Positions 1-48,441 of a DNA stretch of 48,441 nucleotides are shown in pieces. A program made the position numbers and the translations under genes. Every line of letters starts with the position of its first letter. Positions within the stretch are counted from its first letter, which is position 1. Origin of the DNA: Desulfobulbaceae bacterium (GTDB taxonomy: Bacteria > Desulfobacterota > Desulfobulbia > Desulfobulbales > Desulfobulbaceae); contig JAAYIE010000065.1 in NCBI GenBank assembly GCA_012744275.1, positions 1-48,441 of the forward strand, written 5' to 3'. A model generated the notes under the pieces. That model did no database searches, was not told the origin of the DNA, and worked only from the letters and a program-made list of their open reading frames with translations.

Positions 1-2
1 AG

Positions 3-97
3 GATATGAGGCCATTTTCAATGTAGCTTTCGACAAAACTGGCATAGGTTGACTTGAGTATCTCGAAATGTACCGGTTTGATACCGAGTCGCAGCAT
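3..97 (-). CDS. Partial unidentified ORF running off the left edge
   Basis: On the minus strand an open frame begins with ATG at 97 and stays open for about 31 codons to the window edge. The start reads MLRLGIKPVHFEILKS. There is no clear ribosome binding site, and an in-frame stop lies a few codons upstream. The family is not recognised. It lies next to degraded IS3 sequence, so it may be a fragment or chance. Confidence 0.2.
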   Translation of the reverse strand, partial: MLRLGIKPVHFEILKSTYASFVESYIENGLI

Positions 98-198
98 ACT
101 GATCTAAGCCTTCACGGATTCAGGTTGGTTGTTAGATGGTTTATTCGGTTATATACTAGAGAGTTCTCTGTATTCGCAGCAAAAAAAGCTGTTAGGTA

Positions 199-355
199 TT
201 GTAAACTGCCCTGGTTTTCGAGGATAGTTTTGTTGGAGTCAGGGTGCTTAGCCAGACTCCTTCAGTCGATGATACTTTTTTTCGTTTTTCATGGGAGGAC
301 TATCCTATCAGTCCCAGCAACCGGCGCTTGTTGAGCCAAAACAAAATCTTGTTGC
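199..355 (-). mobile_element. IS3-family right-end remnant (3' end of transposase plus terminal repeat)
   Basis: The stretch 199-340 aligns closely, at roughly 70% by eye, with 29312-29455, which is a better preserved IS3-family right end. Shared parts are the terminal repeat (about 199-228, core CTGCCCTGGTTTTCGAGGAT), the stretch CCAGACTCCTTCAGTCGATG, and on the minus strand a transposase C-terminus reading WLNKRRLLGLIG, matching the W-x-NxRRLL-x-x-IG ending of IS3 OrfB. Only the last ~20 transposase codons survive and the catalytic DDE core is absent, so it is a dead fragment. Its outward edge lies about 80 bp upstream of the dtxR-type gene. Confidence 0.65.
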
Positions 356-434
356 CGCAATTTTCGGGGCAAAGTTTTGACATCGGCTCTGCCTTCCGGT
401 AGTATGTACTTTTCTCATTACACCGAGGCACAGA

Positions 435-932
435 ATGGCCCAGATCGAACTCAGTGCCAGTCAGGAAGACTATCTTGAAGCCATATTCCACATTGCGCAG
501 GAAAAGCAGGCGGCACGTGCCAAGGATATAGCCCAGGCCTTGCAGGTACGGGCCTCGTCTGTTACCAGCGCCCTACGTACGCTTTCTTCACTTGGTCTGG
601 TGAACTACGCCCCCTACGACCTCATCACCCTCACTCCCATGGGGGACGGGATGGCGCGGGATATTGTTGCCAGGCACGAGGCCCTCAGCAAGTTTCTCAC
701 AATTGTTTTGGGTGTTGACCCGCTTGAGGCCGATAAAGCCGCTTGCAAGATGGAACATGCGGTGTCCAAAACAATTCTTGAGCGCTTTGTGAAATACGCT
801 GAGTATGTAGAACAGTGCCCGCGTGGAGGAATCACTTGGGATTCGGGTTTTGGTTATTACTGCGCCAACAACTGCACGGATCTGGATTGTGACCGCTGCC
901 AGCGTCCTGACCCTGTGCCGGATAGCGAATAA
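435..932 (+). CDS. DtxR/MntR-family metal-dependent transcriptional regulator
   Basis: This 165-residue cytoplasmic repressor would bind operator DNA when loaded with Fe(II) or Mn(II). Residues ~8-60 form the winged helix-turn-helix (SQEDYLEAIF, then a recognition helix near SSVTSALRTL). Residues ~65-120 are the metal-binding and dimerisation domain. Visible ligand positions are Asp12 and Glu15 near the N-terminus (as in MntR) and Cys104-x-x-Glu107-His108 (as in DtxR/IdeR), so the metal cannot be assigned. The C-terminus has five further cysteines (128, 143, 147, 152, 155), unusual against textbook DtxR or MntR. There is no SH3-like third domain. A GAGG at about 424-427 supports the ATG at 435. 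No metal transporter is adjacent, so the target is unknown. Confidence 0.9.
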   Translation: MAQIELSASQEDYLEAIFHIAQEKQAARAKDIAQALQVRASSVTSALRTLSSLGLVNYAPYDLITLTPMGDGMARDIVARHEALSKFLTIVLGVDPLEADKAACKMEHAVSKTILERFVKYAEYVEQCPRGGITWDSGFGYYCANNCTDLDCDRCQRPDPVPDSE

Positions 933-1041
933 TTCCAATTGACACCTCTGCACTATCTGCTGTAGCCCCCTTGTTTTCTTGAAATGTTCTCCCTGATCTA
1001 AAGTTGCGTCTGATGATTTGCGGGTCGACAAGTGGCGGCCC

Positions 1042-1779
1042 TCAGGAACTCAGACGCCAGCGATTATCCAGCAGCAGTTCATGTGGTTTGAAGGCCTTTT
1101 TGTAGGCCATTTCCGAAACGCCATCTATCCAATAGCCCAGATAGAGCAGGGGAATATGCTGTTTCCGGCAAAGAGAGACAAGGTTGAGGATGTTGAAGGT
1201 GCCCGGACTGCGCCAGCTCTGATCCGGATCAAAATAAAAATACACCGCGTTGAGCCATGAAGGTGACGCATCGACTATGGCCACCCCAACCAGATCGCTC
1301 CCAGCCCAGTAGCGCAGTTCAAAGCAGGTACTGATGGTGGTGATGAAAAAATGGCTGTAGTAGCTCTGTGCCTGGTTGCGCTCGTTGCCGAAGCGGACGC
1401 GCAGGAATTTGTCGAGCAGGTGCAGGCTTCGACCGGACATTGCCAATGGCGCCTGCTGCACCTTGATATCTCTATTTTTTTGCGCGACTCGCCGCTGGTT
1501 GCGGTTAGGTTGAAAATGTTGCGGGTGCAGGCGGATGGAAACACAAAGGGCGCAGTTCGGACAGTGCATGGTATACATGTGGTTGCCGTTTCGCCGGTAG
1601 CCATTGGCCAGTAAGTCACCCATGGTGGGGTTGTCCATGTGGGTGAATGCTGCCTGATGATACACAGCCTTTTGTTCGAGGCCATAGGGACATTCGCTCG
1701 CTACACATCCGAAATGTTCTTGCAGTTCAACGCTTAACTTGGGAGCAAAAGGGGTTTGGTGGGTGTCGGCGGCATGCAT
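1042..1779 (-). CDS. bpt: Aspartate/glutamate leucyltransferase (bacterial protein transferase)
   Basis: This 245-residue enzyme transfers leucine from Leu-tRNA to N-terminal Asp or Glu of proteins and so creates a primary N-degron read by ClpS. The family signature is visible: an N-terminal ECPYG stretch, then MGDLLANGYRRNGNHMY and the cysteine cluster HCPNCALCVSIRL (about residues 73-85), followed by the GNAT-like C-terminal half ending YKKAFKPHEL. Length fits the bacterial family (about 235-250). It is the last gene of mqnB-mqnD-mobA-bpt on the minus strand, 15 bp after mobA. ClpS and ClpA lie 8-11 kb away on the same strand, which supports a working Leu/N-degron pathway. Confidence 0.92.
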   Translation of the reverse strand: MHAADTHQTPFAPKLSVELQEHFGCVASECPYGLEQKAVYHQAAFTHMDNPTMGDLLANGYRRNGNHMYTMHCPNCALCVSIRLHPQHFQPNRNQRRVAQKNRDIKVQQAPLAMSGRSLHLLDKFLRVRFGNERNQAQSYYSHFFITTISTCFELRYWAGSDLVGVAIVDASPSWLNAVYFYFDPDQSWRSPGTFNILNLVSLCRKQHIPLLYLGYWIDGVSEMAYKKAFKPHELLLDNRWRLSS

Positions 1780-1794
1780 GGTATAGCGTGTTCT

Positions 1795-2481
1795 CTAATA
1801 TTTTTCCTGGTGCGAAAGGTCTGCGGCGCTCGGCACTATTTCTTCACCTTGTCGGGCTGAGCTGTTTTCTCCTCTGTCGAGGCAGCATTGGTAACCTTGC
1901 AATTGCTCAGGTGTGTTGATGTTGCTCCAGGCAAAGTGCAGATGCGGTGGCGGTAAAGGCGTGTGCACCCCCTGTATGTGGCGCAGTTGGTTGATGCGCC
2001 AGTTGCCACTTGCAGCCATCTGCTCCAGATACGGGAGACATTTGCCACTGTACCAGGCAAAGAGCGGTTCAACCCGGGTTGCATCCGCCTCATCCAGGCG
2101 GGGCAGAATGGCTAACTCGCCCGATCTGGATTCCGCAAGCAGCCAATCCAGGGCCTCCTTGTCCAGGGCTGGCATATCGCAGGCCAGAATGATCCAAGAC
2201 GCTTCCGGCCGTGCACGCAGTGCAGCCAAAATGCCGGCAAGGGGCCCCTGTACATCGGTTGCATCATGAATGCGGGTTATATGCGCAAGTGTAGGAGGAA
2301 TATTCCCTGCTCCCGCCAGCACCACCTCATCCACCACAGGGCTGAGCACGGCAACAGTTCGCTCTAGCCAGGACCTGCCTTTCTGGCTAAGCAGATGCTT
2401 AGGCCTGCCCATGCGACTGCTCTTGCCGCCAATAAGCACACAGGCCAACAATGGAACTGTGTTGAGTGGAGTCTTTCCCAT
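1795..2481 (-). CDS. mobA: Molybdenum cofactor guanylyltransferase MobA
   Basis: MobA transfers GMP from GTP to Mo-molybdopterin, giving the guanine dinucleotide cofactor used by DMSO-reductase-family enzymes such as formate dehydrogenase or nitrate reductase. The N-terminal nucleotide-binding loop reads LIGGKSSRMGRPKHLL and is followed by ILACDMPALD, the metal-binding Asp motif of the NTP transferase fold. The open frame extends to 2586, but the extra 35 codons overlap the end of mqnD. The ATG at 2481, 13 bp after the mqnD stop, gives MGKTPLNTVPLLACVLIGG, a normal family start. Translational coupling with mqnD is likely. MobB, its usual partner, is about 29 kb away. Confidence 0.9.
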   Translation of the reverse strand: MGKTPLNTVPLLACVLIGGKSSRMGRPKHLLSQKGRSWLERTVAVLSPVVDEVVLAGAGNIPPTLAHITRIHDATDVQGPLAGILAALRARPEASWIILACDMPALDKEALDWLLAESRSGELAILPRLDEADATRVEPLFAWYSGKCLPYLEQMAASGNWRINQLRHIQGVHTPLPPPHLHFAWSNINTPEQLQGYQCCLDRGENSSARQGEEIVPSAADLSHQEKY

Positions 2482-2494
2482 GCGTGTGCTCGAG

Positions 2495-3313
2495 TTATGC
2501 GGCAAAAAGGCCGGCTGCCTCACCGCGCCGCAGCAACTCCTTGATGGCTTCAGCGCCATCTGCACCGATGTCCTTTGAAAAATCATTCACATAGAGGTTG
2601 ATGTGGCTTAACATCACTTCCGGCTCGATTTCCTGAGCATAGCTGCGGATGTAGCTAAGCCCTTCCTGTGGATGTGCATCTGCCCATTCGATACTTTTCC
2701 GAATTGCCATCTCTACTGCCCGATGTAAATGATCGTCCAGGTTTTTGCGCATAATGATGCAGCCCAGCGGTATGGGCAGACTGGTTTCCTGTTCCCACCA
2801 CTCTCCCAGGTCTTGAATGCAGACAAGTCCGCGCTCTTGATAGGTAAAACGGCTTTCGTGGATAATCACCCCGGCATCCACTTCGCCTGCTGACAGGGCA
2901 TCCATAATGCGGTCAAAACGCATGACCATGACAGTGCTGCCAGGCCGGAACAACTGCAGGAGTAGGGCGGCAGTGGTATAACGGCCAGGGATGGCAATGC
3001 GCCATTGTGCAGGATCAGCAGGCTTGGCATACGGTCCGGTAATGAAAAGCGGTCCGCAGTTCCGGCCCAGGGCCGCGCCCGATGACAAAAGCTGGTACTG
3101 TTGGCGTAGATGGCCGTAGGCATGAAAAGACACCTTGGTGATATCCAGCTTGCCTTTGAGTGCCCATTCGTTCAGGGTTTCTACATCTTCAAGGACAGGA
3201 GGGGCCAGGCGCGCACCTGCAAGTTCAACCCGACCATTAACCAGGGCATTAAAAATATAGGTATCGTTGGGGCAGGGGGAATAGCCAATGCTCAGCAGTG
3301 TGGGCTTAGTCAT
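2495..3313 (-). CDS. mqnD: 1,4-dihydroxy-6-naphthoate synthase (futalosine pathway)
   Basis: MqnD converts cyclic dehypoxanthine futalosine to 1,4-dihydroxy-6-naphthoate in the futalosine route to menaquinone. The protein has the periplasmic-binding-protein-like fold of the MqnA/MqnD family. The N-terminal IGYSPCPNDTYIFNAL is diagnostic of MqnD, followed by DITKVSFHAYG and AIPGRYTTAALLL. The frame is open to 3499, but the ATG at 3313 (MTKPTLLSIGYSPCPND) gives a 272-residue protein of normal size and overlaps the last 8 bp of mqnB. That overlap implies translational coupling in the order mqnB-mqnD-mobA-bpt. The other futalosine genes (mqnA, mqnC, mqnE) are not in the window. Confidence 0.93.
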   Translation of the reverse strand: MTKPTLLSIGYSPCPNDTYIFNALVNGRVELAGARLAPPVLEDVETLNEWALKGKLDITKVSFHAYGHLRQQYQLLSSGAALGRNCGPLFITGPYAKPADPAQWRIAIPGRYTTAALLLQLFRPGSTVMVMRFDRIMDALSAGEVDAGVIIHESRFTYQERGLVCIQDLGEWWEQETSLPIPLGCIIMRKNLDDHLHRAVEMAIRKSIEWADAHPQEGLSYIRSYAQEIEPEVMLSHINLYVNDFSKDIGADGAEAIKELLRRGEAAGLFAA

Positions 3314-3965
3314 AAAAGGGCTCCTGAAAAAGTATGGCAGCTGCCTGGCCGCAACGGGTGCAGGCCTCCTGTAAATGCCACTGCTGATTATCTGGGTCAT
3401 CCACCAGATTGGAAATACAGCGTATTTCCGCAAAAGGCAGCCGAAAATAGGCACATACTCGGGCCAGTGCTGCTCCTTCCATGTTCTCGCAGAGCGCATC
3501 TGGATAACGTTGAAGCACCATGTTGCCTCGCGCTCTGTCGCCGCTGACAGAACTCACCGTGATGAAGCGACCGCTTGTGCTGATGATACCAGCGGCTGCA
3601 AGCTGTTTCTCCACACGTAACCGCAGGCTTTCATCCAGTTTAAACGAAGATGGCAGAGTGCAGCCTTTTATGGTTAGCGGCAAAAGTTGGTTCGCCCGGC
3701 AGCAGCACAGATCTCCCAGCTCTTCACTCGTTGCCAGGCAGATATCAAGCAGGTCAGCAGTCCGCTCCGCTCCGAGATAGGCTCCGGCAACACCAATGTT
3801 GATGACCGCCCGGGGCAAGATATGGCTCTGGCTGAGAAAAACACTCAAATGCAAAGCCGCCTCCGTGGGGCCAATGCCGCATACCAGTCGCTGCACAGGC
3901 AGTTTCGGCCCGGCCTGCACAAAAGCATCCATTTCAAAGGGAGTGGCGGCGGTAAGCAGTATCAT
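3306..3965 (-). CDS. mqnB: Futalosine hydrolase
   Basis: This 219-residue nucleosidase of the PNP/UDP phosphorylase superfamily would release hypoxanthine from futalosine, the step before MqnC. It starts MILLTAATPFEMDAF, carries the ribose-binding region INIGVAGAYLG, and has the family motif CENMEGAALARVC near residue 160 with the substrate-binding Met-Glu pair, then the RCISNLVDD segment. MTA/SAH nucleosidase belongs to the same superfamily, but overlap with mqnD makes futalosine hydrolase the better call. It is the promoter-proximal gene of the minus-strand operon; the 305-bp gap shared with queA must hold its promoter. Confidence 0.92.
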   Translation of the reverse strand: MILLTAATPFEMDAFVQAGPKLPVQRLVCGIGPTEAALHLSVFLSQSHILPRAVINIGVAGAYLGAERTADLLDICLATSEELGDLCCCRANQLLPLTIKGCTLPSSFKLDESLRLRVEKQLAAAGIISTSGRFITVSSVSGDRARGNMVLQRYPDALCENMEGAALARVCAYFRLPFAEIRCISNLVDDPDNQQWHLQEACTRCGQAAAILFQEPFYD

Positions 3966-4242
3966 AGTTGGGCTGAAGTGTTTTTGTGGCGTTGTGGGTT
4001 TGTCCAGAGTACCTTCCTTATATTTACAGGATCGAGTTTGAATTGTGTTCCAATTCTATATCAAATCCTCTAAAGTGCCTGGCTCCGAAAAAATATTTCA
4101 TAAGGTAGCTTTCTGTGTACCTGCGTCGCCTTTTTCTTGCCTGCGTGGCAGTAATTTTGATCTACAATTGAAATCAGGCGTGCAGAGTACCCTGAAGCGG
4201 TGGCGTCAGCAACCGCCAAACCATCCCCAAGGTATCACCTGT
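3966..4242. other. Divergent mqnB/queA intergenic region, unassigned leader
   Basis: This 305-bp gap (through 4270) holds the start regions of mqnB (minus) and queA (plus). The queA-proximal part is GC-rich and folds: GCGGT at about 4197-4201 pairs with ACCGC at about 4212-4216, followed by an AAACCATCCCC stretch. It does not match the FMN, glycine, cobalamin, c-di-GMP-I or preQ1-I consensus as I know them. It leads straight into the hairpins at 4238-4270. No ORF with a convincing start was seen. Confidence 0.4.
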
Positions 4243-4270
4243 CGCACAGGCAAGGCTGTGGCGTTTTTTT
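4238..4270 (+). terminator. Attenuator-like hairpins with U-tract abutting the queA start
   Basis: CGCACAG (4243-4249) pairs with CTGTGGCG (4256-4263, one bulged G) and is followed by seven T residues (4264-4270) directly before the queA ATG at 4271, which is intrinsic-terminator form. An upstream CCTGT (4238-4242) can instead pair with ACAGG (4246-4250), and that pairing excludes the terminator stem. Two mutually exclusive stems at a start codon suggest regulated attenuation. The ligand or trigger is unknown. Confidence 0.5.
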
Positions 4271-5389
4271 ATGCAAACCGAGCAGAATGACTACCGGCTG
4301 GACGCCTATGAATACCTCCTCCCCACGGAGTTGATTGCCCAAGAGCCAGCACATAAGCGCGATCAGTCCCGCCTGATGGTGCTGCACGGTGCTGATAGTG
4401 GGCTCGAACACTTGGTTTTTGCCGATATTCTCCATTTTTTCCGACCAGGTGATTTACTGGTTCTCAACAATACCAGGGTCTTTCCTGCCCGTTTGCTCGG
4501 GCATAAAGAAAGTGGCGGTAAAATTGAGTTGTTCCTGCTTGCCCTGCCGGAGGGGCTGGGCTGCTCAGCAGAACAGACGCAGGCAAGGTGGCTGCAGGCC
4601 CAAGCGCCAGCCCTGCTAAAGAGTTCAAAGCGTGCCAGGGTAGGGGCCACGCTGCATTTCGGAGAAAACCTCCGGGCCAAGGTGCTTGCCCTGGCCGAGG
4701 ATGGTAAGGCCGAGGTGCTTCTGCACTACCGCACCCAGCCCGGACAAGATCTGGAAGAGGTGCTCTGCACCTGTGGCCGGATGCCTCTGCCGCCCTATAT
4801 CAGCCGCAGCGGCGAGGCGCAGGAGAAAGATGATTTGCAGCGCTACCAGACCTGCTATGCCCGCTATACCGGCTCAGTGGCTGCACCCACTGCTGGCCTG
4901 CATTTTACCCCGGAACTGCTGCAGAACTTAGCTGCATCAGGTGTAGAGATTGCCGAGTTGACCCTGCATGTGGGCTATGGCACCTTTGCACCGGTGCGCA
5001 GCGCCGATATCCGCCAGCACGCCATCCACCAGGAATGGGTGAGTTTAGCACCAGAGAGTGCGGCGCGGATTAATGCCGCCAGCCAAGCTGGCCGCCGCAT
5101 CTGGGCCGTAGGCACCACTACCACCCGCAGTCTGGAGTTTGCGGTGGATAAAAGTGGTGTAGTGCAGCCTTTTTCTGGCCCCTGCAACCTCTATATCTAC
5201 CCAGGTTTTCGTTTTCAGGTGGTGGATAACTTGATTACCAACTTCCACCTGCCCAAATCGTCCCTCCTCTTTCTGGCTGCCGCCCTGGCTGGCCGGGAAA
5301 AAATACTGGCTGCCTATAACGAGGCTGTGCGTTTGCGCTACCGCTTCTTCTCCTATGGTGACGCCATGGCGCTTATTACCAGGCCATAG
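4271..5389 (+). CDS. queA: S-adenosylmethionine:tRNA ribosyltransferase-isomerase
   Basis: QueA moves the ribosyl part of SAM onto preQ1-modified tRNA to give epoxyqueuosine. The 372-residue protein shows the family signatures: N-terminal YRLDAYEYLLPTELIAQEPA, VLNNTRVFPARLLGHK, PLPPYI with the following E-rich loop, SVAAPTAGLHFTPELL, and the C-terminal LITNFHLPKSSLLFL. Length is slightly above the usual ~340-350 because of an insertion near residues 95-115. The ATG at 4271 follows a U-tract directly, so a classical ribosome binding site is lacking; GAGCAGAATG just downstream offers no better family start. A QueG-like protein is encoded at 34075-33296, but no other queuosine gene was seen. The gene appears monocistronic. 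Confidence 0.95.
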   Translation: MQTEQNDYRLDAYEYLLPTELIAQEPAHKRDQSRLMVLHGADSGLEHLVFADILHFFRPGDLLVLNNTRVFPARLLGHKESGGKIELFLLALPEGLGCSAEQTQARWLQAQAPALLKSSKRARVGATLHFGENLRAKVLALAEDGKAEVLLHYRTQPGQDLEEVLCTCGRMPLPPYISRSGEAQEKDDLQRYQTCYARYTGSVAAPTAGLHFTPELLQNLAASGVEIAELTLHVGYGTFAPVRSADIRQHAIHQEWVSLAPESAARINAASQAGRRIWAVGTTTTRSLEFAVDKSGVVQPFSGPCNLYIYPGFRFQVVDNLITNFHLPKSSLLFLAAALAGREKILAAYNEAVRLRYRFFSYGDAMALITRP

Positions 5390-5390
5390 C

Positions 5391-5432
5391 AGGCTATGAG
5401 CTGCAAGTATTGCTGCAGCTTATAGCCTGCGT
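5391..5432. terminator. Bidirectional hairpin between queA and ribB
   Basis: GCAGGCTATGAGCTGCA (from about 5391) is almost perfectly complementary to TGCAGCTTATAGCCTGC (to about 5432) around a short AT-rich loop. It sits between the converging 3' ends of queA (5389) and ribB (5448), so it can end transcription from both sides. A long T-tract is lacking on either strand. Confidence 0.7.
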
Positions 5433-5447
5433 CATTGCATAAAATCG

Positions 5448-6128
5448 TTACACAAAATTTTCTCTGGCCCGACAATACTGGACAATATCCTCGATAGAAC
5501 AAACCGGCAGACCATGCTCTTCGGCAAAGCTCACCACCTGCGGCAATCGGGCCATACTGCCGTCGGCATTGGTCAGTTCACAGAGCACACCTGCTGGCTG
5601 TAATCCGGCAAGCTGCATAAGATCCACCGTACCTTCGGTGTGTCCCCGCCGGACAAAGACTCCGCCAGGCTGCGCCCGTAGTGGAAACACATGGCCAGGC
5701 GTGGCCAGATCATCTGGGCTGGCATCAGCCTGAATGGCAGCGCGGACGGTGGTGACCCGATCTTGGGCCGAGACTCCGGTGGTTACGCCATCCCGTGCCC
5801 CAATACTGATGGTGAAGGCCGTGCCGTTCTTGCTGGTATTGTGTGCCACCATGGGCGGCAAGCCGAGCTGATAGAGCCTGTCGTCCGTCAGGCAGAGGCA
5901 GACAATGCCGCTGCACTCACGGATGAGCATGGCCATTTGCGCCACATTGAGGTGTTCGGCCGCGAAAATAAGATCACCTTCATTCTCACGGTCATCATCA
6001 TCGACCAATAGAACGCCGCGCCCTGCACGCAGCGCTTGCAGGGCCTGCGCAATACGGTCTTCGCTGGAAGCGCCAAAACGGTTTAAAAGAGGTACTGCGG
6101 TGAGAGATACTACTGCGGTCTGATTCAT
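5448..6128 (-). CDS. ribB: 3,4-dihydroxy-2-butanone 4-phosphate synthase
   Basis: RibB makes the four-carbon precursor of riboflavin from ribulose 5-phosphate. The 226-residue single-domain protein has the acidic active-site loop [17 protein letters not shown] (about residues 42-58), the RECSGIVC segment, the [21 protein letters not shown] substrate region (only key residues cited) and a C-terminal IEDIVQYCR. There is no fused GTP cyclohydrolase II domain. AGGAGG lies eight bases upstream of the ATG at 6128. An FMN riboswitch lies 160-315 bp upstream on the same strand, so expression should fall when FMN is plentiful. No other rib gene is adjacent. Confidence 0.95.
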
Positions 6129-6289
6129 GGTTGCCTCCTGAAAATCAGTGACCAGAATCAGGGCATGCGAAAACGGCCGGCACTATGCCGGGTGATGGGA
6201 TTGCGTCGCCGGGTGCGCCGGAAAGCATGGAATATCTTACCGGTTACACCTCCCCCTGGCAGGGAAAAAGCGTGCCGCCTCCCATTGTC

Positions 6290-6443
6290 TTCTCTTCCAT
6301 CCGGACTATCACCGTCGGCTCCGGCTTCTCACCGGATCTGCTTGACCCTGCTCAGGAGTTGCAACAGCTGTTGAGCAGGCGCTCGCGGGCTGATCCATTG
6401 TTCTTGGACATACCGCCGGTAGGGAATTACACCCTGCCCTGAG
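6290..6443 (-). promoter_or_regulatory. FMN riboswitch (RFN element) upstream of ribB
   Basis: Read on the minus strand from 6443, the element starts with GGGCAGGGTGTAATTCCCTA and ACCGGCGGT, passes GCCCGCGAGC, and continues with CAGATCCGGTGAGA, GCCGGAGCCGACGGT and ATAGTCCGGATGGAAGAGA. These are the conserved blocks of the RFN aptamer in the right order and spacing. It ends about 160 nt before the ribB ATG. The spacer contains GC-rich inverted stretches that could act as a terminator or sequester the start, but no clean hairpin plus U-tract was found, so the expression platform is unassigned. Confidence 0.95.
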
Positions 6444-6531
6444 AATAGAAAGGATGATACCACCGCAGAAGAGGCAACACAACCCGAATACACCGGCCAA
6501 GGGGTGGCAAGAATGCGTAGTTGCAAAGAAA

Positions 6532-6569
6532 AAGGGAGTTTTTCCGTGCATCAGCGGAAAAACTCCCTT
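6532..6569 (-). terminator. Intrinsic terminator after the acyl-CoA dehydrogenase gene
   Basis: AAGGGAGTTTTTCCG (6532-6546) and CGGAAAAACTCCCTT (6555-6569) form a perfect 15-bp stem with an 8-nt loop. On the minus strand the stem is followed by TTTCTTT. It begins 38 bp past the acyl-CoA dehydrogenase stop. The stem sequence resembles that of the clpA terminator at 9873-9916. Confidence 0.8.
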
Positions 6570-6607
6570 GGTTGCAGAGTGGATGTTGGAGTGATGTTGA
6601 CTAGCTG

Positions 6608-7753
6608 TTATCTGGTGACGGCAGTGCCGATAACCAGGCGCTGCACCTCACTGGTACCCTCATAGATTTCGGTAATCTTGGCGTCACGCATGAAGCGGTC
6701 CATCGGGAATTCTGGATCATAACCAAAATCACCCATCAGTGAGGCAGCTAACTCAGACATCCTGGTGGAGGTTTCGCTGGCATACAGCTTGGCTTGGGCT
6801 GATTCCTGCGAATAGCTGAGCCCGGCGCTGGCGCGGTAAGCCGCATTGTAGACGAGCAGGCGTGCAGCTTCTACCTCGGTAACCATATCAGCCAGCATGA
6901 ATTGTACCCCTTGCTTGCTTGCAACCGGTTTGCCGCCAACCGTATGCTTTTTGGCATAGGCAATGGCTGCATCAACCGCGCCCTGGGCAATACCCAGAGC
7001 CTGAGCTGCGATGCCGATGCGGCCGCCATCCAGGGTTTTCATGGCGATCTTGAAGCCCTGGCCTTCCGGGCCCAGTTGATTGCCGGCCGGAATGCGGCAA
7101 TCGCTGAAAACCAGCTCCATGGTCAGGGAAGAACGGATACCCAGTTTCGACTCCTTTTTACCAAAGGTAAAGCCAGGCGTGCCTTTCTCGATGATGTAGG
7201 CGCTGATACCCCGGTGTTTTTCTGCGCTCATATCACTGCGGGCAAAAACAATATAGGTTTCGGCCTCACCAGCATTGGTTATGAAGATTTTGGCGCCGTT
7301 AATAATAATGGAGTCGCCGTCACGTACGGCAGTGGTGGTTGTTCCACCCGCATCAGAACCTGCCGAGGTCTCGGTCAGGCCGAAAGCGCCCATTTTTTCG
7401 CCCTTGGCCATGGGAGTCAAAAAGGTGTGCTTTTGTTCGTCGGTGCCAAAAAGGTTGACCGGGTTGGCGCCAAGGGACACATGTGCAGACAAGGTTACAC
7501 CAGTGGAGGCGCACACTCTGGAGAGTTCTTCAACTGCAATGGCGTAGCTGATATAATCCCCTCCTGCACCACCATATTCCTTAGGAAAGACGATGCCGGT
7601 CAGTCCAAGTTCAGCCAAACGACCAAACATGAGCGGGCGATCAAAATGGGAGTCCTTATCGCGGCTGGCCGCTGAAGGCGCAACCTCTGTTTCCGCAAAA
7701 TTTCTCACTAAATCACGAATGCGTTGCTGTTCTTCAGTTAAGGAAAAATTCAT
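6608..7753 (-). CDS. Short-chain acyl-CoA dehydrogenase (butyryl-CoA dehydrogenase type)
   Basis: This flavoprotein would oxidise a short-chain acyl-CoA to the trans-2-enoyl-CoA and pass electrons to ETF. The 381-residue protein has all three domains: N-terminal helices (MNFSLTEEQQRIRDLVRNFA), the middle beta domain (GLTETSAGSDAGG, then GAKIFITNAGEA) and the C-terminal helical bundle ending RDAKITEIYEGTSEVQR. Glu365 in that last motif is the catalytic base position of short-chain enzymes. It is the third gene of hbd-thioesterase-acd (minus strand, gaps of 82 and 77 bp). No etfAB or thiolase is in the window, so substrate choice between butyryl- and other short acyl-CoAs is inferred from similarity and context. 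Confidence 0.93.
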   Translation of the reverse strand: MNFSLTEEQQRIRDLVRNFAETEVAPSAASRDKDSHFDRPLMFGRLAELGLTGIVFPKEYGGAGGDYISYAIAVEELSRVCASTGVTLSAHVSLGANPVNLFGTDEQKHTFLTPMAKGEKMGAFGLTETSAGSDAGGTTTTAVRDGDSIIINGAKIFITNAGEAETYIVFARSDMSAEKHRGISAYIIEKGTPGFTFGKKESKLGIRSSLTMELVFSDCRIPAGNQLGPEGQGFKIAMKTLDGGRIGIAAQALGIAQGAVDAAIAYAKKHTVGGKPVASKQGVQFMLADMVTEVEAARLLVYNAAYRASAGLSYSQESAQAKLYASETSTRMSELAASLMGDFGYDPEFPMDRFMRDAKITEIYEGTSEVQRLVIGTAVTR

Positions 7754-7830
7754 GGCATCCTCTATAACGTGCTAAGATTTATAATCAGGGAGTGCAGATC
7801 ACTGGGTACATGTGCCGCACCATCTGCTTA

Positions 7831-8280
7831 TCAGCCCTGATCCTTGATTTGCACCATCACTGTGGATCCTGTGGCACACAGGGTGCCATTGGCACTCACT
7901 GTGACCTCCACAATCACCTTGCGACCCTTTATTTCAATCACTTTTCCCCTGGCTTCCAGCTCTGTATTAATTGGTGTCGGTGCCAGATAATCCACTTTTA
8001 GTGAAGCAGTAACAAAGCGTGCAATGGGTTTGCCGTCCTCCTTGGATTTAGCTGCCGCTGCCGTGCCCGCAGCATGGCAATCAATCAGCGAGGCGATCAT
8101 CCCCCCATACAAAAAACCTGGAAACCCACCAGTATACTTGGCATCCGGGGTATAGCGGCACACGGTTTCCTCACCGTCCCAATAGCTTTTGAGATGGTGT
8201 CCTTCGGTGTTTAGCCGGCCGCAACCATAGCAGTGCGCGTAGTCATCGGGATAATGATCCTGAAACGCTTTCTCGTCCAT
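7831..8280 (-). CDS. PaaI/YdiI-like hotdog-fold thioesterase
   Basis: A 149-residue single hotdog-domain protein. The N-terminal YAHCYGCGRLNTEGHHLK is followed by the helix motif GFLYGGMIASLIDCHAAG (about residues 54-71), in which Gly-Gly and the Asp of the central helix mark the active site of PaaI-type acyl-CoA thioesterases. The C-terminal strands (LKVDYLAPTPINTELEARG, then KVIVEVTV) complete the fold. It lies between the hydroxyacyl-CoA and acyl-CoA dehydrogenase genes in one transcription unit. It may relieve CoA trapping during fatty-acid or aromatic degradation. Substrate cannot be read from sequence. Confidence 0.85.
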   Translation of the reverse strand: MDEKAFQDHYPDDYAHCYGCGRLNTEGHHLKSYWDGEETVCRYTPDAKYTGGFPGFLYGGMIASLIDCHAAGTAAAAKSKEDGKPIARFVTASLKVDYLAPTPINTELEARGKVIEIKGRKVIVEVTVSANGTLCATGSTVMVQIKDQG

Positions 8281-8304
8281 AGGAACTCCCTTGGTTTAGT
8301 GCTG

Positions 8305-8337
8305 GTCATGCCAGGTGTTTTGCTAACCTGGCATGAC
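8305..8337. repeat. Perfect 12-bp inverted repeat after hbd
   Basis: GTCATGCCAGGT (8305-8316) and ACCTGGCATGAC (8326-8337) flank a 9-nt loop in the gap between hbd and the thioesterase gene. There is no T-tract on the minus strand, so it is more likely an mRNA processing or stabilising hairpin than a strong terminator. Confidence 0.55.
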
Positions 8338-8362
8338 AGAGATGCTTACGGTGCAGCGGTCC

Positions 8363-9211
8363 TCAATACGCGTAGAAGCCTCGGCCGCTCTTACGGCCCA
8401 GATATCCGGCCTCAACGTACTGGCGCAGCAGAGGACATGGCCGGTATTTGGAGTCGCCCAGGCCATCATGAAGGGTTTCCATGATGGCAAGGCAGGTGTC
8501 CAGGCCAATCAAATCGGCCAGGGCCAGCGGACCCATGGGATGATTCATGCCCAGCTTCATGACAGTATCAATATCTTCTTTGGTACCGACACTGTGGTAG
8601 AGGCAGAAAACAGCCTCGTTGATCATGGGCATGAGGATGCGGTTGGAGATAAAACCGGGATAGTCGTTTGAGGCGGCCGGAGTCTTACCCATTTTGCGAG
8701 TCAACTCCAGCGTAAGCTCGCGGGTTTCATCCGAGGTGGCCAAACCGCAGATCACTTCTACCAGTTTCATGACCGGCACAGGATTCATGAAGTGCATACC
8801 AATTACTTTTTCCGGGCGCTTGGTGTGGGAGGCGATGCGGCCAATGGGAATGGAGGATGTGTTGGAGGCCAGAACCACATGCGGTTTGCACACCTGATCC
8901 AGGGTCTCAAAAATTTTGTATTTGATGCCTTCATTTTCGGAAGCGGCTTCAACCACAAAGTCTGCCGCAGCCAGATCCTTCAGGTCGGTGCTGCCTTTAA
9001 TCCGGCCAAGGATGGCGTCTTTTTCCTCGGCGGTCATTTTGCCTTTGTCCACGCCGCGTTGCAGATTCTTGGCGATGTTGGCGAGACCGCGGTCAACGAA
9101 TTCCTGTTTGATATCGTTCATGATAACAGACAGTCCGCTGGCCGCTGCCACATGAACAATGCCGCTGCCCATCTGACCTGCACCAATAACACCGAAAGTT
9201 TTTACTTCCAT
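8363..9211 (-). CDS. hbd: 3-hydroxybutyryl-CoA dehydrogenase
   Basis: This enzyme interconverts 3-hydroxyacyl-CoA and acetoacetyl-CoA with NAD(P)H. The N-terminal Rossmann loop is [12 protein letters not shown] (residues ~7-18), and the catalytic region is [17 protein letters not shown] with its His and the following Asn. The C-terminal dimerisation domain carries [29 protein letters not shown] and the terminal [12 protein letters not shown]. At 282 residues it is a monofunctional Hbd/PaaH-type enzyme without a fused enoyl-CoA hydratase. AAGGAGCAGATC before the ATG is a good ribosome binding site. It is the first gene of the minus-strand unit with the thioesterase and acyl-CoA dehydrogenase. 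Confidence 0.95.
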
Positions 9212-9872
9212 GATCTGCTCCTTTGCTCAGATTGAATGTGAAAACCGGGCGTATTTACTTGACCCGGCGAATAGCCGATTGATGGCTGAACAAAATTTTA
9301 CGATTTGCTTTTCCTGTTGCCGGATGGATGCAGAAAAAAGGAAGAGCTATTCCGCTTCTCCCGTCTTCCTGAACCGGAGAAAACATGCGCCAGGCAAGCG
9401 ATGCTGCGTTTCCTTCGCTCACCTAAGCGGCAGTCTACAAAATACACTGTAATGAAAAAAAGACGAACTATGCGAGAAAAATAAACAAGGCTCAGTGGTG
9501 TATGCTTACCGGCGAGGACAGATTCACGGGATAAAGCGGCCACATTGCCTCCTTGATGTACAGAAAGGAAATTTTAACTACCGTGCACGCAGAGAAATTG
9601 AAGGAAAATCAGCCCGAAGAACTATCTGGCTGGCAGGAAAGGTAGAAAGCACCATGGGCACCAACGCAATCCAAACCGGAGCCAATACTAGCACCATTCC
9701 AAATGAATTGCTTGCACTTCTCATCAGATAAACATTCGCTGACCAGGTATTTCCGGCGGGAAAACTTCCAGCCACATGCGACGCTGCTTGGCTTTCCGTA
9801 AACATTCGTCGCAGCCAGCACATGGAGCGCCGGGAGCATTTTACTATGGGGGTAGGAATACAAAAAATGTAC
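9212..9872. other. Long intergenic region upstream of hbd, no recognised gene
   Basis: This stretch of about 660 bp must hold the hbd promoter. Short open frames exist on both strands, the longest about 80 codons, but none has both a family resemblance and a ribosome binding site. No transposase fragment was recognised. It may be a decayed gene or hold an unseen small RNA. Confidence 0.5.
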
Positions 9873-9916
9873 AAAAAAGGAGCTTTTCCGCACAATGGCG
9901 GCGAAACTCCTTTTTG
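9873..9916 (-). terminator. Intrinsic terminator downstream of clpA
   Basis: AAAAAAGGAGCTTTTCCGC pairs imperfectly with GCGGCGAAACTCCTTTTT. On the minus strand the stem ends in a run of six T residues. It lies 26 bp beyond the clpA stop. Confidence 0.8.
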
Positions 9917-9941
9917 TTTTTCTTGACTGAGGGGCAGGTAA

Positions 9942-12221
9942 CTATTTGTCTTTGTAGCTAAAAACCATTTTGTCCTTCTTGCGGTCAACCACAGCAATGC
10001 CGCCCTTGCTGAGCTTGCCAAAAAGGATTTCCTCGGTCAAAACATCGCCAATTTCTTTCATGATCAGACGGCGCAGCGGGCGTGCACCAAAGGCAGGTTC
10101 ATAACCTTCCTGGGCCAGCCAGAGTCGGGCTGCCTCGCTCAGCTCAATGCGTACCTTCTTCTCCGCCAATTGCCCTTGCAGCTCCCGCACCATCTTGTCT
10201 ACCACTTTTTCCACAATCTCAATACCGAGCGGAGCAAAGCTGATAACGGCATCAAGCCGGTTGCGAAACTCCGGTGAAAACAGATTCTTAATAGCTTTCT
10301 GCTCCTTGCCACTGGAATCACCGATAAAGCCGATACTGCGTTCACTCATTTCGCGCGCGCCGGCGTTGGTAGTCATGATGATGATCACGTTGCGGAAATC
10401 TGCACGGCGACCACTGTTGTCGGTGAGGGTTGAGTGGTCCATCACCTGCAGCAAAATGGAGAAGATATCGGGATGCGCCTTTTCAATTTCATCCAACAGG
10501 AGTACCGAATACGGGTGCTTGCGGATGGCATCGGTGAGCAGGCCACCCTGATCAAAGCCAATATAGCCCGGAGGTGCGCCGATGAGCCTGGCCACTGCAT
10601 GTTTCTCCATGTATTCGCTCATGTCAAAGCGCTCGAAATGCACGGACAGTGCTGCGGCCAGCTGACGGGCCACTTCAGTTTTACCCACCCCGGTGGGCCC
10701 TGCAAAGAGGAAGGAACCAGTAGGTGACTGTGGATTACCCAAGCCTGCACGGGAGCGTTTGACTGTCTGTACCAGGGTGGTGATAGCCTCGTCCTGGCCG
10801 TAAATATAGGATTGCAATTTGCCTTCCAAAAGGAGCAGGTCCTCGGTGTTGCTGTTGGTCTTACTGGTCACTGGCACCCGGGCAATACCTGCCACCACTT
10901 CCTCAATGTCGCGTACCATCACCAGCTTGCCGGTCTTGCCAGCCAGGCGAAAGGCAGCGCCTACCTCATCCATGACGTCAATGGCTTTATCCGGCAGAAA
11001 GCGGTCATTAATGTAGCGTTGTGCCAGTTCTGCCGTGGCAGTTATGGCGCTTTTTGCGTAGCGGATCTGGTGGTGCTCCTCGTAGCGAGGTTGTAGTCCA
11101 CGCAAGATTTCACAGGTATCCTCTAAAGATGGCTCTTCGATATCAATCTTCTGAAACCGACGCGACAGAGCTCTGTCTTTTTCGATCTGGTTTTTGTATT
11201 CTTCGTAGGTTGTTGAGCCAATACAGCGCAGCGTGCCAGACTGCAGGGCCGGTTTGAGCAAATTGGAGGCATCCATGGAGCCACCGCTGGTCGCGCCTGC
11301 ACCGATGATGGTGTGCATCTCGTCAATAAAGAGAATCGCCTTATCCTTGGCCTCAATGGCGGCCACTACTTCCTTGAGCCGTTTCTCAAAATCGCCGCGG
11401 TACTTCGTGCCCGCCACCAGGGTGCCGAGATCCAGCATGTAGATCTCCGCACCGGAAAGCAAATCCGGCACCAAGTCTTTGGGGTTGGGCTGTTCAGTTT
11501 CCCTGGCCAGGGAGTCTTGGTGAATACGCAAGGCCAAGCCTTCAGCCATGGCCGTCTTGCCAACGCCGGGTTCGCCTACCAGCAGCGGGTTGTTCTTCTT
11601 GCGGCGGCACAGCACCTGCATCATACGCTGCAACTCGCGTTCACGACCGATGAGTGGGTCTATCTTGCCTTGGGCGGCGCGTTTGGCAAAATTGACGGTA
11701 AAGTCTTCCAGGGGATTACCGGTGCTTTTTTCGTCAGCCTTTTTAGGGCGCTCAAACCCGGGTTGGGCCTGTTTGCCCGGATCGGTGCGCATGTGTTCCG
11801 GCAGACCATGGGAGATATATTCCATCACTTCCATGCGGCGTACACCCTCGGTGCCCAAAAAGTATACAGCATGGGAGTCCTGCTCGTTGAATATAGCCAC
11901 CAGGACATCACCAGTATCTACCTGCTTCTTGCCGCAATTTTGCACATGGTTCACGGCACGCTGCAATACCCGGTTAAAGGCAACGGTCTGGGCCGGTTCA
12001 CTGACGTTATCTTTCAGAACCGGCATACCACCGTTGAAAAAACGCTCCAGGCGTTCCTTCAGATTGTCGTTATTGCCGCCACAACTGGTAATGATGTGGC
12101 TGGCGAGTTCATCATGGAGAAGACCGTAGAGCATGTGCTCCACAGTTACGTATTCATGGCGGTGTGTTTTGGCCTCTTTAATCGCCTTAATCAGGGCCAG
12201 TTCCAAATCTCTGCTTAGCAT
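9942..12221 (-). CDS. clpA: ATP-dependent Clp protease ATP-binding subunit ClpA
   Basis: ClpA is the hexameric AAA+ unfoldase that feeds substrates, including ClpS-delivered N-degron proteins, into ClpP. The 759-residue protein has the Clp N-domain (~1-145), a first AAA module with Walker A GEPGVGKT (216-223), Walker B ILFIDE (~296-301), and a second module with GPTGVGKT (508-515) and [10 protein letters not shown]. The tripeptide IGF at 630-632 is the ClpP-docking loop, so it should work with ClpP rather than alone like ClpB. There is no long ClpB/ClpC-type middle coiled coil. It follows clpS by 69 bp, with a terminator after the gene. clpP is not in the window. Confidence 0.97.
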
Positions 12222-12290
12222 GCGGGTGTCCTCAGCGGCGGCGCGGCGGTTAATCTGCCTGTTCAGTGCCTGTACGCGCCAAAGGGCAAA

Positions 12291-12644
12291 TCAGGTATCT
12301 CGTTCCAAAGAACACCGTAGGGGAAACTGATTTTTTTTAGCCAGACGGTGTACGGTTACAACCTTAGTCTCGGCAATTTCCCTGGTATACAGACCGGCCA
12401 GACCCACACCCTCGTGGTGCACGTTCAACATGATTCGGGTCGCTTCTTCGTTATTTTTATCAAAAACGCGCTCCAGAATCATGATGACGAACTCCATGGT
12501 GGTGTAGTCATCGTTGTGCAGGAGCACTCGATACAAAGGTGGTTCCTGCAATTCTTGCCTGCTGATGGTTCCTGTCTCGCCCAGGGGGCTTGAGGCATTT
12601 CCGGCCATATGCTCCAGTGCATGGAAACCATGTTTCCGTGCCAA
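12291..12644 (-). CDS. clpS: ATP-dependent Clp protease adaptor ClpS
   Basis: ClpS binds N-terminal Leu, Phe, Tyr or Trp of N-degron proteins and hands them to the ClpA N-domain. The core motifs are intact: YRVLLHNDDYTTMEFVI (residues ~38-54), then MLNVHHEGVGLAGLYTREIA and ETKVVTVHRLA. Two starts are possible, ATG at 12644 (117 residues) or 12608 (about 105 residues, MAGNASSPLG). The flexible N-terminal tail differs between the two and matters for ClpA delivery. It sits between holA and clpA on the minus strand in a conserved clpS-clpA order. Confidence 0.96.
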   Translation of the reverse strand: MARKHGFHALEHMAGNASSPLGETGTISRQELQEPPLYRVLLHNDDYTTMEFVIMILERVFDKNNEEATRIMLNVHHEGVGLAGLYTREIAETKVVTVHRLAKKNQFPLRCSLERDT

Positions 12645-12695
12645 TCAGTATACGATGGTTAAAGGCTTCGGTGAACGGTCTAGGGGAGAAGACCA

Positions 12696-14117
12696 CTAGT
12701 ATTGAATTGTAATACTCGAGAAAGATTTTGCAAGAGAAGGCGCGTGGGCAGGTGTAGTGGAGGGTGACGGGGGAGTCAGCATGGAACAGACAAGCCGATG
12801 CAGGACCAATTCCTCTTTTGCGCCGGAGTCTTTAAGGCGGAGTTCTGCCTCCAGAAGCAATTCCATCCAGGTAACGAGGGCAGACAAGGGCTGCTGAAAG
12901 GCATCCTTAAATTGATTGAACAGGGCATAAGGGTGAGCGGCCAGTTCTTTCTGCCACTCATCGCCTTGCTCCTTAAGCACCGGCAGATAGCGCTGCTGGA
13001 AGGTGTTGAAATTCATTGACGGCGAAAAAGGAAGGCCACAGGTCTCGATCAGGGAGCGGTAGAGCAGGGCGCTGCGCACGTAGTTGCGAAGACTTGCCAT
13101 GACAGCCAGGTGGTAAACGCCGCTGTCCAATAGCCGCTGCAGAATAACGAGCGCTTCGTCAAGCTCTCCCTTGGCAATAGCGCCGGTAAGTTCATAAATA
13201 GCGTCTTGGCGGGTACGACCCACCAGTTCATCAATATCTTCCCGGCTAATCGTTTCCCGTTCTCCTGCGGCTAACATGAGCTTTCTCAGCTCATTGACCA
13301 GTGCCACAGGATGAAAGCCCACGCGTTCAAACAGGATGGAAACCAGGTTCGGCGGCAGTTTTTTCTTTTGTTCGTTGAGCGTTGTGGCAAGCAGTGAGTG
13401 CAGTACCGCCATTTGTGCGTCTTTGGCTTTGCTGCCTGAGCCCTCAGCCACGCTGCAATCAATAATAACCTCGTTTTCCTTCAGATACTTGAAGAGTTTT
13501 TTGCGCTTGTCTACCTCAGCGGCCAGCAGGATCAGCACATTAGCCGGAGGCAGCCCCCTGGTCAGTAAGCTTATCAGTTGATCACCCGTGTCTACACCTG
13601 CAGTTGAAGCTCCTTCCTGTTCCTTTGTGGTGCTTAGATAGGGCGATGTCCAGTTAAGATCATCGCCGGGCTGGGCAAAGTTAAAGTTTTTCTGCCACTG
13701 TGCGGCAGACATGCCATGGAGGATATCTTCTTGCAGCGGCAATCCCGCTGCTCCGATAAAGGCCGACAAGGCCTTGCGAATGTGTTCGTCCTGCGCATTT
13801 GTTCTGGCCTTAAGCACTCGTTCCCACAGGGTTTTGGCACTGTTTTTGGAATACAATAACCTGGTGTTACTTACCCGGTACACCTGCCGTCCGCTCAACA
13901 GGCTGTAACTGCTGATACGGGCAAAGGTTTCATGCACATCTTCTTCATCGCCATCAATGGCATGCAGCACGCCGCCGTCTGCTAGCAGGGCCTCTTCAAT
14001 CCGGGCGGCAGTGCTGCGGCACAGGTAGGATTCACCAAAAAGCAGTACCGCCCTGGGAGGAGACTGATCGAAGGTCTCCAGCAGGACGGGTAGCTGTTGT
14101 GGAACAAACAATGCCAT
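12696..14117 (-). CDS. holA: DNA polymerase III subunit delta
   Basis: The delta subunit opens the beta sliding clamp within the clamp loader. The 473-residue protein is longer than the ~340 residues of E. coli HolA, partly through a low-similarity stretch around residues 145-185. Features typical of the family include the N-terminal RAVLLFGESYLCR nucleotide-fold start, the NVLILLAAEVDKRKKLFKYL segment with the Asp-Lys-Arg sequence, NELRKLMLAAGERETI, and a helical C-terminal domain (LLDSGVYHLAVMASLRNYVR). It begins 12 bp after the large exported-protein gene and ends 51 bp before clpS. The lptE that often precedes holA is not recognised here; the 840-residue gene takes that place. Confidence 0.88.
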   Translation of the reverse strand: MALFVPQQLPVLLETFDQSPPRAVLLFGESYLCRSTAARIEEALLADGGVLHAIDGDEEDVHETFARISSYSLLSGRQVYRVSNTRLLYSKNSAKTLWERVLKARTNAQDEHIRKALSAFIGAAGLPLQEDILHGMSAAQWQKNFNFAQPGDDLNWTSPYLSTTKEQEGASTAGVDTGDQLISLLTRGLPPANVLILLAAEVDKRKKLFKYLKENEVIIDCSVAEGSGSKAKDAQMAVLHSLLATTLNEQKKKLPPNLVSILFERVGFHPVALVNELRKLMLAAGERETISREDIDELVGRTRQDAIYELTGAIAKGELDEALVILQRLLDSGVYHLAVMASLRNYVRSALLYRSLIETCGLPFSPSMNFNTFQQRYLPVLKEQGDEWQKELAAHPYALFNQFKDAFQQPLSALVTWMELLLEAELRLKDSGAKEELVLHRLVCSMLTPPSPSTTPAHAPSLAKSFSSITIQY

Positions 14118-14129
14118 TATTCAGTGTTA

Positions 14130-16652
14130 TCAGTTGCCGTAATTGACTGGACGCACATTTTGATCCTGGGTAGCAGCTTCCAGGTTGGCCTCGTTCCGTG
14201 TGGAACTGCCGCGACCCGTGCCCTGCGGTTGAGTTTCATCCAGTATTTTATGGAGAATGGCGGTAAGCGAACCCGGCTGGAGATAGTCTTGACCTTGGCC
14301 GCTCTCAAAAATATAAGAGGTCTGCTGCGCCACGTTCTTCCAGGAAATGGAACTGGGATTTTTGGCAATGATCTCGCAGAAACTCTTGTTGTAGGGGTCG
14401 TTAATCACGGCAAGGCCTGTGCCGATGGAGGCGAGCAGGTCAACTGAACCTTCAAAGAGCCGGGTGAGGGTGGTATAGACCTTCATACCGCCACAGGAGC
14501 CAAGGCTTAAGAAACGCTGTTTACCGCCAAGGTCTGCCTGGGTAATTTTGCCCTCATCGATCAGCTCGGTGAGCGGTTCGATGATCTGCTCCGAGCGCCA
14601 GTAACTGTGGCCCCGTTGAGCCAGCATTTCATCACCGGAAAGAATAAAACGCCGGAGGAGTTCTTTCTGATGCTCCTTGCCTGAATATACAAATTGGGTG
14701 TTGGTTATGGTTATGCCATTGACGGTTTTGACAAAGCTCACGGCGAAATGGCGGGTGCGCATGGCCTGGAACAGATTCGCTATCGATCCGCTTGCCCAGG
14801 AGCGGATCGATGACTCCAGAGCCGGGGTCATCTGGCTGATGGTGTAGTATTTGGAAGGTACCAGCTTGTAGCCGTTTTTCATCAGCAGACTGGCATTGGA
14901 GGCAAAGGACTGGCGACCATCATCATCAGGATGATACATGGAAAGGGAAGCCATTTTGCCATCCTTTTTCCATTCTGCAAAGGGGGTACTCTGATAGCTG
15001 TCCAGATTCACTGCACCCTGCTGAACCAGCAGGCGGCTGATGAGCAGACGGTCGTTTTGACCCAGCAGCTCCGGGTAAGTTTGCACATAATATTGCAGAA
15101 TAACCCGGATAAGCTTGCTGGAAACCTGATTGCTGCGCTGGGTTTCCCGCACCATCAACTCGAGCAGGTGACTGCGTGCCTCGGGTGTGAGCATCTTCAG
15201 CAGATGCGAGAAGGTAGCGGAAAAAAGCAGAACGGAGTCCGCATCTTTGAAGGCAGAAGTGCCAACCAGATTGAGAATTTCCTTTTGCCGGGCAAAATCC
15301 TTGGGGAAAAAGTCTGTAAGTTTGCCCTTTTGTGCAGTACTGGAAATGAAGTCGGAAACAAAACGGCTTTCCGGGTCAATATCGCGCAGAAAGTTCAGCA
15401 GGTCACCTCCGTTGCGCTTGGCAATGCGGTCTTTCATTACCGGCACGGCAATGTTGCGAAAGGAGGAATCGTAGAGATCACTGCCCTGGGCCATTACCAC
15501 ATACAAGTTGGCGGTGGTCAGATCTTTAGCGGCCTGCACCCGGGCAGCCGAGGTGGCCTGGTTTAAAATGGCCACAGCCTGACCCTGACCGGCATTTGCA
15601 AACTGTGCGCCGAATCGGGAGCGGGTGGTGCCGTCCAGCCGGTTGAACAGTTCCTGCAGTCGCGCCTTGGAAAAACGGTTTAAGGTTGAGGCCGCGAATT
15701 CGTAGCCGTTTTCATCAGTGACCGCGTGCAGGTTGTTAATTTTCCAGAGTGCCTCTTCACCACCGTCGTATAGCCCTTTCAGCAGTACGGATTTCTGGCG
15801 GCCCTGGAGGCGGTCATAGATAATCTCCTGCTGTGATGTGGACAGGGTGAAGTAATTTTTTAGCCAGGAAAGGGCCTCCTGACCCGAAGTTTCCTTGTTT
15901 TTGAACAGGGAACGAGCATTCCATGCATTAACATCATCCATTTTTCGAATGATATCCATGCCCTGCACCATGGTTTGCGGATCCTGGCCCGGAGTTTCAG
16001 CATAGGTAATGAGCGCCTGCACCTGTTTGGCCCGCATTTTGGTAATAATAGGCAATCCTTGCATGGCGGTATCCACCCGCATGCCAGCAACGCCGAAAAA
16101 GGCCCGGGCCGCCTGATTCATAAGGGGGGAGGCTTCGTTGAGACGAGGGATGATTTCAAGGGCCTGATCAGCAGTTGCGCCATACAGGGTAGCAAAGTTG
16201 CGAAAGGTACGGCCCGAGGCAAAGGTAATCGTACTCACTGCATCCAGCGCAGGTAGGGTGTAGTGAACGTTGAAGTTGGGCATGGAGGAAAGAGCCTCAT
16301 ACGAGCGTACCTGCTCATAGGACAGGCGGGTTTGCAGAAGTTTTTCTCCGGTCTGGCGGATCAGGCCGTAATCAGCCCCGGGGGAACTGCACACCTTGCG
16401 AAAGATACGCTGGGCGTTATAGTTCATCCGCCCCACCATGGCGCTGCTCTCCTGGATCTGGGCCGCATCCATTCGGCCGGCCTGCTGGCAGATTGCTATG
16501 GTTTGTTTGCCGCTGATCGCATCCGCATTGTTATTGTTGCTGGCCGCAACAAGCAGTGTCGGAGTGAAAAGAATCGCCAAAGCGAGTAGGCCAATCAGGC
16601 TGGGGAAAAAGAAAAAGAGAGAGTTGGGAAAACGGTTTCTAACTGTGTGCAT
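14130..16652 (-). CDS. Large exported protein with a possible caspase-fold-like C-terminal domain
   Basis: An 840-residue protein of no firmly assigned family. Residues ~11-37 form one hydrophobic segment ending near TPTLLVAAS, a signal peptide or anchor, so the bulk should be periplasmic or extracytoplasmic. Residues ~50-560 are helix-rich with no motif I can name. The C-terminal quarter has RGHSYW (His682) followed 38 residues later by FLSLGSCGGM (Cys720) and then TGLAVINDPY. The order hydrophobic-His-Gly then hydrophobic-Ser-Cys-Gly resembles clan CD cysteine peptidases (caspase/CHAT-like). That role is inference. The gene lies 12 bp upstream of holA and its start overlaps that of a divergent transporter gene, so its promoter must lie in coding sequence. 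Confidence 0.85.
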   Translation of the reverse strand: MHTVRNRFPNSLFFFFPSLIGLLALAILFTPTLLVAASNNNNADAISGKQTIAICQQAGRMDAAQIQESSAMVGRMNYNAQRIFRKVCSSPGADYGLIRQTGEKLLQTRLSYEQVRSYEALSSMPNFNVHYTLPALDAVSTITFASGRTFRNFATLYGATADQALEIIPRLNEASPLMNQAARAFFGVAGMRVDTAMQGLPIITKMRAKQVQALITYAETPGQDPQTMVQGMDIIRKMDDVNAWNARSLFKNKETSGQEALSWLKNYFTLSTSQQEIIYDRLQGRQKSVLLKGLYDGGEEALWKINNLHAVTDENGYEFAASTLNRFSKARLQELFNRLDGTTRSRFGAQFANAGQGQAVAILNQATSAARVQAAKDLTTANLYVVMAQGSDLYDSSFRNIAVPVMKDRIAKRNGGDLLNFLRDIDPESRFVSDFISSTAQKGKLTDFFPKDFARQKEILNLVGTSAFKDADSVLLFSATFSHLLKMLTPEARSHLLELMVRETQRSNQVSSKLIRVILQYYVQTYPELLGQNDRLLISRLLVQQGAVNLDSYQSTPFAEWKKDGKMASLSMYHPDDDGRQSFASNASLLMKNGYKLVPSKYYTISQMTPALESSIRSWASGSIANLFQAMRTRHFAVSFVKTVNGITITNTQFVYSGKEHQKELLRRFILSGDEMLAQRGHSYWRSEQIIEPLTELIDEGKITQADLGGKQRFLSLGSCGGMKVYTTLTRLFEGSVDLLASIGTGLAVINDPYNKSFCEIIAKNPSSISWKNVAQQTSYIFESGQGQDYLQPGSLTAILHKILDETQPQGTGRGSSTRNEANLEAATQDQNVRPVNYGN

Positions 16653-16676
16653 AAGAATCTACATGTGGTGGCTGCT

Positions 16677-17588
16677 TTGAAAAATATTCTTCCCATTTTG
16701 GCGCTGTTGCTGGCAATGGCGCTATGGGGAAGCTCCTTTGTGGCCATGAAGTACAGTTTTCGCGAACTGCATCCTATAGTCGTTCTCTTTGGCCGCATGG
16801 CCGTGGCCACGCTCTGTTTTTTGCCGTTTATTGGTTCATACCGTCGCATGCCCCTTACCAGATCGCATGTACCGATTTTGGTGCTGATGTGTCTGTGCGA
16901 ACCTTGCCTCTATTTTGTTTTTGAGGCGGCTGCCCTTATGTACACCAGCGCATCCCAGGCTTCAATGATTTCTACCATGCTGCCGCTCCTGGTGGCCCTA
17001 GGTGCTGGACTTTTTCTGGGGGAACGGCTGAGCGCCAAATTGCTTGCCGGGTTTGCCCTGGCTGCGGCAGGCGCCCTATGGCTAGGCTACGCCGCTGGCA
17101 GCACCGAGGAAGCGCCCAATCCCTTATTGGGTAATTTGCTTGAATTCATCGCCATGCTGTGCGCCGCAGGGTACACTATTTCCATGAAATATTTAACCAG
17201 AGATCTGTCTTCTTTTCACTTGACTGGGCTGCAGGCCATAGCTGGACTGCTTTTCTTTGCACCCATGCTGGCTCTACCACAAGTGCGGCAGATGCCACCA
17301 CCCTCTATGATGAGTTTGTTGGTAATTTTATACCTGGGTATTGTAGTCAGTTTTGGCGCGTATGCACTGTATAACTACGGTGTCAGCCGTATCCCGGTTA
17401 GCCGTGCCTCAGCCTTCATCAATCTGATTCCAGTTTTTTCCATTGTGCTGGCCTTTGTGCTCCTGGATGAACGGCTAAATCTGCAGCAGGGTTTTGCCTG
17501 CGCAGCAGTGCTGGCCGGAGTACTGCTCACCCAGTGCTCTGGCGCCACCCGGACTCGACCAATCACTACTTCGAAACGGCAGCCATGA
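16677..17588 (+). CDS. EamA/DMT-family transporter
   Basis: A ten-helix inner-membrane protein of the drug/metabolite transporter superfamily, made of two five-helix EamA repeats. The first opens with ALLLAMALWGSSFVAMKY, the usual EamA start, and the second with GNLLEFIAMLCAAGYTISMKY; AFINLIPVFSIVLAFVLLDE near the C-terminus is the repeat-end signature. The substrate is unknown. The frame is open from a GTG at 16647, which overlaps the divergent gene by 6 bp. The TTG at 16677 gives MKNILPILALLLAMALWGSS, a more natural N-terminus, but neither start has a strong ribosome binding site. The stop overlaps the next ATG as ATGA. Confidence 0.9.
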   Translation: MKNILPILALLLAMALWGSSFVAMKYSFRELHPIVVLFGRMAVATLCFLPFIGSYRRMPLTRSHVPILVLMCLCEPCLYFVFEAAALMYTSASQASMISTMLPLLVALGAGLFLGERLSAKLLAGFALAAAGALWLGYAAGSTEEAPNPLLGNLLEFIAMLCAAGYTISMKYLTRDLSSFHLTGLQAIAGLLFFAPMLALPQVRQMPPPSMMSLLVILYLGIVVSFGAYALYNYGVSRIPVSRASAFINLIPVFSIVLAFVLLDERLNLQQGFACAAVLAGVLLTQCSGATRTRPITTSKRQP

Positions 17589-17785
17589 ACCGTTTATTCA
17601 TCATACTAGGTATAGGATTGGTTCTGGCCGGACTGCTTTGGCCCTGGCTCCGACAACTGCCCTTAGGCCGACTACCGGGCGATCTGCACATCAGCCGGGA
17701 GTCCTTCCAGTTGTACTTCCCACTGACGACCTCCATTATCGTGAGCGTATTGCTCTCACTCCTGCTGTGGCTTTTGAAGAAATGA
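17585..17785 (+). CDS. DUF2905 family small membrane protein
   Basis: A 66-residue protein with two predicted transmembrane helices (FIILGIGLVLAGLLWPWL and SIIVSVLLSLLLWLL) joined by LGRLPGDLHISRESFQLYFP. The GRLPGDI-x-x-FYFP type linker is the mark of DUF2905, a family of unknown function. The ATG overlaps the stop of the transporter gene (ATGA), so the two are translationally coupled. Confidence 0.85.
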   Translation: MNRLFIILGIGLVLAGLLWPWLRQLPLGRLPGDLHISRESFQLYFPLTTSIIVSVLLSLLLWLLKK

Positions 17786-17807
17786 TACATTTCATCCTGT
17801 TCAGCCG

Positions 17808-18563
17808 ATGAACCAGACTGCGGCAGAGGGTATTGGCAAGAATGGTGGTTATTGCCACCGTTGCCGTTCCTGGCATATACTGCCTTGGAAAGAGGCCTGG
17901 CAGGCCTGCACAGACTTGATGGCCGATTTGCATAGGCATGGTCGCGTTGATCTCATGCAGCCAGAGGAAAAGGCCGATTCACGTTGCTGTACAACTCCAC
18001 TTTTTGCTGCAGGCGCGGGCAAGATGCTGGGCCTTTTACTCGGTCGGGATACGCATGGAAACGAGCAACGCCTACTCGCCTTTTCCGGAATGTACAATGG
18101 TCTGTGGTTGATAGATGGCTGGGTTGAGCCGGTTTTTAACCTGCCGGATTTTTTAGCTCTGCATGGGCCGGCGGAAAAAAAGATCAGCACGCTGGGCGCA
18201 CAACTTGCCAGCCTGCCTCCATCGGCACCGGAACGAAACATGCTGCGGAAGAAAAGACGAGAACTATCCCGGCAGAATATGGCGGCCATTCATGCCCTGT
18301 ACACGCTCCGCAATTTTCGAGGTGAAGAACAATCTTTAACCTCGTTTTTTTCCACAACCTCAGGGCCGCCGTCTGGCACGGGCGATTGCTGTGCGCCCAA
18401 GCTGTTGCATCAGGCTCAGCGCTTGCGCCTGCGTCCTTTCAGTATGGCAGAGTTTTATTGGGGTGGCGGGAATGCTTCGGCCCGTCGCGCACACGGTCAT
18501 CGCTATGCGCCCTGCGCCAGCAAGTGTCAGCCCATTCTTGGTTTTCAGCTCTGCGGTTTGTAA
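17808..18563 (+). CDS. Standalone protein like the N-terminal extension of some RluA pseudouridine synthases
   Basis: A 251-residue cytoplasmic protein. Segments such as GKMLGLLLGRD, LLAFSGMYNGLWLIDGWVEP, TLRNFRGEEQSL, PSGTGDCCAPKLLHQAQRL, FSMAEFYWGG and CASKCQPILG resemble the N-terminal extension found before the catalytic domain in some gammaproteobacterial RluA-type synthases. No catalytic RluA domain (HRLDxxTSG) is present, so pseudouridylation by this protein alone is not expected. Several Cys pairs (16/19, a CC pair, and the C-terminal CxxxC) could bind metal. It starts 22 bp after the DUF2905 gene, probably in the same transcript. Confidence 0.75.
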   Translation: MNQTAAEGIGKNGGYCHRCRSWHILPWKEAWQACTDLMADLHRHGRVDLMQPEEKADSRCCTTPLFAAGAGKMLGLLLGRDTHGNEQRLLAFSGMYNGLWLIDGWVEPVFNLPDFLALHGPAEKKISTLGAQLASLPPSAPERNMLRKKRRELSRQNMAAIHALYTLRNFRGEEQSLTSFFSTTSGPPSGTGDCCAPKLLHQAQRLRLRPFSMAEFYWGGGNASARRAHGHRYAPCASKCQPILGFQLCGL

Positions 18564-18643
18564 TGCCATGCCATATCTAGACCAGTATGATCGGCATCTT
18601 TCCCAGCACCTTGAGCACGTCATCACTCTGTTGTTTTGGTGAG

Positions 18644-18683
18644 TGAATTCTCCACCGCCTGAAGGCGGTGGAGAATTCACTAA
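18644..18683. repeat. Perfect 18-bp inverted repeat with TGAA loop
   Basis: AGTGAATTCTCCACCGCC (18644-18661) and GGCGGTGGAGAATTCACT (18666-18683) form an uninterrupted stem around a TGAA loop. It sits 80 bp after the RluA-like gene and 62 bp before the exported-protein gene. It may be a terminator, though the following bases are only AAATATAG, or a mobile palindromic element such as a REP-type or IS200/IS605-associated hairpin. No transposase is nearby. Confidence 0.75.
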
Positions 18684-18745
18684 ATATAGCTAGTTATTCT
18701 CCTAAGCAATGTCTTATGCGGAGATTTTTAACAGGAGAGTTGTTC

Positions 18746-20287
18746 ATGAATTTTCATCGTAGTTTTTCGATCGCTCTTGCCACTCTGCTCTTTGCCGCGA
18801 CTGCCCAGGCCCAAATCCCTGCCACGCAGGTGATGACCCTCTACCGCTTTAATGGCCCGGTAAATATTCCGTACTACGATGTTGCCGATTTTCGCCTGCA
18901 AGGAGCCGCTACCCCGGCAGGCACTTTGGCTCAGGGTAGCTCCGTGGTGCCATGCCTGGTGATTCAGGACGGTGAGCCACTCACCGACAATCGTGGCGTG
19001 CCCTATGTAGGCTTTTCTGTGATTGTAGATGCACGCACCGCTACCCCGGCTTCCTCCGCGCGTTTTCTCGCTGCCCGTAAAGAACGCAAAGGCTTGCTGG
19101 TACAGAATAACCACTGTTCTGCTGGCGTGCGCTATGTACTTGACGTCAGAAATCTCTATGATATGAGTAAACCACCCTTTTTTGAGCCGCCGCCTGTTGC
19201 TGCTCCGGCGCAGAAAGTGGCTGCTTCCCGCAGTACGGCGGATAACATTGTGCGTGCCTTCCACAATTCCTCATACTGCGCCTTGGCCGCCCGTCAGTTG
19301 ACCAATCGGCGCTCAGCCTTGCAGAGCGCCTGGGACCGGTTCAAACAAGAAAATCGCCAGCATTGGTCACTGGAGCAGCTTGAGCGAGCCCGTCATCTGG
19401 ACTACACTATGCGCACCGCCATTTTCGAGGGGCACCTTGAGCGCGGTTGCAATGCCTACGGAACCTGTGAGCGAAATATTGTTGCCCTGTCCATCCGCAA
19501 CCGTGCCCGTGAATCCTGCCATCAACGCCATGGCTGCGCCACTCTGGGAGACTTTACCGGAGTCAGCAGTGCGGTTTCCCAATACAATATCTGGGATGAA
19601 TATCTCACTCAGATTTCAGGGCTGACTTCCTGTTTCCTTCGTGATGACCTGTCAGGGGCAGACAGCGCCGGTGCTCGCACCCGGCAACGCTATCAACAAT
19701 TGTATGCGCAGAATGTCGTTGATACAGAGCGTATTTTGTACGGTGACGACCACGACCTGCAGGCGATCTTCCCGCATAACACCTTGGCAGAATTAAAGGG
19801 TCTGAAGCACTATTACCATGCGCCAGCCATGGGGAAATGCTTTCCTCAGTATGAGCGGGTTGAGTATATGTCTGGGGCGGTGGCACGGCGGGGCTTGGAT
19901 TTTGCCTTGATCGCGGATACCCGCATCCAGGTTGGTGACAAAGTTGGCAACAGTTATCGTTTCCGCAGTTTCCGCGTGCAAAGCGATCCTCATCGGGATG
20001 AGGTGCGTGTGGTTGACAACTATCCCGGTTTTGTGGTGGATTCCCGCCGTGTTACACTGCAGCCATCCACCCGCTGTGCTCCTTACGGTCTGCCGGCAGG
20101 ATGCAATTTTTCCACGGTTGGACGCTACCGGAAGACACCTTCATGGGTAAACGAAGGACGTCCGCTTGAAGTACGTTGCCGGGTTACCGCCAGGGGAGAA
20201 ACATGCCAAAACCAGCCGACACGGCAAACAACCAGGGTGGGAGGGGTGTGCGATACTGAAATGCAGCCATTTACCGGCGTCAGATAG
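18746..20287 (+). CDS. Exported cysteine-rich protein of unknown function
   Basis: A 513-residue protein with a clear Sec signal peptide (MNFHRSFSIALATLLFAATA, cut after AQA near residue 22). No known domain was recognised. The middle part (residues ~160-300) is rich in Cys, His and Arg, and the C-terminal third (~390-513) is Cys-containing and likely beta-rich. The frame is open from 18668, but AGGAGAGTTGTTC immediately before the ATG at 18746 and the signal peptide fix this start. The even number and spacing of cysteines suggest disulfides in the periplasm. It stands alone between the 18644 palindrome and the arsR-type gene. Confidence 0.85.
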   Translation: MNFHRSFSIALATLLFAATAQAQIPATQVMTLYRFNGPVNIPYYDVADFRLQGAATPAGTLAQGSSVVPCLVIQDGEPLTDNRGVPYVGFSVIVDARTATPASSARFLAARKERKGLLVQNNHCSAGVRYVLDVRNLYDMSKPPFFEPPPVAAPAQKVAASRSTADNIVRAFHNSSYCALAARQLTNRRSALQSAWDRFKQENRQHWSLEQLERARHLDYTMRTAIFEGHLERGCNAYGTCERNIVALSIRNRARESCHQRHGCATLGDFTGVSSAVSQYNIWDEYLTQISGLTSCFLRDDLSGADSAGARTRQRYQQLYAQNVVDTERILYGDDHDLQAIFPHNTLAELKGLKHYYHAPAMGKCFPQYERVEYMSGAVARRGLDFALIADTRIQVGDKVGNSYRFRSFRVQSDPHRDEVRVVDNYPGFVVDSRRVTLQPSTRCAPYGLPAGCNFSTVGRYRKTPSWVNEGRPLEVRCRVTARGETCQNQPTRQTTRVGGVCDTEMQPFTGVR

Positions 20288-20421
20288 GGTAGGGCTTAAA
20301 TTTTTCAGAAGAAGGCAGTTCGCTACCTAAACAAAACAAAAGAAAGCAAAAAACGGAAGTAAAACAGGTATGGTGGCCCTTAAAAGGAATATTCATTTTT
20401 AACGATATACTGAGATAAGAT

Positions 20422-20766
20422 GTGAGGACTTTTATAAAGGTAATGAAAGCACTGTCTGATCCGAACCGGGTTAAAGTGGTGAAGCTTCTGCAACACAGGG
20501 TGCTATGCGTGTGCGAGTTACAAGAAGCCTTGGGGTTGGCCCAGAGCACCGTGAGCAAGCACCTGCAAATACTTGAGCAAGCTGGGCTAATTGACTACGC
20601 TAAGGACGGACAATGGGTAAACTACCGTTTGGCCGATGGCGCAGAGAATCCGTATGTGGCCAGTCTGTTGGGTAATTTACGCCATTGGCTCGATGATAAC
20701 GAAGCAGTAGTGGAAATAGTAGACAGACTGCCACAGATTGACCGTAGCACCATTTGCAAAGGATAG
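20422..20766 (+). CDS. ArsR/SmtB-family transcriptional repressor
   Basis: A 114-residue winged-helix repressor. The start VRTFIKVMKALSDPNRVKVVKLL is followed by LCVCELQEALGLAQSTVSKHLQILEQAGLI, the ArsR helix-turn-helix. Cys29-Val-Cys31 in helix alpha3 matches the metalloid-binding CxC site of ArsR. The start is taken as GTG at 20422; an ATG at 20443 would remove seven N-terminal residues that fit the family. Downstream are a YraQ/ArsP-type permease and a mini-thioredoxin, its likely targets, but a degraded IS1595-like segment separates them, so co-transcription may be lost. Confidence 0.92.
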   Translation: MRTFIKVMKALSDPNRVKVVKLLQHRVLCVCELQEALGLAQSTVSKHLQILEQAGLIDYAKDGQWVNYRLADGAENPYVASLLGNLRHWLDDNEAVVEIVDRLPQIDRSTICKG

Positions 20767-20829
20767 TTTTTTTACGCCATTATATTTATATATGGCGATA
20801 TGGCTATAAATGTCTTATCTGTTAATAGT

Positions 20830-21135
20830 TCTTAATGGAAATCGGCAATTTTAGGCAGGGCAGTTTCGGCTCCCAAAATTTGCTGTTAAAGCGGCGGCAA
20901 AATGCATCAATAAATTCCCGGAAATAGTGCGGAGAAACACCGCGGAAGGTTTCGTGGATGAATTTTTTTAAAGTTGTCAATCATGATGTGCACCAGCGGC
21001 AACCAAAATTTGGCCACCGCCAGTGTCGCCCTTGAGGTGTTCATGCTTTTTGCCAACCGCATTCGGCGCAGGCAAGGCATCGGTCTCCATCGTTTGGCCG
21101 GTATGTAAATACCGGGCAAGAAACGCTTCAACGCT
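20830..21135 (-). pseudogene. IS1595-family transposase remnant (3' part, frameshifted)
   Basis: On the minus strand one frame reads LPLVHIMIDNFKK and, after a shift at the T-rich run near 20965, another continues KFIHETFRGVSPHYF and FIDAFCRRFN. These match the H-x-x-I/L-N-L-K ... G-x-x-HGVS-x-x-x-L-x-x-Y-x-D-E-F-x-x-R-x-N ending of IS1595-group transposases. Upstream, a third frame gives METDALPAP, like the T-D segment before it. At least two frameshifts make it non-functional. It lies between arsR and its probable partner genes. Confidence 0.6.
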
Positions 21136-21275
21136 GTTGCGGCATGTTCTGTTCAGCGCCTGCGTGGCAAGAAATCTAGTTCCTTTGGCTCTGGTTTACA
21201 CCAGCTGACTAGCATCCTGCATACAGCAATGTGTGCAACTGTGCATCGATACACCAACAACCCAGGCAAAACACC

Positions 21276-22412
21276 ATGGCCACCTGCTGTTCCCAACCTT
21301 CGGAAGAAGTCCACAATAATCATGCAGACTCGCATACACAGCCTCCAACACCAGGGCAGGTCCATATTTATACATATTTTGGCACAGGAATTGTCATTCT
21401 AGCCCTTTGGTGGCTTGCATACAGCGCCAATCGCCATGTTGCCGACTGGATAAGCTATCATCTCTTCTCTCTGCCACAGGGATCTCGACTCGGCGCTGCA
21501 ATCCAGTTTTTCTTCTACGATACAGTTAAAATTCTATTGCTGCTGATCCTGATGGTTTATGTGATCGGCTGGTTGCGGGCAAGTCTGCAGGTAGAGCGCG
21601 TACGTGACTATCTTGCTGGTAAAAGGCGGGCTATCGGCTATTTTTTCGGATCTGCTTTTGGCGCAATTACCCCATTCTGCTCCTGCTCGAGCATTCCTTT
21701 GTTTTTAGGGTTTACCACTGCGCGTATCCCGATTGGCATTACCATGGCCTTTCTCATTACCTCCCCTTTGATCAATGAAATTGCCGTAGTACTCTTGTGG
21801 GGGCTATTGGGTTGGAAGTTTACCCTGGTTTATATTGCTGTTGGTATGTTTGCAGGTGCGCTTGGCGGTATTATTATGGATGCGGTAAGGGCTGAGCGCT
21901 GGCTCCAGTCTTTTTTACTGGATACCATCCAGTCATCTCCTGTACATGCCCAGATTGATAAAAACGGGCAAATCCACAGGATGGGCCTCATGGAACGCCA
22001 CAATTTTGCTCTAGCGGAAACTAGTTCGATTGTTCGCAGGGTTTGGACGTGGGTCATTATCGGCGTGGGCCTGGGAGCAGCTCTGCACGGATTTGTACCT
22101 GAAGACTGGTTTGCCAATAATCTTGGCGCAGGGCAATGGTGGTCGGTACCGGTTGCAGTCGCGTTGGGAATTCCTCTTTATACCAATGTCACGGGCATAG
22201 TTCCCGTTATGGAGAGCCTGCTGATGAAAGGTTTGCCCGTCGGCACCACTTTGGCCTTTTGCATGGCAACCGTTGCGGCCAGTTTGCCCGAAGTGTTCAT
22301 GCTCAAGCAGGTTATGCGCTGGCAACTACTTGCACTCTTTCTTGGCGTGTTGCTGGTTATTTTTACCTTAGTTGGCTGGTTTTTCAATGCCATCCAGCAT
22401 CTTATCTTCTGA
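21276..22412 (+). CDS. YraQ/ArsP-type permease (DUF318)
   Basis: An inner-membrane permease of 378 residues with about eight transmembrane helices. The signature FGAITPFCSCSSIPLFLGF (near residue 130) is the conserved Cys-Ser-Cys-Ser motif of the YraQ/ArsP family, members of which export trivalent organoarsenicals; other family members remain uncharacterised. The second repeat has GIPLYTNVTGIVPVMESLL. The frame is open from 21231, but ATGGCCACC at 21276 gives MATCCSQPSEE, a plausible cytoplasmic start with a vicinal CC pair. It is followed 17 bp later by a mini-thioredoxin gene. With the ArsR-type gene upstream, a metal(loid) efflux role is likely but not proven. Confidence 0.9.
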   Translation: MATCCSQPSEEVHNNHADSHTQPPTPGQVHIYTYFGTGIVILALWWLAYSANRHVADWISYHLFSLPQGSRLGAAIQFFFYDTVKILLLLILMVYVIGWLRASLQVERVRDYLAGKRRAIGYFFGSAFGAITPFCSCSSIPLFLGFTTARIPIGITMAFLITSPLINEIAVVLLWGLLGWKFTLVYIAVGMFAGALGGIIMDAVRAERWLQSFLLDTIQSSPVHAQIDKNGQIHRMGLMERHNFALAETSSIVRRVWTWVIIGVGLGAALHGFVPEDWFANNLGAGQWWSVPVAVALGIPLYTNVTGIVPVMESLLMKGLPVGTTLAFCMATVAASLPEVFMLKQVMRWQLLALFLGVLLVIFTLVGWFFNAIQHLIF

Positions 22413-22429
22413 TCCCATGGGGGCAATCC

Positions 22430-22669
22430 ATGCTTATTCAAGTACTTGGTCCAGGATGCGCCAAATGTAAGGAAGCAGAAAAGATTGTACGGGATGCTGT
22501 TGCAGAGTGCGGCATTACCGCCACGGTTGAGAAGGTGACGGATTTTAAGGAAATGATGGCCTTAGGCGTTATGTCTACCCCTGCCGTGGTTATTGACAAG
22601 AAGATTCAATGCGTTGGCCGGGTGCCATCAAAAGCAGAAGTCAAAGAGTGGGTAAGCCGATTACGCTGA
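22430..22669 (+). CDS. Small thioredoxin-fold protein (redox-active disulfide protein type)
   Basis: A 79-residue mini-thioredoxin. MLIQVLGPGCAKCKEAEKIV carries the CxxC site (Cys10, Cys13), and GVMSTPAVVIDKKI holds the cis-Pro loop; a third cysteine lies at residue 61. Such proteins are commonly encoded with ArsR regulators and YraQ-type permeases, where they may reduce or hand over the metalloid. It starts 17 bp after the permease gene. The start is fixed by GGGGG upstream and the tight domain length. Confidence 0.9.
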   Translation: MLIQVLGPGCAKCKEAEKIVRDAVAECGITATVEKVTDFKEMMALGVMSTPAVVIDKKIQCVGRVPSKAEVKEWVSRLR

Positions 22670-22674
22670 AAGCT

Positions 22675-22880
22675 GCACAGGCAGCTTGACCCCATACTGG
22701 CTGCGTCTTGATCGATAAACAACACCATTACTTGCGGTTGTCGCTCAGCTCCGCCTGGGTGAAAAAAGTGGCAGCCATACGCAGAATCTCATTGGCGCTC
22801 CAGTACTAAACGAACCGCTCGCTCCCGAACCTCTGCATTATATCTCTTGTTGGTCCGTCTATACCCGAGCGGCTCAGGGA
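22675..22880 (-). pseudogene. IS3-family OrfA/OrfB junction fragment with internal deletion
   Basis: On the minus strand, from about 22866, the frame reads RTNKRYNAEVRERAVRLVLE, the N-terminal helix-turn-helix start of IS3 OrfA. It jumps to NEILRMAATFFTQAEL, the OrfA leucine-zipper end, and a following frame gives MVLFIDQDAASMG, matching the OrfB start. About 50 OrfA codons are missing between the two parts, and the rest of OrfB is absent. The fragment lies directly behind the mini-thioredoxin gene. Confidence 0.7.
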
Positions 22881-23395
22881 AGAACAGGCTAATTGTGTGA
22901 CACAGGGAGTGCTTTACCAGCTGGCGTGTCAGGGCGGCGTATATATAGCGCAGCAGTTGAGCGCAGATATTGTGTGGTCATTGGCAAGCATGTCGCCATG
23001 GGGGCAGACGGCGGTGCGCTTGAAATCCAAATGTGGGAAGATCAGAACACCATCTAGATTTTATACCATAATCCGTTGCCGCTATGCGTATCTCTGCTGG
23101 GAAGGTTGGCGCGAGTAGGGGGCGTATTCCGTTGCCATCCTGATTTCACCATGATCGAAGGATTTTCAAGCAGTGCTGCGCTCACACGCACCCAGACCAT
23201 CATGGAAGGTGCGTTGCTCTCCGACTTCCGTTTCCAAAAGGATAATATACAAGATGGCTGAGAATGCCTGACAAAACTCCCAGCGAAGACTGTATCAGTG
23301 AGCGTACAGCAATGCCTGGTCAGAGGGGCTCCCTTTGGCCAGGCCCATACATGTGAAACAAACAGCCAGGGGCAGGTGCGTTCTGGTGAGTGGCA
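22881..23395. other. Degenerate intergenic region beside IS3 debris
   Basis: About 515 bp with no gene that can be supported. Short frames on both strands lack ribosome binding sites and family resemblance. It probably contains decayed mobile-element sequence, given the IS3 fragment on its left, but no specific family can be named. The minus-strand aminotransferase gene ends at its right border. Confidence 0.4.
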
Positions 23396-24604
23396 TTATT
23401 TGAGTGCTGCCAATGCCCCTTGTATTCGTTCCATGCCTTCTTTGATGGTATCAAGCGAGGTGGCAAAGGAAAAGCGGATGAAGTTATCCGCACCAAAAGC
23501 CGCCCCAGGTACAGTGGCTACGCGCGCTTCATCCAGGAAATAGTCGGCCAGAGCAACTGAACCACCAATGACTTTACCTTGAAAACTACGACCGTAGTAA
23601 GCTGAAAAATTTGGGAACACGTAAAAGGCTCCCATGGGCTCAATACAGTGCACCCCTTCAATACTGTTCAGTGCCTGGATGAAATACTCCCTGCGGGGCA
23701 AGAATGAAGCCAGCATGGTCTGGAGGAAGTCCTGCGGCCCGGTCAGTGCGGCAAGGGCTGCATACTGTGAGATGGCGACAGGGTTGGAAATCGACTGGCT
23801 CTGAATTTTGTTCATTGCCTTGATCACGGCCATTGGCCCGGCACACCAACCGATACGCCACCCGGTCATGGAGTAAGATTTTGACACGCCATTACTGAGG
23901 ATGCTTTGCTCTTGCAGTTCCGGCGCCACCTGGAGGATATGCGGGATAGCATTTCCGGGAGTGTAAGCGATATCCTCGTAGATATCGTCGGAGATGATTA
24001 GCCATCCCTGTTCACGCGCTAGGTCAGCCACTGCTTTGAGCGCTGCCTCCGAATTGATGGCGCCGCTGGGATTGGAAGGGCTGTTCAGGATAAGCGCCCG
24101 GGTCTTGCTGCTGGCATGTTGCAGTAAATCGTCGGCATTCAGGTCAAAGTTGTTTTCTTCCCGCAGAGGCACAATCACTGGCACACCACTGGCCAACTCA
24201 ACCATGGGCGGATAAGATACCCAGTATGGCGCTGGAATCAGAACTTCATCGCCAGGATTAAGCAAGGCTTGGAAAATATTATACAGCCCTTGCTTGCCGC
24301 CGCAGCTGATCTGAATCTGTTCGGGGTCGTAGTGAAGCCTCAATCTACTACGGTAGCGAGCGCTTACTGCCTCGCGCAGTTCTATGATCCCATTGGATGC
24401 TGTGTAGCGGGTGTGGCCCTGGTCAATGGCTTCTTTCCCTGCGGCGCAAATGTGAGGCGGTGTGGGAAAGTCAGGTTCACCGACACTGAAGTTGAGAACA
24501 TCCACACCCGAGGCCTTAAGTTGTTTGGCCTTGGCGTTGATGGCCAAAGTGGGCGAGGGGGCTATCTGCGCAACCCGCTGCGCAAGTGCAATTGTTGCCG
24601 GCAT
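23396..24604 (-). CDS. Class I/II aminotransferase, aspartate aminotransferase type
   Basis: A 402-residue PLP enzyme of fold type I that should interconvert aspartate/2-oxoglutarate and oxaloacetate/glutamate. Motifs in order: LNFSVGEPDFPTPPHI, the Tyr70-region HTRYTASNGI, the NSPSNPSGA loop with its PLP-contacting Asn, SDDIYED with the Asp that binds the pyridine nitrogen, SKSYSMTGWRIGW with the Schiff-base Lys242, and the C-terminal FIRFSFAT with the carboxylate-binding Arg. The pattern is that of subgroup I-gamma AspC enzymes; prephenate or other amino acid use cannot be excluded. It is 148 bp downstream of the multihaem cytochrome gene on the same strand. Confidence 0.93.
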   Translation of the reverse strand: MPATIALAQRVAQIAPSPTLAINAKAKQLKASGVDVLNFSVGEPDFPTPPHICAAGKEAIDQGHTRYTASNGIIELREAVSARYRSRLRLHYDPEQIQISCGGKQGLYNIFQALLNPGDEVLIPAPYWVSYPPMVELASGVPVIVPLREENNFDLNADDLLQHASSKTRALILNSPSNPSGAINSEAALKAVADLAREQGWLIISDDIYEDIAYTPGNAIPHILQVAPELQEQSILSNGVSKSYSMTGWRIGWCAGPMAVIKAMNKIQSQSISNPVAISQYAALAALTGPQDFLQTMLASFLPRREYFIQALNSIEGVHCIEPMGAFYVFPNFSAYYGRSFQGKVIGGSVALADYFLDEARVATVPGAAFGADNFIRFSFATSLDTIKEGMERIQGALAALK

Positions 24605-24752
24605 GGCTAACTCCAGTAGATGCGATTGATTTCGAGCATAACCTGTGGATAAAGGTGACTATACAAACGCTTTTTCGATTATTTGACAAGGGAAAACAAG
24701 AGGGCACGGGCCAGGATAGGGGCAGTTTTTTATATATATTCCTGCAAACAAT

Positions 24753-26528
24753 TTACGGTTCCTTAAAAACAGGGCATGGCCGCTGAGGATCATAATTCTG
24801 GTAGGCCGGATCATCATCCTGGGTATGGCAATCCAGACAAAGGCCAACCCGGAGAATACGTTTAAGTTCATCGCCGTTAAAAGGTCGCAGGTTGGCACGG
24901 GAACCGTGTTGCAGAGGCTTACCGTCGATAGTGACAAAGTTGTCAAAGCCTGGGGTTTGCTGCCCATCAGGCCCGAGCACTCCACGATCAACCGGGGTGA
25001 AAAGCCATTGACCGTCTTTTTTCTGCACTGTTCCTTCACCAAGGCCAATGGATTTTGGTGAGGAGTGGCAGTCTTTGCATTCTCTTCCCTTGGCCTGGAT
25101 GGTGTGCGGGTTGATTGCCGCCATGGTGAAGCGGCTGAAGCCACCTTCACTTTTACCCTCTTTATCAATCAGGGTAATTAGATCCTGGCAGCCGGGAGTC
25201 ACGATCACCACCTCATCCTCCCAGACCGCCAGCATTGGTTTTTCGTAGCGAATATACGAACGGCCTTCTTCCCACCAACCGGGGGTGTTTTCTAGGGTAA
25301 GTTTATCCAGGTGCTGCTCGCGCATGTCGCGCTTGACATGGCAGCCGTAACACTGCGGCACCCAAGTCGAGTGGCAGGCCTCGCAGGTGACCCTTTTGTG
25401 CACAGGTGAAGCGCAGGCTGTGGCATGTGGCTTTTTGAGCGGCCGCTCAACATTGTCAATTTTACCGGTTAGAATAAAGGTATCGTTTTTTCGGCTGACA
25501 TTGGTCAGTTGGTTGCCTTTCTTGGTCAAACCGGGAGTAGCGCCGTGGCAACTCTCACAGGTAATTTCCAACTGTTCTTCGTAGTGCGCATAGCGGGTGC
25601 CATCACCCATGATTTCGTCACGGGTATGGCAGTCGATGCAAACCATTTTTTTAACGTGATGAATATCGGGTGCAACGGAGAGGTAAAATCTGTCGCCCGG
25701 TAATTGTTGCGAGGAAAGGCCACCTTTTTCGTAGGGGGTACCATAACCTTCTGCTTCAAATACGCCAATGTACGATAACCCGATTCGACCGGAGCGGTTG
25801 TGGCAACGGAGACAGTTGTCCTCCGGTACCTGTTTTACAACCCGCGGGTGAGGTTTGAGTTCGGCTTGCCGCGCCTTTTCTTTCGGGGTGCGTTCTGCAA
25901 AAATCGTATCAGTGGCAAAACCTTCGGGTAACACGTAGTGGCAGGCTGAGCAACCTCCACCCTTGTCATTAAAAAAATCCGGTGCACCCGGCAGGTCGCC
26001 CTTCTGCTTCCACAGATGGCAAGTGGCGCAGAGTTTGCGAAAATAATCGAGGGCTAGCGAAGTTTCACCGCTGTTGAGTAACTGTTCCACGGTGATATCG
26101 GCGTTTTGATCCTCGCGTTCACCCCAGTAGTAGAGCAGAGTGGCGAGAATACCCCGGTTAGTGGCCATGAGCGAGTTCTTTACCTTAGGGGTATCCGCCG
26201 GATGGCAACCCTCTACTCCGCAGGTTTTTTCCACCACACGCAGATCCCCTGGGTTAAGTACCATGCCTTTATGAGCCTTATCCTGGTCAATAGCCAAGGG
26301 ATCACCCAAGTGGCAGGGCGAGCAACCAACCACCAGGCGATCGTGGGCGCCATCGAGCTGCTCATTTTCATGACAATTCAGGCACATCTCAATATGACCG
26401 ACGGTGGTAAGCACTACCTGCTGCGGCCTTGAGGTACCTTGTTCCTTCAGGACAAGGTAGCCAATGAGGAGGACCAGGCAGGGCAGAAAAATAAGGGCGG
26501 CGAGCTGACGACCATTCGGCATGTTCAT
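24753..26528 (-). CDS. Membrane-anchored multihaem c-type cytochrome (12 predicted haem sites)
   Basis: A 591-residue protein with one N-terminal hydrophobic helix (residues ~9-27, AALIFLPCLVLLIGYLVL), probably an uncleaved anchor with a periplasmic domain. There are eleven CxxCH motifs, with first cysteines at 49, 69, 167, 193, 239, 297, 324, 382, 393, 484 and 564, and one CX4CH motif, CGVEGCH at 103-109. Many extra His residues could be distal ligands. The protein should carry electrons across the periplasm, perhaps between the menaquinone pool and a terminal reductase. It matches no small named family that I recognise. It lies between nadE and an aminotransferase gene with no adjacent membrane-subunit gene, so its partners are unknown. 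Confidence 0.92.
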   Translation of the reverse strand: MNMPNGRQLAALIFLPCLVLLIGYLVLKEQGTSRPQQVVLTTVGHIEMCLNCHENEQLDGAHDRLVVGCSPCHLGDPLAIDQDKAHKGMVLNPGDLRVVEKTCGVEGCHPADTPKVKNSLMATNRGILATLLYYWGEREDQNADITVEQLLNSGETSLALDYFRKLCATCHLWKQKGDLPGAPDFFNDKGGGCSACHYVLPEGFATDTIFAERTPKEKARQAELKPHPRVVKQVPEDNCLRCHNRSGRIGLSYIGVFEAEGYGTPYEKGGLSSQQLPGDRFYLSVAPDIHHVKKMVCIDCHTRDEIMGDGTRYAHYEEQLEITCESCHGATPGLTKKGNQLTNVSRKNDTFILTGKIDNVERPLKKPHATACASPVHKRVTCEACHSTWVPQCYGCHVKRDMREQHLDKLTLENTPGWWEEGRSYIRYEKPMLAVWEDEVVIVTPGCQDLITLIDKEGKSEGGFSRFTMAAINPHTIQAKGRECKDCHSSPKSIGLGEGTVQKKDGQWLFTPVDRGVLGPDGQQTPGFDNFVTIDGKPLQHGSRANLRPFNGDELKRILRVGLCLDCHTQDDDPAYQNYDPQRPCPVFKEP

Positions 26529-26647
26529 GACAGGTACAATGAAACAGCACGCAGGGCAATAATGCTTACAGATGACTGGCGGAAGTCAACAGTCAGAGCA
26601 GTTCGTAGTGTCTGGGTACAGGTCTGGCAGATTAGCATGGTGCGAGC

Positions 26648-28288
26648 CTACTCACGAAAACCCTGCAGCACCGGATAACGTCGGCCCGGGCCAAATGCCT
26701 TGTTCGAAACCCGGATAGCCAGCGGCGCTTGTACCCGCTTGTATTCATTTTGACGAATGCGCCGGGTGATATCCCGCACCAAGGCCGGATCCACCTGCAG
26801 GCTGGTGGCGATTTCCTCTATCTGCCTGCCTTGTTCCAGATACTGCTGTAAAATCGGATCAAGCAGTTCGTATGGGGGCAAGTCATCCTGGTCAAGCTGG
26901 TTCGGTTTTAGCTCTGCCGTGGGTGGACGGGTCATGGTGCCCTGCGGAATGATCTCTCTTTCGTGGTTGATCCAGTCGGACAGGGCATAAACCTGGGTTT
27001 TGTAGACATCCGCCAACACAGCCAGACCGCCGCACATATCACCGTACAGGGTGCAGTAACCAACGGCCATTTCCGACTTGTTGCCAGTGGTCAAGAGGAT
27101 ACTGTTGAACTTGTTGGAAAGAGCCATGAGTATATTGCCACGGATGCGCGCTTGGATATTCTGTTCCGTCACTCCTTCTTGCGTATCTGCAAAGAACGGT
27201 TGCAGGAGTGTCGTGTAGCTGTCCATTGCAGCCTGAATGGGAATACACTCGAATCCGCAACCCAGATTCAGGGCCAACTGTTGGGCATCGTCTATGGACT
27301 GTGATGATGTGTATGGTGAGGGCAGGGCGACGCCAAGAACATTGTCCGCCCCCAAGGCTCTGCAAGCCAAGGCTGCGGTGAGCGCAGAGTCAATGCCGCC
27401 GGACAGGCCAATAATGGCCCTGGAGAAACCACTTTTGTGCAGATAGTCGCGCAGACCGCAGATAAGCGCCCCCCCAAGATCGGCGATAGTATCTTCTGTT
27501 TGGGGTAGGGGAGACGCAATTTCTTCGCTTGGAAATTTCACCACCAGCAGGTCTTCTGCAAAACCTGCTGCTCTGGCCTGTATCGCACCTGAACTATCCA
27601 TGACCTGAGAATGACCGTCAAAGACCAGGCTGTCCTGACCGCCCGCATGATTGACAAAAAGCAGGGGCAGGTTGTAGGTGGTGCAGAGGTTGGTGAACCG
27701 TGCATGGCGCTCGTGCAGTTTGCCATAATGATAGGGGGATGCTGCAATATTGATGAGCAAATCCGGAACTATGGCGCCCAGCATAAAATCTTTGAGTGGG
27801 TTGTGCGCGTACCGGTCTTGCCGGAACCAGATGTCCTCACCAATACTTAAGGCGCAGTGCAGATGGCCACAGGCAAAGGTAGTTGCTTGCTGACCACTGG
27901 AAAAATAACGTGGTTCATCAAAAACATCGTAGTTGGGCAAGAGACGTTTATGGGCCTGCGCCAGAATGGCGCCTTCCTGCAAGACATAGGCAGTGTTCAA
28001 TAGGGATGTCTCAGATGCTGGCCCGTGGCCCAGCGCCCCGACAACGCAGGTGATGCCTTTTAAAGTACTGGTAAAGGCAATGAGTTCTTGCAGCGCCCGG
28101 TCGTGCATCTCCAGAAAAGCGGATCGTTCCAGCAGGTCTTGGGGTGGGTAGCCGCAAAGAGCCAGTTCCGGAAACACAGCCAAGCTGCACCGAGCTTTGT
28201 GCGCCTTAGTCAGACTGGTGGTAATACTTCGGATAGTCCCAGAAAAATCACCGACAAGGGGATTGGTCTGGATAAGGGCAATGTTCAA
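26648..28288 (-). CDS. nadE: NAD+ synthetase with N-terminal glutaminase-like domain
   Basis: A 546-residue two-domain protein. Residues ~1-260 are a nitrilase-type glutaminase domain, ~270-546 the NAD synthetase domain with PP-loop GLSGGIDSALTAAL (SGGIDS at 296-301). It amidates deamido-NAD using ATP. Two of the three nitrilase active-site residues are present, Glu41 (VFPELALCGYPP) and Lys114 (AHKRLLPNYDVFDE). The third, normally Cys before Glu-Asp-x-Trp, is Gly150 (SIGEDIWF, codon GGT at 27841-27839). Glutamine use is therefore predicted to be impaired, leaving ammonia-dependent activity, unless the base is an error. It is flanked by cspA upstream and the cytochrome gene downstream. Confidence 0.95.
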   Translation of the reverse strand: MNIALIQTNPLVGDFSGTIRSITTSLTKAHKARCSLAVFPELALCGYPPQDLLERSAFLEMHDRALQELIAFTSTLKGITCVVGALGHGPASETSLLNTAYVLQEGAILAQAHKRLLPNYDVFDEPRYFSSGQQATTFACGHLHCALSIGEDIWFRQDRYAHNPLKDFMLGAIVPDLLINIAASPYHYGKLHERHARFTNLCTTYNLPLLFVNHAGGQDSLVFDGHSQVMDSSGAIQARAAGFAEDLLVVKFPSEEIASPLPQTEDTIADLGGALICGLRDYLHKSGFSRAIIGLSGGIDSALTAALACRALGADNVLGVALPSPYTSSQSIDDAQQLALNLGCGFECIPIQAAMDSYTTLLQPFFADTQEGVTEQNIQARIRGNILMALSNKFNSILLTTGNKSEMAVGYCTLYGDMCGGLAVLADVYKTQVYALSDWINHEREIIPQGTMTRPPTAELKPNQLDQDDLPPYELLDPILQQYLEQGRQIEEIATSLQVDPALVRDITRRIRQNEYKRVQAPLAIRVSNKAFGPGRRYPVLQGFRE

Positions 28289-28423
28289 GGGAGCTAACCT
28301 GATGCAAACCGCGAGAGTTTGGGAAGTTTGGGTGCTATGAAAACAAACAGATGCGCTGAAATAACGGTGCCGCTATTCACTGGGCTAGACGACCGGATGC
28401 CCGAGCGGCCCAGCATTAAAGAC

Positions 28424-28455
28424 AAAAAGCCCCGACGGTGCGGACCATCGGGGCT
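28424..28455 (-). terminator. Intrinsic terminator of cspA
   Basis: On the minus strand AGCCCCGATGGT (28455-28444) pairs with ACCGTCGGGGCT (28439-28428), with one mismatch, and is followed by TTTTTGTC. It lies 14 bp beyond the cold-shock gene stop. Confidence 0.9.
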
Positions 28456-28468
28456 CATACGATAAGAA

Positions 28469-28678
28469 TTACTGCTTGGTGACGTTGGCGGCTGCCGGAC
28501 CTTTGGGCCCGTCAACGATTTCAAACTGAACCTTGTCTCCCTCGTTCAGTGTTTTGAAACCACTGCCGGCAATGGCGGAATAGTGTACAAAGACATCTTT
28601 TCCTTCTTCCTGCTCGATGAAGCCAAACCCCTTGGACTCGTTGAACCACTTCACTGTTCCTTTCAACATCGCTGCCAT
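28469..28678 (-). CDS. Cold-shock protein, CspA family
   Basis: A 69-residue OB-fold RNA/DNA chaperone. Both nucleic-acid-binding motifs are present: RNP1 as [10 protein letters not shown] (residues ~16-25) and RNP2 as DVFVHYSAI (~28-36). The end [22 protein letters not shown] is typical of the family. AAGGAGAAC directly before ATG 28678 favours the longer start ([12 protein letters not shown]), with a second in-frame ATG three codons in. It has its own terminator and a long 5' region, as is usual for csp genes, so it is probably monocistronic. Confidence 0.97.
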
Positions 28679-28739
28679 GTTCTCCTTCTGTGTGACTGAT
28701 TACCTGCCATGTAGCACTGGTGTTACAATTCAAGAGGAA

Positions 28740-29311
28740 TGATCTTCAAAAACGTGACCAACGCAGAACCCACATGGACCATCTGTGGGCAACTTACCAT
28801 CCCCAGCACGAAAAACAAGTAAATTGAGCTGTTTTTTCGCTGTAAAAACGTTTTTTATGGCAACAGTAGTGGCATGTGGCCTGTTGGCATTACCAGTTTG
28901 GGCGGGAGTACTGTATTGGCATATACTGTTTTCCGGGATATTTTTTTACGATGTTACTGTTTTCTTAGTAAAAAAATGATCATTTTAGCTTGAGACCAGA
29001 TATGATAGCATAAGACATGTCATGAAGAATTTTTTACGCAAACTGCTATCATCCTGCAGCAATAATACTATAACAAAAAGATGCATACCGTGAATTGCTG
29101 CAGCACAAAACTATCAACAGCTGATCAAAGCCCCTTGCAGACATGTGGTTATCCTTGCCTCGATTCTATCAAGATCAAAACTGCTGAAGCCTTGCGTCCG
29201 CCCCATCTGGCCTGGTTCAATGATGATCATCATATCCGCTTGTGAGAAAATGACTGACACGAAGGGTAGGTTGATATGTCTGCAACAGCCGGTACGTATT
29301 GCCTCACCTGA
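28740..29311. other. AT-rich intergenic region upstream of cspA
   Basis: About 570 bp between the cspA start and the IS3 right-end remnant. It is AT-rich, with several T or A runs, and must hold the cspA promoter. A 64-codon plus-strand frame (28785-28979) encodes a hydrophobic peptide but lacks a ribosome binding site, so it was not called. No other feature was seen. Confidence 0.4.
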
Positions 29312-29725
29312 ACCGCCCTGAGTTTTCCGGAGACAGTTTAATTTGAGTCAGACTGCGTTGCCAGACTCCTTTAGTCGATAATGCTCTTTTCTTTTTTCCG
29401 AGGAGGAATGTTTCCTGTCGGCGACAGTAATTGACGGTTGTTGAACCAATCTACCCAGGTAAGCGTGGCATACCCACAGCAGCCCGACCTGCCCAAAGGG
29501 CTCAATGCCGGATGACCTCAACCTCATACAGTCCGATGATTGTTTCAGCCAAGGTGTTGTCATAGGCGTCACCTTTCTTGTCAGTTGAAGGCCTGATCCC
29601 GGATGCCACCAGGCGCTCACTGTAGCGGATAGAAAGATATTGGTTTGCCTTATCGTTATGATGGATTCCACCTGCCATGATGATGGCGATATTGTCCAGG
29701 ACATCGTTACAGGCAGAGAGAAAGG
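29312..29725 (-). pseudogene. IS3-family transposase (OrfB) 3' remnant with right terminal repeat
   Basis: The minus strand encodes HHNDKANQYLSIRYSERL, then GDAYDNTLAETIIGLYEVEV, the retroviral-integrase-type end of OrfB with the last acidic residue of the DDE triad (Glu after the second Asn-x-x-Ala). A frameshift near 29525 moves on to WVDWFNNRQLLSPTGNIPP. The terminal repeat TGAACCGCCCTGAGTTTTCC (29309-29328) closes the element. The 5' half of the transposase and the left end are missing. Its 3' part is homologous to the fragment at 199-355. Confidence 0.8.
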
Positions 29726-30044
29726 CTGCCCGGTTCAAGCTGTTGCTATGCTGCCGGAAGCAGACAAGGATAAAGGCGCAGCAGAGATCGATTGCCAGTG
29801 TGCCCAATTCGGCTACAGACAATGGCGAAGCACTTGGTGCGACGCCGGCACAGCCAGCTTCTGCCGGGTTACCAACAGAGTAAAATACCTGGAGTCAGTA
29901 GGATGGTGGCTACAAACATACCGGTCACAGAACGACAGCGGACACTTCAACCCAGTAACAGACAAAACTGAGCGGGCAATGAGCAAGACAGCACGCTGTA
30001 AGGGTAAGTGCGTCGTATTCATAGTGGTTGCACAGGGTATATGG
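29726..30044. other. Non-coding stretch between IS3 remnant and corA
   Basis: About 320 bp without a supportable gene. Part may be further decayed IS3 sequence, since it lies where the OrfB 5' portion would be, but no convincing transposase motif was found. No terminator for corA was recognised. Confidence 0.4.
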
Positions 30045-31112
30045 CTAAATCCAGTGCCGTTTCCTGAAATACGCAAACAGACAGACAGGTAACAGCAAAA
30101 ATACCAGCCAAAGCAGAGGATAGGCCCATTTCCAGTGGAGTTCGGGCATGAAATCAAAATTCATGCCATAGATGCCGACGATAAAGGTAAGTGGGGTAAA
30201 AATGCTGGTAAAAATAGTGAGTACCTTCATGATTTCGTTGGTGCGGTTGCTCACATTGGTGAGGTGAATATCCAGCATGCCATTGATCAGGTCGCGGTAG
30301 GAGTCCACGGTTTCGACCACCCAGATAATATGCTCCTGTACGCTGCGGAAAAAAGGCAAAGCAGCATCACTGATGAGTTCGTGTTCGCTGCGCTCAATGG
30401 CAACCAGTACCTCCCGCAACGGGGAAACATTTTTGCGAATGGATACGAGCTGTCTTTTAAGGCGCTGAATAAGGGCAAAGGTAGGTGCGTCAGCACTGCC
30501 AACCAGCTTGGCTTCTGCCTTTTCCATGTTTTTTTCCAAGACATCGGTGGCACTGAAATAGTGATCCACCACTCCATCTATAATGGCATAGGCAAGATAG
30601 TCTGTGCCCATGTGACGCAGCCTGCCCTTGCCTTGCAGAATGCGCAGGCGCAGACGTTCGATCATTTCATCCGGCCCACTTTGTTGATCAAAACTGATGA
30701 GGCAGTTTTGAAAGACTAGCATGCTGAGTTGCACGCCCTGAACCAGTATTTTTTTGTGTTCGCGTAGCAGCAGGCGTTTGATGATGAGGAAAAGATAGTC
30801 GTCGTGCTCTTCAAATTTTGATCGTTTGTGCGTGCTGGCAATATCTTCCTGCACCAGCGTATGTACGCCAAAATGTTGGCAGATAGCCGTAATCAGCGCT
30901 GTGTCGGGCTGCTCACAATGCAACCAGACGATGCAATCTCCACCTTTGTACTGCAGTAGATCTTCAAGGGAGCTAACATGATATTCATGCGCTTGGTCTT
31001 GGTTGTAGCAAAGACACGCATGTCCGGGCGCAGTATCATCTACAGCTTGCCTTTGTGTTCTAGGGCTGTGATCGGCGCTTGTATCTCTGGCTGTGGCGCT
31101 CTTGGCAGTCAT
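30045..31112 (-). CDS. corA: CorA-family magnesium/cobalt transporter
   Basis: A 355-residue pentameric cation channel. The large cytoplasmic N-terminal domain (~1-290) includes VWLHCEQPD and the long stalk helix rich in charged residues. Two transmembrane helices follow, the first ending in IYGMNF (Gly-Met-Asn at 316-318, the selectivity signature), then the acidic MPEL loop, the second near PLLWLVFLLLPVCLFAYF, and a basic tail KRHWI. The first ~30 residues are polar and not conserved, so a later start is possible. It follows mobB by 16 bp on the minus strand and is probably the last gene of the unit. Confidence 0.94.
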   Translation of the reverse strand: MTAKSATARDTSADHSPRTQRQAVDDTAPGHACLCYNQDQAHEYHVSSLEDLLQYKGGDCIVWLHCEQPDTALITAICQHFGVHTLVQEDIASTHKRSKFEEHDDYLFLIIKRLLLREHKKILVQGVQLSMLVFQNCLISFDQQSGPDEMIERLRLRILQGKGRLRHMGTDYLAYAIIDGVVDHYFSATDVLEKNMEKAEAKLVGSADAPTFALIQRLKRQLVSIRKNVSPLREVLVAIERSEHELISDAALPFFRSVQEHIIWVVETVDSYRDLINGMLDIHLTNVSNRTNEIMKVLTIFTSIFTPLTFIVGIYGMNFDFMPELHWKWAYPLLWLVFLLLPVCLFAYFRKRHWI

Positions 31113-31128
31113 GGGTTTTCAGTCGTGT

Positions 31129-31848
31129 TCAGGAGTTTTTTATTGCAATATGACAATGCAATGCCAGCACATTATGTCTCTTGTCAGCTGTATCCGTGAT
31201 TTTTCTATCATTACTGTGACGCGTAGCGATGCGGGCCAGAAGGTTTCGCAGTTCCTGACCAAGATCCGGGGCCAGGGTGCATTCCCGACCGTTGACCAGC
31301 AGGGTGCACGCAAAATCAGCATGATATTGTTCAGCTTGATATTGTTTTTGTAGCTGCTCGATAAATCGTGCAATACCAACCGTGTCTGAACTGTGGAAAC
31401 AGGGAATGGGTGCGGACACTGGCGTATCGCAAACTAGGGCAAGCACTTGGCTGCCGGCAACTGATGTATGGATAGGCGGCTCTGGGATGCCTTCGCGCAA
31501 CACTTCAATTTTGGCCAACCTTTGTACATGTTTGCAGCCTTCGATCAGGACAAAATCCATATCGGCAAAAAAAACCTGAGCCAGATCAAAGGGATCTTGG
31601 CGCATGCTACCCATATCCTCGCCCCGTATGATAACAACGTCGGGCGCAAGCAGTGCCACCCGTGCAGTTCCAACCTGGGCGTAACGGTTTGTGTCGCTAT
31701 TTTGGCGTTCAGGAGCAAGACCGATCTCTTTGGTACTTTTCATCACCCCAACTTTGTATCCCCTGGTGCGCAGCTGCGACGCCACCTGCACCGCCACCGT
31801 AGTTTTGCCGCTGTTGTGCCAGCCCACAAAGGCAATGAGAAAAGGCAT
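31129..31848 (-). CDS. mobB: Molybdopterin-guanine dinucleotide biosynthesis protein MobB
   Basis: MobB is a GTP-binding protein that assists MobA in making the molybdenum guanine dinucleotide cofactor. The 239-residue protein starts MPFLIAFVGWHNSGKTT with a Walker A loop, then GYKVGVMKST, a Thr/Asp-rich switch near NSDTNRYAQVG, and DFVLIEGCK with Walker B character. The C-terminal part from ~175 (DFACTLLVNGRECTLAPDLG) goes beyond E. coli MobB (about 175 residues). It lies between the ELM1-like gene and corA on the minus strand, far from mobA at 2481. Confidence 0.92.
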   Translation of the reverse strand: MPFLIAFVGWHNSGKTTVAVQVASQLRTRGYKVGVMKSTKEIGLAPERQNSDTNRYAQVGTARVALLAPDVVIIRGEDMGSMRQDPFDLAQVFFADMDFVLIEGCKHVQRLAKIEVLREGIPEPPIHTSVAGSQVLALVCDTPVSAPIPCFHSSDTVGIARFIEQLQKQYQAEQYHADFACTLLVNGRECTLAPDLGQELRNLLARIATRHSNDRKITDTADKRHNVLALHCHIAIKNS

Positions 31849-31945
31849 GATGTGTATCCGAAGATGGTTTTGATTGGAGGTATGGGAAACTGGAGTGTGA
31901 GGCAGATATTAGGCAATCTCCACACACCATGATTCCTGCCAAAGT

Positions 31946-33064
31946 TTACTGCTTTTGGTTAAACAGAATCTGTATGCGGGCAATGGTGCCCTTTATCTCC
32001 TGATGGCTGCACGATACTGCACTCGGGTTGCGCTGCTCGAGCGTATTATCCTGATTGAACATTGTAATCAGTCCTTTTTCCTCAAGTATATCAAGAAAAA
32101 TTTGTTGATTTCTGGTGGAGGTCATCAGGCCATATTCAACCAGGAAGGAGTATAAGCTGTCGGTCAAGCGGGCTGATACTGTTTGTTTTTCTTGCGAAAA
32201 AGCACGTAATCGCTGTGCGATGCGCATCCTCAAGCCAGGATGTTCGGGCACTGCATACACATAAACAGGTTTTTGCATCAGGCAGGCCTCGGCGATCATG
32301 GAAATACTGTCACAACTGACAATAAACATGTCAGCCAGGGCCAGGTAGGCGTGGTACGGATTCTCCTGGCCAGGCTCCTGCAGGTTATGGATATAGGCCG
32401 GGCAGTTGATGGCTTTTTTCAGGGCCGCAAAAGAGGCCGGCGCACAACGGCTGCCGGCGGTAATCAGCAAAGATCCGCCATGCCTGCGCGCAAATGCGTT
32501 TGCAGTACGACCAAGGGCAGCGCCAGTCTGGGCATCCAAAACGTAAGGACGGCTGCTTCCCCCGACAAGGAGTGCGATTCGGGGTTTGGGTAGAACACTG
32601 AATCGGGCAGACCAGATGGTGCTTGCATCCTGTAATTGCTGTGGTGGCAGCCGGGAGATTGGCAGAGTGTTATGGATAACGTTATCCCGAAGCGGCAAAC
32701 AGTATTGCGGAGTGGTCACCACCAGATCAAACCAGCCCAAGGGCCCCCATGGACGGCCAAGATGCACCAGCTTTGTGCGTCCTCCGGAGATTTTTTGTAC
32801 CCATCGGGCTGCAGGGACGCTGCGCCTGCCTGCAGTCAGAATCAGATCCGGCCACGGCGGTCTGAGCGCATCCTGACCGCGGCGTACACTATGCAAACTT
32901 GCACCAAGAACAATATTGGGCACAGTCGCAAGCCGATTAAAGTAAAGTTGTTTTTCAACCGAAGGCCACGCCAGAAGATGGGCAAGGCTGCGCAACTGGG
33001 CATTGTCGCCGTTCTTTGGCCCAAGCAGAAGCCATACTACTGGTTGGTTACCATTTCTTTGCAT
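31946..33064 (-). CDS. ELM1/DUF1022 family protein
   Basis: A 372-residue protein of the mitochondrial fission ELM1/DUF1022 family, which has a two-Rossmann (GT-B-like) fold. Features are NGNQPVVWLLLGPKNGDNAQ at the start, PDLILTAGRRSVPAARW, KLVHLGRPWGPLGWFDLVV, PRIALLVGGSSRPY and FIVSCDSISMIAEAC. The frame is open to 33211, but ATG 33064 (MQRNGNQPVVW) matches the family start. The molecular activity in bacteria is not established; an involvement in sugar-nucleotide or envelope chemistry is only inferred from the fold. It is upstream of mobB (97-bp gap) on the same strand. Confidence 0.82.
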   Translation of the reverse strand: MQRNGNQPVVWLLLGPKNGDNAQLRSLAHLLAWPSVEKQLYFNRLATVPNIVLGASLHSVRRGQDALRPPWPDLILTAGRRSVPAARWVQKISGGRTKLVHLGRPWGPLGWFDLVVTTPQYCLPLRDNVIHNTLPISRLPPQQLQDASTIWSARFSVLPKPRIALLVGGSSRPYVLDAQTGAALGRTANAFARRHGGSLLITAGSRCAPASFAALKKAINCPAYIHNLQEPGQENPYHAYLALADMFIVSCDSISMIAEACLMQKPVYVYAVPEHPGLRMRIAQRLRAFSQEKQTVSARLTDSLYSFLVEYGLMTSTRNQQIFLDILEEKGLITMFNQDNTLEQRNPSAVSCSHQEIKGTIARIQILFNQKQ

Positions 33065-33295
33065 GGATGATCCGAAATGCCGTAATTTGTGCGGCCTGGG
33101 CTGGCTGATCTCTTCCAGTTCCAGAAGAAGGTGCGCGCTTTTGAGCTGGCAAGAAAGAGAAAACAGTACGTCGCAGGCATAGTTATGATACCTACTGCGC
33201 AGGTATACCATTGCTAACCTGGAAAGCGTTTTCGTCTTGCTTGAGCTGTACTATGAAACTGGAATCAGGTGGCACTGGCCAGGTTGAACAATGCG

Positions 33296-34075
33296 TCAGC
33301 CAGCGGATTGCGGCAGGGTCTCCAGGCTCTTCAGCCCGTGCGGGCAGACCGCCGAACAGATGCCGCAGTTGTGGCCATTATGGTAATGAACATAGTGCGT
33401 TTTTTTCCAGGAATCACATGCCTGCGCATCCAGTAATGCTTCCCGGTCAAGTCCGGCAAACCAGGTCGCGCCCTGTAAGGCCCTAGCCGGGCAGGCCTGC
33501 ACGCATTTGTCGCAAGTACCGCAGAAGCTGCGCTTCAGGGCCGGGCCCGGCTCTGCAAGGGGATAATCAGTGAATACAGTCCCCAGCCGCACCCAGGGGC
33601 CATAGGGCCGGGTAATGAGTTGGCAGTTGCGGCCCACCCAACCAATGCCTGCGCGGGTGGCTGCGGTTTTGTGGGGGAAATCAGCACGTATTTTGACTGT
33701 ATCGGTGCGGGCGGAAGCAGCTAGGGCCTGGGCACGGATGCCTCGATGTTGCAGTGCTGCGGCCAGATCACCGCTGATGGTGTTGATGCGGCTATTTACC
33801 GAGGCGTACAGATTCGCATAGGCCTGGTTGGGGCCGCTCTGGATGCTGGCCATGACGCTTTTGTTCATAGGCAGGGCAAAGGCAATGGCTGCGCCAAAAC
33901 GATGACCATGGGCATCTGCTGGGGTGGCGAAATCGCGCAGGTCCGCCACACCCCACAGGGGCACCTGCTGGCTCTGCATCCAGGTGCTGAGCCAGCGCCC
34001 GGTTAGGTCAGCCGCCCCAGACGCGTGCACAACATCGGTGCTGCTTAAATTGCTCCGATCACCATGTCCACACAT
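33296..34075 (-). CDS. QueG-like protein with two 4Fe-4S clusters
   Basis: A 259-residue protein with two ferredoxin-type clusters at the C-terminus: CGTCDKCVQACPARAL and, 30-45 residues later, Cys then CGICSAVCPHG. The preceding region (GIGWVGRNCQLITRPYGPWV, then LGTVFTDYPL) resembles epoxyqueuosine reductase QueG and related corrinoid-dependent reductases. The C-terminal HEAT repeat of QueG is missing and the N-terminus is short, so it may be a QueG homologue with another substrate. The start at 34075 is favoured by GGAGGAG nine bases upstream, which overlaps the stop region of the preceding binding-protein gene. queA is 30 kb away. Confidence 0.82.
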   Translation of the reverse strand: MCGHGDRSNLSSTDVVHASGAADLTGRWLSTWMQSQQVPLWGVADLRDFATPADAHGHRFGAAIAFALPMNKSVMASIQSGPNQAYANLYASVNSRINTISGDLAAALQHRGIRAQALAASARTDTVKIRADFPHKTAATRAGIGWVGRNCQLITRPYGPWVRLGTVFTDYPLAEPGPALKRSFCGTCDKCVQACPARALQGATWFAGLDREALLDAQACDSWKKTHYVHYHNGHNCGICSAVCPHGLKSLETLPQSAG

Positions 34076-34082
34076 GCAATCA

Positions 34083-35246
34083 CTACTCCTCCAACAATAT
34101 AAACTTGCCATCTTTCACCGTCAGCATGGAAAAGGCTTCGGTGCTGAGTCCGCCATGGTCGGTAGTAGAATAGTTGAAGGTACCGGCAGTACCAATGAGC
34201 CCGGTTGTATTCTCCACCGCATCGCGTACCTTGGCAGGGTCTGTTGAGCCCGCCGTTTTAATGGCCTGCACCAGGATGGTGAGGGCATCGTAGGTGTGGC
34301 CGCCAAAGGTGGAGACCGGTTCCTTAAACTGTTTTTCGTAGGCGTTTTTATAGGCAAGCTGGATGTTTTTTTCATCTCCTTCCGGCAGGCTGTCGGCCAC
34401 CAGCACGCGACTGGCCGGAAACACGATACCTTCAGATGCAGGTCCGGCTGCCTCGGCATATTTAATATTGGCAAAGCCGTGGCTTTGATACAGCGGCACC
34501 TGCCAACCAGCCTGGCGTACATTCTTGGCCAGGATGGACTGGGCCGGCACGATAGACCAGTTCACCACCGCTTGGATACCCGGCTTTGCCTTGAGTTTGG
34601 CTACAATGGCGGATAAATCTGTGGCATTTCTGTCGTAGACCTCTTCGGCCAGAATACTGATGCCGTACTTGGCCGCATGCGCGACCAGTTGCTCCTTGCC
34701 CGCCTTGCCGAAACCATCATTGGCTGCCAGTACTGCTATTTTGTCGATACCCCTTTTTTGCATGGAGGTGAAAATATGCTCGGTGGCAAAGCCGTCACTG
34801 GGTGCAACCTTAAAAATATGCGGCAGCACCGGCTGTACAATCATATCTGCGGCCGAGCAGGATAACATGATGGTTTTGCCGGTTTCACAAATTTTCTTGA
34901 TGCTCAGACTCTCGCCGCTGGTGGAAGGGCCGATGATAGCCAGCACCTTTTCCTCCTCAATCAACTGCTTGGCGAAGGATATGGCCTTTTCCGGGATGCC
35001 GCCGGAGTCTTTGACAATCAGCTTGATGGGGCTGCCATTGATACCACCTTCGCTGTTGATGCGTTCGGCCAGCATGCGCAGGGAGCGAGCTTCAGGACCG
35101 CCGAGAAAGGCAGCCGGGCCGGTTTCAGCGAGAATGGCGCCAACCTTGATTTCCTCCGCAGCCCATAGCGGCGAGGATGCAAACACGAGGGTGGCCGTCA
35201 GGATAATGGCGCAAAGGCATAGTAGATGTCGGGCTGTGCGTAGCAT
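34083..35246 (-). CDS. Branched-chain amino acid ABC transporter substrate-binding protein (LivK/Peripla_BP_6)
   Basis: A periplasmic binding protein of 387 residues. The Sec signal peptide (MLRTARHLLCLCAIILTATL to about residue 29, cut after LWAA) is followed by EEIKVGAILAETGPAAFLGG, LAERINSEGGING and AIIGPSTSGESLSI, typical of type I periplasmic folds in the Liv family. The frame is open to 35342, but the ATG at 35246 has GGAGAACACC upstream and begins the signal peptide. No permease or ATPase gene is adjacent, so it is an orphan; the ligand may be an amino acid, amide or aromatic acid. It is 7 bp upstream of the QueG-like gene. Confidence 0.92.
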   Translation of the reverse strand: MLRTARHLLCLCAIILTATLVFASSPLWAAEEIKVGAILAETGPAAFLGGPEARSLRMLAERINSEGGINGSPIKLIVKDSGGIPEKAISFAKQLIEEEKVLAIIGPSTSGESLSIKKICETGKTIMLSCSAADMIVQPVLPHIFKVAPSDGFATEHIFTSMQKRGIDKIAVLAANDGFGKAGKEQLVAHAAKYGISILAEEVYDRNATDLSAIVAKLKAKPGIQAVVNWSIVPAQSILAKNVRQAGWQVPLYQSHGFANIKYAEAAGPASEGIVFPASRVLVADSLPEGDEKNIQLAYKNAYEKQFKEPVSTFGGHTYDALTILVQAIKTAGSTDPAKVRDAVENTTGLIGTAGTFNYSTTDHGGLSTEAFSMLTVKDGKFILLEE

Positions 35247-35619
35247 GGTGTTCTCCGGATAGGTTGAAAGAGGGGGCGACTGTCGGGAGCGGCTCCTCTG
35301 CAGTGTGTGTTTGCGCTCTGTTGAGTTGTATATGCTCACCAAGGTTGCAGTGGCTCGCCGTTTATAAACTGTATAATCGAAGCGAATATATCAAGAACAA
35401 CACATGGATCGTGCCTGTGCCAGTTACAAAACACAGTTTTTCGTCCATCATATGCGGATTGCATCCGGTAAGATCAGCAGGTTTATTAATGCCAAGCAGA
35501 TGCAGGCCTCTCGCCATCGCTTTGTCAATGTTGGGCAGGCCAGTGGGCCTTTTTTCCTGGGCGCGTACAACTCTGCCGGAGGAATATTTTTCTGCTTGGT
35601 CTAGCCTTTGTGTCGTCTG
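35247..35619. other. Intergenic region between lysA and the binding-protein gene
   Basis: About 370 bp. It should hold the promoter of the binding-protein gene (minus) and the end of the lysA transcript. A GC-rich GGCCAGTGGGCC followed by six T residues near 35540 reads as a weak terminator on the plus strand only. No gene was seen. Confidence 0.4.
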
Positions 35620-36879
35620 CTATTGTTCAGCTGCGAGGATGTTTTCTTCAAACTGCAGGGTGGCGAAATAATCGTCTACGGTTTCAGCCCGACGAATACG
35701 TTCCACGCTGCCATCCTGGCGCAGCATCAGTTCCTGGGGTCGCAGTTTACCGTTGTAGTTGAAACCCATGGCCTGGCCATGGGCACCGGTATCCTGAATA
35801 ACGATCAGGTCGCCTTCGCTCAGGCGGGGCAGAGTACGCTGAATGGCAAATTTGTCGTTATTTTCACAGAGCGAGCCAACCACATCCACTACCTCCTCGG
35901 GCTGCTCCACACCAGGGGCCTCAATGTGGTGATAGGCCCCGTACATGCCTGGTCGCATCAGGGCCGACATACAGGCGTCCACGCCCACATAGGTGCGGTA
36001 GATTTCCTTGCGGTTGATGACCCGGGTCACAAGTACACCATGGGGCCCGGTCATGAAGCGACCACTTTCCATGTATAGGGCAGGGCAATAACTGTAGTCC
36101 TTTTCAAATTTCTGCATCAGTTGGCCGATTTCACGCCCCATGGCCTGCAGATTAAGCGGGGCGGCCTCTGGCGTGTAGGGGATGCCCATACCACCACCGA
36201 TATTGATAAATTCCATACGGATGTCCAACTCAAGTTCCAGCTGTCTGCACAATTCGAGCAGCATGGACGCGGTCTGCACCATGTAGCTGTAGTCCAGTTC
36301 GTTTGAGGCAAGCATGGTGTGTAGGCCGAAGCGGTGTGCACCCCGCTGCTGCGCCTGACGGTAGGCCTCTACTATCTGTTCGTGGCTGACCCCGTATTTG
36401 GCTTCTTCAGGTTTACCGATTATGGCATTGCCACTGCGGCGACTACCAGGATTGTAGCGGAAGCAGATCAACTCAGGCATAACCGGTACTTTAGCCACCA
36501 GGGAGATGTCATCCAAGTTGAGGATGCAGCCACCTTCGTCGGCCGCTGCCAGAAAATCGTCTTGGCTGGTGTTGTTGGAAGTAAACATGATTTCCTCACC
36601 CCGCGCGCCAGTACTGCGGGCCAGGAGCAGCTCGGGGATAGAACTGCAGTCAAAGCCGAACCCCATGGAGCGCATAACGGCAAGAATGGCGGGGTTAGGC
36701 AGAGCCTTGACTGCAAAATATTCGCGGAAGGTGCCGGCTGCAGCAAAGGCCTCTTGCAGTGCTCTGCCAGTGGCTCGGATGCCGGCTTCATCGTAGATAT
36801 GAAAAGGTGTGCCAAAATGATTGGTGATCCGCTCCAGCTGCGGGTAGAGCTGAGCCTTGAAGCTGTTGGTGATGGGCAT
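35620..36879 (-). CDS. lysA: Diaminopimelate decarboxylase-type PLP enzyme
   Basis: A 419-residue fold-type III PLP decarboxylase. It has REYFAVKALPNPAIL with the Schiff-base Lys, GFDCSSIPELLLA, the phosphate-binding INIGGGMGIPY, and a C-terminal beta domain with GSLCENNDKFA (active-site Cys) and the Glu/Asp/Tyr motif DTGAHGQAMGFNYNG. The GNAIIGKPEEAKYG stretch fits meso-diaminopimelate decarboxylases of the last lysine step. Arginine or ornithine decarboxylases share the fold, so substrate is inferred. The frame is open to 36948; ATG 36879 gives MPITNSFKAQLYP with an AGGA upstream. It is divergent from waaA across a 587-bp gap. Confidence 0.88.
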   Translation of the reverse strand: MPITNSFKAQLYPQLERITNHFGTPFHIYDEAGIRATGRALQEAFAAAGTFREYFAVKALPNPAILAVMRSMGFGFDCSSIPELLLARSTGARGEEIMFTSNNTSQDDFLAAADEGGCILNLDDISLVAKVPVMPELICFRYNPGSRRSGNAIIGKPEEAKYGVSHEQIVEAYRQAQQRGAHRFGLHTMLASNELDYSYMVQTASMLLELCRQLELELDIRMEFINIGGGMGIPYTPEAAPLNLQAMGREIGQLMQKFEKDYSYCPALYMESGRFMTGPHGVLVTRVINRKEIYRTYVGVDACMSALMRPGMYGAYHHIEAPGVEQPEEVVDVVGSLCENNDKFAIQRTLPRLSEGDLIVIQDTGAHGQAMGFNYNGKLRPQELMLRQDGSVERIRRAETVDDYFATLQFEENILAAEQ

Positions 36880-37466
36880 GATCAATCCTGAGTCTGAGGC
36901 AAGGAGCAGCCAAGCTTTCTGTGCTGCGATTAGGGTTTGTACGCGCAAGCATATTGCGCAAAAAAGGCACTATACCGTGTTTTGCAGGACAAACCAAGGG
37001 CTTGCCGCATGGGGGCAATGAATCCTTGTTGCGCCCCTTTGGCTGTTCTGCTTTCTTACCCCGGGCGGCCTCATGAGAACACTAGCTCTGTTCTGGCAAA
37101 GGGTCAGATCTGCCGGCAGTAAAGGTTGTGCAACAATAAGCAGCAGGTGTATGCAGATTGTCCTTGAAAAATAGTTTCTTCCATTCCGCCACTTGGAGAA
37201 ATCCTGGCAGAGACTAACAGGGGTGATATAGCCCAAACACGTGTCCATACTTCCTCTGCATAGGGCAGCGAAACGATGCGAAGAATAGAAAGAGAGCAAA
37301 ACCTACACGGTACTGGGCACATACGGTATATTACTGGAGAAACTAGGCCTTGCCACTAGAGAACAAAGTGGTGCAGGTCAAAAATCTTTCTGATTGTATC
37401 GGCATCCTTTTTCCGCTTTACTGGACAAAACTGCACAAGTGCACTTCTGCTAGGACAATTATCTCC
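36880..37466. other. Divergent lysA/waaA intergenic region
   Basis: This 587-bp stretch separates lysA (minus) and waaA (plus) and should contain both promoters. Open frames of 60-110 codons occur on the minus strand but have no ribosome binding site, no family resemblance and a composition of random translation. Nothing else was recognised. A small RNA cannot be excluded. Confidence 0.4.
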
Positions 37467-38765
37467 ATGCCAGTTCTCTATAACGCGCTAACTCTGCTGC
37501 TGTCGCCGCTTGCGCTGCTGCTTTTTCTTATTGCGCTGTTTCGCAAAAAATACCGTGACCGTATCCCGGCCAGGCTCGGGTTTGGCCTAGGCCAAAAACT
37601 ACACCATGATATTGGTACTGGCACAATCTGGGTGCATGCGCTCTCGGTGGGTGAAGTTACCTCAGCGCAGCCGCTGTTGCGGGGTATAAGTGAAGCCCTG
37701 CCCGCTGCGCGTCTGATTTTAAGTGTGGGCACCCGCAGCGGTGAACAGGTGGCCAGGGAGCTATTGACAGACTGCTGCCACAGTATCGTTGCCGCACCCT
37801 ATGATCTCGCCCCGGTTATCCGTTATTTTATTGGCCAAATTGATCCCAGGGTTTTTATTCTGGTGGAAACGGATTTCTGGCCCAACTGGCTGTACCTGCT
37901 GGCAAATCGAGGTATACCAACCTACCTGGTTAATGGCCGTATTTCAGCCTCGTCCTTTACCCGCTACCGGCGCTTTGCCTTTTTTTTTACACCAATGTTT
38001 CGCAATTTTACTGCGTTGTGCATGCAGACCAGGGCTGATGCGGCCAACATGGAACAGCTAGGGCTTGACCCGGCCCACATCCATACCTTAGGCAATCTCA
38101 AGTTCGACGCCGCTGGATACGTGGCGGATAAGGCCAGCGAACCAGCACACAGACACAACCTGCGTCAGGAATATGGCTTCAATCCGACCGCAGCGTTGTT
38201 CATCTGTGGCTCTACCCATGCCGGAGAAGAGGAAGTGTTGTTGCCAGCCTATGCAGCTTTACGACGGCAGATACCACAGCTGCAACTCCTCCTTGCCCCG
38301 CGTCAGGTTGAACGGACTGCTGACATTGTTGAGCTGGCGACACGACATGGGATAGTGTGCCGCCGTCGCAGCCAGGCAGGGGAGGAAAGCGGGCCGGTAT
38401 TGCTGCTTGATACCCTGGGCGAGTTGGCTAGCTGCTACCCGATGGCGGATCTGGCCTTTGTCGGCGGTTCCCTGGTGCCAGCAGGGGGGCACAATCCGGT
38501 TGAGGCTGTGGCCGCCCGGGTGCCGGTCTGTTTTGGCCCGCACATGGAAGACTTCAGCGAGATTGTAGCAGGTCTTTTGGAAAGTAGCGGCGCAGTGCAG
38601 CTTACGGCAGACAATCTGCAAGTTGCACTGCTGCAATTGCTGCAGAATGCCGCATTGCAAAGCCACATGGTTGAGGCCGCAAGCCACTGGCTGATCAGTC
38701 AGCAGGGTGTGGTGCAGCGGCACCTTGCCCTGATAGCCACGCATTTTCAAGGCGAAAGCCTGTAG
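37467..38765 (+). CDS. waaA: 3-deoxy-D-manno-octulosonic acid (Kdo) transferase
   Basis: WaaA (KdtA, GT30) adds Kdo from CMP-Kdo to lipid IVA, the first inner-core step of LPS. The 432-residue protein has an N-terminal membrane anchor (ALTLLLSPLALLLFLIALF), IWVHALSVGEVTSAQPLL with the catalytic Glu, ILVETDFWPNWL and the C-terminal nucleotide-sugar loop FVGGSLVPAGGHNPVEAVA. The frame is open from 37350, but ATG 37467 begins MPVLYNALTLLLSPL, the standard family start. No lpxK is beside it; comEC follows 16 bp after the stop, suggesting one transcript. It shows the cell makes LPS-type lipid A. Confidence 0.94.
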   Translation: MPVLYNALTLLLSPLALLLFLIALFRKKYRDRIPARLGFGLGQKLHHDIGTGTIWVHALSVGEVTSAQPLLRGISEALPAARLILSVGTRSGEQVARELLTDCCHSIVAAPYDLAPVIRYFIGQIDPRVFILVETDFWPNWLYLLANRGIPTYLVNGRISASSFTRYRRFAFFFTPMFRNFTALCMQTRADAANMEQLGLDPAHIHTLGNLKFDAAGYVADKASEPAHRHNLRQEYGFNPTAALFICGSTHAGEEEVLLPAYAALRRQIPQLQLLLAPRQVERTADIVELATRHGIVCRRRSQAGEESGPVLLLDTLGELASCYPMADLAFVGGSLVPAGGHNPVEAVAARVPVCFGPHMEDFSEIVAGLLESSGAVQLTADNLQVALLQLLQNAALQSHMVEAASHWLISQQGVVQRHLALIATHFQGESL

Positions 38766-38781
38766 CCTGTGTCCTGCAATC

Positions 38782-41301
38782 GTGCAAGCAACCCTGGCAT
38801 GGTGTCGTCATCATCTCCTGCCACTTCTGGTTGTGGCTTTTATGCTGGGCCTTGTCTTGGCCCGGCAGCTTATGCTGCAGGAACTATCTGTCCCTCTGTT
38901 GACTTGGTTTGCGCCCGTGCTGGTGGCATGTATTCTAGTTTGGCTGATAATCATGCTAGCGCTGCCACCTCGTTTTGCCCTGGTGCTGGCAGGGCTGCCG
39001 CTTTTTTTCTGTATTGGTCTGCTGCATGGTTGGCAGGCCTTGCAGCCGCCTTCTGATGCAAGCCGTCTGGCCCGACTCTTGGAAGAACGCAGCCGGGTCA
39101 CCGTGTATGGTCGGGTACTGAACATGGTGGAAAGCGATGGGCTTGTCTCGCGCTGCACCTTGGAGGTGTATGGCCTACTGCGTCATGGGAGAGACGAACA
39201 AACCGGTATCTTTCAGCCGGCTTCAGGCAAGGTGGCCCTGCAGGCTCGGGGAGTATTGTCTGAAAAGTTAACTCCGGGCCATATGATTATGGCCTTGGGT
39301 TGGGCAGAGCGGCCAAAACAGCGTCAAAATTTGTCGCGGGATGCGGCGCTCCGTTATGCAGCCAAAGGGATTGATGCCATCCTGTGGCTGCAATCTGCAG
39401 ACGCTGTGCTGCTCCTTGCCGAGGCAAAATCTTCACCTTGGATGCGACTCCGCTTCGCGCCGGAGCACCTGCGACATCATACGGCCCATTTCCTGCAAAA
39501 CCATTTCCGCCCCGAGATTGCCGGCATCTACCAGGCCCTTCTAATCGGTTCCTATCAAGGTGTTCCGCCCGAACTGCTAGAGCAATTCAAGGCCAGCGGA
39601 GTGATGCATATTCTGGCTATTTCCGGACTCCACCTCAGCTTGGTTGGCGGTATGTGCGCGGCCCTGTTCTACTGGTTGCTCAGGCGTTCCACCAGAGTGA
39701 TGCTATACTGCCACACTCCGGCCCTGGCCCTGCTGTTGACCGCGCCAATTCTCTTGCTTTACGCTTGTCTGGCCGGCCTGAATATTCCGGTATTGCGGGC
39801 GCTGGTTTCTGCACTTCTGGTTCTCTGTGCCGTAGTCCTCCGCCGTCGCCGGATGCAGTTTCACCTTGTTGCCAGCGCAGCCCTGCTGGTGCTGGCCTTG
39901 CATCCATTGTCTCTTTTTACCGCCTCCTTTCAACTGTCCTTCAGCGCAGTGGCCGCAATTATCCTCATCTTGCCGCGTTTACCCTGGTTCAATCAAAAGG
40001 CTGAAAAAAGCCGCAGCAGCCGTATTCGGGCTGCACTCCTGTCCATGCTCTGGGTATCCGTGGCCGCTACCATCGGCACTTTGCCCATCATGCTCTACCA
40101 CTTCAACCGGATGTCCTTGATTGGGCCGGTAATGAACCTTCTGATAGAGCCGCTGCTCTGCCTTTGGTCTCTCCCGCTGGGCCTGATTGCTTTGGTATTG
40201 TTGCCGATTGTTCCCCAAGCCGCCCTGTTTGTACTGCAAATGGGCAGTTACGGCATTGAAGCCACCTTGGCTTTACTCAAGGTTGCGGTTCAGCTGCCCT
40301 TTGCCTCGTTATGGACAATTACGCCGCATTTTACTGAAATAGTGGTCTTTTTTCTGGCTGCACTCCTGCTGTTGCAAAACTGGCCCAGACGGAATTATTG
40401 GCGAATCGCTGGGGCGCTGCTTGCCTGTGCCCTCATACTGTTCTTTACGTCTTCTCTGTGGTGGCGATCGAACAATAGCGTATTGAGAGTCAGCTTTATT
40501 GACGTGGGGCAGGGAGCCTCCACTCTGATTGAATTACCCAATGGCAAGCGAATGCTCATTGACTGTGGTGGCTATCATCAGAATGGTTTTGATGTTGGTT
40601 CCCGTATTGTTGCACCCTTTCTCTGGCAGCAGCGGGTCTGGCGTTTAGATACGGTGCTGGTCACCCATGCCGATGCCGATCACTACAGTGGCGTTCCCTT
40701 CCTCTTACAGCGTTTTAAGCCAAAAGTGCTGTATACAAACGTCGATTCAGGTGCAGATGCAGCCTACTTGCAGATGTTGAGCCTTGCGCGGCAGCAGGGC
40801 CTGCAGGTGCAGCCGATAGCCGGGCGGGTGGAAATCATGCGCGAATCCGGTCTTGTATTGGAAGGCCTGGGGGTTACGACGGAAGAGCAGTCGGCCAATC
40901 TCAGTGAAAACGACCGTAGTCTGGTGGTGCGCCTGGAGTATGGGCAGCGCGCTTTTCTTTTCCCGGGGGACAGCGCCTTTAGTCGTGAGGCGTTACTGGT
41001 TCAGGCAGCGCAAAATGGCCAGGCGGAACTCCGGGCGGATGTACTTATGGCCGGGCACCACGGCAGCATCAACTCCACCGGAGCAGCCTTTTTGGATGCG
41101 GTTGCTCCCAGCGTGATTGTGATTTCAGCTGGGGTATCCAGGTGGGGTACGCATCCTGCATTGGAGCATCTGCATAACTGGCAGCAGCGTAGTCTGGCCC
41201 TTTTTGCCACCGCGAGACATGGCACTATTGTAGCGGACACAGATGGCAGGTATCTCTGCCTGAAGGCCAGCAACCACGCTAAGGAACTTTGTCTTGATTA
41301 G
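38782..41301 (+). CDS. comEC: ComEC/Rec2-family DNA uptake channel protein
   Basis: An 839-residue inner-membrane protein related to the DNA internalisation channel of natural transformation. N-terminal helices lead into an OB-like soluble domain (~residues 65-200), then the competence domain with ISGLHLSLVGGM and many helices (~220-560), and a C-terminal metallo-beta-lactamase domain (~570-830) with FIDVGQGASTLIELPNGKRM and HADADHYSG. The full three-part architecture is intact. The start is a GTG at 38782 (MQATLAWCRHHLL); a later start is not excluded. It is 16 bp behind waaA. No other competence gene is in the window, so transformability is unproven. Confidence 0.94.
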   Translation: MQATLAWCRHHLLPLLVVAFMLGLVLARQLMLQELSVPLLTWFAPVLVACILVWLIIMLALPPRFALVLAGLPLFFCIGLLHGWQALQPPSDASRLARLLEERSRVTVYGRVLNMVESDGLVSRCTLEVYGLLRHGRDEQTGIFQPASGKVALQARGVLSEKLTPGHMIMALGWAERPKQRQNLSRDAALRYAAKGIDAILWLQSADAVLLLAEAKSSPWMRLRFAPEHLRHHTAHFLQNHFRPEIAGIYQALLIGSYQGVPPELLEQFKASGVMHILAISGLHLSLVGGMCAALFYWLLRRSTRVMLYCHTPALALLLTAPILLLYACLAGLNIPVLRALVSALLVLCAVVLRRRRMQFHLVASAALLVLALHPLSLFTASFQLSFSAVAAIILILPRLPWFNQKAEKSRSSRIRAALLSMLWVSVAATIGTLPIMLYHFNRMSLIGPVMNLLIEPLLCLWSLPLGLIALVLLPIVPQAALFVLQMGSYGIEATLALLKVAVQLPFASLWTITPHFTEIVVFFLAALLLLQNWPRRNYWRIAGALLACALILFFTSSLWWRSNNSVLRVSFIDVGQGASTLIELPNGKRMLIDCGGYHQNGFDVGSRIVAPFLWQQRVWRLDTVLVTHADADHYSGVPFLLQRFKPKVLYTNVDSGADAAYLQMLSLARQQGLQVQPIAGRVEIMRESGLVLEGLGVTTEEQSANLSENDRSLVVRLEYGQRAFLFPGDSAFSREALLVQAAQNGQAELRADVLMAGHHGSINSTGAAFLDAVAPSVIVISAGVSRWGTHPALEHLHNWQQRSLALFATARHGTIVADTDGRYLCLKASNHAKELCLD

Positions 41302-41846
41302 GGGCCTTGCGTTTATAGTGCAGTGGTTCTGGAGGAAGTTTCGGGCATTGGGTTACCCGGCAGCACCTGGAGGAAGTCTGGCTTCGCGCATGACCCGTTG
41401 CTCATCATCATGCGAAATCCAAAAAGCAGCCTTGGATCCACCTCCCGAGTCCTAGAGAAAATGGGCAACGAGAAACTCGAAATCGAGCAGATGACCAGCT
41501 GCTTCTCCAAGGTCGGGTGCCAATACACCTTGGCCATATTGTTTTTTCGTTGGGTGTCGTTGTCTCCACATGCCGTTTTCTGGACCGCCTGGAGCCAATC
41601 TGCAGAAAGGACTGCCTGTGGCGGGTCAAGGCATCGCGAAGCGCCTGGTCATTGCGGCCGTATAAAACGCCGTCCGGATCACCAGTCAACAATTCGTCTG
41701 TTTAGAACGAAAAAACAATATCCGGGTTAAAGGAGTTTGCCCCTGCCCCATAACGGGCAAAGGACTCTCCAAATTTTGACATGCCACTCCAACGGGAGTG
41801 CTCATTCCGGCTCCAGGTTAAAGCTGCTATCAAGCAGGCAAAGGGA
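41302..41846. other. Intergenic region with decayed coding-like sequence
   Basis: The gap between comEC and the monohaem cytochrome gene spans about 880 bp; this is its left part. A minus-strand frame from about 41715 reads DELLTGDPDGVLYGRNDQAL and breaks into other frames near 41530, which looks like a decayed gene, but no family could be named. No intact ribosome binding site or start was seen. Confidence 0.35.
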
Positions 41847-41920
41847 GGACAACTCAGAGTACGTAGAGATACGTCCTGCGAGCATTTGTCGATACCGACC
41901 GAAGGTACGCTTTGCTGTGG
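41847..41920. repeat. Dispersed repeat copy A
   Basis: This segment aligns over about 75 bp with 46187-46262, with the shared core CCTGCGAGCAT flanked by TACG and TTAG/GTAG plus AGAG blocks. Read on the minus strand the two copies give similar short peptides (STNARRTYL and TAHARRSYL). Each copy is followed, on the plus strand, by a GC-rich hairpin. Function is unknown. Confidence 0.5.
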
Positions 41921-41943
41921 TGAGGTTGGGATAAACAGACAAG

Positions 41944-41973
41944 GTTGGGCTTCACAGAGCTGTGAAGCCCAAC
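41944..41973. terminator. Perfect 14-bp hairpin beside repeat A
   Basis: GTTGGGCTTCACAG (41944-41957) and CTGTGAAGCCCAAC (41960-41973) form a 14-bp stem with a two-base turn. No T-tract follows on either strand. It lies about 200 bp past the monohaem cytochrome gene stop and 24 bp right of repeat A. Confidence 0.5.
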
Positions 41974-42179
41974 AGCGGGTTCCGCATGTTGCTTGTGGTT
42001 GCGGATCATGTAAGGCTCATATTCAAACCAAAGCAACCGCACCTGTCGTTATGGCCGACAGACAAAACAGCCACCCACTGTAAGCCACGAATACGCCCGG
42101 CCAGAGGGGCAATTATGAAAGAAGTGATCGGCTGCTCTGTTCTGTGTTTGTTCGCAGGCCTCGGTGCGGTCAGTTGCTG

Positions 42180-42641
42180 TCAGTATTGGGCACTGATTTT
42201 TTCCAGCTGCTCCTTGGAGATGCCGGGTACGTCTTTGCGAGCTTTCCAGCGGTTCAGGTTCCAGGCCCCCTCACCGAGCCATTCCTTAATGGTCAGCAGG
42301 TTCTTGGCGCGCTCCTCGTCGCTGTCACCAAGGTATTGATACATGTTTCCGGTTTTGCCACTAGTCTTGCCGTCGTCCAGCCGCCGCATCATGGCTCCAG
42401 TGGCTGGCCAGACAACATAGCTCATGAAGTGGGGATAGGTGTCCATGCGTGGCGGGGTTTCCTCCCTGGCTTTTTCGTCCAGCAACTCCCAGTCATTATA
42501 TTCTGGAGCGCTCGCATCGTGGCACTGAATGCATTTGGCTTCAAACAGCGGCTTGATATCATTCCGCCAGGTACGCTCCGAGGCCAGGGCCGGTGCGGCC
42601 AGTATCACTGCCATCAGGATTAATGTGACCTGTTTAACCAT
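42180..42641 (-). CDS. Small periplasmic monohaem c-type cytochrome
   Basis: A 153-residue secreted cytochrome. The signal peptide is MVKQVTLILMAVILAAPALA, cut before SERTWRN. A single haem site, KCIQCH, lies near residue 37, and a Met-rich stretch (GAMMRRL, GNMYQYLG) could give the sixth ligand. The ATG at 42641 follows GGGAGGAACACC; the frame continues upstream to 42716 without a better start. Such proteins shuttle electrons in the periplasm; the partner is not known. It is downstream of the GGDEF fusion gene, 206 bp away, with its own likely promoter. Confidence 0.9.
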   Translation of the reverse strand: MVKQVTLILMAVILAAPALASERTWRNDIKPLFEAKCIQCHDASAPEYNDWELLDEKAREETPPRMDTYPHFMSYVVWPATGAMMRRLDDGKTSGKTGNMYQYLGDSDEERAKNLLTIKEWLGEGAWNLNRWKARKDVPGISKEQLEKISAQY

Positions 42642-42847
42642 GGTGTTCCTCCCTGTGTGTGGTTGGAAATTAAAGGTGGATAAGTACTCAACAGAGCGTT
42701 CAGTATAACCCACCACGATACGGTTAATTTAGCCTAGAATGATAGAAAAAGGGAGAGGTTGTTTTTGTTGAACGATTTTCCCTTGGTTTGCCTCAGTTCC
42801 TGGCTGAAAAATGGGTATCAGACGTTGCGAAATCAAGCCATTTGTCT

Positions 42848-44224
42848 TCAACGGACAGACCACTTTTCGTGGATGACCATCCCCCTGCCTGCAGACTTGC
42901 CGGCATACATGAGGGCGTCTACTGCTTGTATGACCGCATCCGGATCCGCAGGCGGGTCAATAAAGGTCATGAGTCCAATTGTCATGCCCACTGACCAGCG
43001 TTCCTCTATCGCGTGCGCCACTGCCGAACGGATACGTTCGAGCGCAATCAAGGGGTCGTCGTTACCTGAACCGGTGAACAGGATGGCAAACTCATCACCG
43101 CCCAGGCGAGCCAACGTGTCCGTGCTGCGCAAAGTGTCTCGCATTGCAGTGGCTACAAAGCGCAGCAACTTGTCGCCTTCCGAATGGCCGAGGGTGTCGT
43201 TTACCTGTTTGAATCTATCAAGATCGATGTATGCAACCGAGAATGGCTCACCACTACGCCGACACTGCGCCAGTGTCCGTTTGACAGCTTCGTTAAACAC
43301 TCGTGCATTGGGGATTCCAGTGAGCGAATCAGTCCGGGCGAGCTCGCTTTGGCACTGATGGGCCTGTCTCATGGCTGCCAGGAGTTCGACCACTACAATG
43401 AAAAAACCGAGCCGTACCGCGCTGTTCCATATGGGAATCCACATTGCCGAGTATTCCCGCCCTGCAACCTCGATTAAGCCCCAGGCTATGGCACTGACAA
43501 GCGCGAACTTTTCACCGATTTGACGAGAACCAATAAGAGTGGCAGCGGTCACCGGCAGCAGATAAAACAGTGAGAAGCTCAGTTCCGACCCGGTCACGAT
43601 ATCGAGCACTGCTACGCTGAGCAGCAAAAGTGAGCAGACAAGGATTCGTACTGCGACCGGGCATTGAGCAGCACGGGAGATCATTGCATCAATACGCTCA
43701 ACCAGGGAAGGGTCAAGGTAGTGCCCTGCAGGTATCAGAGCTTTGTTCCATAACCGCGGCCACCAGCGCTGTGTTTGCTTGCAATATGCCTCGTACTCTG
43801 CACCAAAGTTTCGTCGCAGGGTAGGTTCTTCAAAAAAAAAGACGAACAGATGGGTTGCAGCAAGAAAGAACACTGCATAGAGCAGAATCGGCAATGATGC
43901 AAAAAAGAGCGCGCCTCCCAAAAGAGCCAGCCCTGTTCCCAGGTACATCGGGTTGCGTACAAACCGGTACGGGCCACGCACCACCAGGCGGCGCGGCGGA
44001 TCAAGTGGCATCAGGGTTCCTTTCCCGTCCCTGGCAAAGGTAACTGCGCACCACATGGCGATTGTTGCGCCGGCAACTCCGGCAAGCATTCCTGTAATCT
44101 GCGCCGCTCCAATGGTTGCCGGCTGCGCCATGCCAAACCAGGATAACAGACGAGAAGGTATAAAGACGAGCAAGACGCCGACAAACAGCGAGGTATAGGT
44201 AAGGGCGCGGATAAAGAGAAACAT
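42848..44224 (-). CDS. Fusion of isoprenylcysteine methyltransferase-like membrane domain and GGDEF diguanylate cyclase
   Basis: A 458-residue membrane protein. Residues ~1-145 are an ICMT/PEMT-like domain: hydrophobic helices, then LVVRGPYRFVRNPMYLGTGL and, further on, FEEPTLRRNFGAEYEAYCKQ, the SAM-binding motifs of the family. Residues ~170-285 contain about four more helices, possibly a sensory module. The C-terminal GGDEF domain starts with RTDSLTGIPNARVF and has an intact RLGGDEF (375-379) and an RxxD inhibitory site (Arg366-Asp369). It should make c-di-GMP at the inner membrane. The ATG at 44224 has AGAGG at good distance; earlier starts up to 44374 are less likely. The methyl acceptor is unknown. 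Confidence 0.9.
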   Translation of the reverse strand: MFLFIRALTYTSLFVGVLLVFIPSRLLSWFGMAQPATIGAAQITGMLAGVAGATIAMWCAVTFARDGKGTLMPLDPPRRLVVRGPYRFVRNPMYLGTGLALLGGALFFASLPILLYAVFFLAATHLFVFFFEEPTLRRNFGAEYEAYCKQTQRWWPRLWNKALIPAGHYLDPSLVERIDAMISRAAQCPVAVRILVCSLLLLSVAVLDIVTGSELSFSLFYLLPVTAATLIGSRQIGEKFALVSAIAWGLIEVAGREYSAMWIPIWNSAVRLGFFIVVVELLAAMRQAHQCQSELARTDSLTGIPNARVFNEAVKRTLAQCRRSGEPFSVAYIDLDRFKQVNDTLGHSEGDKLLRFVATAMRDTLRSTDTLARLGGDEFAILFTGSGNDDPLIALERIRSAVAHAIEERWSVGMTIGLMTFIDPPADPDAVIQAVDALMYAGKSAGRGMVIHEKWSVR

Positions 44225-44456
44225 GGGGGCCTCTGACGTGTGGGACATTAGCAGCGTCGTGGTAGGGCAGTGGCAGGTCGCGTATCTACTGAAGGCTTGC
44301 CCTGAATAGGAACCTTTAAAAACCTTTTGCAAAATCAAGGTGGTACGGCAATTTCCACTGATTTTACGGTCCACTTAAAAAAAGTTATTTATAAAAAAAC
44401 TAGAAAATGCGACCAGCTGATCTGGTGCGTTACCCGTTCACTCTCCCTCGCAGGCG

Positions 44457-45203
44457 TCAGTTGTACGCGCCCGCGAAATCCATCACGCACATCTTTTTGT
44501 AAACAGGGTGAGGCCCAACCGCGACACCGATAAATTTAAAGGCAGGATTGAGGATGTTTTTTCTATGGCCGCGGGATGCAACCCCATCATCCAGAAGAAG
44601 AGAGGTAACAATCCACCGTGCCCGCCAATGACCATAAAACAGGTTTTCTGCGGCGGAAATATTCCATGTGCCATAGCGGTTCATTCTGATGCCCATAGTG
44701 GAGTAGTCACTGCCCGTATGCCCGGTACTGCCTGTTCTTGACTGATCTGCCGCGTGGTCCCGCGCTGCCAGGGTCAACCCTTTCTTAGGTGACAAGGCAT
44801 GCACAGGTTTCGTTTTCAGGAGTACTTTGACGCACTCGTCAAGCGCGCGGACACCTTCTTTAGTATGAAGCACGGGGCGGCCAGGGTACGTAAACCGCTG
44901 GCCATTATAGTACTGTCTTGTTGGTGCCAGGTACATCCGCGCATAGCCTGCCGGATCTGTGCGCACCCTGTTTATCTCGATGATGATCTCACGTTCAAGG
45001 TCATTCAAGTAATCGGCATTTGCCGTGGTGTCGATCGCCGTCTGTGGCCATTTTTCGGGGAAAGATTGAGCTGCCGTGAGTGCATCCTGCATTTCGTCGG
45101 CATAACTTGTGCCAGGGAAGGTGTGGCCAAAAGTCAGGTAGAATAAAGCAAGCAACGTGAAAAATGATGCCGGATTATTCTTCTTTGTCTGCATTGTGTA
45201 CAA
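44457..45203 (-). CDS. Secreted CAP-domain (SCP/PR-1-like) protein
   Basis: A 248-residue exported protein. The N-terminal helix FFTLLALFYLTFGHTF is a signal peptide. The CAP domain (~80-245) starts LEREIIIEINRVRTDPAGYA and has the cavity residues of the family: GSTGHTGSDYS, ISAAENLF and SRGHRKNILNPAF, with His residues and a Glu that form the CAP site. Bacterial CAP proteins are secreted and of uncertain function; lipid binding or a protease-like role have been suggested. It lies 11 bp after the GNAT gene on the same strand, and the start is ATG 45203 or 45194. Confidence 0.88.
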   Translation of the reverse strand: MYTMQTKKNNPASFFTLLALFYLTFGHTFPGTSYADEMQDALTAAQSFPEKWPQTAIDTTANADYLNDLEREIIIEINRVRTDPAGYARMYLAPTRQYYNGQRFTYPGRPVLHTKEGVRALDECVKVLLKTKPVHALSPKKGLTLAARDHAADQSRTGSTGHTGSDYSTMGIRMNRYGTWNISAAENLFYGHWRARWIVTSLLLDDGVASRGHRKNILNPAFKFIGVAVGPHPVYKKMCVMDFAGAYN

Positions 45204-45214
45204 AAACCTGTCCC

Positions 45215-45730
45215 TCAGGGCTGTGTTGATGCGGGTGCAGCAGTGCGGGCATAATGAGCATCTCTTCCCAATTTCATGTGCACAAGGGCAACACGTCTGC
45301 CAGATGGTGCCTGGCGGATGGTAATGGAATAGGGTTTGAAGCCCAGGTTTGTGTAGAGTACAAGTGCAGGGGTGTTTTCGCTGAATACCGAAATTCGCAC
45401 CTCTGGCAGCCCATATTTTTCAAAGGCTTTTGTGATCATATGGTTGATCAGTTTTCGACCAAAGCCCTGTTCTCTATGAGTACGCTTTATAACCACGTTG
45501 CCGATAAAGGCTCGCTGTTGTGGCGCCAGACCGTAAAGATTAGCAAAGCCGATTATCTCTTCATTGACCAGGGCAACGGTGAGTTCTTTCCTGACTGCAG
45601 CCAGTTCACGAAGCTGCTCGACTGTGAATGGATGCGTTCCTTTGGGGTACACACGGTGCAATTCGTCCCGGGTCGGCACCAGACGAACAATCGCTTTAAA
45701 ATCTTCCTCTGAAGCTTCACGTATATCCAT
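45215..45730 (-). CDS. GNAT-family N-acetyltransferase
   Basis: A 171-residue single GNAT domain. The acetyl-CoA-binding motif A is NVVIKRTHREQGFGRKLINH with the Gln/Arg-x-x-Gly-x-Gly/Ala loop. Motif B is RISVFSENTPALVLYTNLGFKPYS. Substrate cannot be deduced. It starts MDIREASEEDFKAIVRLV, a common GNAT beginning. The gene lies between a small membrane protein and the CAP protein on the minus strand (gaps 33 and 11 bp), so it may be in a unit with them. Confidence 0.9.
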   Translation of the reverse strand: MDIREASEEDFKAIVRLVPTRDELHRVYPKGTHPFTVEQLRELAAVRKELTVALVNEEIIGFANLYGLAPQQRAFIGNVVIKRTHREQGFGRKLINHMITKAFEKYGLPEVRISVFSENTPALVLYTNLGFKPYSITIRQAPSGRRVALVHMKLGRDAHYARTAAPASTQP

Positions 45731-45763
45731 GGTTTCTCAAAATCTGGCGAGTGTGCAGGCGTA

Positions 45764-46147
45764 TTATTGGCCTGCATGGGATCTTCGGCGATTCAAGCAG
45801 GCAAATCCGAAAAGCAGCACGAGCCATACAACGGTTCGGAAGGCCATTGCGCGAAGGCTTTCAAGGGCAACAGCATTTGATGCTGCGTACAGGTAGCCGA
45901 TTATACCGAGGACGATCAAATTCAGAAGAAAGATCACTGCCGCCACAAAAACGCCCCATTTCAGGTTGCGCCAGGCGATGACACCCCCAGCCAAGTACAT
46001 CAGTCCCATCACTGTATTGTAGACCAAGAGCGGGCGAAATACGAGGTATCCGGGGTCTGCGCCAGTAAGAACGCGAACACCGGCAACAATTGTCGCCAGG
46101 CCGAAAAACAGTGCTGCCAGCGCCAGTATTTTTTGAAGGATATCCAT
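45764..46147 (-). CDS. Small four-helix membrane protein of unknown function
   Basis: A 127-residue protein with four predicted transmembrane helices: ALAALFFGLATIVAGVRVL, VYNTVMGLMYLAGGVIAW, VFVAAVIFLLNLIVLGIIGY and FRTVVWLVLLFGFACL, ending in a basic NRRRSH tail. No family was identified. The ATG at 46147 is preceded by CATATGTGAGATGG-type sequence with a weak purine stretch. It is upstream of the GNAT gene and downstream of repeat copy B. Confidence 0.78.
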   Translation of the reverse strand: MDILQKILALAALFFGLATIVAGVRVLTGADPGYLVFRPLLVYNTVMGLMYLAGGVIAWRNLKWGVFVAAVIFLLNLIVLGIIGYLYAASNAVALESLRAMAFRTVVWLVLLFGFACLNRRRSHAGQ

Positions 46148-46186
46148 CTCACATATGTTGTGGTCAATTTCATTTTATTGTGTGGT

Positions 46187-46262
46187 GCAGGCGTATAGAG
46201 AGTTTAGAGAGGTACGACCTGCGAGCATGTGCTGTAAGCCGACACAGAGCGCATTGACGTGG
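46187..46262. repeat. Dispersed repeat copy B
   Basis: This segment aligns over about 75 bp with copy A at 41847-41920, with identical core CCTGCGAGCAT. It lies between the flavodiiron gene and the small membrane protein gene. A hairpin follows at 46284-46329. Function is unknown. Confidence 0.5.
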
Positions 46263-46283
46263 TATTAGAAGACTCACACAGCC

Positions 46284-46336
46284 AACGCTCCGGCCCAGTA
46301 GGCGCAGGCCCGCTTTGAACCGGAGCGTTCGGTTTT
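46284..46336. terminator. GC-rich hairpin next to the flavodiiron gene stop
   Basis: AACGCTCCGG (46284-46293) and CCGGAGCGTT (46320-46329) form a 10-bp stem, followed on the plus strand by CGGTTTTT. It begins a few bases past the flavodiiron stop on the minus strand. The T-tract on the plus side suggests an end for plus-strand transcription or bidirectional use. Confidence 0.6.
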
Positions 46337-47506
46337 TCAGAAAGTCAAATGTTTGTCGCGAATAGCATCGGCAAGTGCATCCAATGCAGCAAATGTGTCG
46401 TCTTGAGGCTGCCCTTTGCACATTACTGTGCCTAGGACTTCTGCTTTAATATTTGGTATCAGTCCGGAAATCTGTACAACAGCCTTAGTGGCCCAGCCAT
46501 AGGAACCGATAATCGCCGCATACTTAAGCTTGGGACGTAGGACGTTTGCCAGATGGGTGGCTGAAAAAACAAGGGGATGCGGGCCAACGTGCACAGTGGG
46601 GGTACCAATCACAATGGTGGCCGCATCAACAAGGGCCATTGCCAGTTTGCCGATGTCAGTGGTGGATAACTCGAATTTCTGTACTGTAACGCCTCTTTCA
46701 TCCAAGGCAGCAACAAGATGATCCACCATAGCCTCTGTACTGCCATGCATGGAGATGTACGGGATAACAACAAGATTGGATACTTTATCGGAAACCCAGT
46801 CATCATAGGCTGAGAGAATGCGTTCGGGATGATCGTGAATTGGCCCATGGCTTGGTGCGATCAAGTCGAATTCAAGTTCCTGCAGTTTTTTTAGGTTACC
46901 CTGAATCATTTTGCGAAAAGGCATCATGATTTCAGCATAGTAGCGCTTCGCTGCCTCGATAACGTAGGGTTCCTCGCCTGCGTACAGGCCAGACATTGCA
47001 ATGTGGGAGCCGAGGAAATCGCATGAGAACAAAATACGGTCTTCCGGAAGATAGGTCACCATGGTCTCAGGCCAGTGCACCCAAGGAGTGTAAATAAAGC
47101 GAAGTGTCTTGTCGCCAAGTGAAAGCGTTTCACCATCTGCAACGGTCTGTATCCGTTCAACAGGAATCCCTAAATGATCAACCAGTAAATCTTTTGCTTT
47201 GGGGGTACAGATCACAATCGATTCACTGTATTTCTCTAAAACAAGGGGAATAGTTCCTGAATGATCCTGTTCGGCGTGTTGAGATATTATGTAGTCAATT
47301 TTTTTTACAGTATCCAACTGATGTTTTAATACGCCAGCCATGGCTGGATCTACCGCATCTATCAAAACCGTTTTTTCCGAACCTTGAACAAGAAAAGCAT
47401 TGTAGCTGGTACCATCAGGAAGTGGAATCAGTGAATCAAACAATCTCCGGTTCCAGTCCACAAAACCCATCCAGTGAACACCTTTTTTAATTTCCATTGC
47501 TTTCAT
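46337..47506 (-). CDS. Flavodiiron protein (A-type flavoprotein, rubredoxin:oxygen/NO oxidoreductase)
   Basis: A 389-residue cytoplasmic enzyme that reduces O2 to water or NO to N2O. Residues ~1-250 are the metallo-beta-lactamase-like diiron domain. All expected ligands can be seen: His77, Glu79, Asp81, His82 (QHAEQDHSG), His144, Asp163 and His220. Residues ~255-389 are a flavodoxin domain with the FMN loop SMHGSTEAM. No fused rubredoxin is present, so a separate rubredoxin would donate electrons. AAGGAGGATTAAA before ATG 47506 is a strong ribosome binding site. Typical of anaerobes under oxygen or NO stress. Confidence 0.95.
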   Translation of the reverse strand: MKAMEIKKGVHWMGFVDWNRRLFDSLIPLPDGTSYNAFLVQGSEKTVLIDAVDPAMAGVLKHQLDTVKKIDYIISQHAEQDHSGTIPLVLEKYSESIVICTPKAKDLLVDHLGIPVERIQTVADGETLSLGDKTLRFIYTPWVHWPETMVTYLPEDRILFSCDFLGSHIAMSGLYAGEEPYVIEAAKRYYAEIMMPFRKMIQGNLKKLQELEFDLIAPSHGPIHDHPERILSAYDDWVSDKVSNLVVIPYISMHGSTEAMVDHLVAALDERGVTVQKFELSTTDIGKLAMALVDAATIVIGTPTVHVGPHPLVFSATHLANVLRPKLKYAAIIGSYGWATKAVVQISGLIPNIKAEVLGTVMCKGQPQDDTFAALDALADAIRDKHLTF

Positions 47507-47589
47507 TTTAATCCTCCTTGCGGTTATAAGCAGTTATCGAATACCTGATGAAGCGGGTGGCAGCAGATTTGCATACGTATCCTGCGTGT

Positions 47590-47614
47590 CGTACTTTTGA
47601 ATTTAAAAAGTACG
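47590..47614. promoter_or_regulatory. Inverted repeat upstream of the flavodiiron gene
   Basis: CGTACTTTT (47590-47598) and AAAAGTACG (47606-47614) are perfect inverted arms around a 7-bp centre. The site is 84 bp upstream of the flavodiiron ATG and 48 bp past the isochorismatase-like gene stop. The 25-bp size suits a dimeric regulator operator, but a terminator hairpin is possible. Confidence 0.45.
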
Positions 47615-47661
47615 AACGCCACAGAAATTAAATTTATGGGCGTTTATTCTCAATTCATCAG

Positions 47662-48201
47662 CTATTTGATCAATTTGAGTATTCCCTTGAACTCATCGGC
47701 ACGGCAATCTTGTACTAATTCATATAAGCACATTTCTACTCCAGTTATTGTTACTCCGGCACTGAGTAGTTTTCTTATAGCGAGTTCTTTATTTTTCGGA
47801 TTTCGGGAAGCAATGCAGTCGCAAACCAGTTCAACATCATAGTTCAATTGTTTCAGGTGCAAGGTGGTTTGGTAAACACATATGTGGGCCTCAATGCCGC
47901 ACACCAGCCATGATGTTTTATCTGCCTCCCCGATGGCCTGCATGAAGCGGGGTTCTGCGCAGGCATCAAAAGTAAACTTTGGAATGGGTATATTGCCCGC
48001 GAGCAACCGACTGATGCTCTTCACCGTGGGGCCAAGTTTTGCAGGGATCTGCTCAAGCCATACTATTGGCAGGCCCAGGATTGTCGCACCTTTTATGAGT
48101 TTTTCGCAGTTTGCAATCACCGTGCTGCTTTCATGGACCAGATGCGCCAAATTGCCTTGAATATCAATAACGATAAGACCAGTACCTTCTTTGCTTAACA
48201 T
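47662..48201 (-). CDS. Isochorismatase-family cysteine hydrolase
   Basis: A 179-residue hydrolase of the isochorismatase/nicotinamidase superfamily. The catalytic triad can be read: Asp13 (LIVIDIQGNL), Lys75 (IPIPKFTFDA) and Cys108 (CGIEAHICVYQT), with the cis-peptide Glu-Ala preceding. No nicotinamidase-type metal-site DxHxxxxH is seen, so it belongs to the metal-free YcaC-like side. Substrate unknown. The gene is upstream of the flavodiiron gene and starts MLSKEGTGLIVIDIQ; GGAACACCC precedes the ATG. Confidence 0.9.
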   Translation of the reverse strand: MLSKEGTGLIVIDIQGNLAHLVHESSTVIANCEKLIKGATILGLPIVWLEQIPAKLGPTVKSISRLLAGNIPIPKFTFDACAEPRFMQAIGEADKTSWLVCGIEAHICVYQTTLHLKQLNYDVELVCDCIASRNPKNKELAIRKLLSAGVTITGVEMCLYELVQDCRADEFKGILKLIK

Positions 48202-48293
48202 GGGTGTTCCTTGTCCGTATACTGTTGCTTAAAAAACTGGCGGCTCGATGATGGCTGGTCAATCGCCAAACTGATGAAGTAAAATACTCCATT

Positions 48294-48362
48294 TAACAGC
48301 CCGTTGAAAAAGTTTGCAAGTATGCCATAATGGCATTTTCCCTAACAGCCTGTTGAAGAATG
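48294..48362. repeat. Insertion-sequence-end-like direct repeats at the right edge
   Basis: TAACAGCCCGTTGAAAAAGT (48294-48313) and TAACAGCCTGTTGAAGAATG (48343-48362) are near-identical 20-mers 49 bp apart. Between them ATGCCAT-A-ATGGCAT (48322-48336) is a near-perfect palindrome. The CAGCCxGTTGAA motif resembles termini of several IS groups. Confidence 0.5.
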
Positions 48363-48373
48363 ATTTTTTTCAG

Positions 48374-48441
48374 ATGTTCAAACCCAGGAGGCAGCCTCAT
48401 CCAGGGCAACTGATGATGCAGACGATCATGGGGCAATCTGG
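48374..48441 (+). CDS. Partial ORF running off the right edge, possible transposase start
   Basis: An open frame begins ATG 48374, MFKPRRQPHPGQLMMQTIMG, and stays open to the window end. It starts 12 bp after the second IS-end-like repeat, which suggests the beginning of a transposase gene. No upstream Shine-Dalgarno sequence was seen, only a T-run, and the family cannot be named from 22 codons. Confidence 0.35.
   Translation, partial: MFKPRRQPHPGQLMMQTIMGQS

Follow-up and report, generated by a model that had tools for sequence, protein, structure and literature searches.

Genomic setting of the gene

The window analyzed here, a 48,441-nucleotide stretch of a Desulfobulbaceae contig, contains an open reading frame of 840 codons plus a stop at positions 14130 to 16652 of the minus strand, and its homologues are of similar length. 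The initial annotation had described an exported 840-residue protein with a His/Cys motif pair here, without giving the strand, and translation of the window bears out the gene and the pair, with His682 encoded at 14607 to 14609 and Cys720 at 14493 to 14495. Codons 1 to 36 (16545 to 16652, minus strand) specify a basic start followed by a hydrophobic segment, which reads as a signal peptide or an N-terminal anchor. The gene holA lies 12 bases downstream on the same strand (12696 to 14117) and was identified by PF06144 and PF21694, both above their cut-offs; beyond it, in the same orientation, come clpS (PF02617) and then clpA, recognized by the models Clp_N, AAA_2, and ClpB_D2-small, so the holA-clpS-clpA neighborhood stands as annotated. 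We regard holA as context, outside the mechanism proposed below. Upstream of the 840-residue frame is a divergent EamA transporter gene. The plus strand of the window also encodes two proteins with no Pfam match, one of 251 residues bearing a CHRC motif close to the N terminus (17808 to 18563) and an exported-looking one of 513 residues with several cysteines (18746 to 20287); frames similar to the former make up a cluster found upstream in 17 loci, which may include spurious frames.

Of 70 distinct loci (with the copies L031 to L035 counted once), 57 have holA as their co-oriented downstream neighbor, including all 19 loci of family f12, and the 13 loci without an adjoining holA belong to the f3 group (7 loci) and the f1 group (6 loci). 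At six of these seven f3 loci (L043, L044, L045, L060, L064, and L065), a convergent gene of one cluster is the neighbor, and in the two scanned loci L044 and L045 Pfam identified it as a YkuD-type L,D-transpeptidase. Pfam also recognized RodA upstream in L050 and a glycoside hydrolase family 3 gene beside L047. Such neighbors give thin hints of a connection to the cell envelope. We discounted an operon link to clpS-clpA as a sign of function, given the 13/70 loci without holA and a synteny that shared descent accounts for, since each family group occupies one side of a tree branch (see below). The gene had further been thought to take the spot before holA that lptE often occupies; this idea failed, as LptE is encoded elsewhere in the genomes where both positions are known (for example, on the same contig in G001 and G009 and on another contig in G004). 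An LptE match was obtained in 14/18 genomes, and G000, the genome of the window, gave none.

Occurrence and conservation among relatives

Protein searches detected homologues in 60/95 relatives, 103/192 class-sampled genomes, and 8/297 phylum-sampled genomes, and a profile of the C-terminal domain gave 12/395 matches in the phylum; these sampled sets overlap one another, and the genome of the window is among them. All the matches listed belong to the order of the window's genome and, within it, to three families (codes f1, f12, and f3). Beyond the phylum, the search covered plasmids, phages, viral contigs, and a genome-contig scan with the single protein, the last of which matched 26 stretches, five of them relatives (two Desulfobulbus sp. 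and three with broader names). A viral or mobile origin is unsupported, as no relative appeared in viral contigs, plasmids, or phages. A similar motif may occur in Bacteroidota.

For residue conservation we used an alignment (A1) of 69 rows, the window's protein and 68 homologues with 28 to 83% identity to it, which was drawn from fetched loci rather than from every match and which omits an incomplete locus (L020), the copies of included loci (L031 to L035), and split or broken matches. Both His682 and Cys720 are identical in 69/69 sequences and are separated by 38 residues in every one of them, so neither member of the pair singled out initially, nor its spacing, has been lost in an aligned homologue. 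The entire RGHSYW motif, Gly718, Gly721, Gly744, Gly746, Asn751, and Glu760 are likewise identical in 69/69, as are Asp576 and Asp578, with Asp577 retained in 67/69. Cys720 is the sole invariant cysteine of the protein, the next best being Cys88 (49/69), and a disulfide or a multi-cysteine metal role is unlikely for that reason. In a comparison with the nearest homologue (L002), the C-terminal domain gave dN 0.051 and dS 1.50 and the helical part dN 0.093 and dS 1.15, with dS near saturation. With both residues identical throughout and dN far below dS, we concluded that the motif pair is more than a chance occurrence.

In a tree of the family, each of the three family groups forms one side of a branch, with SH-aLRT values of 100, 98, and 100, although the tree was built by a quick method that issued warnings on several long branches. 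The tree fits vertical inheritance, and the best reading of the distribution is that the gene has been inherited vertically within one order and sometimes lost. At locus L176 of genome G043, the interval between an EamA-like gene (recognized by eye) and holA lacks the gene, and in five further genomes without a gene match (L177 to L181) holA is present with other genes upstream. Since the gene is missing while holA is kept in these six genomes, it is dispensable. Neither the gene nor holA was found in G010, G033, and G098, where the absence may reflect an assembly gap. The loss in G043 looks clean, and that genome measures 2.0 Mb, versus 3.3 to 5.8 Mb in four gene-bearing genomes under the same genus code.

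Domain layout and comparison with known folds

A simple hydropathy rule detected a hydrophobic N-terminal segment in the window's protein and in 67/69 aligned sequences, in agreement with the N-terminal signal or anchor of the initial annotation; by similarly simple rules, A-x-A follows this segment in 36/69 and a lipobox-like pattern occurs in 7/69. Judged from these N termini, export across the inner membrane is likely.

AlphaFold2 modeling of the whole protein on the 69-row alignment gave a pLDDT of 88.9 and a pTM of 0.84. In this model, residues from about 45 to 558 (14979 to 16520, minus strand) are nearly all helical, mostly at a pLDDT above 90, and partly form 32-residue repeats. These are predicted as two-helix units over codons 97 to 288 (15789 to 16364, minus strand) from the helix spacing in the model and from the hydropathy autocorrelation of residues 121 to 300, which amounted to 0.55 for a lag of 32 and to 0.48 for a lag of 64. 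A long helical repeat region ahead of the C-terminal domain, as had been surmised, is thus present in the model. The C-terminal part is a separate alpha/beta domain, also as surmised, but it spans about 250 residues (about 560 to 810; 14223 to 14975, minus strand) rather than some 170, and when modeled alone it reached a pLDDT of 90.2 and a pTM of 0.89.

In the whole-protein model, the domain begins with strand 566-573, a helix, strand 596-600, two helices, a hairpin (637-655), and a helix, and it ends with strand 676-680 running into RGH, a helix, strand 713-717 running into GSC, a helix, strand 737-742, and a helix. In both models, His682, within RGHSYW (14598 to 14615, minus strand), stands directly after strand 676-680, and Cys720, within GSCGG (14487 to 14501, minus strand), stands directly after the successive strand 713-717. 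In clan CD peptidases the dyad sits at the C-terminal ends of strands 3 and 4, according to the available text of a published account (PMC4357240), and the same order, His and then Cys at the ends of strands 3 and 4, is seen in our models with a strand numbering that sets the hairpin aside. By this placement, His682 and Cys720 are candidate catalytic residues of a putative clan CD-like fold, in which two extra helices and the beta hairpin (610-655) precede the His strand.

Foldseek searches of the PDB yielded zero matches at E ≤ 0.001, both for the whole model and for the domain alone, while the viral-model library (BFVD) returned many GTPases. Foldseek's PDB candidates were given a second look with VIA-align, in two comparisons of 50 rows each. 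SAVED-CHAT (8tl0) ranked first in both, at Z 9.0 (165 residues, 3.8 Å) and at Z 8.5 (168 residues, 4.0 Å). By title, clan CD accounted for 4/50 rows in the comparison with 8tl0 at Z 9.0, the others being TPR-CHAT 7y85 (Z 7.8, 146 residues, 3.2 Å), procaspase-3 4jqz (Z 7.3, 156 residues, 3.9 Å), and the C11 peptidase iotapain 6nag (Z 7.0, 190 residues, 6.4 Å), and for 2/50 rows in the comparison with 8tl0 at Z 8.5, namely 8tl0 and gingipain RgpB 4ief (Z 7.0, 186 residues, 4.3 Å). Much of the remainder consisted of GTPases and periplasmic-binding-protein-like folds, among which the GTPase Gtr1p, tied with 8tl0, scored Z 8.4 where 8tl0 had Z 9.0 and Z 8.5 where 8tl0 had Z 8.5. Since rows within 1 Z of each other are tied and models without a clear match typically reach a best Z of 7 to 8, the Z of 9.0 to CHAT is only suggestive of a clan CD fold. 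The histidine of GHG and the cysteine of NAC in 8tl0 are 47 residues apart, as counted from the alignment, versus 38 here; both catalytic residues of 8tl0 probably lie inside its matched range (301 to 505), and the match is compatible with a superposed dyad.

At the level of sequence, no usable family match to the protein was obtained in Pfam, NCBIfam, PADLOC, or PDB sequences. Pfam matches among the domain sequences were dropped as chance, being weak and confined to at most 4/69 members (best E-value 0.0026, in one). The family models for CHAT (PF12770), C14 (PF00656), C25 (PF01364), and C11 (PF03415) did not recognize the protein and were not among the families listed for the 69 domain sequences, and none of the four matched in the window's genome; two single genomes of the family, G046 and G023, have nine and six C14 caspase-family matches, versus none in the window's. 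In addition, the listed literature on caspase, clan CD, CHAT, and separase relatives and on Desulfobulbus proteases contains no description of this protein family in its available text.

Comparison profiles were drawn from 11/14 loci for CHAT, 22/30 for C14, 12/20 for C25, and 9/20 for C11. Full-domain HHalign against them gave at most 0.5% (0.5% for C14 and 0.1% each for CHAT, C25, and C11), which did not exceed the scores of a reversed profile or of unrelated controls, and in this the protein differs from all four families; a profile link to clan CD, a check suggested at the outset, was not obtained. Between the known families, the corresponding values were 94.9% for CHAT-C14, 90.9% for CHAT-C25, 84.7% for C14-C25, 34.5% for CHAT-C11, 14.4% for C14-C11, and 0.4% for C25-C11. 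As accepted clan members can thus score as low as 0.4%, full-domain HHalign neither places the family nor excludes it. A "core" sub-profile, chosen after the full domain had failed, aligned His with His and Cys with Cys for CHAT and C14, though not for C25 or C11, and a longer sub-profile starting earlier ("core2") brought the dyad into register with none of the four. Among 150 column shuffles of "core" with the dyad columns fixed, the register was reproduced in 4 (CHAT) and 5 (C14), and among 150 in which two neighbors on each side were also fixed, in 9 (CHAT) and 24 (C14); the real scores were ordinary, being equaled by 64 to 77 of 150 shuffles. Because shuffles reproduce the register and the real scores are ordinary, the "core" register lends weak support to a clan CD dyad. 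Overall, the possible caspase-fold peptidase domain of the initial annotation keeps its invariant dyad after successive strands and a CHAT protease as the first-ranked structural match, but its fold comparison (clan CD at Z 7.0 to 9.0) is tied with unrelated alpha/beta folds, and neither a significant PDB match in Foldseek nor a profile link accompanies it.

These ties bear on the main rival to a clan CD fold, namely, that the C-terminal part is a common alpha/beta domain of Rossmann-like or GTPase-like type, whose His682 and Cys720 have some other enzymatic or ligand-binding use. Much of the structural lists is taken up by small GTPases and periplasmic-binding-protein folds, with Gtr1p tied at Z 8.5; across all libraries, Foldseek gave a single match at E ≤ 0.001, and this was a viral Ran-like GTPase (BFVD, E 4.7e-4); and the beta hairpin of the model is reminiscent of Ras-like domains. 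The loop after the first strand, however, reads HPDDDGRQS, so that DDDG stands there and the P-loop pattern G-x4-GK-[S/T] does not, and among the domain sequences a P-loop-like pattern occurs anywhere in only 5/69 and an [N/T]KxD pattern in 10/69. Moreover, the invariant residues gather at two strand ends, as they do in clan CD. A canonical P-loop GTPase is excluded by the sequence of the DDDG loop, with Asp576 and Asp578 in 69/69, and we consider the broader rival unlikely, yet serious enough to be kept in view.

Candidate activity, its parallels, and its alternatives

The reading we prefer, with a probability of roughly 60%, is that the protein is an exported protease-like enzyme in which a clan CD-type fold with a His682/Cys720 dyad is carried on a helical scaffold. 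In such an enzyme, the N-terminal signal would export the protein across the inner membrane, His682 would activate the Cys720 thiol, and the thiol would attack the peptide bond that follows a defined P1 residue. This residue would most likely be Arg or Lys, because the acidic loop at Asp576-Asp577-Asp578 (14919 to 14927, minus strand), between strand 566-573 and the next helix, is invariant. The available text of PMC4357240 ascribes P1 specificity in clan CD to the first helix and loop plus two other loops and gives a basic P1 as the commonest preference, and by analogy the DDDG loop may help to form a pocket that accepts Arg or Lys. Like their counterparts in separase and TPR-CHAT, the helical repeats might present or recognize a substrate or a regulator, and our guess is that the substrate would be a cell-envelope protein.

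Among known systems, the CHAT proteases (TPR-CHAT, that is, Csx29 of Craspase, and SAVED-CHAT) are alike in having a helical or sensor part and a His/Cys protease domain, in the same order, and they provide the top-ranked structural match, with His and then Cys each just after a strand in both. They differ in showing no profile similarity to this protein, which for its part has an exported-type N terminus, an extra hairpin before the His strand, and His-Ser in place of His-Gly. In separase (C50), an N-terminal regulatory region, which is helical, precedes a C-terminal caspase-like protease domain; this layout, as published descriptions give it, resembles that of our protein. Separase is eukaryotic and intracellular, in contrast to this bacterial protein of the exported type. 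Gingipain R (C25) and the clostripain-type peptidases (C11) are secreted clan CD cysteine peptidases, represented in the structural comparison by RgpB and iotapain.

Metacaspases and orthocaspases (C14B) have the His/Cys dyad in common with the protein, and in them acidic residues near the first helix probably form the basic-P1 pocket, as we read the available text of PMC4357240. In 46/398 single-domain bacterial metacaspases, the N terminus has a helix that could serve as a signal peptide (PMC3501461, in its available text), and thus the export of a caspase relative is in itself no novelty.

The protein is assigned to no named family and may found a new one in clan CD. In a more specific form, to which we give slightly less than even odds, this would be an exported, solenoid-carried family in which the dyad motif reads Gly-His-Ser...Gly-Ser-Cys-Gly-Gly and the S1 loop is acidic. 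In this order of sulfur-cycle bacteria, it would be the envelope's equivalent of separase or TPR-CHAT and would cleave one envelope protein, or a few, behind a basic residue. If the protease reading is right, a large, vertically inherited protein of one order without a family name in the libraries becomes a testable protease, and the design of separase and Craspase, a helical scaffold with a caspase-like domain, occurs outside the cytoplasm.

The usual histidine motif of clan CD is His-Gly, whereas here His682 is followed by Ser683 and preceded by Gly681 in 69/69. The consistent His-Ser could point to a clan CD-like fold in a pseudo-enzyme, a binding or scaffold protein that retains the dyad for structure, and a precedent exists in bacterial pseudo-orthocaspases, in which Tyr and Ser replace the dyad (PMC6426788, in its available text). 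Those proteins, however, have lost the dyad, while both residues are kept in 69/69 here, and two C25 homologues (L135 and L136) share Gly-His-Ser with this protein and have a later Cys motif, both presumably catalytic, so His-Ser alone need not mean inactivity. We therefore rate a pseudo-enzyme as improbable. A non-peptidase cysteine enzyme of the envelope, such as a cell-wall amidase or transpeptidase, is a very slim prospect: loci without holA can adjoin cell-wall genes (the YkuD-type cluster in 6/7 f3 loci, RodA, and glycoside hydrolase family 3), but the protein has no Pfam cell-wall enzyme or peptidoglycan-binding domain, and the neighbors vary by lineage, with holA downstream in most loci.

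The helical region has an invariant histidine of its own, His309 (69/69), which belongs to a conserved stretch together with Asn306 and Glu318.
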